Below, piece after piece: positions 1 through 40,301 of a stretch of DNA of 40,301 nt; the stretch's first letter is position 1; every line of letters starts with the position of its first letter. The notes under the pieces are model-generated. The model saw only the letters and a list, made by a program, of their open reading frames with translations. It did not search any database and was not told the DNA's origin. This stretch comes from a virus, in the IMG/VR virus record IMGVR_UViG_3300047562_002308, positions 1 through 40,301 of that record, one strand, 5' to 3'. The position numbers and the translations under genes were made by a program.

Positions 1-190
1 GTGGTGGAGGTGGTGGAGGCATACTGTTTATTGCACCCTGTAGTGCCGCCTGAGCACCACCAATTCTTGATCCACCAATTAAATTATTTACTATTTGTTG
101 TGCTTGAGCAGCATTTCCTGCTCTAATAGCATTTTGTGCAGCGGCAATTTGCTGATTTCTAGCATCTATTTCTGCTCTACTTAATGCCAT
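1..190 (-). CDS. Partial gene downstream of the large tail protein, polyproline at window edge
   Basis: Only the first 63 codons are in the window; the rest lies beyond position 1. The start is the ATG at 190, one base after the stop codon of the 1858-residue tail gene. A GGAG ribosome-binding site sits inside the end of that upstream gene, 7 bases before the ATG, so translation is probably coupled. The visible protein begins MALSRAEIDARNQQ and is rich in Ala, Gln and Asn, suggesting an amphipathic helix. It then reaches a run of six prolines where the window ends. No family is recognised. Its place at the distal end of the tail module suggests a virion or tail-associated protein, but that is inference from position only. 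Confidence 0.7.
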   Translation of the reverse strand, partial: MALSRAEIDARNQQIAAAQNAIRAGNAAQAQQIVNNLIGGSRIGGAQAALQGAINSMPPPPPP

Positions 191-191
191 C

Positions 192-3100
192 TTATATCTC
201 CGCCAAATGTAGTATTGTTTCTACAGAAGAATTACTCTTTTGATATTCAATATTATATATGACAAATCTTTTATCAACAGAAGATATTACATTTTTATCT
301 TGATTATTTTTATAATTGATGCTTACTATATCTCCTAATTGAACATTGCTGGTTGCAAATGATAAAACTCCAACAGTTTTTTTAGGAACCATCACTCTTC
401 TTATTATCCAGTCCATTGCATCCTCTGCTGCTGAATCTGATTGCAAATATACTCCCTGTATATTAAATGCATTTCTTCCATGCTTATTCCTACTATTTTC
501 TATATCAACATATAGCCTTTGATATTCTTCTGGATTTGTTCCTTGACCGTAAAATCTATTTATCAGATTACTATTCTTTTTAAAATAATCATCTACAGTA
601 AGAGTATATGTTGTATTTTGTGTAAAAGCAATTCCTAATATTCTCAGATAGTTTCCTGTTGTATCATCAAGCGTTAGGAATTTATCTGTTGTATTAAATA
701 TTAAAAATTGAGCGCCATAAGATCCAGCAAAAAATCCAGATACGCTGTAACCCTTTACCCTATTTAAAGTGTCTGCGATTTTTGAATATAGTGATGGATA
801 TGCTCTGTCATACTTTATATCAAAATAGGCTGCTTCTCTCATAATTGTCCCAAATTCTTCATAAAAAATGCTATATGTTGGAGAAGATTCAGAACTAATA
901 CCTCTTAGGTATGTATTTTGTATGATTCCACTAAGAGAATATTTTCTAATTGCCTCTGTTTCTGTTATTTGTTCATCTCCAAATATTTTAGAAACAGGTA
1001 GTTGTAAAGATCTAGAAGAATTTTCTGCAAAATTATCTGAAAGTGCATATACATTTTCAAACATGCATCTTGATTCTCCGCGAACAAATAATGCAAGATT
1101 ATTATATTCTGGCAATGGATTGTCGTCATCAACAATTGCTATTTGCTTATCATTTAAGTATAAATAAAATCTTCTTGTTGTTCCCACATTTATATATTCC
1201 ACGGCTAAGTCATAAACTGTATTTTTTGTTGATGTAGAAAGCCTGCGTTGTGTAGAGAATGTCCCATCATCAACTATAATTCCAGAAAGACCTCTATAGA
1301 TTATTTCTGGAATTGCTATATTGTCTACTGCTGTTACATTTCCCAAGGAGGTTAAACTTGTTTCAGCAATATTTGATCCAGTCTTTGTATAAGATATTGT
1401 ATTATTTGTTGTGTCAGAAATAGTAAACGTACCGTCGAAATTAGTATCCCCTATATTGACAACAACCTGCTCTCCAACCAAAAATGAATGATCCCTCAAG
1501 GTCGTTAAAGTAGCCAGGTTGTTTGTCTTTTCTTTTGAAATTATTTCAGAACTATTTTTTCCTGCAACAACTTTGTAAAAGAAAACATCTGATATTTGAG
1601 GATCTGCATCAGCAACTACAGAAACCCTTCCTCCAGAATCTGCAATTGTATTTAAAGGTATATACTGCATTAATCCAGTTCCATCTACTGCTGTTCCAGT
1701 AGTAGTCTTTTTTATTCTAACTGTATTAATCTGTACTGTTGCGCTTCCAGATGCTGATACTACAGAATCTGTTACAGAACTTTGCACTCTAAATGTCGTT
1801 GGACTTGGTGTGTCATATATTTTAATTGAAGACCAATTATAAGATTCTGGATCTATTCCTTCAATTTTTACGGTCTGACCAGCAAAAAATCCGTGATTTG
1901 TTGATGTTGTATATGTAACATATGTTCCATTAGAAGATACTCCAGAAATACTTTTTTGATCTGTTGTAGACCCTGTTGATTCCACGATTAACTCTGTACC
2001 ATTAAATGCAGAAGAAAGTTCTGTAACTGTGATTATCTGACCAGCAGAAAGTAAATTTTCTGTTACAACATAATCTGTAAAACCATTGTCAACAGAATAT
2101 GCATTTACCACAGATAAAATCTGTGCTGCAACAGCACCATTTGTAGGTATAGAGGCGTTTTCATTTGTTCCAGAATTTGCAACAGTAAAACTACTAGAAT
2201 TAGCAGAAACAATAGTAGCAGATGAAATATTAAATGATGCAGTATTTATTCCAGATATTTTAACCTTTTGTCCAGGGGCGAAGGAATTTTTTGCAATATA
2301 AGTTATTATGTTAGCATTTCTGCTTGCGGCAGTTATTTTTGCAGAAACAACAGAATTTCTGTCTGTTCTACATTTAAAAGACTTTCTATCTTGAGAAATT
2401 TCTGTTACCAAAAATTGTCCGTTTAGCCTAGTATTTGTCTGACTGCTTCTATTCTTATCAATAAGACCTGATATTGTTACAATATTATTTTCTTGTAACG
2501 TATGCTGTGTCTTTAATGTAACAATCATTTCATCATTAATTGATTGTGTAACTGGACTTTTTACAATATCATATGTAACATTGTTAGAATTATTTTTATA
2601 CCCAGAGAAATTTTGCTGAGATAAAGCCATTATTTCAAAATAATATCCATTATTTGTTTCTTTATTTACGTTTATTCCAATGCCGCCGCTACCTCCAGTA
2701 ATGGATATAGCAGCATCTGGATTTTCTGAAGAAATAGATCCTGAAGGATATGGAATAAATGATCCGTTAGGAGTTTGACCTTTATTTGTTCCAGACTCTA
2801 TCTTGCCAATAATTCTCATTCTTGTTCCAAAATGTTTATATGGCTTGTTTAATTCTTTATATGAATATGAAACAAAGTCTTTTGGATTAATGTCTGTTGG
2901 AAGAGAGGGTCCACTAAAAACTAATGCGGAAGATTGAATAGATCCAGATAGAGCACTTTTATAATAATTTGTTTCGTTTTCTGTTATGTTAGTGTTTGCC
3001 ATAAAATTCTTTATTACGCCATTTCTTGTTGCCTTTATTGCAAAATCATTTGCGACATATTGGTTTGATCCAATATTTCTTCTTTTTCCTGCGGGACCAA

Positions 3101-5768
3101 CAATTCTATCTTCTGGGTAACTTATATTTAAATTTGTGTTAAACAAATAATCTGATGTATTTTGTATACATCCTCTTACATTGTTGTCATTAATCCAGGT
3201 TGAGTTTTCTCCAATTCCATATTGGTGCTCAACTATTTCTGTTCCAAACTGTCCTCTACCATGCTCCTCTATTTCTCCGTTGTTAAATTTTGCATATATT
3301 CTAACTCTACCTGTTGGATACATTTTTCCATTAAATCTCATTCTAGAAAAATATTTTTGATATTCTTGATTATTAGTTATCCAAACATTTCCAACGCCAG
3401 AAACTGAGTATTCTACAGCATCATATCTAATTATTTCTCCAGCAGAATAAAAATAGCCAGAATAATTTGATATCCAATAAACATTTTCACCAAAATCGAT
3501 TATGTTATTAACGACTTCATTATTAACAATTGATGGAACCTGAGAGGTTAGTGTTGCTCTAATAGGTGCGGCAGACAAAACATACCCACCGCCTGACTGA
3601 GAGCCTAACTGATTAATTGTTTTTTGTGATTCTTGTCCAGCAACCTCCCATAAAAGAACTGGCTTATATATATAGGTTTTATATTCATCAGTATATAAAG
3701 ATTGATTTATAGATCCTAGTGATCTTTGAATATATCTTGTTGTGTAATTTATTTCTCCATCATTATATACACTTTTGTCAATAGAAGAAATGTTAACAAT
3801 ATTTGGTAATGCTAAAAGTTCTCCTTCCATTTCTTCTTGTCCATATAAAACTTTATTTGTTTCTCTTTGTGTTTCATCTGGCATTATATAGTTTTTAGAC
3901 ATAACTACAAAATTGTTGTATTCGTCAAAGAACATGGAACTTTGAGATGATAAGGCTAATTGTTCTAGTACCTCTGCAATATTTTGATCTGGACCAACAA
4001 AAAAATATGGAATAATTAATTCATTTTCCCCGTCAATTCTCTTAAATATGTAATTACTAAAACCAATATTATCTAATAAAATAGTTATTGCATAACTTAA
4101 TGAAACATCTGTTAATAAAATTTCAGGTGCTTTTTTTGATTCTAAAAGATAAAATAAATCTCGTAATTCTATATCAAGTACACTAGAATACTCTGTTATT
4201 TGTGGAAATTCTTCTGAATATAAAGTTTTTATTGGAATATAATAGTCTTTTCCAGAAACATTTTTTACAACATCATAAAATAAAAATTTGGCCCTCATAT
4301 CTAAATAATTAGAAATGATACTTCCTTTTCCAGTTTCTTCATCAAAAGTGTTTCCTTCATTAAAAGATAAATCTTCATCAAAAAGAACTATGCTTCCAGT
4401 TGATGCTATAAGATTTCCTGTTGGCATAGAATGATTTCCTAAATCTGATAAAGTTTTTTTAACAGTAAAAGAAACTGCGCTGTTTGTTATGTCTGCGATA
4501 ATTCTTGGAGAAATTTCTATCAAATCAAATGTGGAGTTTATTTTATTCATAGTATCCACAACAATTCTTATTCCATAAACAAAATCAAATTCTCTAAAAA
4601 TTTTTTCAGAATTTTCTATAAAAAAAGATGGATCGGATAATTTTTTAACTATCTTTGTTCTTGAAGAAGTTTCATTTTGTACTAAAGACCAACTGTATTC
4701 TGGATCAAAAACTAGCCAGGTTGCCCCATCGCTAACATATAAAAATCCTCTATCGTCAGCATTTTCTATAATTAAATATGATGTTCCAATAGGTGCTACG
4801 TCAGGCAGTAAACTAACTGTTGCTAAAGTATCTGCAAGAACAAATGTTTCCTCATACCCTTGTGGAATATTTAAACCATACTCAATCTCAACAGTTCCAT
4901 CACTTCCAATTATTGGTTCGCCATTATCTCTCAAAGACTGTTCATTAAAAGATATTGCTTCTACCCAATTATTATCTTTGTCAAGAATTTCTATTTTCCA
5001 ACGGGAAGGGGTGGTTTGATTATTATATCCATACAATGGATCTGGGACTGAAGAGTTTTGTCCAATTCTAATATCACCAATATTTTCTTTTCCAACATTC
5101 GTTTGCATCTTTATTACTATTTTGTTTGCTGGAACTTTATCACTGTATACAACAAATGGAGCAGCGTCATATATATAATACAAATTGTTTTGTTGAATAC
5201 TAGCAATACCATATTCTTGATTTACTCCATCAACAACATCAGTTCTATATGAAGTCCAATACTTAAAATCATCAAACTTAGAGGACATATAGTATCTAGG
5301 TCTATTTGCTATATTGACAGGTACAAGTTCTCCAGATTCTGATCTTGTTGTTATGCTATCTATATATTGATTTGATCCCCCTGCTGCCCCCGATACACCC
5401 AAATATAAAAGTTTGTTTATACCAGATCTTGGTCTATTTTTTTTAAAACAATCTGCTAAAGAATAAAGTATTTCTTGTTTTTCTTTTTTTGCAGTAAATA
5501 ACAGAGGGGTATCGTTATCATCAAAGCCAGCATTTATGGCAATATTTGAATCTGTTGCGCCAGTATAGTCATTTAATACATCGTTGGGATCATATATTGG
5601 TCTAATAACCGCATAATTTGGATTATCTGATCCTGGCCTATATCTGTAGTTTCCAATTTTAGATATATTAGCAGAATCATTAAGATTCCACTCTACATAA
5701 ACATATTGGTTATTCTCAACAAAGTGGGATGTTTTTAGAAAATTTTCTAATTCCTCTGATTCAAACAC
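192..5768 (-). CDS. Large minor tail protein (tail hub/Tal position) with split lectin-like domain
   Basis: A 1858-residue virion protein encoded second after the tape measure gene, the usual place of the tail hub or tail-associated protein. The start is GTG at 5768, abutting the upstream stop, with a strong GGAGGAA ribosome-binding site 6 bases before it. The C-terminus (QLGDIVSINYKNN, then IYNIEYQKS and LHLAEI) looks like the end of siphophage hub proteins, which is family knowledge recalled and not searched. Residues about 1000-1560 hold a concanavalin/LamG-like jelly roll, ending around RRFYLYLNDKQIAIVDDD and MFENVYAL. It is interrupted by about five repeated beta modules (residues about 1080-1350 and 1400-1480) of the form H-x-F-x-x-G-x-x-V-x-I-x-G followed by FNG-F. 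Its likely role is baseplate or tail-tip structure and receptor or surface binding. No enzymatic motif was seen. Confidence 0.8.
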   Translation of the reverse strand: MFESEELENFLKTSHFVENNQYVYVEWNLNDSANISKIGNYRYRPGSDNPNYAVIRPIYDPNDVLNDYTGATDSNIAINAGFDDNDTPLLFTAKKEKQEILYSLADCFKKNRPRSGINKLLYLGVSGAAGGSNQYIDSITTRSESGELVPVNIANRPRYYMSSKFDDFKYWTSYRTDVVDGVNQEYGIASIQQNNLYYIYDAAPFVVYSDKVPANKIVIKMQTNVGKENIGDIRIGQNSSVPDPLYGYNNQTTPSRWKIEILDKDNNWVEAISFNEQSLRDNGEPIIGSDGTVEIEYGLNIPQGYEETFVLADTLATVSLLPDVAPIGTSYLIIENADDRGFLYVSDGATWLVFDPEYSWSLVQNETSSRTKIVKKLSDPSFFIENSEKIFREFDFVYGIRIVVDTMNKINSTFDLIEISPRIIADITNSAVSFTVKKTLSDLGNHSMPTGNLIASTGSIVLFDEDLSFNEGNTFDEETGKGSIISNYLDMRAKFLFYDVVKNVSGKDYYIPIKTLYSEEFPQITEYSSVLDIELRDLFYLLESKKAPEILLTDVSLSYAITILLDNIGFSNYIFKRIDGENELIIPYFFVGPDQNIAEVLEQLALSSQSSMFFDEYNNFVVMSKNYIMPDETQRETNKVLYGQEEMEGELLALPNIVNISSIDKSVYNDGEINYTTRYIQRSLGSINQSLYTDEYKTYIYKPVLLWEVAGQESQKTINQLGSQSGGGYVLSAAPIRATLTSQVPSIVNNEVVNNIIDFGENVYWISNYSGYFYSAGEIIRYDAVEYSVSGVGNVWITNNQEYQKYFSRMRFNGKMYPTGRVRIYAKFNNGEIEEHGRGQFGTEIVEHQYGIGENSTWINDNNVRGCIQNTSDYLFNTNLNISYPEDRIVGPAGKRRNIGSNQYVANDFAIKATRNGVIKNFMANTNITENETNYYKSALSGSIQSSALVFSGPSLPTDINPKDFVSYSYKELNKPYKHFGTRMRIIGKIESGTNKGQTPNGSFIPYPSGSISSENPDAAISITGGSGGIGINVNKETNNGYYFEIMALSQQNFSGYKNNSNNVTYDIVKSPVTQSINDEMIVTLKTQHTLQENNIVTISGLIDKNRSSQTNTRLNGQFLVTEISQDRKSFKCRTDRNSVVSAKITAASRNANIITYIAKNSFAPGQKVKISGINTASFNISSATIVSANSSSFTVANSGTNENASIPTNGAVAAQILSVVNAYSVDNGFTDYVVTENLLSAGQIITVTELSSAFNGTELIVESTGSTTDQKSISGVSSNGTYVTYTTSTNHGFFAGQTVKIEGIDPESYNWSSIKIYDTPSPTTFRVQSSVTDSVVSASGSATVQINTVRIKKTTTGTAVDGTGLMQYIPLNTIADSGGRVSVVADADPQISDVFFYKVVAGKNSSEIISKEKTNNLATLTTLRDHSFLVGEQVVVNIGDTNFDGTFTISDTTNNTISYTKTGSNIAETSLTSLGNVTAVDNIAIPEIIYRGLSGIIVDDGTFSTQRRLSTSTKNTVYDLAVEYINVGTTRRFYLYLNDKQIAIVDDDNPLPEYNNLALFVRGESRCMFENVYALSDNFAENSSRSLQLPVSKIFGDEQITETEAIRKYSLSGIIQNTYLRGISSESSPTYSIFYEEFGTIMREAAYFDIKYDRAYPSLYSKIADTLNRVKGYSVSGFFAGSYGAQFLIFNTTDKFLTLDDTTGNYLRILGIAFTQNTTYTLTVDDYFKKNSNLINRFYGQGTNPEEYQRLYVDIENSRNKHGRNAFNIQGVYLQSDSAAEDAMDWIIRRVMVPKKTVGVLSFATSNVQLGDIVSINYKNNQDKNVISSVDKRFVIYNIEYQKSNSSVETILHLAEI

Positions 5769-6407
5769 CTATACTTCCTCCAGCGAAATAGAAATGTTCC
5801 AAAAATCAAAATTATCTGTTCCTCTTTTTTCTATTGAATATTCAAAACCACTAAAATACATCATTCTCACATCGTTGTATACCCCCAGATGATCAAATGA
5901 ACTATCAGTTATCTCTCCTTCTGTTTTAAAGGAGTCACTATTATATTTGTCATATCCCAAATAAACATAAAATGGTCCAGGATGGTTTTCATACCAATCA
6001 AGCAACTCTACTCCGCCAGCACCGCCATCGACAGTATATTCTCTATCACCAAGAATAGTTGATGGGTTTCCATCAATATCAAAATTTACGTTTCTTGAAT
6101 ATGATCTTGAAGGAAGTCTTTGCCATGAAACGCTAAGGGATATTTTGTTTGCAATAAAGTATGATCTCATGGTTCCATTAATCATTCTTTGTCTGCTTTC
6201 TATTCTTTGTTGAGAAACATTTATTTCCCCGCGATTATGATCAGAGACAATGATGAAATCTTCTTTTTCTTTTCCTATTGGAAATCTTATACCGTCTTGT
6301 ATTGTTCCAAAATTGTCTGACCAGAGCATGGCCTGTGGTCTAGAATATTTCTTTCTTCCAGAAATATAGGAAGCAGAACTAGAAGGGTTTTCTGGATTTA
6401 TCTGCAT
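5769..6407 (-). CDS. Distal tail protein (Dit-like position)
   Basis: A 212-residue protein immediately downstream of the tape measure gene and directly abutting the large tail gene. In siphophages this slot usually encodes the distal tail protein that joins tail tube to hub. The ATG at 6407 is preceded by AGGA inside the last codon and stop of the tape measure gene, so coupling is likely. The sequence is beta-rich, with GPFYVYLGYD at about residues 144-153 and a C-terminal NFDFWNISISLEEV that reads as a final strand pair. No signal peptide or membrane segment is seen. The Dit assignment is inferred from gene order and size; I did not recognise a diagnostic motif. It could equally be another minor tail protein. 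Confidence 0.65.
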   Translation of the reverse strand: MQINPENPSSSASYISGRKKYSRPQAMLWSDNFGTIQDGIRFPIGKEKEDFIIVSDHNRGEINVSQQRIESRQRMINGTMRSYFIANKISLSVSWQRLPSRSYSRNVNFDIDGNPSTILGDREYTVDGGAGGVELLDWYENHPGPFYVYLGYDKYNSDSFKTEGEITDSSFDHLGVYNDVRMMYFSGFEYSIEKRGTDNFDFWNISISLEEV

Positions 6408-6411
6408 TTTA

Positions 6412-9400
6412 TTATCCTAGTCTCCTAATTGCTCCATTGTCTATATTTCTCATTTTAAGCACAACCTTATTTGCTATTTCATCTACACTGGCATTGGTTC
6501 CATTTATTGCAAACTTCATATCATAAGTATTATACACTGGTGCATTGATATTGGCGATACTATTAGAAGAAGAAATATCTGTTGAAACAACTGGTCTGTC
6601 AGATATGCTATAACGTGGTAAAGAAAAAGATCCTTGATTTATTGAATCCATCATTGATGAACCATATTTCTTTACCATTGCTTTTCTAACAACAAATTCT
6701 CCAGGAGTTAGCATAGCAGGAATAGAGTCCCTACTACCATTTCCAAAAACTTTTCCACCAACAGAAAATGCCTGCATTCCAGAAACCATTCCTCCACTGC
6801 GATATCCCTTTATCAAACCGCCCTTTGCCATTCTTAAAGCCTGTGTTCCAGCACTCAGGGCTGCTGCAATTTCCGCATCTCTTGCCTCATTTATTGCTGC
6901 CAATGCTGTGTCTCTTCTTGATGCAGCGTCAGCCTTTTTCTGTTCTGCTGTATCTGCTGTTATTCTTCCTTGTGCTGCTTCAACATTAATATCATTAAAT
7001 TCAGATTGTGCTGCAATTTCTGCTTCTTCTCTTAATTGTCTTGCTGTTCTTACGGCAGCAGCAATTTGCCTCGTTACGTCTACCCACTTTTTCCTGATAT
7101 TTTCTACAGAATTTCTCACATCTCCGCCCACCTTGATTTGTGCAACTGCAACATCGTATGCTTCCTTTTCAGCAGAAATCTGATTTTGTAACTCATCATA
7201 TGTTTGACCCTCAATCTTTACTGCTGCTTTAGCATCGGCAAGTGCCTGCTGATTATTTGATAGAGATTTTTGTTGAGCGGTTAACTGATCTTGCAAAGGT
7301 TGCAACCTATTAACTTGAATATCAAGTATTTGTGTTTCTCTGTCATATATAATATCTTGAATTCCCTGAATTTGTTGATCAATGTTGTATTGCTGATCTT
7401 TTAGTGGTATTAGTTGAAGATTTCTTTCATAAATTAAGTCTTCAATTTCTTTAATTTGTAAAGATACTTGATATGATTGATCTTGAATATCCTTAATTCT
7501 TTGTTCTGCTTCTTCTCTTGATAGACCACCCTGAGTTCTTAATCCAGAAACTTCATTTTGCATACCCTGCTCAAAAGATGACATAAGTTGATCAGAAGCA
7601 AATTGGGCAGAAGATTCTCGCATTGCTTCAGCAGCAGTAGCAGCGGCATATATATCTCCCTCAGAAAGTGCTCTAGAAAGATCAATTTGTTGCTTTTGCT
7701 TATTGGAAATTTGATCATTTATTTGAGAAATTTTATTAAGTGCATCTATTCTCTTTTGATAATTATTTCTAATTTTTTCTTCTTGATCAGATAAAAGATC
7801 TATATCCCTTCTTAAACCTTCTGCAACCCTACTACGCATTTCGTCTTCACGATTTAGCGTTTGAATTCTTCTTTGATCAATTTCATTTTGTTTCTCAATA
7901 GAATTAATTTGTCTTTGAATCATTTCTTTTTGTCGTTCAAGATCTCTGATTCTTCTTTGATCTGCACTATTTAATTTTTCTATTGCATTAATTTGTTCTT
8001 GAACAGCATCAATTTGACTTTGTAAAAGATCTATTTGCTTTTCATTTGCTGCAATTATTGGTTGCCATTCTCTTTCAATTTCTCCAAATCTTTGTTGGAA
8101 TAAGGCCTCTCTTCTAGCAAAATCATTAAGAATTGGTTGCCTTGCTTCATCAATGGCTTTTATGGCCTCTTGTTGTTTTTCTTCTTCAGTTGCAGTTGCG
8201 TCTGCCAAATCTTTTTTAGCGCGTGCTAATTCTCTTGCTTGCTTTATAGCATTTTTATATTCAGGGCTTGACTTTTTATATGTGGCTATAACATCTGTAA
8301 GTGCTTGATTTTCAAGAATGGTATCTCTTACTTCTTCACTTTCCCCAGACAATTTTCTTGCTGCGGTTGTTTTTCTTACAGTTTGTCCAACCTCAACTTT
8401 TAGTCCTTGAACTGCTTCTGCTCCAGTAGATTTGATAAAGTTTTTAACAAACTTGCTCATTTGCCCCTTGGTTAGTCCGAGGAGTTCTTTTGCTTTCTTT
8501 AGTCCCTCTGGACCAGCACCAATCATTTCAAGAATTCGTGTTGGAATTTCTATACCTTTAAACTTTGATTTTAATTGATTCATTAATGAAGGAACAGAAT
8601 TTGCAACATCTCCAACAAATAATTTCATATTTGCAGAAATTTCTTCTGCAAGACCTTCTAGCCAAGATTGTGACTCTCCTCCACCGCCGCCAGAAGTGTC
8701 TTTTGGTTTTTCTCCAGTTGCTTCAGCACCTCCAGAAATAAATGGTGCGACTGCTGAAAGCCCTGGAGCAACAAGTCTATCTCTTCTAAACGTTTCTCCA
8801 CCAACCCTTACACTTTCTGTAAATGTTTTTTCTCCTGCCATGGCAGCCTTTATTGCATTAGGATTAGACAAAAGTGATATTGCATATGGGTCTCCCTCAA
8901 GGCTTAGCATAATGGCAAGATCAATAGGCGTAAGGCCGCTTGGGAATGCTGAATTTAATGCATCAGCAATTTCACTTGCACTATCTGCATTTACTCCAAG
9001 AACGTTTGCAATAACCTTTGGAACTATTGTTGGTTTAATATTTCCTAATGAATCTACCGCCTTTTTACCAAAAGTACCTACAGCGTTTGTGGCTGCTTGG
9101 AATTTTTCTGGTAGATTTTCTACATTAATTCCAGCATTAACTAGATTTGCAACAAATTTTTCAACATTCAAAGTGAAAGGGCCAAAAATATCTGGGTTAA
9201 GTTTCATTTTATTAATATCTTCGATTGCATTAACTATGTCGTCTGGATCAAATCCTTCTTTCATAACTATTTCAAGATTTATTTCTTCGTACTCTGCAAG
9301 TTTTGCTACTATATTGCCAAATTTAGTAATTTCTTCTTGTGAAGTCATTATCTTTTTTGCTGCTGTTGTATCAAGAAATTCTGTTAGTCTTGTGAAAACT

Positions 9401-12400
9401 TCAATTGAGTCTGTACCCAGTTTTTTAAGTTCTTCATCTGCAACCATAACATTCTTTGCTAATGTTTTTGGTAAAACCTGTTTTGATCCAAATCCGAAAG
9501 ATCCACCCATTCTTTGTTCAATAAAGTCTGCCATTTCTTGTTGATTAAAGGTAATGTCAAGTCCCTTGTATAGTCCACTCATCATTGATTGAACTACTTG
9601 ATCAGCAATTTGTGTATATGTTCCTTCAACATCCTGGAATCTTTGTTCTATATTTTCTGGGGTTAATCCAGAAAGAGTTTTTGTAAGAACTTCTTCAACA
9701 TAATTTTGTTGATCTTCACTAAGTTGTGCAAATGTTTGTACATCAAAAAATTGTTGCGCCAGTGCATTTGGATTAAATCTTTGCGTAATTCTTTTAATTT
9801 GGTCTTCGTTAAATCCAGCAAAAGATAGTTGATCTCCAAGTGCTTGCAGCATTGCTCCAGTATCTGAGCCGACGGCAAATATCTGACCAAGGTAGTCTGA
9901 TGTTTGTTGTTGCAGGGTATCAATTTCGCCAGACCTACTTGTATATTCTTCTAAGGTTATTAAGCCCTTTCTTCTTTCTTCTTCTAATACTGCTTCAGCA
10001 TTAGTTAGATTTTGTATTGTTTGTAAAGCAAATCCAAGACCTTCTCCTGTTATTTCAACTTTTTCTATTTCTTGTGCTTGACCTAAGAAAAAGTCTGAAA
10101 ATGTTTTAAATACGTTTATAGTTCTTAAAATTCTGTCAAAGTAGCCTTCTGTTGTTACTCTTATTTCGTCAGGATTTACTCCAGGTTGCTCAAAAGTTCT
10201 TTGATATGCTCCCATTCTTGAAATTTGTGATACCTGTCCTATTTCTGGTGCAAGAGTCATTCTTTCTTTTTCAAGATTTATTAGAGTTTGAGATCCTGAT
10301 TGAATAAACTGATTTGCAAAATCTCTTGCAATTCCAGACTTTAGAAGGGCATCTCCTGTTGCTTCTGCTATTGCAAAACCGAATGCCTTTGCTTTTTCTT
10401 GTTCTAGTCCAGATGCTACTGCCTGTGTTAATAGTCTTGCAACTTTTTCATATCTTTCTGCTGACGATGCTTCTCTTAATTCTTGGATAAATTTACTACC
10501 CGCTTCTGATTCAAAATATGAACTAAATTCAGTCATTGCGGCGCGATCTTCTTCGCTGAATCGGAAGAGCCTATCTTCTAGTTGAGGTGGCGCAAATCCC
10601 GTAGCCTCCTCAATTATTTTCATACCATTAGCAACACCGCCAATATTTGCTCCCATTTCTGCCGCTTTTTTGGCTGTATCGTCAAGTTGTTTTCTTAAAT
10701 AAATAAACCCTGTTGTCAAACCACCTATTGCAAGAATTGCTAAGCCAATGGGGTTTGTAAGCATTGGAAGAATCATTTGAAGACCCATCAGGCCCATTGT
10801 TACTGGCATAACCTTTTGAGCCATTTCTCCAACACTGCCGCCAGCCATTGATGCAGCCATAGAAAGACCCATCAGACCCATTGTTGCTGCTCCACCACCA
10901 GCAGCAATTCTAGATCTCATAGCCTGACCCCTGGTTTGTGTTCCATCACCTACGGGGGTAGCAAAATATTCAGAGACTCTTGTTCTTAATCCTCGCTTTC
11001 TTGCCTGCTCTTCAATAACCATATTCTTATTACTTTGTTGTGCCAAGGCTGCGTTTCTTTGAGCCAAATTAGCATTTGATTGTGCCAATCTTGCCTGCTT
11101 TTCTTGAGCCTGGGCTTGCTTTTCTTTACTAGTCTTTAATCTATCAAGTTGTCTAATAATTTGTGCATCTGTCATGCCTATTCTTTGCATTTCTCTTATG
11201 TTATATGCTTCTCTTCTGCTGGCAGACTGTGCAATCATATATTCTCGTTTTGCGGCTCCTGGTATTAATCCTGGTGCTGTTTTTCCAGCCATGATTGATT
11301 GTTTTACTGATTCTGCAAATGAATTACCAACAACTTTTCCAGCCTTTGAAGCATCACCAGTATTTTTTGCTGCCCCCACTTCAAGTCCATCAACATATTG
11401 AGTTACTGATTGTTGCGCCCTAACTGATGGACTTCTATTGCCCATTGCCCTATCTGCTTCATCGGCAACTAATTTTCCAATTTTTTTGCCACTCATTGCT
11501 GCTTCTTGAATTGATTGTCTTTCTTGCTGTCCTAAATTAGTTCCTTGAACTCTTGCTGGTATCAATCCAGGCATGAATGGCATAGCCCCGACTGACATTA
11601 AATGAGATCTTTGATATGAAGAAAATCCTCTTGGTGTTTCTAGCCCTCTTCTAGAAAACTCTCTTTGTGTAACTTGAGGCATTCTTCTATAAGTAGAAAG
11701 TGGTGCTCCTACTGCACCTGGCATTTGTACTGTTTGAGTTCTTATTCTAGATGCTTGACCTTCACGAACATCAACTCTTTCTGCTCTTGCTAAACCACCA
11801 ACTCTTGCAATTGTTGTTTGTTCTCCTAGAAGAAGTCTTGTTGCAATTCTTAATCTTTTTCCTTCTGTTGCAGTTAGTTCTCCATTAACTGCTTTTTGCT
11901 TCATATATTCTGAAAGTATTTTATTAACTTCTGGCTTTGCTTTTGTAATTGCTTCATCAATAGTTTGAGATGTTTTAAGTTGAGAACTTATTTCTCCATG
12001 CATTTTATTAAATAAATCGTCAAGTGGGTCGAATGCCTTAAGAGCAGACATTGAAAATCTAGAAAGAGTATCCATTCTTGTGGCAAAATCTGCTGCTGCT
12101 TTGCCAGCGGCTGCAAAAGAGGCCTGTCCTGTTGGACTCATAAATTCACTACGACTTACGCCAAGCATACTTTGGTTGCCGCCTGCCCCTGGCTGCATTA
12201 TTGCTATTGGAGAAATTGGTTTTGCTGCACCAGTTAAATAAGACCCAGATACGTTTGTTACTCCATTAATAAATCCTGGTATTGTTCCAGCATTCATTGC
12301 TTGAATCATTGGACCATATTTTTGTGTTGCTTCTTTTGTTACAACAGATTCTCCAGGTGTTAGCATGGCTGGAACAGTATCTTTATTTCCTGTTCCTGGA

Positions 12401-14481
12401 ACAATGCCGCCTTTTGCCATCCTCATTCCCCCAGGTCCAACGACAACAGTTCCCCCAGTTCTCGGTCCAGTAACTACCGTTCCTCCTGGGGTACTACGGG
12501 GAACATTGCCAGCAGCACCCATACCAAATGCTAATGGTGCTGCGGCAGCGGCATTAGAAAGTGCTGTAGTATAGTTTCCAACTAGAGTAATCAAAGTTCC
12601 TAGGGCTCTTTGTTGTCCTAAAAACTTACCTGTTAATGTATCTGTTGCTCCACTCAGGGCGTTTGCTGCTGTAGCGGCTTCTCGCTCTTCTTTTGTAAGA
12701 TATTCAAATGCTGAGGTATCTCCCCTTAATCGTGCAAAAAACTTTCTCATTACTTGAACAAGTTTTCCTATATTTGCAATACCGTTGGCAATCAAACCAA
12801 CAGTCATGAGAACTATGGGGCCAATTCCTGCAATGGCTGCAACAGCAATGGCGATTGCATTTTTTACTCCATCTGGAAGATTATTAAATGCATCAAGAAC
12901 TCTTGAAGCAATATCAATAACTGGAGTTAATGCCTTCATAAATGTTTCACCAATTGGTGCTATTGCTATCTTTAACTTTTCTATTGCCGCTTGAAACTTA
13001 ACACTTGTTGCTTCTTCAATTTTACTAAGTTCTCGTTCTGATATCTTTGCAAGATCTTCTACAGACATTGCTGTCAATTCCATAGTTCTTTGTGCCTGAC
13101 CAGCATCGTTTGCTATATTTCTAAACAAAGCGCCTAGTCTTGCATACTGATAAGTTCCAAATACCTTCTGTAAAACCTGCTGCTGCTCAAGTTGTCCTAG
13201 TGCAGAAAGGGCTTGTCCAAACTCTGTAACAGTTCCCATAAGGTCGCCCCTATTACGCTGAACAATAGCATCAATGCTAATTCCATATTTTTCTGTTTCT
13301 TCTCTGGCTGCCTTTGTTGGATTAATTAATCTACCCAAACCAGACTTTAGAGCGTTAGCACCTTGTTCTGCTGAAACACCGCCTTCTCTAAGAGCAGTCA
13401 TAAATACAGCAAGATCTTTTACATCTCCACCCAAGCCTTTAATAACTGGAGCAACGCGAGGAATGGCTGCTGCCATATCTTGCATTGTAAGAATAGTTTC
13501 GTTTTCTACAACGTTTAGAAAGTCAATGCTTTCTGCTAAATCCTCGCTGCTAATTTGAAATGCTGTTTGTAATGCTACAACTGCTTCCATTGCTTCAGCA
13601 TTTTCCATTAGACCTAGTGTTGCTAGTCTCAAAGTTTGTTCTGTTGCAGCAGTAAGATCATTATTTCTAGCACCTGTTGCGGCAACTGCTGCTGCCAACT
13701 CAACAGTTTCTGCCAAGGAATTTCCGTATCTTGTGTACTCTGCTCCAAGTTGTTTTACTGCTTCAAGATTTCTTTCCATTTCGGCAGTAGTTGTTTGAAG
13801 ATCACCATAAACTCTTTTAAATGAAATTGTTCCTTGATCAATCTCTTTAAATGCTTTCGCTGCCGCTGCACCCATTAAGCCTAATGGTATTGAGAAGCCA
13901 ACCATCAACTGACGACCAGCCCACTGCGTATTCTTACCCCAGTTAAGAAGTTTTGTTGTGCCAAGATCAATCATTCGGTTCATCATCATTTGACGTTGAG
14001 TAGCAATTGCTGTTCGTGATGCCTGAGCATCTAGCGCAGTTGGCGTTAAAGCCATTGCTTGTGCTGCGCCAGTAGCAGATCTACCTAGGGCTACATATTG
14101 GGTCTGCATCTGCCTTACATTTTCTGTCGCAACTTGATTCATCATCTCAAATTCGCGCTTAAATACCCTACTCATTCCAGGCAATTGTGATGCAGCAAAT
14201 CTTGTATATTGACCAAGGGACATTCTGCCCTTATCTAATGCTTGGGAAAATTGATCTGTCGCAGTGCTCATTGGCACAATGCGTGCTTGCCACATTCTAC
14301 TAGCATTTGCACCGTCTAAAAGTGCTTTTGATAAAGCGGCTTGCTGAGCCGCAGCAGCACCACTAGTAGCAGAAATAGTGCTGTTAAGAGTTGCAACCTG
14401 ACCCTGCAAAGCCTTAAGTTGAGCCATGGCTTGCTGAGTATTTACAAGTACATTAATACTAGCATTTACGGGGGCTGCCAT
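6412..14481 (-). CDS. Tape measure protein
   Basis: A 2689-residue tail length-determining protein. It is assembled with the chaperones encoded just upstream and is held inside the tail tube. Evidence: by far the longest gene, located after the G/GT chaperone pair; an N-terminal region resembling TP901-type tape measures (residues about 180-500, starting near WAGRQLMVGFSIPLGLMGAAA); hydrophobic segments near residues 540-580 and 1190-1270; and a long Gln/Glu/Arg/Ile-rich coiled coil at about 2100-2430. The motif AMLTPGE followed by a basic VV(T/R)K stretch occurs twice, near residues 700 and 2590. At the family rule of about 1.5 angstrom per residue, the tail would be roughly 400 nm long. The ATG at 14481 is preceded by AAGGTGA. 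No peptidase or lysozyme motif was seen. Confidence 0.95.
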   Translation of the reverse strand: MAAPVNASINVLVNTQQAMAQLKALQGQVATLNSTISATSGAAAAQQAALSKALLDGANASRMWQARIVPMSTATDQFSQALDKGRMSLGQYTRFAASQLPGMSRVFKREFEMMNQVATENVRQMQTQYVALGRSATGAAQAMALTPTALDAQASRTAIATQRQMMMNRMIDLGTTKLLNWGKNTQWAGRQLMVGFSIPLGLMGAAAAKAFKEIDQGTISFKRVYGDLQTTTAEMERNLEAVKQLGAEYTRYGNSLAETVELAAAVAATGARNNDLTAATEQTLRLATLGLMENAEAMEAVVALQTAFQISSEDLAESIDFLNVVENETILTMQDMAAAIPRVAPVIKGLGGDVKDLAVFMTALREGGVSAEQGANALKSGLGRLINPTKAAREETEKYGISIDAIVQRNRGDLMGTVTEFGQALSALGQLEQQQVLQKVFGTYQYARLGALFRNIANDAGQAQRTMELTAMSVEDLAKISERELSKIEEATSVKFQAAIEKLKIAIAPIGETFMKALTPVIDIASRVLDAFNNLPDGVKNAIAIAVAAIAGIGPIVLMTVGLIANGIANIGKLVQVMRKFFARLRGDTSAFEYLTKEEREAATAANALSGATDTLTGKFLGQQRALGTLITLVGNYTTALSNAAAAAPLAFGMGAAGNVPRSTPGGTVVTGPRTGGTVVVGPGGMRMAKGGIVPGTGNKDTVPAMLTPGESVVTKEATQKYGPMIQAMNAGTIPGFINGVTNVSGSYLTGAAKPISPIAIMQPGAGGNQSMLGVSRSEFMSPTGQASFAAAGKAAADFATRMDTLSRFSMSALKAFDPLDDLFNKMHGEISSQLKTSQTIDEAITKAKPEVNKILSEYMKQKAVNGELTATEGKRLRIATRLLLGEQTTIARVGGLARAERVDVREGQASRIRTQTVQMPGAVGAPLSTYRRMPQVTQREFSRRGLETPRGFSSYQRSHLMSVGAMPFMPGLIPARVQGTNLGQQERQSIQEAAMSGKKIGKLVADEADRAMGNRSPSVRAQQSVTQYVDGLEVGAAKNTGDASKAGKVVGNSFAESVKQSIMAGKTAPGLIPGAAKREYMIAQSASRREAYNIREMQRIGMTDAQIIRQLDRLKTSKEKQAQAQEKQARLAQSNANLAQRNAALAQQSNKNMVIEEQARKRGLRTRVSEYFATPVGDGTQTRGQAMRSRIAAGGGAATMGLMGLSMAASMAGGSVGEMAQKVMPVTMGLMGLQMILPMLTNPIGLAILAIGGLTTGFIYLRKQLDDTAKKAAEMGANIGGVANGMKIIEEATGFAPPQLEDRLFRFSEEDRAAMTEFSSYFESEAGSKFIQELREASSAERYEKVARLLTQAVASGLEQEKAKAFGFAIAEATGDALLKSGIARDFANQFIQSGSQTLINLEKERMTLAPEIGQVSQISRMGAYQRTFEQPGVNPDEIRVTTEGYFDRILRTINVFKTFSDFFLGQAQEIEKVEITGEGLGFALQTIQNLTNAEAVLEEERRKGLITLEEYTSRSGEIDTLQQQTSDYLGQIFAVGSDTGAMLQALGDQLSFAGFNEDQIKRITQRFNPNALAQQFFDVQTFAQLSEDQQNYVEEVLTKTLSGLTPENIEQRFQDVEGTYTQIADQVVQSMMSGLYKGLDITFNQQEMADFIEQRMGGSFGFGSKQVLPKTLAKNVMVADEELKKLGTDSIEVFTRLTEFLDTTAAKKIMTSQEEITKFGNIVAKLAEYEEINLEIVMKEGFDPDDIVNAIEDINKMKLNPDIFGPFTLNVEKFVANLVNAGINVENLPEKFQAATNAVGTFGKKAVDSLGNIKPTIVPKVIANVLGVNADSASEIADALNSAFPSGLTPIDLAIMLSLEGDPYAISLLSNPNAIKAAMAGEKTFTESVRVGGETFRRDRLVAPGLSAVAPFISGGAEATGEKPKDTSGGGGGESQSWLEGLAEEISANMKLFVGDVANSVPSLMNQLKSKFKGIEIPTRILEMIGAGPEGLKKAKELLGLTKGQMSKFVKNFIKSTGAEAVQGLKVEVGQTVRKTTAARKLSGESEEVRDTILENQALTDVIATYKKSSPEYKNAIKQARELARAKKDLADATATEEEKQQEAIKAIDEARQPILNDFARREALFQQRFGEIEREWQPIIAANEKQIDLLQSQIDAVQEQINAIEKLNSADQRRIRDLERQKEMIQRQINSIEKQNEIDQRRIQTLNREDEMRSRVAEGLRRDIDLLSDQEEKIRNNYQKRIDALNKISQINDQISNKQKQQIDLSRALSEGDIYAAATAAEAMRESSAQFASDQLMSSFEQGMQNEVSGLRTQGGLSREEAEQRIKDIQDQSYQVSLQIKEIEDLIYERNLQLIPLKDQQYNIDQQIQGIQDIIYDRETQILDIQVNRLQPLQDQLTAQQKSLSNNQQALADAKAAVKIEGQTYDELQNQISAEKEAYDVAVAQIKVGGDVRNSVENIRKKWVDVTRQIAAAVRTARQLREEAEIAAQSEFNDINVEAAQGRITADTAEQKKADAASRRDTALAAINEARDAEIAAALSAGTQALRMAKGGLIKGYRSGGMVSGMQAFSVGGKVFGNGSRDSIPAMLTPGEFVVRKAMVKKYGSSMMDSINQGSFSLPRYSISDRPVVSTDISSSNSIANINAPVYNTYDMKFAINGTNASVDEIANKVVLKMRNIDNGAIRRLG

Positions 14482-14501
14482 TTAAATATTCACCTTATTA
14501 A

Positions 14502-14510
14502 ATTATACCA
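14502..14510 (-). promoter_or_regulatory. Extended -10 promoter element TGGTATAAT before tape measure gene
   Basis: On the minus strand TGGTATAAT lies directly after the stop of the chaperone GT frame and 21 bases before the tape measure ATG. It matches the extended -10 consensus TGnTATAAT exactly. I see no convincing -35. It is one of a family of such elements at gene junctions in this window. Confidence 0.5.
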
Positions 14511-15232
14511 TTACCCCATAGGACTTTTAGGACCATCTTTACCATCTTTTACAACAGCATAATGTAGTCCATTATTAATTCCTATACCCGCTTTTGCTGC
14601 GGTACTTCCTTGCAAAGAAAGAACATCATTAGAGTCTGTTGTGGCTCCACGACTAAATACTCTTGCCTTCAAATCTTCCCATTCCTTTTGACCTCTTTCT
14701 TTTCCGTCTGAAGATTTTGTGTTGGCATCAAGGTCTACCCCTTGCATTGCAGCAAAGAATTTTTTTTCTTCATATTCTTGTTCTCTTTTTGCAAGAAGAA
14801 TAGAAGTAAGTTCGGGCATAGAAAGATTATTTTCTAATTCTTCATAATCTTTCCAGATGCCTAAAAGGAATATTTCAGACTCTATTTTGGCGAGGTCTAG
14901 TTCGTTCCAGGTATCCCCGCCGCCAGTACGTTTCCCTGAGCATCCAACTTAATGCCTGCGGCTGCCTCAATAACCTTGTAAACGCTAGGAAGATCAATAT
15001 TATCTTCTAGTTCAGAACGATCTTCTGCGTACTTTGGGTCGTACTGTTGCATGGCAATTTGAACGCAATCCATGAGGAGATCCATAGACTTATCGTTGCT
15101 ATCTGCAACCTCTGTAATTCCCTCAAACTTCTTCATGAATTCGCGCAATAGAGAAATTTTTAGTGGACGCATCTTAACCTTAGTGCCGTCCATCATTTCG
15201 ATTTCCATTGTTTCATATACGGTAGTAGCCAT
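14511..15232 (-). CDS. Tail assembly chaperone GT (product of -1 frameshift)
   Basis: This is the long frameshift product of the tail assembly chaperone locus, equivalent in role to lambda gpGT. Translation starts at ATG 15232, slips back one base at GGGAAAC (14930-14936), and then continues in the -1 frame to the stop at 14511, giving 240 residues. The -1 frame is open right through the gap: it reads GGGDTWNELDLAKIESE across the zero-frame stop and joins in register with the C-terminal part that starts at codon 14819. The T part is Lys/Glu-rich. In known systems G and GT coat the tape measure protein and recruit tail tube subunits. The T frame has an ATG at 14819 but no good ribosome-binding site, which favours expression by frameshift only. 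Confidence 0.88.
14889..14936 (-). other. Programmed -1 ribosomal frameshift signal
   Basis: The slippery heptamer G GGA AAC is at 14936-14930 in zero-frame register, the X XXY YYZ form. Eight bases later GGCGGGG (14921-14915) can pair with CCTCGCC (14895-14889). That gives a 7-bp stem with one G-U pair and a loop of 19 bases. The zero-frame stop lies inside this loop. Spacing and stem position fit known stimulatory hairpins. Confidence 0.88.
14897..15232 (-). CDS. Tail assembly chaperone G (zero-frame product)
   Basis: The 111-residue unshifted chaperone. ATG at 15232 is preferred because AAAGGA lies 6 bases upstream. Another ATG 21 bases earlier is in frame but has no ribosome-binding site. 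The protein starts MATTVYETMEIEMMDGTKVKMRP, is acidic and helical in the middle (LLREFMKKFEGITEV), and ends GIPGTN at the TAG at 14897-14899. Size and position between tail tube and tape measure match the G protein of siphophages. Its own promoter and the upstream terminator sit between it and the tail tube gene. Confidence 0.88.
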   Translation of the reverse strand: MATTVYETMEIEMMDGTKVKMRPLKISLLREFMKKFEGITEVADSNDKSMDLLMDCVQIAMQQYDPKYAEDRSELEDNIDLPSVYKVIEAAAGIKLDAQGNVLAAGIPGTN

Positions 15233-15263
15233 ACTATTTCCTTTCTTTGTCATAGTAGAGAAT

Positions 15264-15292
15264 AGTATATCATGAGAAAACCCCCGTCGCAA
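15264..15292 (-). promoter_or_regulatory. Promoter for tail chaperone/tape measure unit
   Basis: On the minus strand TTGCGA (15292-15287) is followed by a 17-base spacer and TATACT (15269-15264), with TGA before the hexamer as an extended -10. The -35 overlaps the terminator hairpin of the tail tube gene, so a terminator and promoter are fused. Predicted transcription would start about 25 bases before the chaperone ATG. Confidence 0.5.
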
Positions 15293-15301
15293 TGACGGGG
15301 G
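15277..15301 (-). terminator. Rho-independent terminator after tail tube gene
   Basis: Perfect 8-bp GC-rich stem: CCCCCGTC at 15281-15288 and GACGGGGG at 15294-15301, with a 5-base loop. On the minus strand it is followed by TTTT (15280-15277). It lies 26 bases after the tail tube stop codon and should limit read-through, giving high tail tube and lower chaperone expression. Confidence 0.8.
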
Positions 15302-15327
15302 CAATCTCTATTAAATTATATTGTTTA

Positions 15328-16014
15328 TCAGGTGGTAGCAGAACCTACTGTACGATCAACAATCTTTCCGTAAGAACCTGAAGTATCTTCTGGTAGTAGG
15401 CGGAAAGAAACCTCAAACATGGAGGGTTCATCGCGCTTTGCAGATACTGTTACGTTATCAATTGATAGCGCACGGTAAGCAATGTAGATACGCTCTACAT
15501 ACTCTCCTGGGTCACAGTCGCCTGTGCCTGGACCAACTGCAATCATGCCTCGCTCTACTGGACATTCACCAATAGAACCAGATGATAGATTCATAACGCT
15601 AGCAGTAGCGTTTGTTCCTCCATCGGCTCCTAGTGGATTATCGATAGTAGCATCGGCATCAAGGTCGTTATCTGATGCAGCAATAGCAACTAGAAGGTTC
15701 TCTAGTGTAGCCTCAGCAAAGGCTGTTGCAAGATTAACCTGCATACCCTGCTTGTACAACTTAGCAACGTCAAGAACCTGATCGACCTGGACCTCACCGA
15801 AATCTGGCTGGAACTGTAGTTCTAGGCCGTTCATTGTGTAACCAACGTTACGGACTAGTGCTGTTCCTGCTGATCCAGAAAGGGTCTCATTGTACTGTTC
15901 GCCAGGGACGAAGTTTGGCATTGTTGTACTTGGGCTGAACTCTCCAGAGTTGCTAACAAATAGTGCTGCTGCACCTACGATGATTTGCTTGGAATCTCCG
16001 CGTGTATAAGCCAT
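15328..16014 (-). CDS. Major tail protein (tail tube)
   Basis: A 228-residue structural protein that forms the tail tube. It sits between the tail terminator and the chaperone/tape measure genes, the normal place of the major tail subunit. The protein begins MAYTRGDSKQIIVGAAALFVS, is acidic and rich in Gly, Ala, Thr and Ser, and has beta-strand-like stretches (MFEVSFRLLPED near the C-terminus, LELQFQPDFGEVQVDQV in the N-terminal half). The ATG at 16014 follows AGAGGTGA. The gene is bracketed by its own promoter-like element and 5' hairpin upstream and a strong terminator downstream, and it uses more G/C-ending codons than the flanking tail genes. Both are expected for a very highly expressed protein. 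No sheath gene accompanies it, so the tail is probably non-contractile. Confidence 0.88.
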   Translation of the reverse strand: MAYTRGDSKQIIVGAAALFVSNSGEFSPSTTMPNFVPGEQYNETLSGSAGTALVRNVGYTMNGLELQFQPDFGEVQVDQVLDVAKLYKQGMQVNLATAFAEATLENLLVAIAASDNDLDADATIDNPLGADGGTNATASVMNLSSGSIGECPVERGMIAVGPGTGDCDPGEYVERIYIAYRALSIDNVTVSAKRDEPSMFEVSFRLLPEDTSGSYGKIVDRTVGSATT

Positions 16015-16032
16015 ATATTTTCACCTCTTTTT

Positions 16033-16052
16033 CATAGTTTTATAAAACTATG
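16033..16052 (-). other. Perfect 20-base palindrome in tail tube 5' leader
   Basis: CATAGTTTTA and its exact reverse complement are adjacent, 18 bases upstream of the tail tube ATG. In RNA this would fold into a stem with a small loop just before the AGAGGTGA ribosome-binding site. It could stabilise the message 5' end or be a protein-binding dyad. It has no T-run on the minus strand, so a terminator is unlikely. Confidence 0.55.
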
Positions 16053-16071
16053 GGGCGTTTCCTCATTTACA

Positions 16072-16077
16072 ATTATA
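16072..16077 (-). promoter_or_regulatory. Promoter -10 element TATAAT before tail tube gene
   Basis: TGTATAATT occurs on the minus strand 8 bases after the tail terminator stop. The hexamer is a perfect -10, but the TG is directly adjacent rather than one base away, so it departs slightly from the other junction elements. A TTGGCA lies only 10 bases upstream, too close to act as a normal -35. Predicted leader of about 50 bases would contain the palindrome. Confidence 0.4.
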
Positions 16078-16084
16078 CAGCAAT

Positions 16085-16624
16085 TTATGCCAAATAATCT
16101 TCTAGCGACTTTGTATGATGATAACAAACATCAATCATAAATTCTGTTACATAGTATGGTCTAGAAGTTTCTTCTCTAATCGATCCTTCAGAACTAGGAG
16201 ACCCAGACCTTGATTGGTATACTCTTAAATTATGGAAATATACTGGATATAATTCAGAGCCATTTTCTTGAGACCTTATCCATTCATTGATATCCTTAGC
16301 AGCATCGTCTTCTCTATCTAAAATCAATTGCATAGCAGCAGACCACTGTAATGTATCAACAGGTTTTGCTTTTAGATAATAAAGAAAACTTTCTCTTTTT
16401 TTAGGATAAAATGGACCCGAAGCAAATCTAAAAACTCTGTCATAGATAAAATATGGCTTATTTTCCCACTGCTTTTGTCCTGATGCGGAATCTCCTATTG
16501 GAAAAAATGGCAACTTATTTCCATATTTTTTTGTTTGCACAAGTGTTGGATCAAGTTTTACCATTGTGTCCCACAAATATCCATTTACAGCAAGTGGGGG
16601 TACAGCAAGTGATTCAAAACTCAT
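16085..16624 (-). CDS. Tail terminator protein
   Basis: A 179-residue protein directly upstream of the tail tube gene. In siphophage gene order this is the tail terminator, which caps the finished tail and docks it to the head. The ATG at 16624 overlaps the preceding stop by four bases (ATGA), with AGGTGAT 6 bases upstream. Sequence features include KPYFIYDRVFRFASGPFYP (residues about 56-74) and a C-terminal YYVTEFMIDVCYHHTKSLEDYLA, which reads as the alternating strand and helix of terminator folds. No catalytic motif was seen. The call rests mainly on order and size; the sequence match was not searched. Confidence 0.65.
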   Translation of the reverse strand: MSFESLAVPPLAVNGYLWDTMVKLDPTLVQTKKYGNKLPFFPIGDSASGQKQWENKPYFIYDRVFRFASGPFYPKKRESFLYYLKAKPVDTLQWSAAMQLILDREDDAAKDINEWIRSQENGSELYPVYFHNLRVYQSRSGSPSSEGSIREETSRPYYVTEFMIDVCYHHTKSLEDYLA

Positions 16625-17298
16625 AAGATATCACCTTTAATACTCATATATGCCATTCCAGCCCTTCTTCCTGCACTTCTTCCTATTTTAGCACCTGATG
16701 AAAAAAATTGAGAAAATTCTTTTGGAAAGCCAAGTTGTTCATATATTCCAGACTGTTTTAATATTGTTGTTGTGAAGTATATTTCAAAAAAATCATCAAC
16801 CGCTCTTCCAAAACTTCCTGCAACATCATCTCCGCCAGGATTTTCTATGAAAACAGAATTAACAGTAAAAACTTGTTGTCCATCTATTTCAAATGCCAGT
16901 GCGTCTGCTGACATAGGTTCTACTAAAATAGATATTTTATTTTCCATAATATTTGCTTTATCAGTAAAGGGCTCACTAGAATTTTCGCTAATGCTGCTTG
17001 ATGGAAGAAATTCTCCTGTAAAACTTATATTATTTTTACTTGCTACTCCGCGAATTTCAAAAAGTCTTGCCGAAGGATCTCCAGCCCTTTGCCATTCATA
17101 AACATGATGCAAAGACTCTGGGTTTGCCTTTGCTTTAACATCAATATATTTTTTTAGTGCTTGTTCTGTTATTGCTGCTAATTGTGTATTGAATGCAAGG
17201 GTCCCCATTTCTGCCCCATCTAAAAATCCCAGGGAGTACTCTATTGCATTGTGCATAGTCTTATTAAAATTTTTTCTATCAAACCTTAATTGAATCAT
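16621..17298 (-). CDS. Neck/tail-completion protein (HK97 gp10-like)
   Basis: A 225-residue protein in the head-tail connector cluster, between the stopper and terminator genes. The N-terminal helix-rich half (AFNTQLAAITEQALKKYIDVKA) followed by HHVYEWQRAGDPSARLFEI is typical of HK97 gp10-type neck proteins. The usual short gp10 domain is extended here by a C-terminal half that ends with a basic segment (GRSAGRRAGMAYMSIKGDIL). It starts at ATG 17298, which overlaps the previous stop by four bases, and its own stop overlaps the next start in the same way, so the cluster is translationally coupled. Function is inferred from position and the helical N-terminus. Confidence 0.6.
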   Translation of the reverse strand: MIQLRFDRKNFNKTMHNAIEYSLGFLDGAEMGTLAFNTQLAAITEQALKKYIDVKAKANPESLHHVYEWQRAGDPSARLFEIRGVASKNNISFTGEFLPSSSISENSSEPFTDKANIMENKISILVEPMSADALAFEIDGQQVFTVNSVFIENPGGDDVAGSFGRAVDDFFEIYFTTTILKQSGIYEQLGFPKEFSQFFSSGAKIGRSAGRRAGMAYMSIKGDIL

Positions 17299-17741
17299 AC
17301 CTCATCAAAGTCCTGAACATCTGATCTATTAAAAAGTATTTTCCAATATTCTATTTGGTTCCAAGGATTGACATAGGGCTCTATGGCAAAAATTTCATAT
17401 ATTGTAGACTTACCTTCTCTTGGTCCTGCTGCCTCAATATAATATTCCTCATTATTTGATTTATTTCTAATGTTTGTTATTAAGATATTTGTTATTGGAT
17501 AGATAAATCCTTCTATCGATACCCTGGGATCTTTTTTTGTTCTACCAATAAGTTTGTCTTCATATTCATTAAATTTTCCAGTCTTTAGTGCTTCTTTGTC
17601 TACTGAACCTAAAATTTCTACATATCCATCAAGGGTTTGATCGCATATCCATTTTTTTATTTCTGCCCCATATTTATCCTGCTCTTCTGTAGCATAATAA
17701 ATATCTAATGACATGGGAAATTTAAAGTCTGTACAAATCAT
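17295..17741 (-). CDS. Head-to-tail stopper (head closure) protein
   Basis: A 148-residue protein between the adaptor and neck genes. Length, order and the beta-rich character (SLDIYYATEEQDKYGAEIKKW near the start, then a Thr/Ile strand region ITNILITNIRN) fit stopper or head-closure proteins, which seal the filled capsid below the adaptor ring. The ATG at 17741 overlaps the adaptor stop by one base (TAATG). An Arg-Glu-Gly-Lys segment near residue 107 precedes the C-terminal strands. There is no direct catalytic or metal-binding motif. Assignment is by synteny. Confidence 0.55.
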   Translation of the reverse strand: MICTDFKFPMSLDIYYATEEQDKYGAEIKKWICDQTLDGYVEILGSVDKEALKTGKFNEYEDKLIGRTKKDPRVSIEGFIYPITNILITNIRNKSNNEEYYIEAAGPREGKSTIYEIFAIEPYVNPWNQIEYWKILFNRSDVQDFDEV

Positions 17742-18703
17742 TACAGAACTCCTAGTTTATAGAAGTTTGTTGTATATCCTTGTAAGATTTGATCAACAAT
17801 TCTATTTCCTGTACCCTGCCAAGCCAAGTCCGAATATTTGACGGTAAACTGATCTGTTCTATATTCTGTAATATATTTATTTACATATGAAAGATTGTTA
17901 CAAGAAATATCATTCATCAACATTTTGGTTGCGTCCTGAATATCTGATGGAACTACTGGATATCCAAATTCTCCTGTAATTGTAAAATCATATCCGCTTG
18001 GAAAAAGATCAAACTCTCTTACCTTGGTTAGTGCAGCAATTGGATCATCTGCATCATTATAAAGATTAAATGAGTCAGATGCTGCCAGAGGTAGATCTAC
18101 TGGTTTGCCCTCTGATCTATTGTAAAGACCTTCTTGTCTAATCGTTATTGCTGCGTGATCTGATGTAATGAAATATACATCTTGAACAACGCTTGCACTT
18201 GCAAAGCGGTCATATACTTTCATGTTATTTCTATAAACATGATTAATTCTATTTATTCTATTAGGAACTGAAAGATAGTCTCCACCTAGAGCAGTAATAT
18301 CAATGGTGTCATATGTATAATAAAATCCACCTGTAATTGCATCTATGATTGCTCTTGCAATTCTTTCATTCATTACCGCCATTTCATCTTCATCGGGGGT
18401 ATCTCCAACAGTATATGGATTTACATATGGTCTTTTAATACTAAGATTATCCATAACAACAGTATTTTCTGGATTACCGTCGCCATCTAAAGAAAAAACA
18501 TTTACAGCATAATCATCATCAAACTTTTCAAAGAATTGATCTAATGGTTGAGAAATATTTCCGCTACTGTCTGAAGTAACACTATATTCAGCAACTAATT
18601 CAGATTTTGTGCTATAAAGATTTAATGAATAATCGGTAGATGCTTCTAGTCCTTCATATTCAAGGGTAATAGGAAATGATGATGGTTGTCTAAGAATTAT
18701 CAT
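17741..18703 (-). CDS. Head-to-tail adaptor with N-terminal beta extension
   Basis: A 320-residue connector protein. The C-terminal third (SDIQDATKMLMND at about residues 256-268, then Tyr/Lys-rich helices and a final GTGNRIVDQIL) resembles the helical adaptor proteins that bind the portal ring (gp15/gp6-like). The N-terminal 95 residues are a separate beta-sandwich-like region (FPITLEYEGLEASTDYSLNLYS) that is not part of the usual short adaptor, so this is an enlarged or fused version. The ATG at 18703 overlaps the previous stop (ATGA) with GTAAGG upstream. Next genes are the stopper and neck proteins, which supports the call. Confidence 0.65.
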   Translation of the reverse strand: MIILRQPSSFPITLEYEGLEASTDYSLNLYSTKSELVAEYSVTSDSSGNISQPLDQFFEKFDDDYAVNVFSLDGDGNPENTVVMDNLSIKRPYVNPYTVGDTPDEDEMAVMNERIARAIIDAITGGFYYTYDTIDITALGGDYLSVPNRINRINHVYRNNMKVYDRFASASVVQDVYFITSDHAAITIRQEGLYNRSEGKPVDLPLAASDSFNLYNDADDPIAALTKVREFDLFPSGYDFTITGEFGYPVVPSDIQDATKMLMNDISCNNLSYVNKYITEYRTDQFTVKYSDLAWQGTGNRIVDQILQGYTTNFYKLGVL

Positions 18704-19164
18704 GCCTTACCGTAATATGTGGCTACTTCCTCTGGCGTTGCTTCACGAACATTCTTATTTGTGAGCCACTTTTCGGCAACCTCCCTAGAAATGATATTGT
18801 ATCCTGGCTTTAACTTTCCGATACCCTGCCAATGAAGGTTCTTTGCTGCATAAACAGCAACCTGATCATTTTCTACCTTGGGTGTTTCCTTTTCAACCTT
18901 TACTGGTGGATAATTCTTTTCTGCTGAATGAACAGTAATTACTCCATCATCATTTGCATGTGCATTAGATCTGGGAGCAAGTCTTGTCTTTGATGGTGCT
19001 TGAATAACTGTTTCAGCATATTCTTCTGCTTGTGAAATACCAGCCTGAATATCCATAATTTTTGCTAGAATTTTTGTCTTAGTCTTTGCGTCCCCAAGAT
19101 CAATTCCATTTTCTTCTGCGTATTCTCTAAGTTCTTTCGCAGTTTTTGATGATAGATGTTCCAT
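18700..19164 (-). CDS. SAP/HeH-like head protein downstream of capsid
   Basis: A 154-residue protein, the first gene after the major capsid terminator. The N-terminal 36 residues (LSSKTAKELREYAEENGIDL, then AKTKTKILAKI) are a helix-extended-loop-helix motif of the SAP/HeH/Rho-N type, often found in small phage proteins next to capsid genes. A low-complexity linker follows. The C-terminal 55 residues contain WQGIGKLKPGYNIISREVAE and end ATPEEVATYYGKA, a compact fold seen in head-tail region proteins. The ATG at 19164 has a strong AGGAGG 6 bases upstream. A TGATATAAT promoter element lies 25 bases before the start. Exact function is unknown; head completion or DNA-end handling are possible. Confidence 0.6.
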   Translation of the reverse strand: MEHLSSKTAKELREYAEENGIDLGDAKTKTKILAKIMDIQAGISQAEEYAETVIQAPSKTRLAPRSNAHANDDGVITVHSAEKNYPPVKVEKETPKVENDQVAVYAAKNLHWQGIGKLKPGYNIISREVAEKWLTNKNVREATPEEVATYYGKA

Positions 19165-19189
19165 TAATCCTCCTATACCTCTAAAATCA

Positions 19190-19198
19190 ATTATATCA
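19190..19198 (-). promoter_or_regulatory. Extended -10 promoter element TGATATAAT after capsid terminator
   Basis: TGATATAAT on the minus strand sits 11 bases after the capsid hairpin and 25 bases before the next ATG. It is a perfect TGnTATAAT. The predicted leader of about 19 bases keeps the AGGAGG site. No clear -35 is visible. Confidence 0.55.
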
Positions 19199-19209
19199 GA
19201 ATATGCTTG

Positions 19210-19236
19210 AGGGGGCAGGTTTTTGGCCTGCCCCCT
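19210..19236 (-). terminator. GC hairpin after major capsid gene
   Basis: A 10-bp perfect stem: AGGGGGCAGG (19210-19219) pairs with CCTGCCCCCT (19227-19236), loop of 7. It starts 21 bases after the capsid stop codon. The minus strand lacks a T-run after the stem, while the plus strand has T6 five bases on. With all genes on the minus strand, I read it as a terminator or message-end stabiliser for the capsid transcript. Confidence 0.6.
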
Positions 19237-19257
19237 ACAAGATTTTTTATTTAGTTA

Positions 19258-20388
19258 TCAGGAAGTTGGAGCAGATGCATCAGCATATGCAACTGCGTCA
19301 AGTTCCTCCCATGTGATGCCTAGACGGACGAATACTGTGTACTCAATTGTGTCCTTCTTGGCCTGGTACTCACGGTTTACTGTGATATCGCGCTGGAAGC
19401 CCCATACACGGTTGCTTGGGAATGTCAAATCGACATAATCAGCAGGGTAGTAGGGAACCTCAAGAACGTCAACACCGAGAACGCGAGTTACGTTAGCATT
19501 GCCTAGTGTCTGGCCTGCACCATCAAGGTAAGCCTGACGGTTGCGCTCTGTGCCAGCAACGCGGGGATCAAATGCTGCTGCAATAGCATCAGCAAGTGTT
19601 CCGTTGTTAGCAACGATACCAGCGAATGCGTCTGTGCCTGCGTAGAACTTAAGATTGCTCTTAACTGCGCGGTACTTGCGTGGCATTGCGTAGATGATCT
19701 GCTGCATTACTTCTGGTGTCCAAGCATTGTTGGAAACAGAAACTACTGCCTCATGAGCATCGCTACCACTGGTAACCTGATGAACGAAGCCGTCCCAAAT
19801 TCCGAGGAATGGGTCAGCACCTCCATCACCATTGATAGCAAGATCCTCAATATCGTTAGCAAATGCATTGGTCATCAAACGAACGAGATGATCCTCTAGT
19901 GCGCCACCTTCGATGTTGTCTTCAAGTGACTCTGTTGAAACCTCCCAGTCAAGGCGGATCTTTGTTGTTGTAAGTTCTACCTTTGTGAAGGTTGCACCAG
20001 CGTTATCATATGTGCCTAGTGCCTGAGCAGCAGCACGGATAACGCGCTCACCAACGTTAACCTTCTCAATCTCCATTGTGTTTGCACGCATTGTAACTCT
20101 GCGACCATCGTTAGCAAGAACGGTTGCGTCCCATACATAGTCGATGAATCGGTTAGCCTGCTCTGGGTTTAGGAGACCGCTAAGTGTTCCTGTTGGATTA
20201 ACGGCGTTTGGGCCTGATGTAACACCGTAGTTAGCATTTGGGATATTGCCCAATACGCCAGCAGCGGGGTCTGATACGCCACCGATGCCTCCAGCGGCTA
20301 CTGCGCCCTGACCCTGGTATAGACCTGGGTTTGGATCACCGTACTCGCCTGAGTCTGATGGCTGATTCTTTAGGATTTCTTCTGACAT
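19258..20388 (-). CDS. Major capsid protein (HK97-type fold expected)
   Basis: A 376-residue shell-forming protein, directly after the protease/scaffold gene. The N-terminal 60 residues are Gly/Ala/Pro-rich and disordered-looking (GLYQGQGAVAAGGIGG). They are followed by features usual for capsid subunits: ERVIRAAAQALGTYDNAG, LTTTKIRLDWEVSTESLEDN (a spine-helix and strand region), GDGGADPFLGIWDGF, and a C-terminal strand region VWGFQRDITVNREYQAKKD. ATG at 20388 has a near-perfect AGGAGGTGA. Codons end in G or C far more often than in the neighbouring large tail genes, expected for the most abundant protein. A strong hairpin follows the gene. Confidence 0.92.
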   Translation of the reverse strand: MSEEILKNQPSDSGEYGDPNPGLYQGQGAVAAGGIGGVSDPAAGVLGNIPNANYGVTSGPNAVNPTGTLSGLLNPEQANRFIDYVWDATVLANDGRRVTMRANTMEIEKVNVGERVIRAAAQALGTYDNAGATFTKVELTTTKIRLDWEVSTESLEDNIEGGALEDHLVRLMTNAFANDIEDLAINGDGGADPFLGIWDGFVHQVTSGSDAHEAVVSVSNNAWTPEVMQQIIYAMPRKYRAVKSNLKFYAGTDAFAGIVANNGTLADAIAAAFDPRVAGTERNRQAYLDGAGQTLGNANVTRVLGVDVLEVPYYPADYVDLTFPSNRVWGFQRDITVNREYQAKKDTIEYTVFVRLGITWEELDAVAYADASAPTS

Positions 20389-20410
20389 TTACTTTCACCT
20401 CCTGTATTCT

Positions 20411-20941
20411 TTATTTAAATAGGTCGGACTTGTTGAGGAAACGACCGCCCCATAGAGATTTTTGAACCCTTACGGGCTCTTCCTGTACGATCTCTCCGAG
20501 ATCGCCAGACTTACGGAAAGCAGTATCTGATTCCACTGCATCTACTCGCTTTCCAAACTCTTCATATGAACTCTTTACTTCCTTGACCTCCTGGCTTACG
20601 CCAGCAACCTCCTGGGAAACACCAGTGATTGTCTTATGAAGATCCTCTACCTTTTCATTAAGAGCCTTCATGGTCTCAGCAAGAGTTTCTATGGCTGAAG
20701 TTACAGTCTCAGTTACAGTCTTAAGAACTTCATTTTCTGTTGCCTCTACTGACTTTTCAGTTTCTTCAACTTGTTCTGCTGTCTCTTCTGACATTTCAAC
20801 AGACTCTGTATCCTCAGAAGTTGTTTCCTCTTCTGCCTTAGCGACAGCCTCATCCTCTACAGGAGTGTCCACTGTCTTCTCAACTTCCTCAGCAGTTTCT
20901 ACAACTTCTGCCTCAGGAGTTTCAATATTTTCTTCTGTCAT
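20411..20941 (-). CDS. Nested in-frame scaffold protein (internal start)
   Basis: The protease reading frame contains an ATG at 20941 (residue 245, MTEENIETPE) preceded by AAGGAGGT at 20956-20949 with 7 bases between. This is a perfect Shine-Dalgarno sequence, better than that of the full gene. It would give a 176-residue acidic, Val/Glu/Thr-rich protein with a coiled coil (VEDLHKTITGVSQEV) and a basic tail, typical of internal scaffold. The arrangement mirrors lambda C/Nu3, where the scaffold is the C-terminal part of the protease made from its own start. Separate expression is inferred; the sequence of the site is direct. Confidence 0.75.
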   Translation of the reverse strand: MTEENIETPEAEVVETAEEVEKTVDTPVEDEAVAKAEEETTSEDTESVEMSEETAEQVEETEKSVEATENEVLKTVTETVTSAIETLAETMKALNEKVEDLHKTITGVSQEVAGVSQEVKEVKSSYEEFGKRVDAVESDTAFRKSGDLGEIVQEEPVRVQKSLWGGRFLNKSDLFK

Positions 20942-21673
20942 CTTGCTTACCTCCTTTTCATCATTTTTCATTCTATTTAAAATAGTCTTGACTACATCTG
21001 CCTTGTCTGCATCATTGGACTCAACAAACCCTATGTTTTGCATACCTTTGTCGCAGCGTGGGCAGTCGGAAGAAGCATTGGCAGAAAGTTGAACAAGATC
21101 ATCGCTGCTGCACCAATAAACATTCTCAATTGATGCTTTAGCAAGATAGCCACCTTCATGGTTTTTCTCTATGCTGATAACATTTGCATATTGGTTTGCT
21201 GGATTATCAACAAGAGAAAGTTCATATAGTTCATAGTCCTTGATTACTCTAATGGACTTATCCATATCTTCGTTGTAAACATCTTCTGTTTCTTTAATGT
21301 TGCCCCCGATAGAAAAACCAGTTAGGGTTCCATCAAGAACCTTTTCCCAGGTATCCTGAGCACCCTTGCTTACATATGCAGAAACATAAACACCATTGTA
21401 AAATTTCTTTTCCTCTGGATCAAAGTATTTGTCTTCTTTGAATGAAACAACTTTGCCTACCGCGATTTGTTGATGCATCTCTCTAAGATTGCCACGAAAG
21501 GTTTTGAAAGCCTTTAATGATGCATCACTAGGAACAATGTCGCCCTGCCTGTCTATATTGTCAAGCGTGGCAAAACCAGATACGATTCTTCTCTCTTTGT
21601 CTACCTTGGCAATTGGCATTGAAAGTTTAATGTCATTGCCGTCGCTAGACCAATGAGCCTTAGACATATTCAT
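20411..21673 (-). CDS. Prohead maturation protease with C-terminal scaffold region
   Basis: A 420-residue fusion of a capsid maturation protease and a scaffold. Residues 1-170 look like phage serine proteases of the XkdF/U35 kind: VSGFATLDNIDRQGD (31-45), a conserved His in LREMHQQ (His67), and a Ser in LTGFSIGG (Ser121), followed by ELYELSLVDNPAN. Residues 186-215 carry Cys188 and CPRC (Cys204, Cys207), a partial zinc-knuckle look. From residue 245 the protein is highly acidic and then coiled-coil, the usual scaffold composition. ATG at 21673 follows AGGA with 4 bases; an ATG two codons later is an alternative. An internal start at 20941 probably makes the scaffold separately. Confidence 0.85.
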   Translation of the reverse strand: MNMSKAHWSSDGNDIKLSMPIAKVDKERRIVSGFATLDNIDRQGDIVPSDASLKAFKTFRGNLREMHQQIAVGKVVSFKEDKYFDPEEKKFYNGVYVSAYVSKGAQDTWEKVLDGTLTGFSIGGNIKETEDVYNEDMDKSIRVIKDYELYELSLVDNPANQYANVISIEKNHEGGYLAKASIENVYWCSSDDLVQLSANASSDCPRCDKGMQNIGFVESNDADKADVVKTILNRMKNDEKEVSKMTEENIETPEAEVVETAEEVEKTVDTPVEDEAVAKAEEETTSEDTESVEMSEETAEQVEETEKSVEATENEVLKTVTETVTSAIETLAETMKALNEKVEDLHKTITGVSQEVAGVSQEVKEVKSSYEEFGKRVDAVESDTAFRKSGDLGEIVQEEPVRVQKSLWGGRFLNKSDLFK

Positions 21674-21682
21674 ACTATCCTA

Positions 21683-21691
21683 ATTATATCA
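21683..21691 (-). promoter_or_regulatory. Extended -10 promoter element TGATATAAT before protease gene
   Basis: TGATATAAT on the minus strand, in the 48-base gap between portal and protease genes. It ends 9 bases before ATG 21673, so a transcript from it would begin within a few bases of the start codon, near-leaderless. Confidence 0.5.
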
Positions 21692-21721
21692 AACGTTTTT
21701 ACAGTTTTTATCAAATTGTTA

Positions 21722-23350
21722 CTATTGTGTTCTTCTACCCTCGCCAGCAGGATTTCTGCCAGTTGTTGTAGCAACACTATCAGAGTTATTGTTCATTCTT
21801 TCAGCATCTCTTTCACGGTTTTGCATAGTGTTTGCCCTGGCATCTGCTGCTTGACGAGCACCAAGAACTAGTGGCTCTTCGCCGCTAGGAATTTGTGGAA
21901 GATCAATTTTTGCTCTTGCTTCATTTGGAAGCATAATCTGATTCTTTACATAACGCTCAAGAATTTGTGCTTGTGCAACTTCATCTGTTAGAGTTAGTTC
22001 GTTAAACTTTAACTCAATAATGTCTGTGAATTCAGAAATTATTTTAGCAACTACCTTTTCTAAATGTCTTTGTGCTGGTCTGGCTACTTGTTCTTTGAAT
22101 GTACGATCATTTGCAAGTGCCGCCGCGAGAGAGCCAGAGGTTGTTCCAAGTTTAGACAAAGGAACCTGATGAGCCATAAGTATATCGTCACGGTTCTTTG
22201 TTCTATATTTATCAAAAGATGCTTCTTGAACACCATTTTCTACTGGATGCATCTCAAACTCTGGACTATTACCATCTTGATCAGCAGGTAGTGGGACATA
22301 TAGTGTTCTGTGATTTTGTCCCTTCAAGCCAGTTTGCAAGAACCTGAACAGTCTATCTTGTGACTCACCACTGAGTGTTGCACCCTTTGTCACAACAATA
22401 TAACGTGGAACAGCCTTATTTTCAAAGTAGTCAATATTATATTGTGCAGCCATCTGGTCACCCTGAAGTGCTGTATAGGCTGAAATAATGTCGGGAACAC
22501 CGTAGAACGTGTTAAGTGGTGAATAAGACTTGAAATGAATAACCTCGTTTGGACGAGGATCGTTAGTAACAGGATTTGGATTTGTTGCAGCAAAGTTTCT
22601 AAAATAAACAACTTTACCGCCAATAATTTGAATAAAGCCATCACGAATTCTACGGACACGCATTGTTGTAGAAGGAATATGACCAATATAGCCAATTTCT
22701 CCGTTTACCTTGCGACCAACCTCCATATATCCGTTACCAGTTGATTCAACATCTGTCATAATTTTTTCCATGATGTTGATAAAACTATCTTCGTCATTTA
22801 GGCTTTCTAGCCAATCTCTTGCCTGAATTTTAAGACGCTCAATTCTCTTTCTGGCCCTACCAGCCTTGCCCTCGTCTTCTTCATCCTCAAGGCGTAACTT
22901 AACGGGGTTTGAGATCTCAAACATATATCCAAGACCAACAATGTTTTGTACCTTGGCATCTACCGCCGCATGGTTGGCAAAGTTTGTATCATAAAAGTTT
23001 GCAAGTTCATAAAGATTATATGGTGGAGTGATTACGTCAAAAATACCGTATCCGTTTCTCCATACCTCTCCAGGGTTGATTTGCTTAGATCCAGTATCTT
23101 CTTGTCCTACTGCCCTTACGCCTGCGGCCTGAGCATATGCAGGAGATATTTGTCCCTGATTGTTGCGAGGAACATCATAAACCTTTTCCATCTTGTTTTC
23201 ATTACGAGTTGTTCTGCGTCTAAAGTTTGTATCAATTCCGTCAAAAGATTTTAAATCTTCCCATGACTTAGCAAAAGGATCAAGTTCTTTAAACTCATTT
23301 ATCTTTTCAAGATTTTCATCTTCGAATGCTTGAATATGATGATATTCCAT
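21722..23350 (-). CDS. Portal protein
   Basis: A 542-residue portal, forming the ring through which DNA enters and leaves the head. Recognised by the block RPNEVIHFKSYSPLNTFYGVPD (about residues 267-288) followed by SAYTALQGDQMAAQYNIDYF and AVPRYIVVTKG, which is typical of HK97/SPP1-like portal proteins. A C-terminal region rich in Arg/Asn/Gln (ANTMQNRERDAERMNNN) is the usual flexible barrel/crown end. The ATG at 23350 overlaps the stop of the upstream small gene by one base (TAATG), with no ribosome-binding site, so it depends on coupling. Protease and capsid genes follow, confirming the head module. The terminase that normally precedes the portal is not next to it. Confidence 0.93.
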   Translation of the reverse strand: MEYHHIQAFEDENLEKINEFKELDPFAKSWEDLKSFDGIDTNFRRRTTRNENKMEKVYDVPRNNQGQISPAYAQAAGVRAVGQEDTGSKQINPGEVWRNGYGIFDVITPPYNLYELANFYDTNFANHAAVDAKVQNIVGLGYMFEISNPVKLRLEDEEDEGKAGRARKRIERLKIQARDWLESLNDEDSFINIMEKIMTDVESTGNGYMEVGRKVNGEIGYIGHIPSTTMRVRRIRDGFIQIIGGKVVYFRNFAATNPNPVTNDPRPNEVIHFKSYSPLNTFYGVPDIISAYTALQGDQMAAQYNIDYFENKAVPRYIVVTKGATLSGESQDRLFRFLQTGLKGQNHRTLYVPLPADQDGNSPEFEMHPVENGVQEASFDKYRTKNRDDILMAHQVPLSKLGTTSGSLAAALANDRTFKEQVARPAQRHLEKVVAKIISEFTDIIELKFNELTLTDEVAQAQILERYVKNQIMLPNEARAKIDLPQIPSGEEPLVLGARQAADARANTMQNRERDAERMNNNSDSVATTTGRNPAGEGRRTQ

Positions 23351-23718
23351 TATTCGTTATTCCCATACTTTTTAATACCTTGTTGAGCGGCATGAACAGC
23401 ACCAAGGTCGTCTAGGTTGGGAATTAAGCCTTCCTTTAATCTTTGCTTTTGCTCTTCATACTGCTCATCTGTGGCTCTTCTAATACCTGCATAAAACCAC
23501 GCTTCGCCTTCTGGCTGACCATAGTGAGCAGCAGCCTTTCTTAATTCTGCAATCTTAGATAAGTCCCCTCGCATCGATGGAATGTTCAGCATGTTTCCAT
23601 CTTCATCTTTAAACAAATGTCCGTCTGGTAGTCTCCAAAAGTACAAGCCCCAATCATACATTTTTGGCATCCATGTTGCCTTAGACTTACCAATTTTTGC
23701 TTTTCTAGTGTTACTCAT
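23350..23718 (-). CDS. Small conserved-looking protein before the portal
   Basis: A 122-residue protein of unknown function. It is basic at the N-terminus (SNTRKAKIGKSKATWMP), has an aromatic block DWGLYFWRLPDGHLF, then an acidic/helical region with Gln/Glu/Arg repeats. I prefer ATG 23718 over the in-frame ATG at 23724: neither has a ribosome-binding site, but 23718 lies 7 bases after a perfect TGGTATAAT, just where transcription would start, implying a leaderless message. The gene is one-base coupled to the portal. Its fixed place before the portal suggests a head or packaging role, but I recognise no family. Confidence 0.7.
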   Translation of the reverse strand: MSNTRKAKIGKSKATWMPKMYDWGLYFWRLPDGHLFKDEDGNMLNIPSMRGDLSKIAELRKAAAHYGQPEGEAWFYAGIRRATDEQYEEQKQRLKEGLIPNLDDLGAVHAAQQGIKKYGNNE

Positions 23719-23725
23719 GGTCATA

Positions 23726-23734
23726 ATTATACCA
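23726..23734 (-). promoter_or_regulatory. Extended -10 promoter element TGGTATAAT, leaderless configuration
   Basis: TGGTATAAT on the minus strand, two bases after the stop of the 1226-residue gene. The hexamer ends at 23726 and an ATG begins at 23718, seven bases later, which is where the +1 base is expected. No Shine-Dalgarno sequence is present. Confidence 0.6.
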
Positions 23735-23736
23735 GA

Positions 23737-26700
23737 TTATGCTGGTTTACCCAAGTAATTTGACCAAACTACGTCACTATAGTATGACGACTCTGTTTGC
23801 TGAACAAAAACTCCTTTATTGTCGTCAATAACCTTTCTGTTTGTTCCAGAATATACGTCAAATATATCTTTAGGAGTTATAGCATATGATGCCTGCCCTC
23901 CAAGTACATAAACAAATTTCCAAGTTTTATCATTTTCTGACCAAAATGACCAAACTCTCTCTATTCCATCAAACTCTAGTACCCCAGACCAATTTCTTGA
24001 AAGAATGTCTACTTTTCCTTCTAGTCCTTCTGTTAAATAGTAAGACATATTGTTATATGTTATATCTCCAAAAAGATTTATATTTCCTGCAAAAGAATTA
24101 AAATCTAGTGGTGTATTAAAAGATACCCCTATGCACGACCACTCATTTTTTCTTAAACGAATTTTACTAACAAATTTTCCATTTTGATATAAAGATAGTC
24201 CAGGTATATTAACTCTTTTACCAATAGAGGCGTTTCCTCCTTCTAAAAATTCACTTGGAACTGTTGAGGCTGAACCACCTTCTATAATTAAATCTTCAGT
24301 TGATAGAGCATTTCCACCCTCTATTATGAAAGGATCTCCAGTTGTATAATAGGCATCAACGGTTACATCTTCACCTTCTGTTTGTGCAACAAAAACTATT
24401 AAATTATCTTTTTCTTGTATAGACATTATTTCTAAATCATCATATTGCTGCCCCTCTTCTTTACGCAACATCCACATTTGTAGTGCTGAAATTTCAAATT
24501 GATTTGCACCGCTTTGATTTATTGGAATTTCTACACCATATTCTAAATCGTTTTCTTTTTTATTTATAACCCTTATTCCAGATTTTGATGTTGTATATAT
24601 ATATGGACTTGATGATTTATATATTGATATTGCATTTTTTTGTCCATATTCTTTTTGCCCATTAGAAAAAACATATGGATATACTCTTGTTCCATATTTT
24701 GTTCCAATAAAGTTTTTAGGAATATTGGGAGTAGACTCATTTGTTTTGTTAAATGTTTTTGAAGATATTTCTAATCTTTTTATTTTTAAAGGATTTCTTA
24801 TTATTGATCTTTGTTCAATTTCTAAGTTTATTGACATATAAAGATTTTCAATATCCACATTAGTTGGAGGAAAAACTATAACATTATCAGAAAAAAGAAA
24901 TTTTGTTTGTATTCCCTTGTCTGGGATATCTAGTGAATTTTCTTCATCTACATCTATAATCATATTGCTTGATAATTGTTTTGTATATGGAAATTCAGAT
25001 ACTGGCTTAACTTCTGAATTAGATATATCAGTAAAAGTCAAATACCCCTGAAGAGATGAGAACGAGGTGTCAACAATATTTCCAGTAGAATTATTCTTTT
25101 TTAATGATAAATAATTTATATAATTTTCATTGGCAAGATCTTCATAATCTTGTCCTGAAAAATTTTGCAATAATTCTAAATATGTCCAAACTACGTCTGT
25201 AGACACTGTTGGATATCCTAGATTAATTTGAAGAGAGTCTAAGCCATAAATATCGTTGTTCTCTTGATTTTTAAAAATACTAGCAAAATAAGATAGTGGA
25301 TAATACTCTTCCCATCTAGAAAAAACAGAAATATCTAAAAACATCTTGCCATATTCAATTTCTGGTATTAAAGTGTAACTTGCAAAGTTATCGATAAATA
25401 ATTCATAAAAGTCTACCTTTGCTATTCCAGAACTATTAAAATATTCTGAAATATTTGAATAGTTTGTTTGATTACAAAACCCTACTCTATATATTTTTCC
25501 CTCAAATGTGGATGTTCCATCTCCACCTACATATAACTGAACTGATGATGGAGAAGAAAAAAATCTAGAAACTTCAAAGCCATATTCTAGCGATATATCT
25601 TGCACATTTATTCCTACAGTAAAAGGTTCTTCCAGATTAATGCTTTCAGAATATATTTCATTATTGTTTATAAGATATTTTATTGTTTGTGATTCTACCA
25701 ATATATCAAAGTAGTCTCCAGTAATTACATTGTTAAATTTCATTATTGGTCTTGATGAAGATATATCGCTGTCTACTTGAAAAACACCATATATAGCGCT
25801 TAGTGAGTCGTTAAGGATATTTAAAGAAGGGAAGTTGTAATAACATTGTTCTGTCCAAGAGTCGTTTGGTCTGAACGTTAAAGATGTTGGATAGTCTCTG
25901 TTTGGATATTCTGATAAATATAGTTCATAGTTATCTTCATACCAACCAAAAATGTCTCTTTCACTTAAGAATATATTTGGAAGTCTATAATCTGGAACAG
26001 ATATATAATCTTTTGTAGCAATTAAATTATCAAAATATCCAGAATCCCATCTATAAAAATCTGGATACATTATATTTTGATTATATTCTGAAGAAGAAAA
26101 ATCTATAGATATTGGTGTTCCCTTAAATGAATTATCTATAAACTGTGATGAATCAACGCCTTGGCCCCAAACAAACCTTCTCTTTGCAACTATTTCAGAT
26201 ATAGAATATGGATAGATAGATACACAGTCAATTTTAAAAAATTTAAAAGATTGATATGAATATATTCCCCACCAATCTTTTTCTTGTGGAAGTTGCATTG
26301 TTGCTCTATCAATTGGTATAGAAATTACTTCTTCAGAATTAATCATAAGAACTGCATTTTTATTTTTTAAAATTAAATGAATGAGCATTGGTCTATACCA
26401 TTCAGAAACTGGGTGTGAGGCAATGTTATTTCCTATAACTAAAGATATAAATCCTTCTTTTACATAAATTCCGTCAGAACTAGAAATTGGACCAATTATT
26501 TTTCTAGAAGAATTTGTTGATGGATCTATTTGCATCCACATTTCAAAGGTATATTCTTTATTTCTTCCGCTTTCATTAAGCATTCCCATTCCAGGAAATA
26601 TAAAAGATGGTATTTCTGATCCAGATGGGTTTATAAGTGTTGCGTTATCTGTTCCAAATATTATTGGTGATGAATCATTTTTTGCCAATAGTTTATTATT

Positions 26701-27417
26701 TCTAACTAAATAGTATCCACCGTTGGTAAGAAGGCCATATTGATCTGCAAGAATTCCAGTTATTCCAAAAAATCCTAACTCTGAAGGAATTTGTTGAGGT
26801 ATAACCCCGAGATTTTCGTAACAAGATATTTGTGAATTTTGTCCGACAGAAAGACCATTAAAAATAAATGTTCTAGCAGAAATATCTGTAGAACTAGTAT
26901 CTTCCATATCAATTTCTATAATTAAACTTATGTCTCCTATCCAATTACTTGGCAAATCAAAATCATAATTTAAATTTATCCATGACTCTATTTCTGGTGG
27001 AAAAACTTTTTCCTTATATACCTTTTGAACAACTGAGTCTAAATCAGTGTATTCATAGCCCACCCTATAACTTTTAACAAAGTCTGGTTTTTGATAAACA
27101 AAAAAATTAACAGAAAATGATGGAGTGTCAAGGTCTATTTCTAATCCAGAGAAAAGACCTGGGCTTTTTGCTGATGCTACAACAGCATCTGTAGTATTTA
27201 CAATAAGAGATGAATATAAATTATCATCAAATGGAGATCCAGTATCTGGTATTGATGGATTATCGTCTGCATTAAAATTATCTAATGTCCATGATGTAAA
27301 ATATCTTTCTGAATTTGATATTAAAGATATGTAATATACTGGATCATCTAGAGGCCATAGCGCAATTGGATGTTCAGAATATGCCTTACTTGCATAATTG
27401 TTTAATGCTACAGTCAT
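23737..27417 (-). CDS. Large lectin-like (LamG-type) virion protein
   Basis: A 1226-residue protein between the ribonucleotide reductase and the head genes. The start EHPIALWPLDD and repeated patterns such as KEYTFEMWMQIDPS (near residue 287), IEGGxA-type strands and WSCIGVSF suggest several concanavalin/LamG-like beta sandwiches; these domains bind carbohydrate or form virion appendages. Near the C-terminus an EGG(N/S)A motif occurs three times within about 35 residues (codons around 24215-24330), a short internal repeat. It is poor in Cys and rich in Ser, Asn, Tyr and Ile, as in tail proteins. ATG at 27417 has AGAGG 6 bases upstream. No enzyme motif was found. It is probably a surface or tail appendage; the family call is from pattern, not from search. 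Confidence 0.7.
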   Translation of the reverse strand: MTVALNNYASKAYSEHPIALWPLDDPVYYISLISNSERYFTSWTLDNFNADDNPSIPDTGSPFDDNLYSSLIVNTTDAVVASAKSPGLFSGLEIDLDTPSFSVNFFVYQKPDFVKSYRVGYEYTDLDSVVQKVYKEKVFPPEIESWINLNYDFDLPSNWIGDISLIIEIDMEDTSSTDISARTFIFNGLSVGQNSQISCYENLGVIPQQIPSELGFFGITGILADQYGLLTNGGYYLVRNNKLLAKNDSSPIIFGTDNATLINPSGSEIPSFIFPGMGMLNESGRNKEYTFEMWMQIDPSTNSSRKIIGPISSSDGIYVKEGFISLVIGNNIASHPVSEWYRPMLIHLILKNKNAVLMINSEEVISIPIDRATMQLPQEKDWWGIYSYQSFKFFKIDCVSIYPYSISEIVAKRRFVWGQGVDSSQFIDNSFKGTPISIDFSSSEYNQNIMYPDFYRWDSGYFDNLIATKDYISVPDYRLPNIFLSERDIFGWYEDNYELYLSEYPNRDYPTSLTFRPNDSWTEQCYYNFPSLNILNDSLSAIYGVFQVDSDISSSRPIMKFNNVITGDYFDILVESQTIKYLINNNEIYSESINLEEPFTVGINVQDISLEYGFEVSRFFSSPSSVQLYVGGDGTSTFEGKIYRVGFCNQTNYSNISEYFNSSGIAKVDFYELFIDNFASYTLIPEIEYGKMFLDISVFSRWEEYYPLSYFASIFKNQENNDIYGLDSLQINLGYPTVSTDVVWTYLELLQNFSGQDYEDLANENYINYLSLKKNNSTGNIVDTSFSSLQGYLTFTDISNSEVKPVSEFPYTKQLSSNMIIDVDEENSLDIPDKGIQTKFLFSDNVIVFPPTNVDIENLYMSINLEIEQRSIIRNPLKIKRLEISSKTFNKTNESTPNIPKNFIGTKYGTRVYPYVFSNGQKEYGQKNAISIYKSSSPYIYTTSKSGIRVINKKENDLEYGVEIPINQSGANQFEISALQMWMLRKEEGQQYDDLEIMSIQEKDNLIVFVAQTEGEDVTVDAYYTTGDPFIIEGGNALSTEDLIIEGGSASTVPSEFLEGGNASIGKRVNIPGLSLYQNGKFVSKIRLRKNEWSCIGVSFNTPLDFNSFAGNINLFGDITYNNMSYYLTEGLEGKVDILSRNWSGVLEFDGIERVWSFWSENDKTWKFVYVLGGQASYAITPKDIFDVYSGTNRKVIDDNKGVFVQQTESSYYSDVVWSNYLGKPA

Positions 27418-27432
27418 AATTACCTCTTACTA

Positions 27433-27441
27433 ATTATAGCA
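27433..27441 (-). promoter_or_regulatory. Extended -10 promoter element TGCTATAAT before lectin-like gene
   Basis: TGCTATAAT on the minus strand directly after the reductase terminator (two bases beyond the stem) and 15 bases before ATG 27417. The terminator-promoter pair separates the reductase from the structural genes. Confidence 0.55.
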
Positions 27442-27443
27442 AA

Positions 27444-27473
27444 GGGAGGGTAGGCTCATACACCTACCCTCCC
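27444..27473 (-). terminator. Terminator hairpin after ribonucleotide reductase
   Basis: An 11-bp perfect stem: GGGAGGGTAGG at 27444-27454 pairs with CCTACCCTCCC at 27463-27473, loop of 8 bases. On the minus strand it starts 13 bases after the reductase stop and is followed by TTT. The T-run is short, so efficiency may be moderate. Confidence 0.75.
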
Positions 27474-27486
27474 AAAACCGACCTAT

Positions 27487-29442
27487 TTAGGCGGTTGCCA
27501 CAGAGGTAGTAATGTCTACGACTTCACAAACACCCGCTGTACAACTAAGTTCCTGGCTGCCTGTTGTGCCGTCCTCTGTCTCATACAATGTTAGCATATT
27601 CCAATCTATTCTAGAAGGCATTTTCTTTAGCCACTCTTCATACTCTTCCTTGGTAATCTCCTGATATGGTGCTTGACGATATGTGTGCTCTGATGCAGGC
27701 AAAAATGAAACACCACCAATGCTATCAAAGTTATCGTAGACCCACGCACCTACACGAAGCCACTCGTCTTCATGAATATTGACGGTAACGGATGGATTAT
27801 GTTCTGTCCAATGCTCACGATATGTCTTCCACATTTCAAGATGCTCAGTAGCAGTTAAATCCTTAGTAACGATTGCGCCCTTAGGAGCCTTAATTGGGAA
27901 ATAAAACACAGTCGTATCATTTGGCTTCATAACATCTGGCTCATTGGGAATTCCAGACTCCTTAAGGAATGTTGTTAGTGGATCTTTGTTATCTCCACGA
28001 ACTGAGCGAAGGTAATATGGCGAATACCATGGGTGAATTCCACTTGATACCCCCGTCAATTGTGATACTGTTCCAGAAGGCTTAACGCAAGTAATAGACG
28101 CAGAATGATTAATTCCTAACTTGTCTGCTTCCTTTGCATTGACCATAACTGACTCTTCACGGAGGGCATCAAGAATTCCTGCCAACTTTTCACCATTTGT
28201 AGCAGTAATCTTGTTGCCAAAAATTCCTGTCAAAGAAACACCAAGAAGTCTTTCCTCCTCGCAATTATCCTTCCATGACTTACGAATGTATTTAAAGTTT
28301 GTCAATGTTGATTGCCATGTTCCAAGAATTGTGGCTAGTCTAACCTTTTCCGATAAATCTTCTATAGTATCGCTTGCTTCAATGACTACCTCTGTCAAAT
28401 TACAAAACTCATTTGCACGAAGAAGAATTTCTCCACATGGATTTGTGCCTAATACCTTAGATGCGTCGCGTCGCTCAAATCTATCAACATGCTTGCGAAC
28501 GCTATCCATATTGTAGATTCCTCGCTCGCCAGACTTTGATTCATATAGGTTTCGCCACTCACGAAGGAACTGTGCAGTATTTGGCTTGGCATTATATACG
28601 GCAGAATTATTAGCAAGAGCACGCTGGGGCTCTGACTCCCACCAGTTTCCACTTTTTGCCTTTGCCATTTCAAAATCGTCAAGGTTGGATAGTGAGATGA
28701 GTGCAGATCTACGAACGCCACCAACAACAACTACCTCGCCAATCTTGCACATAATGTCATGTGCCTCAACTGGCTTTAATCTTCGTCCTGCTGCCTTCTT
28801 AAATATATCCACAGTGAAATGGAATAGAGCATCTAATGGCTCTGGACCAGATGCACGACCACCAAACGTCTTTAGTCTTGCTCCTGCTGGACGAACCTTT
28901 GACATATCCCAATTTGGAATTTGTCCCATAACGAGAAGTCCAATAAGTTCCTTATATGCTTTTGCCCAACCCAACTTTGAATCTTCAACAATGATAGTTG
29001 TGGCTGTTGAATAAAATTCATCGGCAATTGTTGGCAAATGATCGATATACTTTAACTCTACGCTGAAGCCAACGCCCGTGCCATTCATTAGAATATACAT
29101 GGCCTCATCGAAGGCTCTAAGGCTGTCTACAGCAATAAAAGAACAGTTGTAGGCTGCGATATGATCTCTTTCTAATGCTGGTCCTGCGGTCATGAGGGCA
29201 CGCATAGATGGCATAATTTTATGATGAAGAACAGCATCTCTTACCTGAGAAAAAATAATATCATCTGAGTTATAATTATAATTTTCTACAAGATGTTTCT
29301 TCATAAAGTCTATGTAACGATCAACTGTTTCCGCCCAGGTCTCTCGTCTGTTCTTATCTTCAAGCCATCTAGCGTATCGTGAAACATGAATAAAGTTGCG
29401 GTATGGATCTGAAATAGATCCGTTATCGTCAATGAATGACAT
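27487..29442 (-). CDS. nrdJ: Adenosylcobalamin-dependent ribonucleoside-triphosphate reductase (class II)
   Basis: Converts ribonucleoside triphosphates to deoxy forms with a vitamin B12 radical, supplying dNTPs for phage replication. The 651-residue protein carries NPCGEI at 334-339, with Cys336, Glu338 and Cys347 spaced exactly as C408, E410 and C419 of the Lactobacillus leichmannii enzyme. The partner cysteine Cys100 lies in AAYNCSFIA. The C-terminal CTAGVC has the C-x4-C spacing of the regenerating thiols. It is shorter than the 739-residue model enzyme. It is monomeric and needs no second subunit gene. ATG at 29442 follows AGGAGA. It has its own promoter and terminator, so it is a separate unit inside the structural region. 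Confidence 0.95.
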   Translation of the reverse strand: MSFIDDNGSISDPYRNFIHVSRYARWLEDKNRRETWAETVDRYIDFMKKHLVENYNYNSDDIIFSQVRDAVLHHKIMPSMRALMTAGPALERDHIAAYNCSFIAVDSLRAFDEAMYILMNGTGVGFSVELKYIDHLPTIADEFYSTATTIIVEDSKLGWAKAYKELIGLLVMGQIPNWDMSKVRPAGARLKTFGGRASGPEPLDALFHFTVDIFKKAAGRRLKPVEAHDIMCKIGEVVVVGGVRRSALISLSNLDDFEMAKAKSGNWWESEPQRALANNSAVYNAKPNTAQFLREWRNLYESKSGERGIYNMDSVRKHVDRFERRDASKVLGTNPCGEILLRANEFCNLTEVVIEASDTIEDLSEKVRLATILGTWQSTLTNFKYIRKSWKDNCEEERLLGVSLTGIFGNKITATNGEKLAGILDALREESVMVNAKEADKLGINHSASITCVKPSGTVSQLTGVSSGIHPWYSPYYLRSVRGDNKDPLTTFLKESGIPNEPDVMKPNDTTVFYFPIKAPKGAIVTKDLTATEHLEMWKTYREHWTEHNPSVTVNIHEDEWLRVGAWVYDNFDSIGGVSFLPASEHTYRQAPYQEITKEEYEEWLKKMPSRIDWNMLTLYETEDGTTGSQELSCTAGVCEVVDITTSVATA

Positions 29443-29562
29443 AAAACACTCTCCTATATTTTGATGTGATAAGTATTGAGTATATCACTGTTCTGCATGT
29501 CAATGCAATAACTTTGGTAACATTTTTATTACCTTTTTATATTTTTAATTTTATTGTTTTAA
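29443..29562 (-). other. 120-base intergenic region with reductase control signals
   Basis: The longest gap in the window. It is very AT-rich on its upstream side, with a weak GGTAA/TTACC hairpin. Downstream lies TTGACA overlapping the dyad TGCAT-TGAC-ATGCA, then TGATATACT and the AGGAGA site. I see no small ORF with a ribosome-binding site. Confidence 0.6.
29479..29507 (-). promoter_or_regulatory. Reductase promoter with overlapping dyad
   Basis: On the minus strand the inverted repeat TGCAT-TGAC-ATGCA (29507-29494) is followed by TGATATACT (29487-29479), an extended -10. TTGACA falls inside the dyad but is only 13 bases from TATACT, too close for normal spacing, so either TTGCAT 18 bases away acts as the -35 or the dyad is an operator. 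The layout suggests regulated expression of the reductase. Confidence 0.5.
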
Positions 29563-30075
29563 TTAGTTGTGTCTTGACAAAGCAATAAATTTTTCTTGAC
29601 CTAGTGGTATGCGTGCCTCATGCTCAACATCTCCAGGAATTATAACTAGGGTTCCTGCTGTTGGTTTGATATCCCATTCACCCTTTTCAGTAAAAAATCT
29701 AGTTTCACCACCATCTTGAACATCGTTTAAATAAAACATAAGGCTATATGTTTCTTTTTCAATTTCATTTGATTGATTATAGGTATCTTTATGACGGGTT
29801 ATTGTTCCTTTACCATCTTGATATCTCATAACCATAATCCATCGGTATGGTATTGATGGGTTGTATATATTGGTCCAATCATCAAATACCTTGATTAATT
29901 TATCGTAAGCGTCATTATCTCCACGCGACAATATTTTTATATCATAGTGTTGTGCTTCTGTAAGATAACTTCCTATGGGAAATTCTGTATTTTCTATTAT
30001 CTTTTTACACAATTCAGGATCTAAAACATTGGGCACTATTGTTACTCTATCAATAATTTTTTTATTGGAGGTCAT
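29563..30075 (-). CDS. 2-oxoglutarate/Fe(II)-dependent oxygenase (prolyl hydroxylase-like)
   Basis: A 170-residue oxygenase of the P4H-type cupin family. Fe ligands are visible: His95 and Asp97 in TRHKDTY, and His152 in GDVEHEARI, with Lys162 in the place of the residue that binds 2-oxoglutarate. The core block LMFYLNDVQDGGETRFF is typical. Such enzymes hydroxylate protein, nucleic acid or small-molecule substrates; the target is not evident here. ATG at 30075 overlaps the stop of the preceding small protein by four bases, so it is co-translated with virion-like genes. That suggests, but does not prove, that a structural protein or surface component is the substrate. Confidence 0.88.
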   Translation of the reverse strand: MTSNKKIIDRVTIVPNVLDPELCKKIIENTEFPIGSYLTEAQHYDIKILSRGDNDAYDKLIKVFDDWTNIYNPSIPYRWIMVMRYQDGKGTITRHKDTYNQSNEIEKETYSLMFYLNDVQDGGETRFFTEKGEWDIKPTAGTLVIIPGDVEHEARIPLGQEKFIALSRHN

Positions 30076-30407
30076 GATGTTATCACAAGTGTTCCGCTAT
30101 CCTGAACCTTGCGTGAATCATGGGCAGAAATTACTGATATAGAATAATCATATTCTCCCTCATTGATCATTGACAAATCATTAAAAATTGCAACCAACTC
30201 TATTCCGCTGTCTACAGATTGAAAGGTTAGATAGTTACTCTCTGATGGATTCATTGTCAGTTCTAACACGGGTGACCCATCTTGTTCGATAACAAACTTT
30301 TCTCCATTGACAATGGCGAACTCATACATGCCACTTGGGTTTTTGCTCTGCCACTCCCATGCAAGCGTATTTTGTGAAAGAGACTTGTTTAATATTTTAT
30401 CTGTCAT
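30072..30407 (-). CDS. Small beta-rich protein of unknown function
   Basis: A 111-residue protein starting at ATG 30407, chosen because AGGAGG lies 6 bases upstream; a longer frame upstream is overlapped by the previous gene. The ATG and the previous stop share the ATGA overlap, and its stop shares another with the oxygenase gene. Sequence: LAWEWQSKNPSGMYEFAIVN, then GSPVLELTMNPSESN and a C-terminal strand region DYSISVISAHDSRK, which read as a single immunoglobulin-like or beta-sandwich fold. No signal peptide is seen. Probably a small virion or tail-associated protein; no family recognised. Confidence 0.72.
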   Translation of the reverse strand: MTDKILNKSLSQNTLAWEWQSKNPSGMYEFAIVNGEKFVIEQDGSPVLELTMNPSESNYLTFQSVDSGIELVAIFNDLSMINEGEYDYSISVISAHDSRKVQDSGTLVITS

Positions 30408-30841
30408 GTTATCCTCCTGTATTCTGCTCCTGCGTTCACATAGTTGGTTGGTGGAGGCGCAACCTGCGACACGGTAACTGTGCATGAATGGGGCATCAGA
30501 ATCCAGAATCCTGGAAGGTTATCATCGCCAGAAGCGCATGTGCTTTGCACTTGAACGTTCTGATTTGTTAAGGGTGCTCTTCCTATAATTGTTGATGAAG
30601 ATGAAATTCCACCTTTTGGGGGGCTGGCGGAAATTGTTGCCTCCATCGATGTATTGTTTAAACTAATTGATGCCCCGTTCCTAGTAAATGTTCCTGTATT
30701 TACAGTTATATTATATATAAGGTTGGGATCATAATTGGTTATAGAAAATGATCCAGTTCCAGAGTATGAAATTGTTGGCTTATCAGGAATATATCTTCCT
30801 GCCCCCGATGATGCTGCTGCAATAAATGATACATTAGGCAC
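30404..30841 (-). CDS. Small Ig-like appendage protein
   Basis: A 145-residue Ser/Thr-rich protein. GTG at 30841 is preferred because GGTGA sits 5 bases upstream; another GTG at 30850 has none. It overlaps the end of the fibre gene. The core (PTISYSGTGSFSITNYDPNL, then IYNITVNTGTFTRNG) is typical of short Ig-like domains in phage tail proteins. Two cysteines flank a Pro/Trp-containing segment (STCASGDDNLPGFWI, then HSCTVTV), and a PPPTNYVNAGAEYRR tail follows. It is co-translated with the neighbouring fibre, small protein and oxygenase genes. Confidence 0.7.
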   Translation of the reverse strand: MPNVSFIAAASSGAGRYIPDKPTISYSGTGSFSITNYDPNLIYNITVNTGTFTRNGASISLNNTSMEATISASPPKGGISSSSTIIGRAPLTNQNVQVQSTCASGDDNLPGFWILMPHSCTVTVSQVAPPPTNYVNAGAEYRRIT

Positions 30842-31676
30842 TGAGATCACCAGTAACTAACCAGTTGTTTACTCCTCTTTTAATTAGAGTAGCAAGGCTC
30901 CACCTAGTTCTTAGTTTTAGTCCTGGTGTTGCATTTACAGTTACTCCAGGCTGCCCTGCAATTGTGGTTTGACCAGTGCCAGTCTGAACAATTAAAACTG
31001 TTGTTCCTATTGGAAAAGATCCATTAGCATCTGTTGGTATCGTTAAGGTATTAGTACTAGATAAATTCATTTCTATTTGCTTGGCAGCATCTCCAACTGC
31101 TAGAGTGTACGAAGATGTTTTCTCAACAAATTCTAAATTTAATGGTGCATATGCTCCCTCTAAGCCAACAATTGCAGTTTGTGGTATATCAGTAAAGGTA
31201 TTACTTTCTCCACTAATAGACTTATTTGTTAATATTTGTGCATTATTTGTTCCAACAACTTCTCCAGATACCCCGTGAACATCGCTAACCAAACTGGTAT
31301 GGTTATGTATTTCTGTTACAACAAAATTTGTGTTAGCAATTTGAGTTGTACTTGTTCCAGAAATAATATCTGGAGCAGTTGGTATTCCAGATAAATTTGG
31401 AGAATCTATTGGAGCATATATAGAAGACGCAGAATTCTCTTTTAGATATCCTTGATTAATAACAAATTCAGTTGTTGCTATCTGTGTAGTGTTAGTATCT
31501 GGAAATGCTGTTGGAGCAGTTGGTATTCCAGAAAGCGTTGGTGATTCAGAGTCTGACTTAGTAAACAATATAGAATCAATGGTTGTTGCTAGTGACTGCA
31601 TATCTCCTGCAACATCTACCCCATCTGTCTGAAGAGGGTAAGGAATTTGATATTGAGAAGTTAGTCCACTAGCCAT
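30834..31676 (-). CDS. Tail-fibre-like protein with collar repeats and shared C-terminal module
   Basis: A 280-residue fibre-like protein. Residues about 40-105 contain two copies of the phage fibre repeat SGIPTAP...TTQIA(T/N)T(E/N)FV. The C-terminal 90 residues match a module shared with two upstream genes: FPIGTTV, QTGTGQTT, TPGLKLRTRWSLATL and GDLSA. ATG at 31676 has no ribosome-binding site and lies exactly 6 bases after a TATAAT hexamer, so a leaderless message is likely. The next gene overlaps its end. The protein is probably part of the tail fibre or side appendage; receptor specificity may lie in the variable middle. Confidence 0.8.
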   Translation of the reverse strand: MASGLTSQYQIPYPLQTDGVDVAGDMQSLATTIDSILFTKSDSESPTLSGIPTAPTAFPDTNTTQIATTEFVINQGYLKENSASSIYAPIDSPNLSGIPTAPDIISGTSTTQIANTNFVVTEIHNHTSLVSDVHGVSGEVVGTNNAQILTNKSISGESNTFTDIPQTAIVGLEGAYAPLNLEFVEKTSSYTLAVGDAAKQIEMNLSSTNTLTIPTDANGSFPIGTTVLIVQTGTGQTTIAGQPGVTVNATPGLKLRTRWSLATLIKRGVNNWLVTGDLSA

Positions 31677-31682
31677 ATATTT

Positions 31683-31691
31683 ATTATATCA
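31683..31691 (-). promoter_or_regulatory. Extended -10 promoter element TGATATAAT, leaderless configuration
   Basis: TGATATAAT on the minus strand begins directly after the stop of the tiny polyproline ORF. Its hexamer ends at 31683 and the fibre ATG starts at 31676, so the first base of the message would be the A of ATG. TTGTGG lies 17 bases upstream as a weak -35. Confidence 0.65.
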
Positions 31692-31775
31692 CTAGCCTAT
31701 TGGACCACAACCATTTGGTGGTGGAGGCGGTGGTATTTGTAGAACTATATCTTCTTTTTCTTCTTTTTCTTTCAT
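31692..31775 (-). CDS. Tiny polyproline ORF (27 residues)
   Basis: A 27-codon reading frame with an AAGGA site 6 bases before the ATG at 31775, filling the gap between two appendage genes. The N-terminal half is Lys/Glu-rich (MKEKEEKED), and the C-terminal half contains six consecutive prolines followed by NGCGPIG. It ends with TAG exactly where the next promoter element begins. It may be a real small virion peptide, since the partial gene at the window start also has a six-proline run, or a stalling leader peptide. The frame is too short to be certain. Confidence 0.45.
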   Translation of the reverse strand: MKEKEEKEDIVLQIPPPPPPNGCGPIG

Positions 31776-31784
31776 CACTTTTCC

Positions 31785-32492
31785 TTAAATAAGATACGCA
31801 TATATCCAAGACATTCCTCCAGCACCGCCGTTTGCAAAAACAGTGCCGTTTGTTTGTGTTGCTGGATATTGATAAACGCTTCCAAGACTTCTCCACCAAT
31901 ATCCATCTTCTACTCCTCTAAATACTCCTGGGCCAGAATAAGAAACATCTGCATTAGAACTATTTGGATTACACCCCATTGCCATTATTTTTAAATAATT
32001 TGGTCCATAAATATCTGGATGATTTGGTATATTTATTGAAGAAACTGTTGATGTTGATGCGCCATTTTTATAGTTTTTGCTATTATATAAAAAATTTATT
32101 AATTTGCCATAAGAATTTATTGGATTTGAATCAGAAAAACTATTGTTTGGATTTGAAAAAACATAATAGTTAGATGCAAAATAAAAATTTGAAGCATTTA
32201 AAGATACGCCAGAACCTATATCTGATGCAGTACATATTTTTATATGAATTCTTGAATTATCAAAATATGTTGATCCCGTGCTTGATGTTGAATATATACT
32301 TGCCCAACCATCCTCACTTAGTGGAACGCTAGACAACCCATTTATTCCACATATTACTAAATAATCTCCTATAGATGCAGATGATGGTGTTGCATGATAA
32401 ACGGTTCCAGTACCTCTGTAAGAAACAACCTGCTTAAATTCTGGACCAGATTTTCTTAAAAGTGTTGCATCAGAGTATCTAGAAAGTCTCAT
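31785..32492 (-). CDS. Appendage/tail-fibre tip-like protein
   Basis: A 235-residue Ser/Asn/Tyr-rich protein. The ATG at 32492 shares one base with the stop of the previous fibre gene (TAATG); a longer in-frame extension overlaps that gene and is not needed. The sequence has GDYLVICGINGLSSVPLSEDGW (about residues 44-64), a pattern seen in globular tips of phage fibres, and ends in ANGGAGGMSWIYAYLI, a Gly-rich patch plus aromatic strand. Only a GGAG site 13 bases from the start is visible, so re-initiation is likely. Probably a receptor-binding or capping subunit that works with the fibre encoded before it. No chaperone or enzyme motif seen. Confidence 0.7.
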   Translation of the reverse strand: MRLSRYSDATLLRKSGPEFKQVVSYRGTGTVYHATPSSASIGDYLVICGINGLSSVPLSEDGWASIYSTSSTGSTYFDNSRIHIKICTASDIGSGVSLNASNFYFASNYYVFSNPNNSFSDSNPINSYGKLINFLYNSKNYKNGASTSTVSSINIPNHPDIYGPNYLKIMAMGCNPNSSNADVSYSGPGVFRGVEDGYWWRSLGSVYQYPATQTNGTVFANGGAGGMSWIYAYLI

Positions 32493-33379
32493 TAAATCAT
32501 CAAGTCTCCGAATAGAATCCAGGTATCCGTTCCTGTTTTTGTTAAAGTGGCAACGGACCATTGCGTCCTAAGTCTATTACCTGGCGTATAATTAATAGTT
32601 ACCCCAGACGATGCCAAAATGCTCAGAGTTGTTGATGTTGCTTGCATAACTGAAAAAGATGATCCTACTGGAAACTCTACCGATGAATTAGTGGGAACTG
32701 TTAATGATGAACCACCATTAAAAATAATAAGTTTGCCAACATCAGATAGTGCTGCGGTATAGTTTGAAGATCTTGAATTTATATCTACAGTACCAATTGC
32801 TGTTTTTACAAACTGAGTTGTTGCTATTTGTGTATTATTTGTTGAATTTGATGCAGTAGGAGCGGTTGGAGTTCCCGTCAAAGATGGGCTTGTAATTGAT
32901 TTATTTGTAAGTGTTTGTGTTCCACTAAGAGTGACCACCTCTGATGAACCTGATCCGTCCCAAGAAAAAATTGTTCCGAGGTTGTTAACCCTTGCACGGA
33001 TAGTTGAAGCATTGATCTTCCATTCTTGAAGATTAACAGATTGATTGTTTACCCCCTGAATTGTTATAGGAACAACAGTGCTTACCTGGGGAACAATAGT
33101 GTTTGCTGATGCAGAATTTGCAATTAGTTTTACATATTGACCAGAAATTAATCCGAGTTGATTTTCTGTGTTAGTTACTCTAGCATCTATTGAAGAAATA
33201 CTTGAATCAGAGGAGTCTATTCTTGATTCTATTTCTCCTAAATGAAATTCAATACTGTTTTGAGAACTTGATCCTGCTATGCCGCCCTTATGATAGTATT
33301 CAAAGGCCTCAACTATAGAGGCTCTATCGGAAAGAGTTGGTATAACTACTGGATAATTGGTTCCTATATTTTGAGACAT
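32492..33379 (-). CDS. Tail-fibre-like protein with collar repeat and shared C-terminal module
   Basis: A 295-residue fibre-like protein. The N-terminal part contains a short coiled-coil (IESRIDSSDSSISSIDARV), and the middle has LTNKSITSPSLTGTPTAPTA followed by NNTQIATTQFV, the phage fibre repeat. The C-terminal 90 residues are the module shared with two other genes here (FPVGSSFSVMQ, TPGNRLRTQWSVATL, GDL). ATG at 33379 follows AGGTGA 7 bases upstream; a TGATATAAT promoter element precedes it. The arrangement with the following tip-like gene suggests a fibre/tip pair. Confidence 0.8.
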   Translation of the reverse strand: MSQNIGTNYPVVIPTLSDRASIVEAFEYYHKGGIAGSSSQNSIEFHLGEIESRIDSSDSSISSIDARVTNTENQLGLISGQYVKLIANSASANTIVPQVSTVVPITIQGVNNQSVNLQEWKINASTIRARVNNLGTIFSWDGSGSSEVVTLSGTQTLTNKSITSPSLTGTPTAPTASNSTNNTQIATTQFVKTAIGTVDINSRSSNYTAALSDVGKLIIFNGGSSLTVPTNSSVEFPVGSSFSVMQATSTTLSILASSGVTINYTPGNRLRTQWSVATLTKTGTDTWILFGDLMI

Positions 33380-33396
33380 TTATTTCACCTAATATG

Positions 33397-33422
33397 ATTA
33401 TATCATTGTATCTATATACAAT
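33397..33422 (-). promoter_or_regulatory. Extended -10 TGATATAAT with adjoining inverted repeat
   Basis: TGATATAAT (33405-33397 on the minus strand) lies 17 bases before the fibre ATG. Immediately upstream and touching it is a perfect inverted repeat ATTGTAT-ATAG-ATACAAT (33422-33405). The dyad could be an operator or weak hairpin; it has no T-run of its own. Confidence 0.5.
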
Positions 33423-33436
33423 AGATATTTTATATT

Positions 33437-34132
33437 TTAGGAGAGATCTCCTATAATTACCCATTGATCAACTGATCTTTGATAAATTACTACCCCTGAA
33501 TATTGATTAGTTAAAGTAACTGCTCCAGATTTTGATAAAATGGTTACCCCAGAATCGGCAATAAAGGATAGTTCACCTGTTCCAGTTTTTACTACATCTA
33601 GAGAAAATCCTACTGGAAAATTAACAGATGAGTTTGCTGGAATTGTTACTGTTGTTGCAGAAGAAGAATTCATTTCAATAATTTTTGAAGCATCTGTTAA
33701 GGATATAGTGTAATCTGTTGTTTTTTCTTCTACGGTAGATATTATTCTTTGATATGTTGATTCTGCTGTTGATGAATTAAGTTTTTGGGATAGCGCATTT
33801 GTTACAGTAGTGGCGAAATTAGAATCATCTCCTAATGCAGCAGCCAATTCATTTAAAGTATTTAATGCTTCTGGTGCGGAATCTACAAGATTTAATATTG
33901 CATTATCTGTATATTCGTTAGCACCTAATATTGCATTATCTGTATATTCGTTAGCATTTGATTCTGCATCAAGTGGAATCCAGTAGTCTAAACTATTCCA
34001 TGTAGATATGCCATCACCTATTTTAAAATTAGACACATCTGTTGATATTACTATTTCTCCGCTAGGTATTATTGGATTTGCAAGAGCCCAATTAGACTGA
34101 AGATCTCTTCTAATTTGTATTCTAGTAATCAC
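33437..34132 (-). CDS. Tail-fibre-like protein with Mtd-like N-terminus
   Basis: A 231-residue fibre-like protein. Its start TRIQIRRDLQSNWALANP, then IPSGEIVISTDVSNFKIGDG and WNSL, is the widespread N-terminal attachment domain of phage fibres and of the major tropism determinant. A middle part has an exact 11-residue duplication (NEYTDNAIL twice) and the common fibre repeat APEALNTLNELAAALGDDSNF. The C-terminal 85 residues are the shared module (FPVGFSLDVVKTGTGELSFIA, ending WVIIGDLS). GTG at 34132 is the only start without a stop upstream in frame; a weak GGTGA lies 8 bases ahead. It is the first of three related appendage genes. Confidence 0.8.
   Translation of the reverse strand: MITRIQIRRDLQSNWALANPIIPSGEIVISTDVSNFKIGDGISTWNSLDYWIPLDAESNANEYTDNAILGANEYTDNAILNLVDSAPEALNTLNELAAALGDDSNFATTVTNALSQKLNSSTAESTYQRIISTVEEKTTDYTISLTDASKIIEMNSSSATTVTIPANSSVNFPVGFSLDVVKTGTGELSFIADSGVTILSKSGAVTLTNQYSGVVIYQRSVDQWVIIGDLS
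33893..33958 (-). repeat. 33-bp tandem duplication inside fibre gene
   Basis: Two adjacent copies (33893-33925 and 33926-33958) differ only in their last two bases. They encode an 11-residue repeat starting NEYTDNAIL. The near-identity at DNA level points to a recent duplication. Confidence 0.9.
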
Positions 34133-34150
34133 TACTTTTTCACCACTTTT

Positions 34151-34159
34151 ATTATATCA
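34151..34159 (-). promoter_or_regulatory. Extended -10 promoter element TGATATAAT after SSB gene
   Basis: TGATATAAT on the minus strand begins immediately after the TAG of the single-stranded DNA-binding protein gene and lies 18 bases before GTG 34132. Predicted leader about 12 bases. Confidence 0.55.
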
Positions 34160-34537
34160 CTACCACTGAATTACATCATCTCTTTCTGGAACTTCTTCTG
34201 CTCTAAGAGCATAAAGATTAATAGAAATTTCTGATGCTCTTGTCTCTGTTGACTTCTTTTTATTTCCTTCTTGATCAAGCCAGGAGACCTCCTTGATTGT
34301 ACCCTGGACAGTTACAGGGTCTCCCTTAGAAAGATGAGCGATAGCCTTTGTTGCAAGATTTCCCCAGGCTACTACGGTCCAGCCAGAAGTGTCCTTGTCC
34401 TCCCAATCGCCACGCTCATTCTTGCGGCGATCTGAGGTTATAACACGAAACTTTGCCTTCATAGTGCCATCAGTCATTTGCTTTGACTCAATATCCGTGC
34501 CGATGCGACCTGACAATACAATATTTGGATTACTCAT
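34160..34537 (-). CDS. ssb: Single-stranded DNA-binding protein
   Basis: A 125-residue OB-fold protein that coats single-stranded DNA during replication or recombination. Recognised by NIVLSGRIGTDIESKQM at the start, AKFRVITSDRR, WTVVAWGNLATKAIAHLSKGDPVTVQGTI and the following ETRASEISI strand, all in the bacterial SSB order. It ends DDVIQW: an acidic-aromatic tip that recalls the DDDIPF tail used for partner binding, but the usual long linker is missing. ATG at 34537 follows AAGGAG, which overlaps the end of the glycosyltransferase gene. It is isolated from other replication genes in this window. Confidence 0.92.
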   Translation of the reverse strand: MSNPNIVLSGRIGTDIESKQMTDGTMKAKFRVITSDRRKNERGDWEDKDTSGWTVVAWGNLATKAIAHLSKGDPVTVQGTIKEVSWLDQEGNKKKSTETRASEISINLYALRAEEVPERDDVIQW

Positions 34538-34538
34538 T

Positions 34539-35306
34539 TTAACTCCTTAGTAAATAGTTGTTATATTTATCTATATTATTTTTTATGTAGTTTGGCATTT
34601 TGTCAATTTCTACTATTTCAAAATTCGTAGAAAATCTATCAAAAAGATCTTTACGATTATATACCCTTTCAGAAATCTTGTCAAGTTCTGTATACTCATC
34701 TAAATCAAATTCATCATGAGCAAATGTTGTTAATTTATACTGAATTTGTTCTGGTGTTCCAAGGTAACTAAAATGCCAGCCACCATTATAAATATAGTCA
34801 AAATTATCTTCTCCACCAGTTCTCATTTTATTTGGATCTGTCAAATATTTTAATGACGTTGCTCTTGGATGAAACCAATCATGAACAAAAAGATTAAAAT
34901 AATAGTAAAACATTGGCATATGGATCATATATCTACCGCCAGAATTTGCCATCTCTTTTAGAGCATCTGCTTTTACTATTTCATCAACATCTGATATAAC
35001 AATAAAATCTTCTTGTTGCAAGTTTAGTTTTTCTATCGCATCTGTTACACCTTTTAATCTTTGATATTGTTCGTAATCCCACGAAATATCTGCATGTTTG
35101 GGCTTATCAGAAACATTTACGATAAGTTTTTCTGATGCCCAATCAAATTTTGATAGATTGTTAGAAAGAACTAATTCTCTTTCATTACCACGATGATCAC
35201 AAACAGATTCAGTTACAACAAAATAATCAACAGTATCCCAAAGTTCTTTCATTCTTAACTCAAGAAGATCAAACTCCCAATGAAACATTGTACAGTCAAT
35301 AATCAT
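34539..35306 (-). CDS. Glycosyltransferase, GT17-like
   Basis: A 255-residue enzyme resembling family 17 glycosyltransferases. The start MIIDCTMFHWEFDLLELRM, then DYFVVTES, and the segment FIVISDVDEI with the metal-binding DVDE at 106-109 are typical. GGWHFSYLG follows at 175-183, then a K..TFAHDEF block. Members transfer N-acetylglucosamine-type sugars, and bacterial or phage forms act on surface glycans; the acceptor here is unknown. ATG at 35306 overlaps the previous stop by four bases. It is the last gene of the glycan cassette before the SSB gene. Confidence 0.85.
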   Translation of the reverse strand: MIIDCTMFHWEFDLLELRMKELWDTVDYFVVTESVCDHRGNERELVLSNNLSKFDWASEKLIVNVSDKPKHADISWDYEQYQRLKGVTDAIEKLNLQQEDFIVISDVDEIVKADALKEMANSGGRYMIHMPMFYYYFNLFVHDWFHPRATSLKYLTDPNKMRTGGEDNFDYIYNGGWHFSYLGTPEQIQYKLTTFAHDEFDLDEYTELDKISERVYNRKDLFDRFSTNFEIVEIDKMPNYIKNNIDKYNNYLLRS

Positions 35307-36265
35307 TGTGATACTTTTTCGAAAAACTCATTCCATTCTTTTGCTCGTCGTTCCCAGGAATAGAATTTGTTAAAGTAGTCTGATTGCTCTTTTAGCATTT
35401 CTTTATTTGATTTATCCCAATAATCATTGATTGCTTGATTAAGATGTTGAGCATATGAAATTTTAATATCTACTTCATCAGACTTGATTGTCATCATCTT
35501 TGGATACATGCCGCCAGTTTCTGGGAGTGCTCCAAGGTCTGTTGTAACCAATGAGCATCCTGCTGCTCCAGCCTCAATCATTGCCAAACACGCAGTTTCC
35601 TCAAAAATGCTGGGGTATGAAAAGATATGTGCTTCTTGTAATGCCTTGTGAATATCCTTATTGTCTGCATGTCCATGATAATTAACATTCTTCATAGATC
35701 TTGCTCTATCAAATAGTTCTTGATAGATATCTCCATATGCCTGTGTATATCCTGAACTATAAATATCAGTTGATGAATATACATCTAACTCAATATCGTC
35801 ACGATTAAGGATTTCCATTACGTCAAGGAGAATTGATAGTCCTCTAAATGGGGTAGATGTATAAATAAGTTTTATTTTTCCATCCTTAGGCTTTTCCTTA
35901 TATTCAATAGGCTCAATAGCATTACGAATAACATGAGCGTTGCTTAAGGGTACTTGAAAAAGATATCTAAACTTTTCTAATTGCCAATGAGATACATATA
36001 CCGTTGAATTAATAGCCTTCATAAATGCTGGATCACGCATAGGCGCAAGTGATTCATCACTATAGTTCAAGTGCTGCCATAATACATTCTTCTTTGTATA
36101 CCGCAATTTATCAGGATTTGGTGTAGAAATTAAAAGATTAATATTGTCGTATTGATCAATATTCGTGTGCTTCTTTAGTCCATCAACCAATATTTCTGTA
36201 CCGCCCTTAGCAGCAAAAACCTGTGGCTTGTCACCACTTGACTTTCTTTGTAACCAATCAGCCAT
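35303..36265 (-). CDS. Glycosyltransferase, GT4-like (GT-B fold)
   Basis: A 320-residue GT-B enzyme. The N-terminal GGTE loop (21-24), the central strand IKLIYTSTPFRGLSILLD (131-148) and the C-terminal donor site FSYPSIFEETACLAMIEAGAAG (215-236) with an E-x7-E motif (Glu223, Glu231) are classic for family 4 transferases using nucleotide sugars. ATG at 36265 follows AGGAG. It sits 8 bases downstream of the unknown protein and overlaps the GT17-like gene, so all belong to one unit. Acceptor is unknown. Confidence 0.9.
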   Translation of the reverse strand: MADWLQRKSSGDKPQVFAAKGGTEILVDGLKKHTNIDQYDNINLLISTPNPDKLRYTKKNVLWQHLNYSDESLAPMRDPAFMKAINSTVYVSHWQLEKFRYLFQVPLSNAHVIRNAIEPIEYKEKPKDGKIKLIYTSTPFRGLSILLDVMEILNRDDIELDVYSSTDIYSSGYTQAYGDIYQELFDRARSMKNVNYHGHADNKDIHKALQEAHIFSYPSIFEETACLAMIEAGAAGCSLVTTDLGALPETGGMYPKMMTIKSDEVDIKISYAQHLNQAINDYWDKSNKEMLKEQSDYFNKFYSWERRAKEWNEFFEKVSQ

Positions 36266-36273
36266 CTTTTCTC

Positions 36274-36993
36274 CTATGAATAACTTTTCTTATGCCAAAA
36301 CTGTCTTTTATAAGATCTTACAATTTTTGATTTTAGAAGGAAACCATTTTTCTTATTTTCCTCTTCATCAAATGGGACCTCTTCGCTCTTCCATTCATCT
36401 CTCTTAAATGGAATTGCCTGACAAATAGGTGTGCCCTTTTCAAGAACAAAGATATCTTCATCTATTACCTGAAGAAGTTGGAAGGGAAATTCTACCCCAA
36501 GAGGGTAGGTATCTGTATCAACCACTCCGCTAAAGGTTCTAAAAGGTAGATCATGTCTATTTGTAGGATGTGTAAACAAGCAACTATATCCTGGTGGAGT
36601 AATAACTCTCCAACCTGGCTTCCATTTAAGTAGGTCTAGATTTCCTCCAAATGGTGCAGGCAGTCCTGGTGCTTGTAGTGGACCATGCGATCCTAAAAGT
36701 TCTGTAGGAACTGCCCATCTAACATTAATTCCCTTGCCCTTATGATTTCTGAACTCAAGATCTGCTGGTAGCGTAAACATATATCCAGATGTGATTGCGT
36801 CTAAAAATGGGGAGCATCCCTTCAGAGTAAGGTTGCTAACAGCAACGCTTTCTTTATTTAATCCAGTTATCTTTTCATTATCCATATGAACAGGCATATT
36901 TTTATACCAATCTGGAATATGCTTTGATGCAGGAGTTGGCTTTTCAAAGAAAATATGTGCTTCTTTATCTGCTGGTTCAAACTGGATCTTCAT
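36274..36993 (-). CDS. Protein of unknown function in the glycan cassette
   Basis: A 239-residue protein. The sequence has ASKHIPDWYKNMPVH near residue 23, then GCSPFLDAITSGYMFTLPADL (about 60-80), and a distinctive block PGWRVITPPGYSCLFTHPTN followed by RHDLPFRTFSGVVDTD. Its blocks of beta strands with a late acidic/basic tail suggest a barrel-like fold. I recall similar sequences in other phages but cannot name a family. ATG at 36993 overlaps the end of the GT2-like gene by 17 bases. The association with glycosyltransferases suggests a role in the same pathway; binding or modification of a sugar is possible but unproven. Confidence 0.7.
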   Translation of the reverse strand: MKIQFEPADKEAHIFFEKPTPASKHIPDWYKNMPVHMDNEKITGLNKESVAVSNLTLKGCSPFLDAITSGYMFTLPADLEFRNHKGKGINVRWAVPTELLGSHGPLQAPGLPAPFGGNLDLLKWKPGWRVITPPGYSCLFTHPTNRHDLPFRTFSGVVDTDTYPLGVEFPFQLLQVIDEDIFVLEKGTPICQAIPFKRDEWKSEEVPFDEEENKKNGFLLKSKIVRSYKRQFWHKKSYS

Positions 36994-37630
36994 TGTTTTC
37001 CCATCTATTGTCTATCCATCTTTTAAGGCTCCAATTATAGCACTTTAATGGATCTGAGGCAAACTTCTTGTCATAATACTGTTTATTTGATAAGTCACTT
37101 TTTTGTTTTTGTTCAGCATACCCTCCAGAAGTTGCTGTTGTGCAACTACCTTGAATTTTAACGGGTATATCTGGATAAAGAATATTTCTTCCTAGCCCCA
37201 TTATTCTTGCTCTATTCTCAAAATCCTCATCTTCATAATATGCTGGGAAATAATTCTCATCAAACAGTCCAACCTTTTCAACAATGCCTGCTCCAAGAGA
37301 GAATGCGTTAAATCCATAGTTGCTCAATAGAAATCTTTCTCTACCGCTCAGACCTGCTATTTTTTGTAGTGTTCCTGGAAGCCACACTACATCATTTCCC
37401 ATAAATATCCAATATGGTGATGTTGCATAGCATTTAATTCCTAAATTCCATGATGCAGCAACACCAATATTGTTAGGCATATTGATAACATGAATGTCGT
37501 TATTTTTATATGAATTGCTGTTATCAATAACTAAAATATTATCTATTGGATAGTCAATAGAGTTTAATGCTTCTTCAAGAAGGTCAAATCTATTAAGAAC
37601 TGGAATAATTAATGCTGGTATTGATTTCAT
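36977..37630 (-). CDS. Glycosyltransferase, GT2-like (GT-A fold)
   Basis: A 217-residue transferase. ATG 37630 is chosen over a longer frame because it overlaps the preceding stop as ATGA and begins the conserved strand SIPALIIPVLNRFDLLEEAL. It continues with ILVIDNSN, NIGVAASWNLGI, FMGNDVVW (the metal-binding loop, with an Asn-Asp rather than a full DxD), and AYYEDEDFENRARIMG with the acidic ED pair usual near the catalytic base. Product and acceptor are unknown. The gene overlaps the next one by 17 bases. Confidence 0.85.
   Translation of the reverse strand: MKSIPALIIPVLNRFDLLEEALNSIDYPIDNILVIDNSNSYKNNDIHVINMPNNIGVAASWNLGIKCYATSPYWIFMGNDVVWLPGTLQKIAGLSGRERFLLSNYGFNAFSLGAGIVEKVGLFDENYFPAYYEDEDFENRARIMGLGRNILYPDIPVKIQGSCTTATSGGYAEQKQKSDLSNKQYYDKKFASDPLKCYNWSLKRWIDNRWENNEDPV
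37034..37042 (-). promoter_or_regulatory. Possible promoter element TGCTATAAT inside the end of the GT2-like gene
   Basis: TGCTATAAT on the minus strand, 40 bases before ATG 36993. It is the one clear example of the motif lying well within coding sequence (codons for KCYNW), so it may be chance. Confidence 0.3.
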
Positions 37631-38310
37631 TTTTGCATTTGTGACATAAATGGTAGGGGAAATGTTTTCTGATGTACCACGCGAACATTGGGATCTACCC
37701 AAATATCAAAACCACTATTAATGGCCTTGGTACACCATGATAGATCTTCTCCTACGAGGATAAAATCTTCTGTTCGTTCACCAGTTTTTTCATCAATATT
37801 GGGAACTGCTACTGGACCAAACCATGGTCGTGGCATATTTTCAAATACCCCACTCTTGACAGCAATAAATCCAAAGCCTGCTCCAGCAACCTTAAATGGC
37901 TTCTTATAATCATCAAGCATCTGCTCAGGCATCATTCCACCTCTTGGTTGGCGGTATATAGGAATGTGACGATCTTCCATTAAATAGCATCCAGAAATAA
38001 TATCCTTATCTGAGTTATATAGAGCAAAAAGATCTACTGGCATCCATGATATATCGGAATCAATCCACATGATCATATCATAGGTAAAATCACCACTACA
38101 TGGCTGTGTCATTTCAATATTATTTGTATCCCATCCACCAATTGTTGATTCTCTTGCCATTGATACTAGTGATCCACCCTGATTAAGCCAATTCCATGTC
38201 AATCCCTCTTGATTAAGAGCATTGGTGCTTAATAGCAGGCTTCTCAAATATCCTGGTGTAAAAGAGTTTCCAGGTGTAGCAAAAACTACATTAAAGTGTG
38301 GCTTATTCAC
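37627..38310 (-). CDS. GT-A glycosyltransferase-like paralogue 2
   Basis: A 227-residue protein closely related to the gene before it. Shared blocks: NKPHFNVVFATPG at the start, MIMWIDSDISWMPVDLFALYNS with a DSD metal-binding motif, GAGFGFIAVKSGVFENMPRPWF, and GEDLSWCTKAINSG followed by a late His. Such proteins are nucleotide-sugar transferases of the GT-A type, commonly grouped with family 2. GTG at 38310 shares GTGA with the previous stop and has AAGGA upstream. Compared with its partner it has an insertion with basic/Met residues (RQPRGGMMPEQ). Acceptor unknown. Confidence 0.83.
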   Translation of the reverse strand: MNKPHFNVVFATPGNSFTPGYLRSLLLSTNALNQEGLTWNWLNQGGSLVSMARESTIGGWDTNNIEMTQPCSGDFTYDMIMWIDSDISWMPVDLFALYNSDKDIISGCYLMEDRHIPIYRQPRGGMMPEQMLDDYKKPFKVAGAGFGFIAVKSGVFENMPRPWFGPVAVPNIDEKTGERTEDFILVGEDLSWCTKAINSGFDIWVDPNVRVVHQKTFPLPFMSQMQK

Positions 38311-38963
38311 TGAGAAATCCTTATCTTCTTATAGTGTCCTACTCGTATTGAAGGATCTAAGTATATCTTATATCCTGCCTCTTGTGCTTTGATACACCAA
38401 GAGTAGTCTTCTCCCCAGGGGATAAACATTTCTTTACCCTCATCATTTGTGATGCGCTGAAATTCTGTTTCAAACCATGGTCTGGGAATTGATTCAAATA
38501 CCCCGCTTTTCATAGCAACAAATCCAAATCCTACACCAAATACTTCAAAAGGGTACTCCTTATGCTTGAGTTTGCTATGATCAAAGTAGATGTCATTTTC
38601 CTTAAATGTAAAAAGTGGAACACCTTCTTCATTAAAATATAATCCAGAAACAATATCAAACTTTGAATTATACAATTTCATAAAGTCTTCTGGTGACCAC
38701 GAAATATCTGAGTCAATCCAAATGATCTTATCATACGTTACCTCGCCGCTTAGGGGTGCTGTTGCAAAAGCATTGAGAAACTTAGATCCCATTGTTGTTG
38801 CTTCTCTTGCTGCATTTACCTGTGAAGAATATTCATTTAGATATAAATATGAAATACCCTCTCTATTTAAATATCCCATGGTTGCGACAAGGCTTTTGAC
38901 GTATTCTGCCTCCATCATTCTTCCTGGAGTAGCAATAAGAATATTTACATGAGGCTTACTCAA
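38307..38963 (-). CDS. GT-A glycosyltransferase-like paralogue 1
   Basis: A 218-residue protein, first of a tandem pair. Start: SKPHVNILIATPG; WIDSDISW at 82-89 gives the DSD metal-binding motif; VFGVGFGFVAMKSGVFESIPRPWF spans 141-164; GEDYSWC at 184-190 and a conserved His at 210 follow. The start is TTG at 38963 with GGAGG 4 bases upstream, and it overlaps the end of the sulfotransferase gene. The rare start and close partner (GTG) suggest a graded expression of the pair. Sequence identity to the next gene implies a local duplication followed by divergence. Confidence 0.83.
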   Translation of the reverse strand: MSKPHVNILIATPGRMMEAEYVKSLVATMGYLNREGISYLYLNEYSSQVNAAREATTMGSKFLNAFATAPLSGEVTYDKIIWIDSDISWSPEDFMKLYNSKFDIVSGLYFNEEGVPLFTFKENDIYFDHSKLKHKEYPFEVFGVGFGFVAMKSGVFESIPRPWFETEFQRITNDEGKEMFIPWGEDYSWCIKAQEAGYKIYLDPSIRVGHYKKIRISQ

Positions 38964-39777
38964 CTTCCCTCCAAAATTCTAATCCTGAATACTTATTTAG
39001 TACATAGGGAGAAAGAATTTCTTCTTTGTTTATTTCTCTGCGAGAAATTTCTGGTCGTACATCATGAAGCCCCTTGAGTCCATACACTCTATCATCTTCT
39101 GGAGCAATATTTACAATGTTGGAGTAGTCATGATCATATGTATCTATTCCAAGGAAGTCATATATACCGTCCACAGTTTGTTTTGTATTGTTGATTAAAT
39201 TCTCATACTCAACAACATGAAAATAGTCTTTATTTTCCTCAAGCATAGCAAATGCAATGCCATACAGGGAATTATCAATCAGTCCCTTTGGACGCATCAA
39301 ATTATCACATCGAATATCATCAATTGGGCGGTAGAAATTGAATTCCTGCCGTGCCTGAATTTCCTGATCAATAAATGATGGTGATTGAGGATTTTGATAA
39401 ATCATATAAATAAATGATGCCAAGATATCTGTGATATTACGAACAGTTAGAATTACCTTGGGATCTTTATCCATGTTTCTTAGCAGGACATTAAAGTGTT
39501 CTTGAATAGACCACTCTCTTGACTTATCAATGATAATAGGTTCTGATCTATCTGAATAATAGTTTTCCAGTACCCCCATCACTGTGGCAGGCATAACTTC
39601 TGGCTTAGGATAGGCGCGGTACTGCTCTGAAGCCAAAATACTTCTTTCTAAATTGAACATCATTCCACACATGGGGGAATTTGCTCCTGAATAAATTTCA
39701 GGATTTTGATTTAATATGGAAGAAAGCAGGGTAGATCCAGATCGTGGTAGACCACTTAAAAAATGAAATGTTGTCAT
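38956..39777 (-). CDS. Sulfotransferase
   Basis: A 273-residue PAPS-dependent sulfotransferase. The 5'-phosphosulfate loop is visible as LSGLPRSGSTLLSS (7-20), and the 3'-phosphate region as VILTVRNITDILASF (108-122). A helix rich in acidic and aromatic residues follows. The enzyme moves a sulfuryl group from PAPS to a hydroxyl or amine, for example on a glycan made by the adjacent transferases. ATG at 39777 has only a purine-rich GAAAGA upstream. A promoter-like TGATATAAT with TTTACA 16 bases upstream lies in the end of the previous gene, so the cassette may start here. Confidence 0.9.
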   Translation of the reverse strand: MTTFHFLSGLPRSGSTLLSSILNQNPEIYSGANSPMCGMMFNLERSILASEQYRAYPKPEVMPATVMGVLENYYSDRSEPIIIDKSREWSIQEHFNVLLRNMDKDPKVILTVRNITDILASFIYMIYQNPQSPSFIDQEIQARQEFNFYRPIDDIRCDNLMRPKGLIDNSLYGIAFAMLEENKDYFHVVEYENLINNTKQTVDGIYDFLGIDTYDHDYSNIVNIAPEDDRVYGLKGLHDVRPEISRREINKEEILSPYVLNKYSGLEFWREVE

Positions 39778-39798
39778 ATATTTTTCTTTCTACTAGAA

Positions 39799-40301
39799 TT
39801 ACTTGGCTATTATATCATTGATTGAGTAGTTGTAAAGTTGTGGAGAAATGCGAATTTGACCAGAGTTTCCACCAGCAATCCATAGGCCATTGCCGTAGGC
39901 GATGGACCAGATAATTGTAGTCCCAAAGTTTGAGGTGACGGTGGTCCAGGTAGAGCCATCGGTGGAGGTACGCATTTGACCTGAAAGTCCTCCAGCAACC
40001 CATAGGCCGTTGCCGTAGCCGATGGAGGAGATTGTTGTATTCCCAAAATTTGAGTTGACGGTAGTCCAAGTGGAGCCGTTGGTGGAGGTACGCATTTGAC
40101 CTGAAAGTCCTCCAGCAACCCATAGGCCATTGCCGTAGGCGATGGATCGGATGGTTGTATCCCCGAAGTTTGATGTAACGGTGGTCCAGGTAGAGCCATC
40201 GGTGGAGGTACGCATTTGACCTGTATATCCTCCTGCAATCCATAGGCCGTTGCCGTAGGCGACGGAGTTTATGTTGGTGGTACCGAAGTTTGAGGTAACG
40301 G
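39799..40301 (-). CDS. C-terminal part of an Asp-box beta-propeller-like protein
   Basis: Only the last 166 codons are in the window; the gene continues beyond 40301. It is made of 40-residue repeats containing MRTSTDGSTWTTV and IAYGNGLWVAGG. The S-x-D-G-x-T-W core is an Asp-box (BNR-type) motif, found in blades of beta-propellers. Four repeats are visible, then a short tail NYSINDIIAK. The frame is chosen because it carries the Asp-box and continues without a stop to the edge. Such proteins are often tail adhesins. G+C is clearly higher than in the genes around it. No sialidase catalytic residues can be judged. Confidence 0.78.
   Translation of the reverse strand, partial: VTSNFGTTNINSVAYGNGLWIAGGYTGQMRTSTDGSTWTTVTSNFGDTTIRSIAYGNGLWVAGGLSGQMRTSTNGSTWTTVNSNFGNTTISSIGYGNGLWVAGGLSGQMRTSTDGSTWTTVTSNFGTTIIWSIAYGNGLWIAGGNSGQIRISPQLYNYSINDIIAK
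39809..39828 (-). promoter_or_regulatory. Extended -10 promoter element TGATATAAT for glycan cassette
   Basis: TGATATAAT (39817-39809 on the minus strand) lies in the last codons of the Asp-box gene. TTTACA, a five-of-six match to TTGACA, lies 16 bases before the TATAAT (it ends just beyond the listed interval at about 39831-39836). This is the best -35/-10 pair of the junction elements and points at the sulfotransferase gene. Confidence 0.6.
39841..40301 (-). repeat. 120-bp tandem repeats encoding Asp-box blades
   Basis: A 120-bp unit repeats with exact period: the same GTGGAGGTACGCATTTGACC block (plus strand) starts at 39962, 40082 and 40202, and a diverged copy precedes it. Copies differ at scattered positions. 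Because 120 is divisible by three, all three minus frames stay open through the array, so the frame must be chosen by motif. Confidence 0.95.

Follow-up and report, generated by a model that had tools for sequence, protein, structure and literature searches.

A conserved internal ribosome-binding site predicts a scaffold protein nested in the prohead protease gene of a phage and its relatives

Where is the capsid scaffold encoded in phages for which the named records that we examined annotate only a capsid maturation protease, with no scaffold gene in its own right between those for the portal and the major capsid protein (MCP)? We addressed this question in a 40.3-kb virus record, the whole stretch of DNA analysed here (the window), whose head genes, all on the minus strand, are portal, protease and MCP in that order:

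21722..23350, minus strand: portal protein gene, directly upstream of the protease gene (Pfam Phage_portal, E 2e-29)
20411..21673, minus strand: full-length protease-scaffold gene, 420 aa (ORF; Pfam; phrog_9427)
21161..21613, minus strand: S78 serine protease domain, residues 21-171 (Pfam Peptidase_S78, E 1.3e-7, also S78_2)
20396..20403, minus strand: Shine-Dalgarno (SD) sequence AGGAGGTG of the MCP gene (duplex energy -16.2 kcal/mol)
19258..20388, minus strand: MCP, 376 aa (Pfam Phage_capsid from residue 72)

The head maturation protease family phrog_9427 matches residues 1-418 of the protease-scaffold protein (E 5e-124), and the Peptidase_S78 profile scores above its curated cut-off (32.3 bits vs 21). 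Residues H67, S121 and S153, invariant among 36 relatives, are candidate His/Ser residues. Among named phages, the closest to the window are large siphophages that infect Streptomyces (family Stanwilliamsviridae) or Rhodococcus, and the proteases of the Streptomyces phages are about 43% identical to that of the window over their whole length, suggesting that the host of the window virus is likely actinobacterial. A search of bacterial genomes for relatives found none.

The initial annotation had proposed that a separate scaffold is made from the protease gene, using an SD sequence placed 7 nt before an in-frame ATG at residue 245. The arrangement was confirmed on the minus strand (20956-20949 and 20941-20939), and the predicted features are as follows:

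20949..20956, minus strand: internal SD AAGGAGGT, kept in 73/73 unique genes from the window and IMG/VR
20939..20941, minus strand: internal start codon ATG, codon 245 of 420; ATG in 73/73, ATG or GTG in 18/18 distant relatives
20411..20941, minus strand: predicted separate scaffold, 176 aa (48 D/E, 18 K/R), ORF from the internal ATG

The spacer reads AAGCAAG, and the duplex that AAGGAGGT forms with the anti-SD (-12.3 kcal/mol) ranks first among those of 300 internal in-frame ATG/GTG codons from 31 genes of the window. The window holds 3 copies of the octamer, where 1.05 are expected. An equally good internal site arises in 5% of codon-order shuffles of the window gene and in 29% of synonymous shuffles, which often recreate it because the protein already reads K-E-V-x-x-M. 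A single sequence is therefore weak evidence, and it is conservation that carries the claim.

We looked for relatives that keep the protein and lose the site, and found none among the close and intermediate ones: site and ATG are retained in 81/81 genes (the window and 80 IMG/VR loci, 50-87% protein identity; 73 unique), which, being related to each other, count as fewer than 81 independent tests. Of the six peptides used for the search, one overlapped the site, as a degenerate back-translation; the loci outside the window's clade are without that peptide. The first codon of the site is AAG (70) or GAG (3) and the Glu codon is GAG in all 73 unique genes, while in the family as a whole GAG makes up 35% of Glu codons and AAG usage is 53%. 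The third codon varies (GTA, GTT, GCA, GAA), always with G as its first base, as expected if only AAGGAGG is needed, and the residues neighbouring the site vary as well. The claim that the two codons for KEV are fixed needs small corrections: KEV is three codons, and neither the third base of V nor V itself is constant. In a ranking by synonymous conservation the site is among the invariant codons, yet within the sampled clade further parts of the gene show the same invariance. The argument rests instead on a change of reading frame.

This change was seen in 18 more distant genes, from 12 Streptomyces phages, 4 Rhodococcus phages and two metagenomic loci (L113 and L114). The Streptomyces phages comprise two subfamilies (Wofford, Coruscant, NootNoot, Mildred21 and EGole; Karp, Gilson, Faust, TunaTartare, Annadreamy and Wakanda) plus Ankus. 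The Streptomyces phages, the Rhodococcus phages Weasels2, Peregrin and Trina, and L113 and L114 all carry AAGGAGGT, AAGGGAGGT or a close variant where the protease domain meets the C-terminal one. The distant relatives read the site as E/K-G-G and the window group as K-E-V, so that the two groups do not share amino acids there, and the GGAG core lies at codon position 1 in 18/18 distant genes vs position 3 in 73/73 window-group genes. All 18 have an ATG or GTG in frame downstream, at a distance suited to initiation. Duplex energies in the distant genes range from -11.8 to -14.9, except in the R. equi phage Dorin and its near-copy Francesca, the weak cases, where AAGGAG stands 11 nt from a GTG (-7.6 kcal/mol). 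A ribosome-binding site that is kept while the amino acids are lost and the frame is changed argues for selection on initiation: as judged by this comparison, the internal site is selected for translation initiation, not for protein sequence, and the internal start has existed long enough for its reading frame to change. We consider it very likely that internal initiation at codon 245 is real and ancient.

Because the site falls exactly at the boundary between the protease and the C-terminal domain, it might be supposed that an internal SD-like sequence only slows ribosomes there, aiding the folding of the protease, with no second protein being made. Pausing, however, needs no start codon, and an ATG or GTG stands in frame at initiation distance in 91/91 unique genes (ATG 80, GTG 11, nothing else), at a spacing that is constant within lineages; the residue in this column is M or V, only where both codons can initiate. 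We regard pausing as an improbable explanation, and internal initiation as the preferred one.

What would the internal start produce? The C-terminal part of the protein is acidic and less conserved than the protease part (66% vs 80% mean column identity). In the AlphaFold2 model residues 239-313 are disordered and precede a long helix, and a short motif stands near the C terminus:

20510..20737, minus strand: predicted single long helix, 76 residues (313-388), AlphaFold2 model with pLDDT about 50-70, the models being shallow and of modest confidence in the scaffold part
20435..20452, minus strand: WGGRFL motif, residues 408-413, kept in the A1 alignment

The Streptomyces and R. equi phage versions of the motif are WGGHFL, WGGRFL or WGGIF, and it probably serves as a contact for the capsid protein. 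A fold search of the protease-scaffold model against the PDB gave no meaningful match, and a profile search of PDB sequences returned only chance matches to coiled coils. In the window MCP no scaffold (delta) domain was recognisable by sequence, and its AlphaFold model (pLDDT 31) was unusable; its N-terminal arm, ahead of the Phage_capsid match, is 70 residues long and rich in G/P/A/N, and only about 20 residues precede the same point in Streptomyces phage Ankus. By contrast, in the T5-like Vibrio phage Ceto the S78 protease, at 202 aa, has no such extension, and the 465-aa MCP carries a long N-terminal region that looks rich in helices. This contrast, an MCP without a visible scaffold and the lack of an annotated scaffold gene together mean that the scaffold function is most simply given to the C-terminal half of the protease gene. 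The domain boundary, the acidity, the predicted helix and the absence of another scaffold suggest that the 176-aa product is likely the capsid scaffold. The proposal of a separate scaffold is thus supported by the conserved site and its shifted frame in distant relatives, the scaffold role itself being deduced.

How the two products would be balanced is suggested by the other end of the gene, where we found two features that the initial annotation had not mentioned: a weak SD and a conserved -10 box. The SD duplex of the full-length start is weak, with a median of -3.1 kcal/mol for 72 genes (vs -12.2 internally), and a box lies immediately upstream:

21683..21688, minus strand: -10 box TATAAT, separated from the protease ATG by 9 nt

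TATAAT ends 8-10 nt before the protease ATG in 29/30 distinct upstream regions, where shuffles gave a mean of 0.2 and a maximum of 3, and the box is often extended (TGnTATAAT). At gaps of 5-11 nt before the MCP starts it was found in 0/30. In the Streptomyces phages 6 nt separate a -10-like box from the protease ATG, several having a TTG-type -35 at 17 nt; in the Rhodococcus phages the gap is 9 nt, and Weasels2 has TTGACA-17-TATACT. With a looser motif, the box was present at 9/10 protease starts vs 15/66 other starts of the Streptomyces and Rhodococcus phages. Other TATAAT promoters in the window precede SD-led genes, so the box itself is not unique, and the evidence lies in its fixed distance to the protease start across relatives. 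With ordinary spacing, a box this near would put the transcript start roughly 0-3 nt upstream of the protease ATG. A leaderless gene is marked in sequence by a very close -10 box and the lack of a good SD; the protease start has both, making it plausible that the protease mRNA is leaderless or nearly so. In mycobacteria, themselves actinobacteria, leaderless transcripts are common (PMC4633059). Elsewhere in the window, the gene at 31676-30834 (minus strand) lacks a good SD (-3.7) and carries TATAAT 6 nt upstream of its ATG, which makes it a second leaderless candidate. We also considered a consensus promoter for a separate scaffold mRNA and rejected it: the position list of the window holds no TATAAT just before the internal start, and such an mRNA is not supported.

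We propose, with considerable confidence, that one reading frame encodes two proteins, a 420-aa protease-scaffold and an abundant 176-aa scaffold from the internal start. Initiation at codon 1 would give a minor 420-aa S78 prohead protease fused to the scaffold domain, and initiation at codon 245 via the internal AAGGAGGT would give the scaffold without the protease, its abundance being presumed. Through the common C-terminal domain, the scaffold would build the prohead and draw a few copies of the protease inside, where the protease would digest the scaffold before packaging. The -10 box at 21688-21683 would yield the leaderless or near-leaderless mRNA from which the protease is translated, and the two starts would thereby differ in their mode of initiation. 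Whether these modes set the protease:scaffold ratio seems to us an evenly balanced question: the long form would be leaderless from a dedicated promoter and the short form SD-led from within, and transcripts reading through from upstream would yield scaffold and capsid protein and little protease, an arrangement kept across actinobacterial phages about 43% identical. If the leaderless start is true, it offers a simple way to fix this ratio without a regulator.

Phage P2 encodes protease and scaffold in one gene (PMC8508860), and following gpO of that phage the C-terminal scaffold could be made only as a fusion and freed by the protease, which could cut at the same boundary, the internal start being unused or minor. 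This route leaves unexplained both the conservation of the SD across two reading frames and the very weak protease start, and we give it little weight against separate initiation at codon 245. Internal SDs stimulate programmed frameshifting elsewhere, as in prfB and dnaX, and the same role was considered here; both other frames close within 0-9 codons, at points that differ between relatives, there is no apparent slippery run and no overlapping ORF on the same strand, and we rejected this reading as extremely unlikely. Finally, the site as a chance by-product of K-E-V-x-x-M, the reading to which the synonymous shuffles lend some support, is refuted by the invariant codon choice and the recurrence of the site in another frame with other amino acids, and its probability is negligible.

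The preferred reading, two proteins from one frame, has a parallel in λ, which the initial annotation had cited as the precedent. In the layout the likeness holds: as annotated in NC_001416, the λ protease gene C lies upstream of the capsid genes and contains an in-frame 3' scaffold with the same stop, an overlap for which PMC8508860 cites Shaw and Murialdo 1980. In protein lineage it does not, since λ C belongs to Peptidase_S49, the window protein to S78, and BLASTP detects no similarity. The strengths of the starts are also reversed: in λ the SD is strong at C (-11.3) and weak at the annotated nu3 start (-6.9), whereas in the window it is the internal SD that is strong and the upstream one that is weak. 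Within the 3' half of λ C, the best SD with an ATG belongs to codon 309 (-10.8) and not to the annotated nu3 start (codon 239). As in such nested genes, the window gene has an in-frame internal start with a ribosome-binding site, the same stop and an N-terminal prohead protease, and by its sequence it appears to work like λ C/Nu3 from outside the λ C protein lineage.

Phage Mu is similar in its annotated layout: the protease gene I contains an internal Z start with the same stop (NC_000929 annotation), with a weak SD at I (-1.9) and a better one at Z (-7.4), although the latter is much weaker than in the window family. The HK97/T5-type phages share the S78 protease family (the Ceto protease matches Pfam S78), but their scaffold (delta) domain is in the MCP, whereas that of the window would be at the C terminus of the protease and its MCP shows no visible delta domain. 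In herpesviruses, the C-terminus of UL26 is described in PMC2949831 as containing the whole of UL26.5, a scaffold nested in frame in the 3' part of the protease gene. The likeness to the window does not extend to expression. UL26.5 has its own mRNA; the window would use an internal SD, and its separate promoter, if real, would be that of the long form. Shigella virF also gives two proteins from one gene, one of them by leaderless translation (PMC5101355), but there it is the short form that is leaderless and in the window it would be the long one.

In the literature, searched mostly through papers outside subscription, no account came up of these phages having an internal start for a scaffold. 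The 176-aa product is a candidate for the missing scaffold of a large group, 127 Streptomyces and 9 Rhodococcus phage records having been matched together with hundreds of stretches of environmental contigs, and the nested protease/scaffold layout would occur also with S78, a protease family unrelated in sequence to λ C.

Three further features were noted. In the clade of intermediate relatives (L008-L080), AARTTCTTAGTTGATAGTGCTAAAGGCATT, found some 20-50 nt ahead of the internal SD, is almost invariant, including at synonymous sites; it is absent from the window's clade and has no clear second copy in the loci. In Roseobacter phage CRP-6 (L096, 2677-4181) the annotation divides the S78 protease between two overlapping ORFs, gp55 ending just after an AFSIGG motif and gp54 continuing with ELSLVDRPAN and an acidic tail, a split that may reflect a frameshift, a sequence error or another route to a separate scaffold. 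Near the 3' end of the window gene, about 100 nt before the start of the capsid gene, an RNA hairpin (20482-20509, minus strand; CGATCTC-GGA-GAGATCG, folding z -3.5) is kept in nearly all relatives, with one compensatory change of C-G to G-C (L049, L075), and could be a processing or regulatory element.
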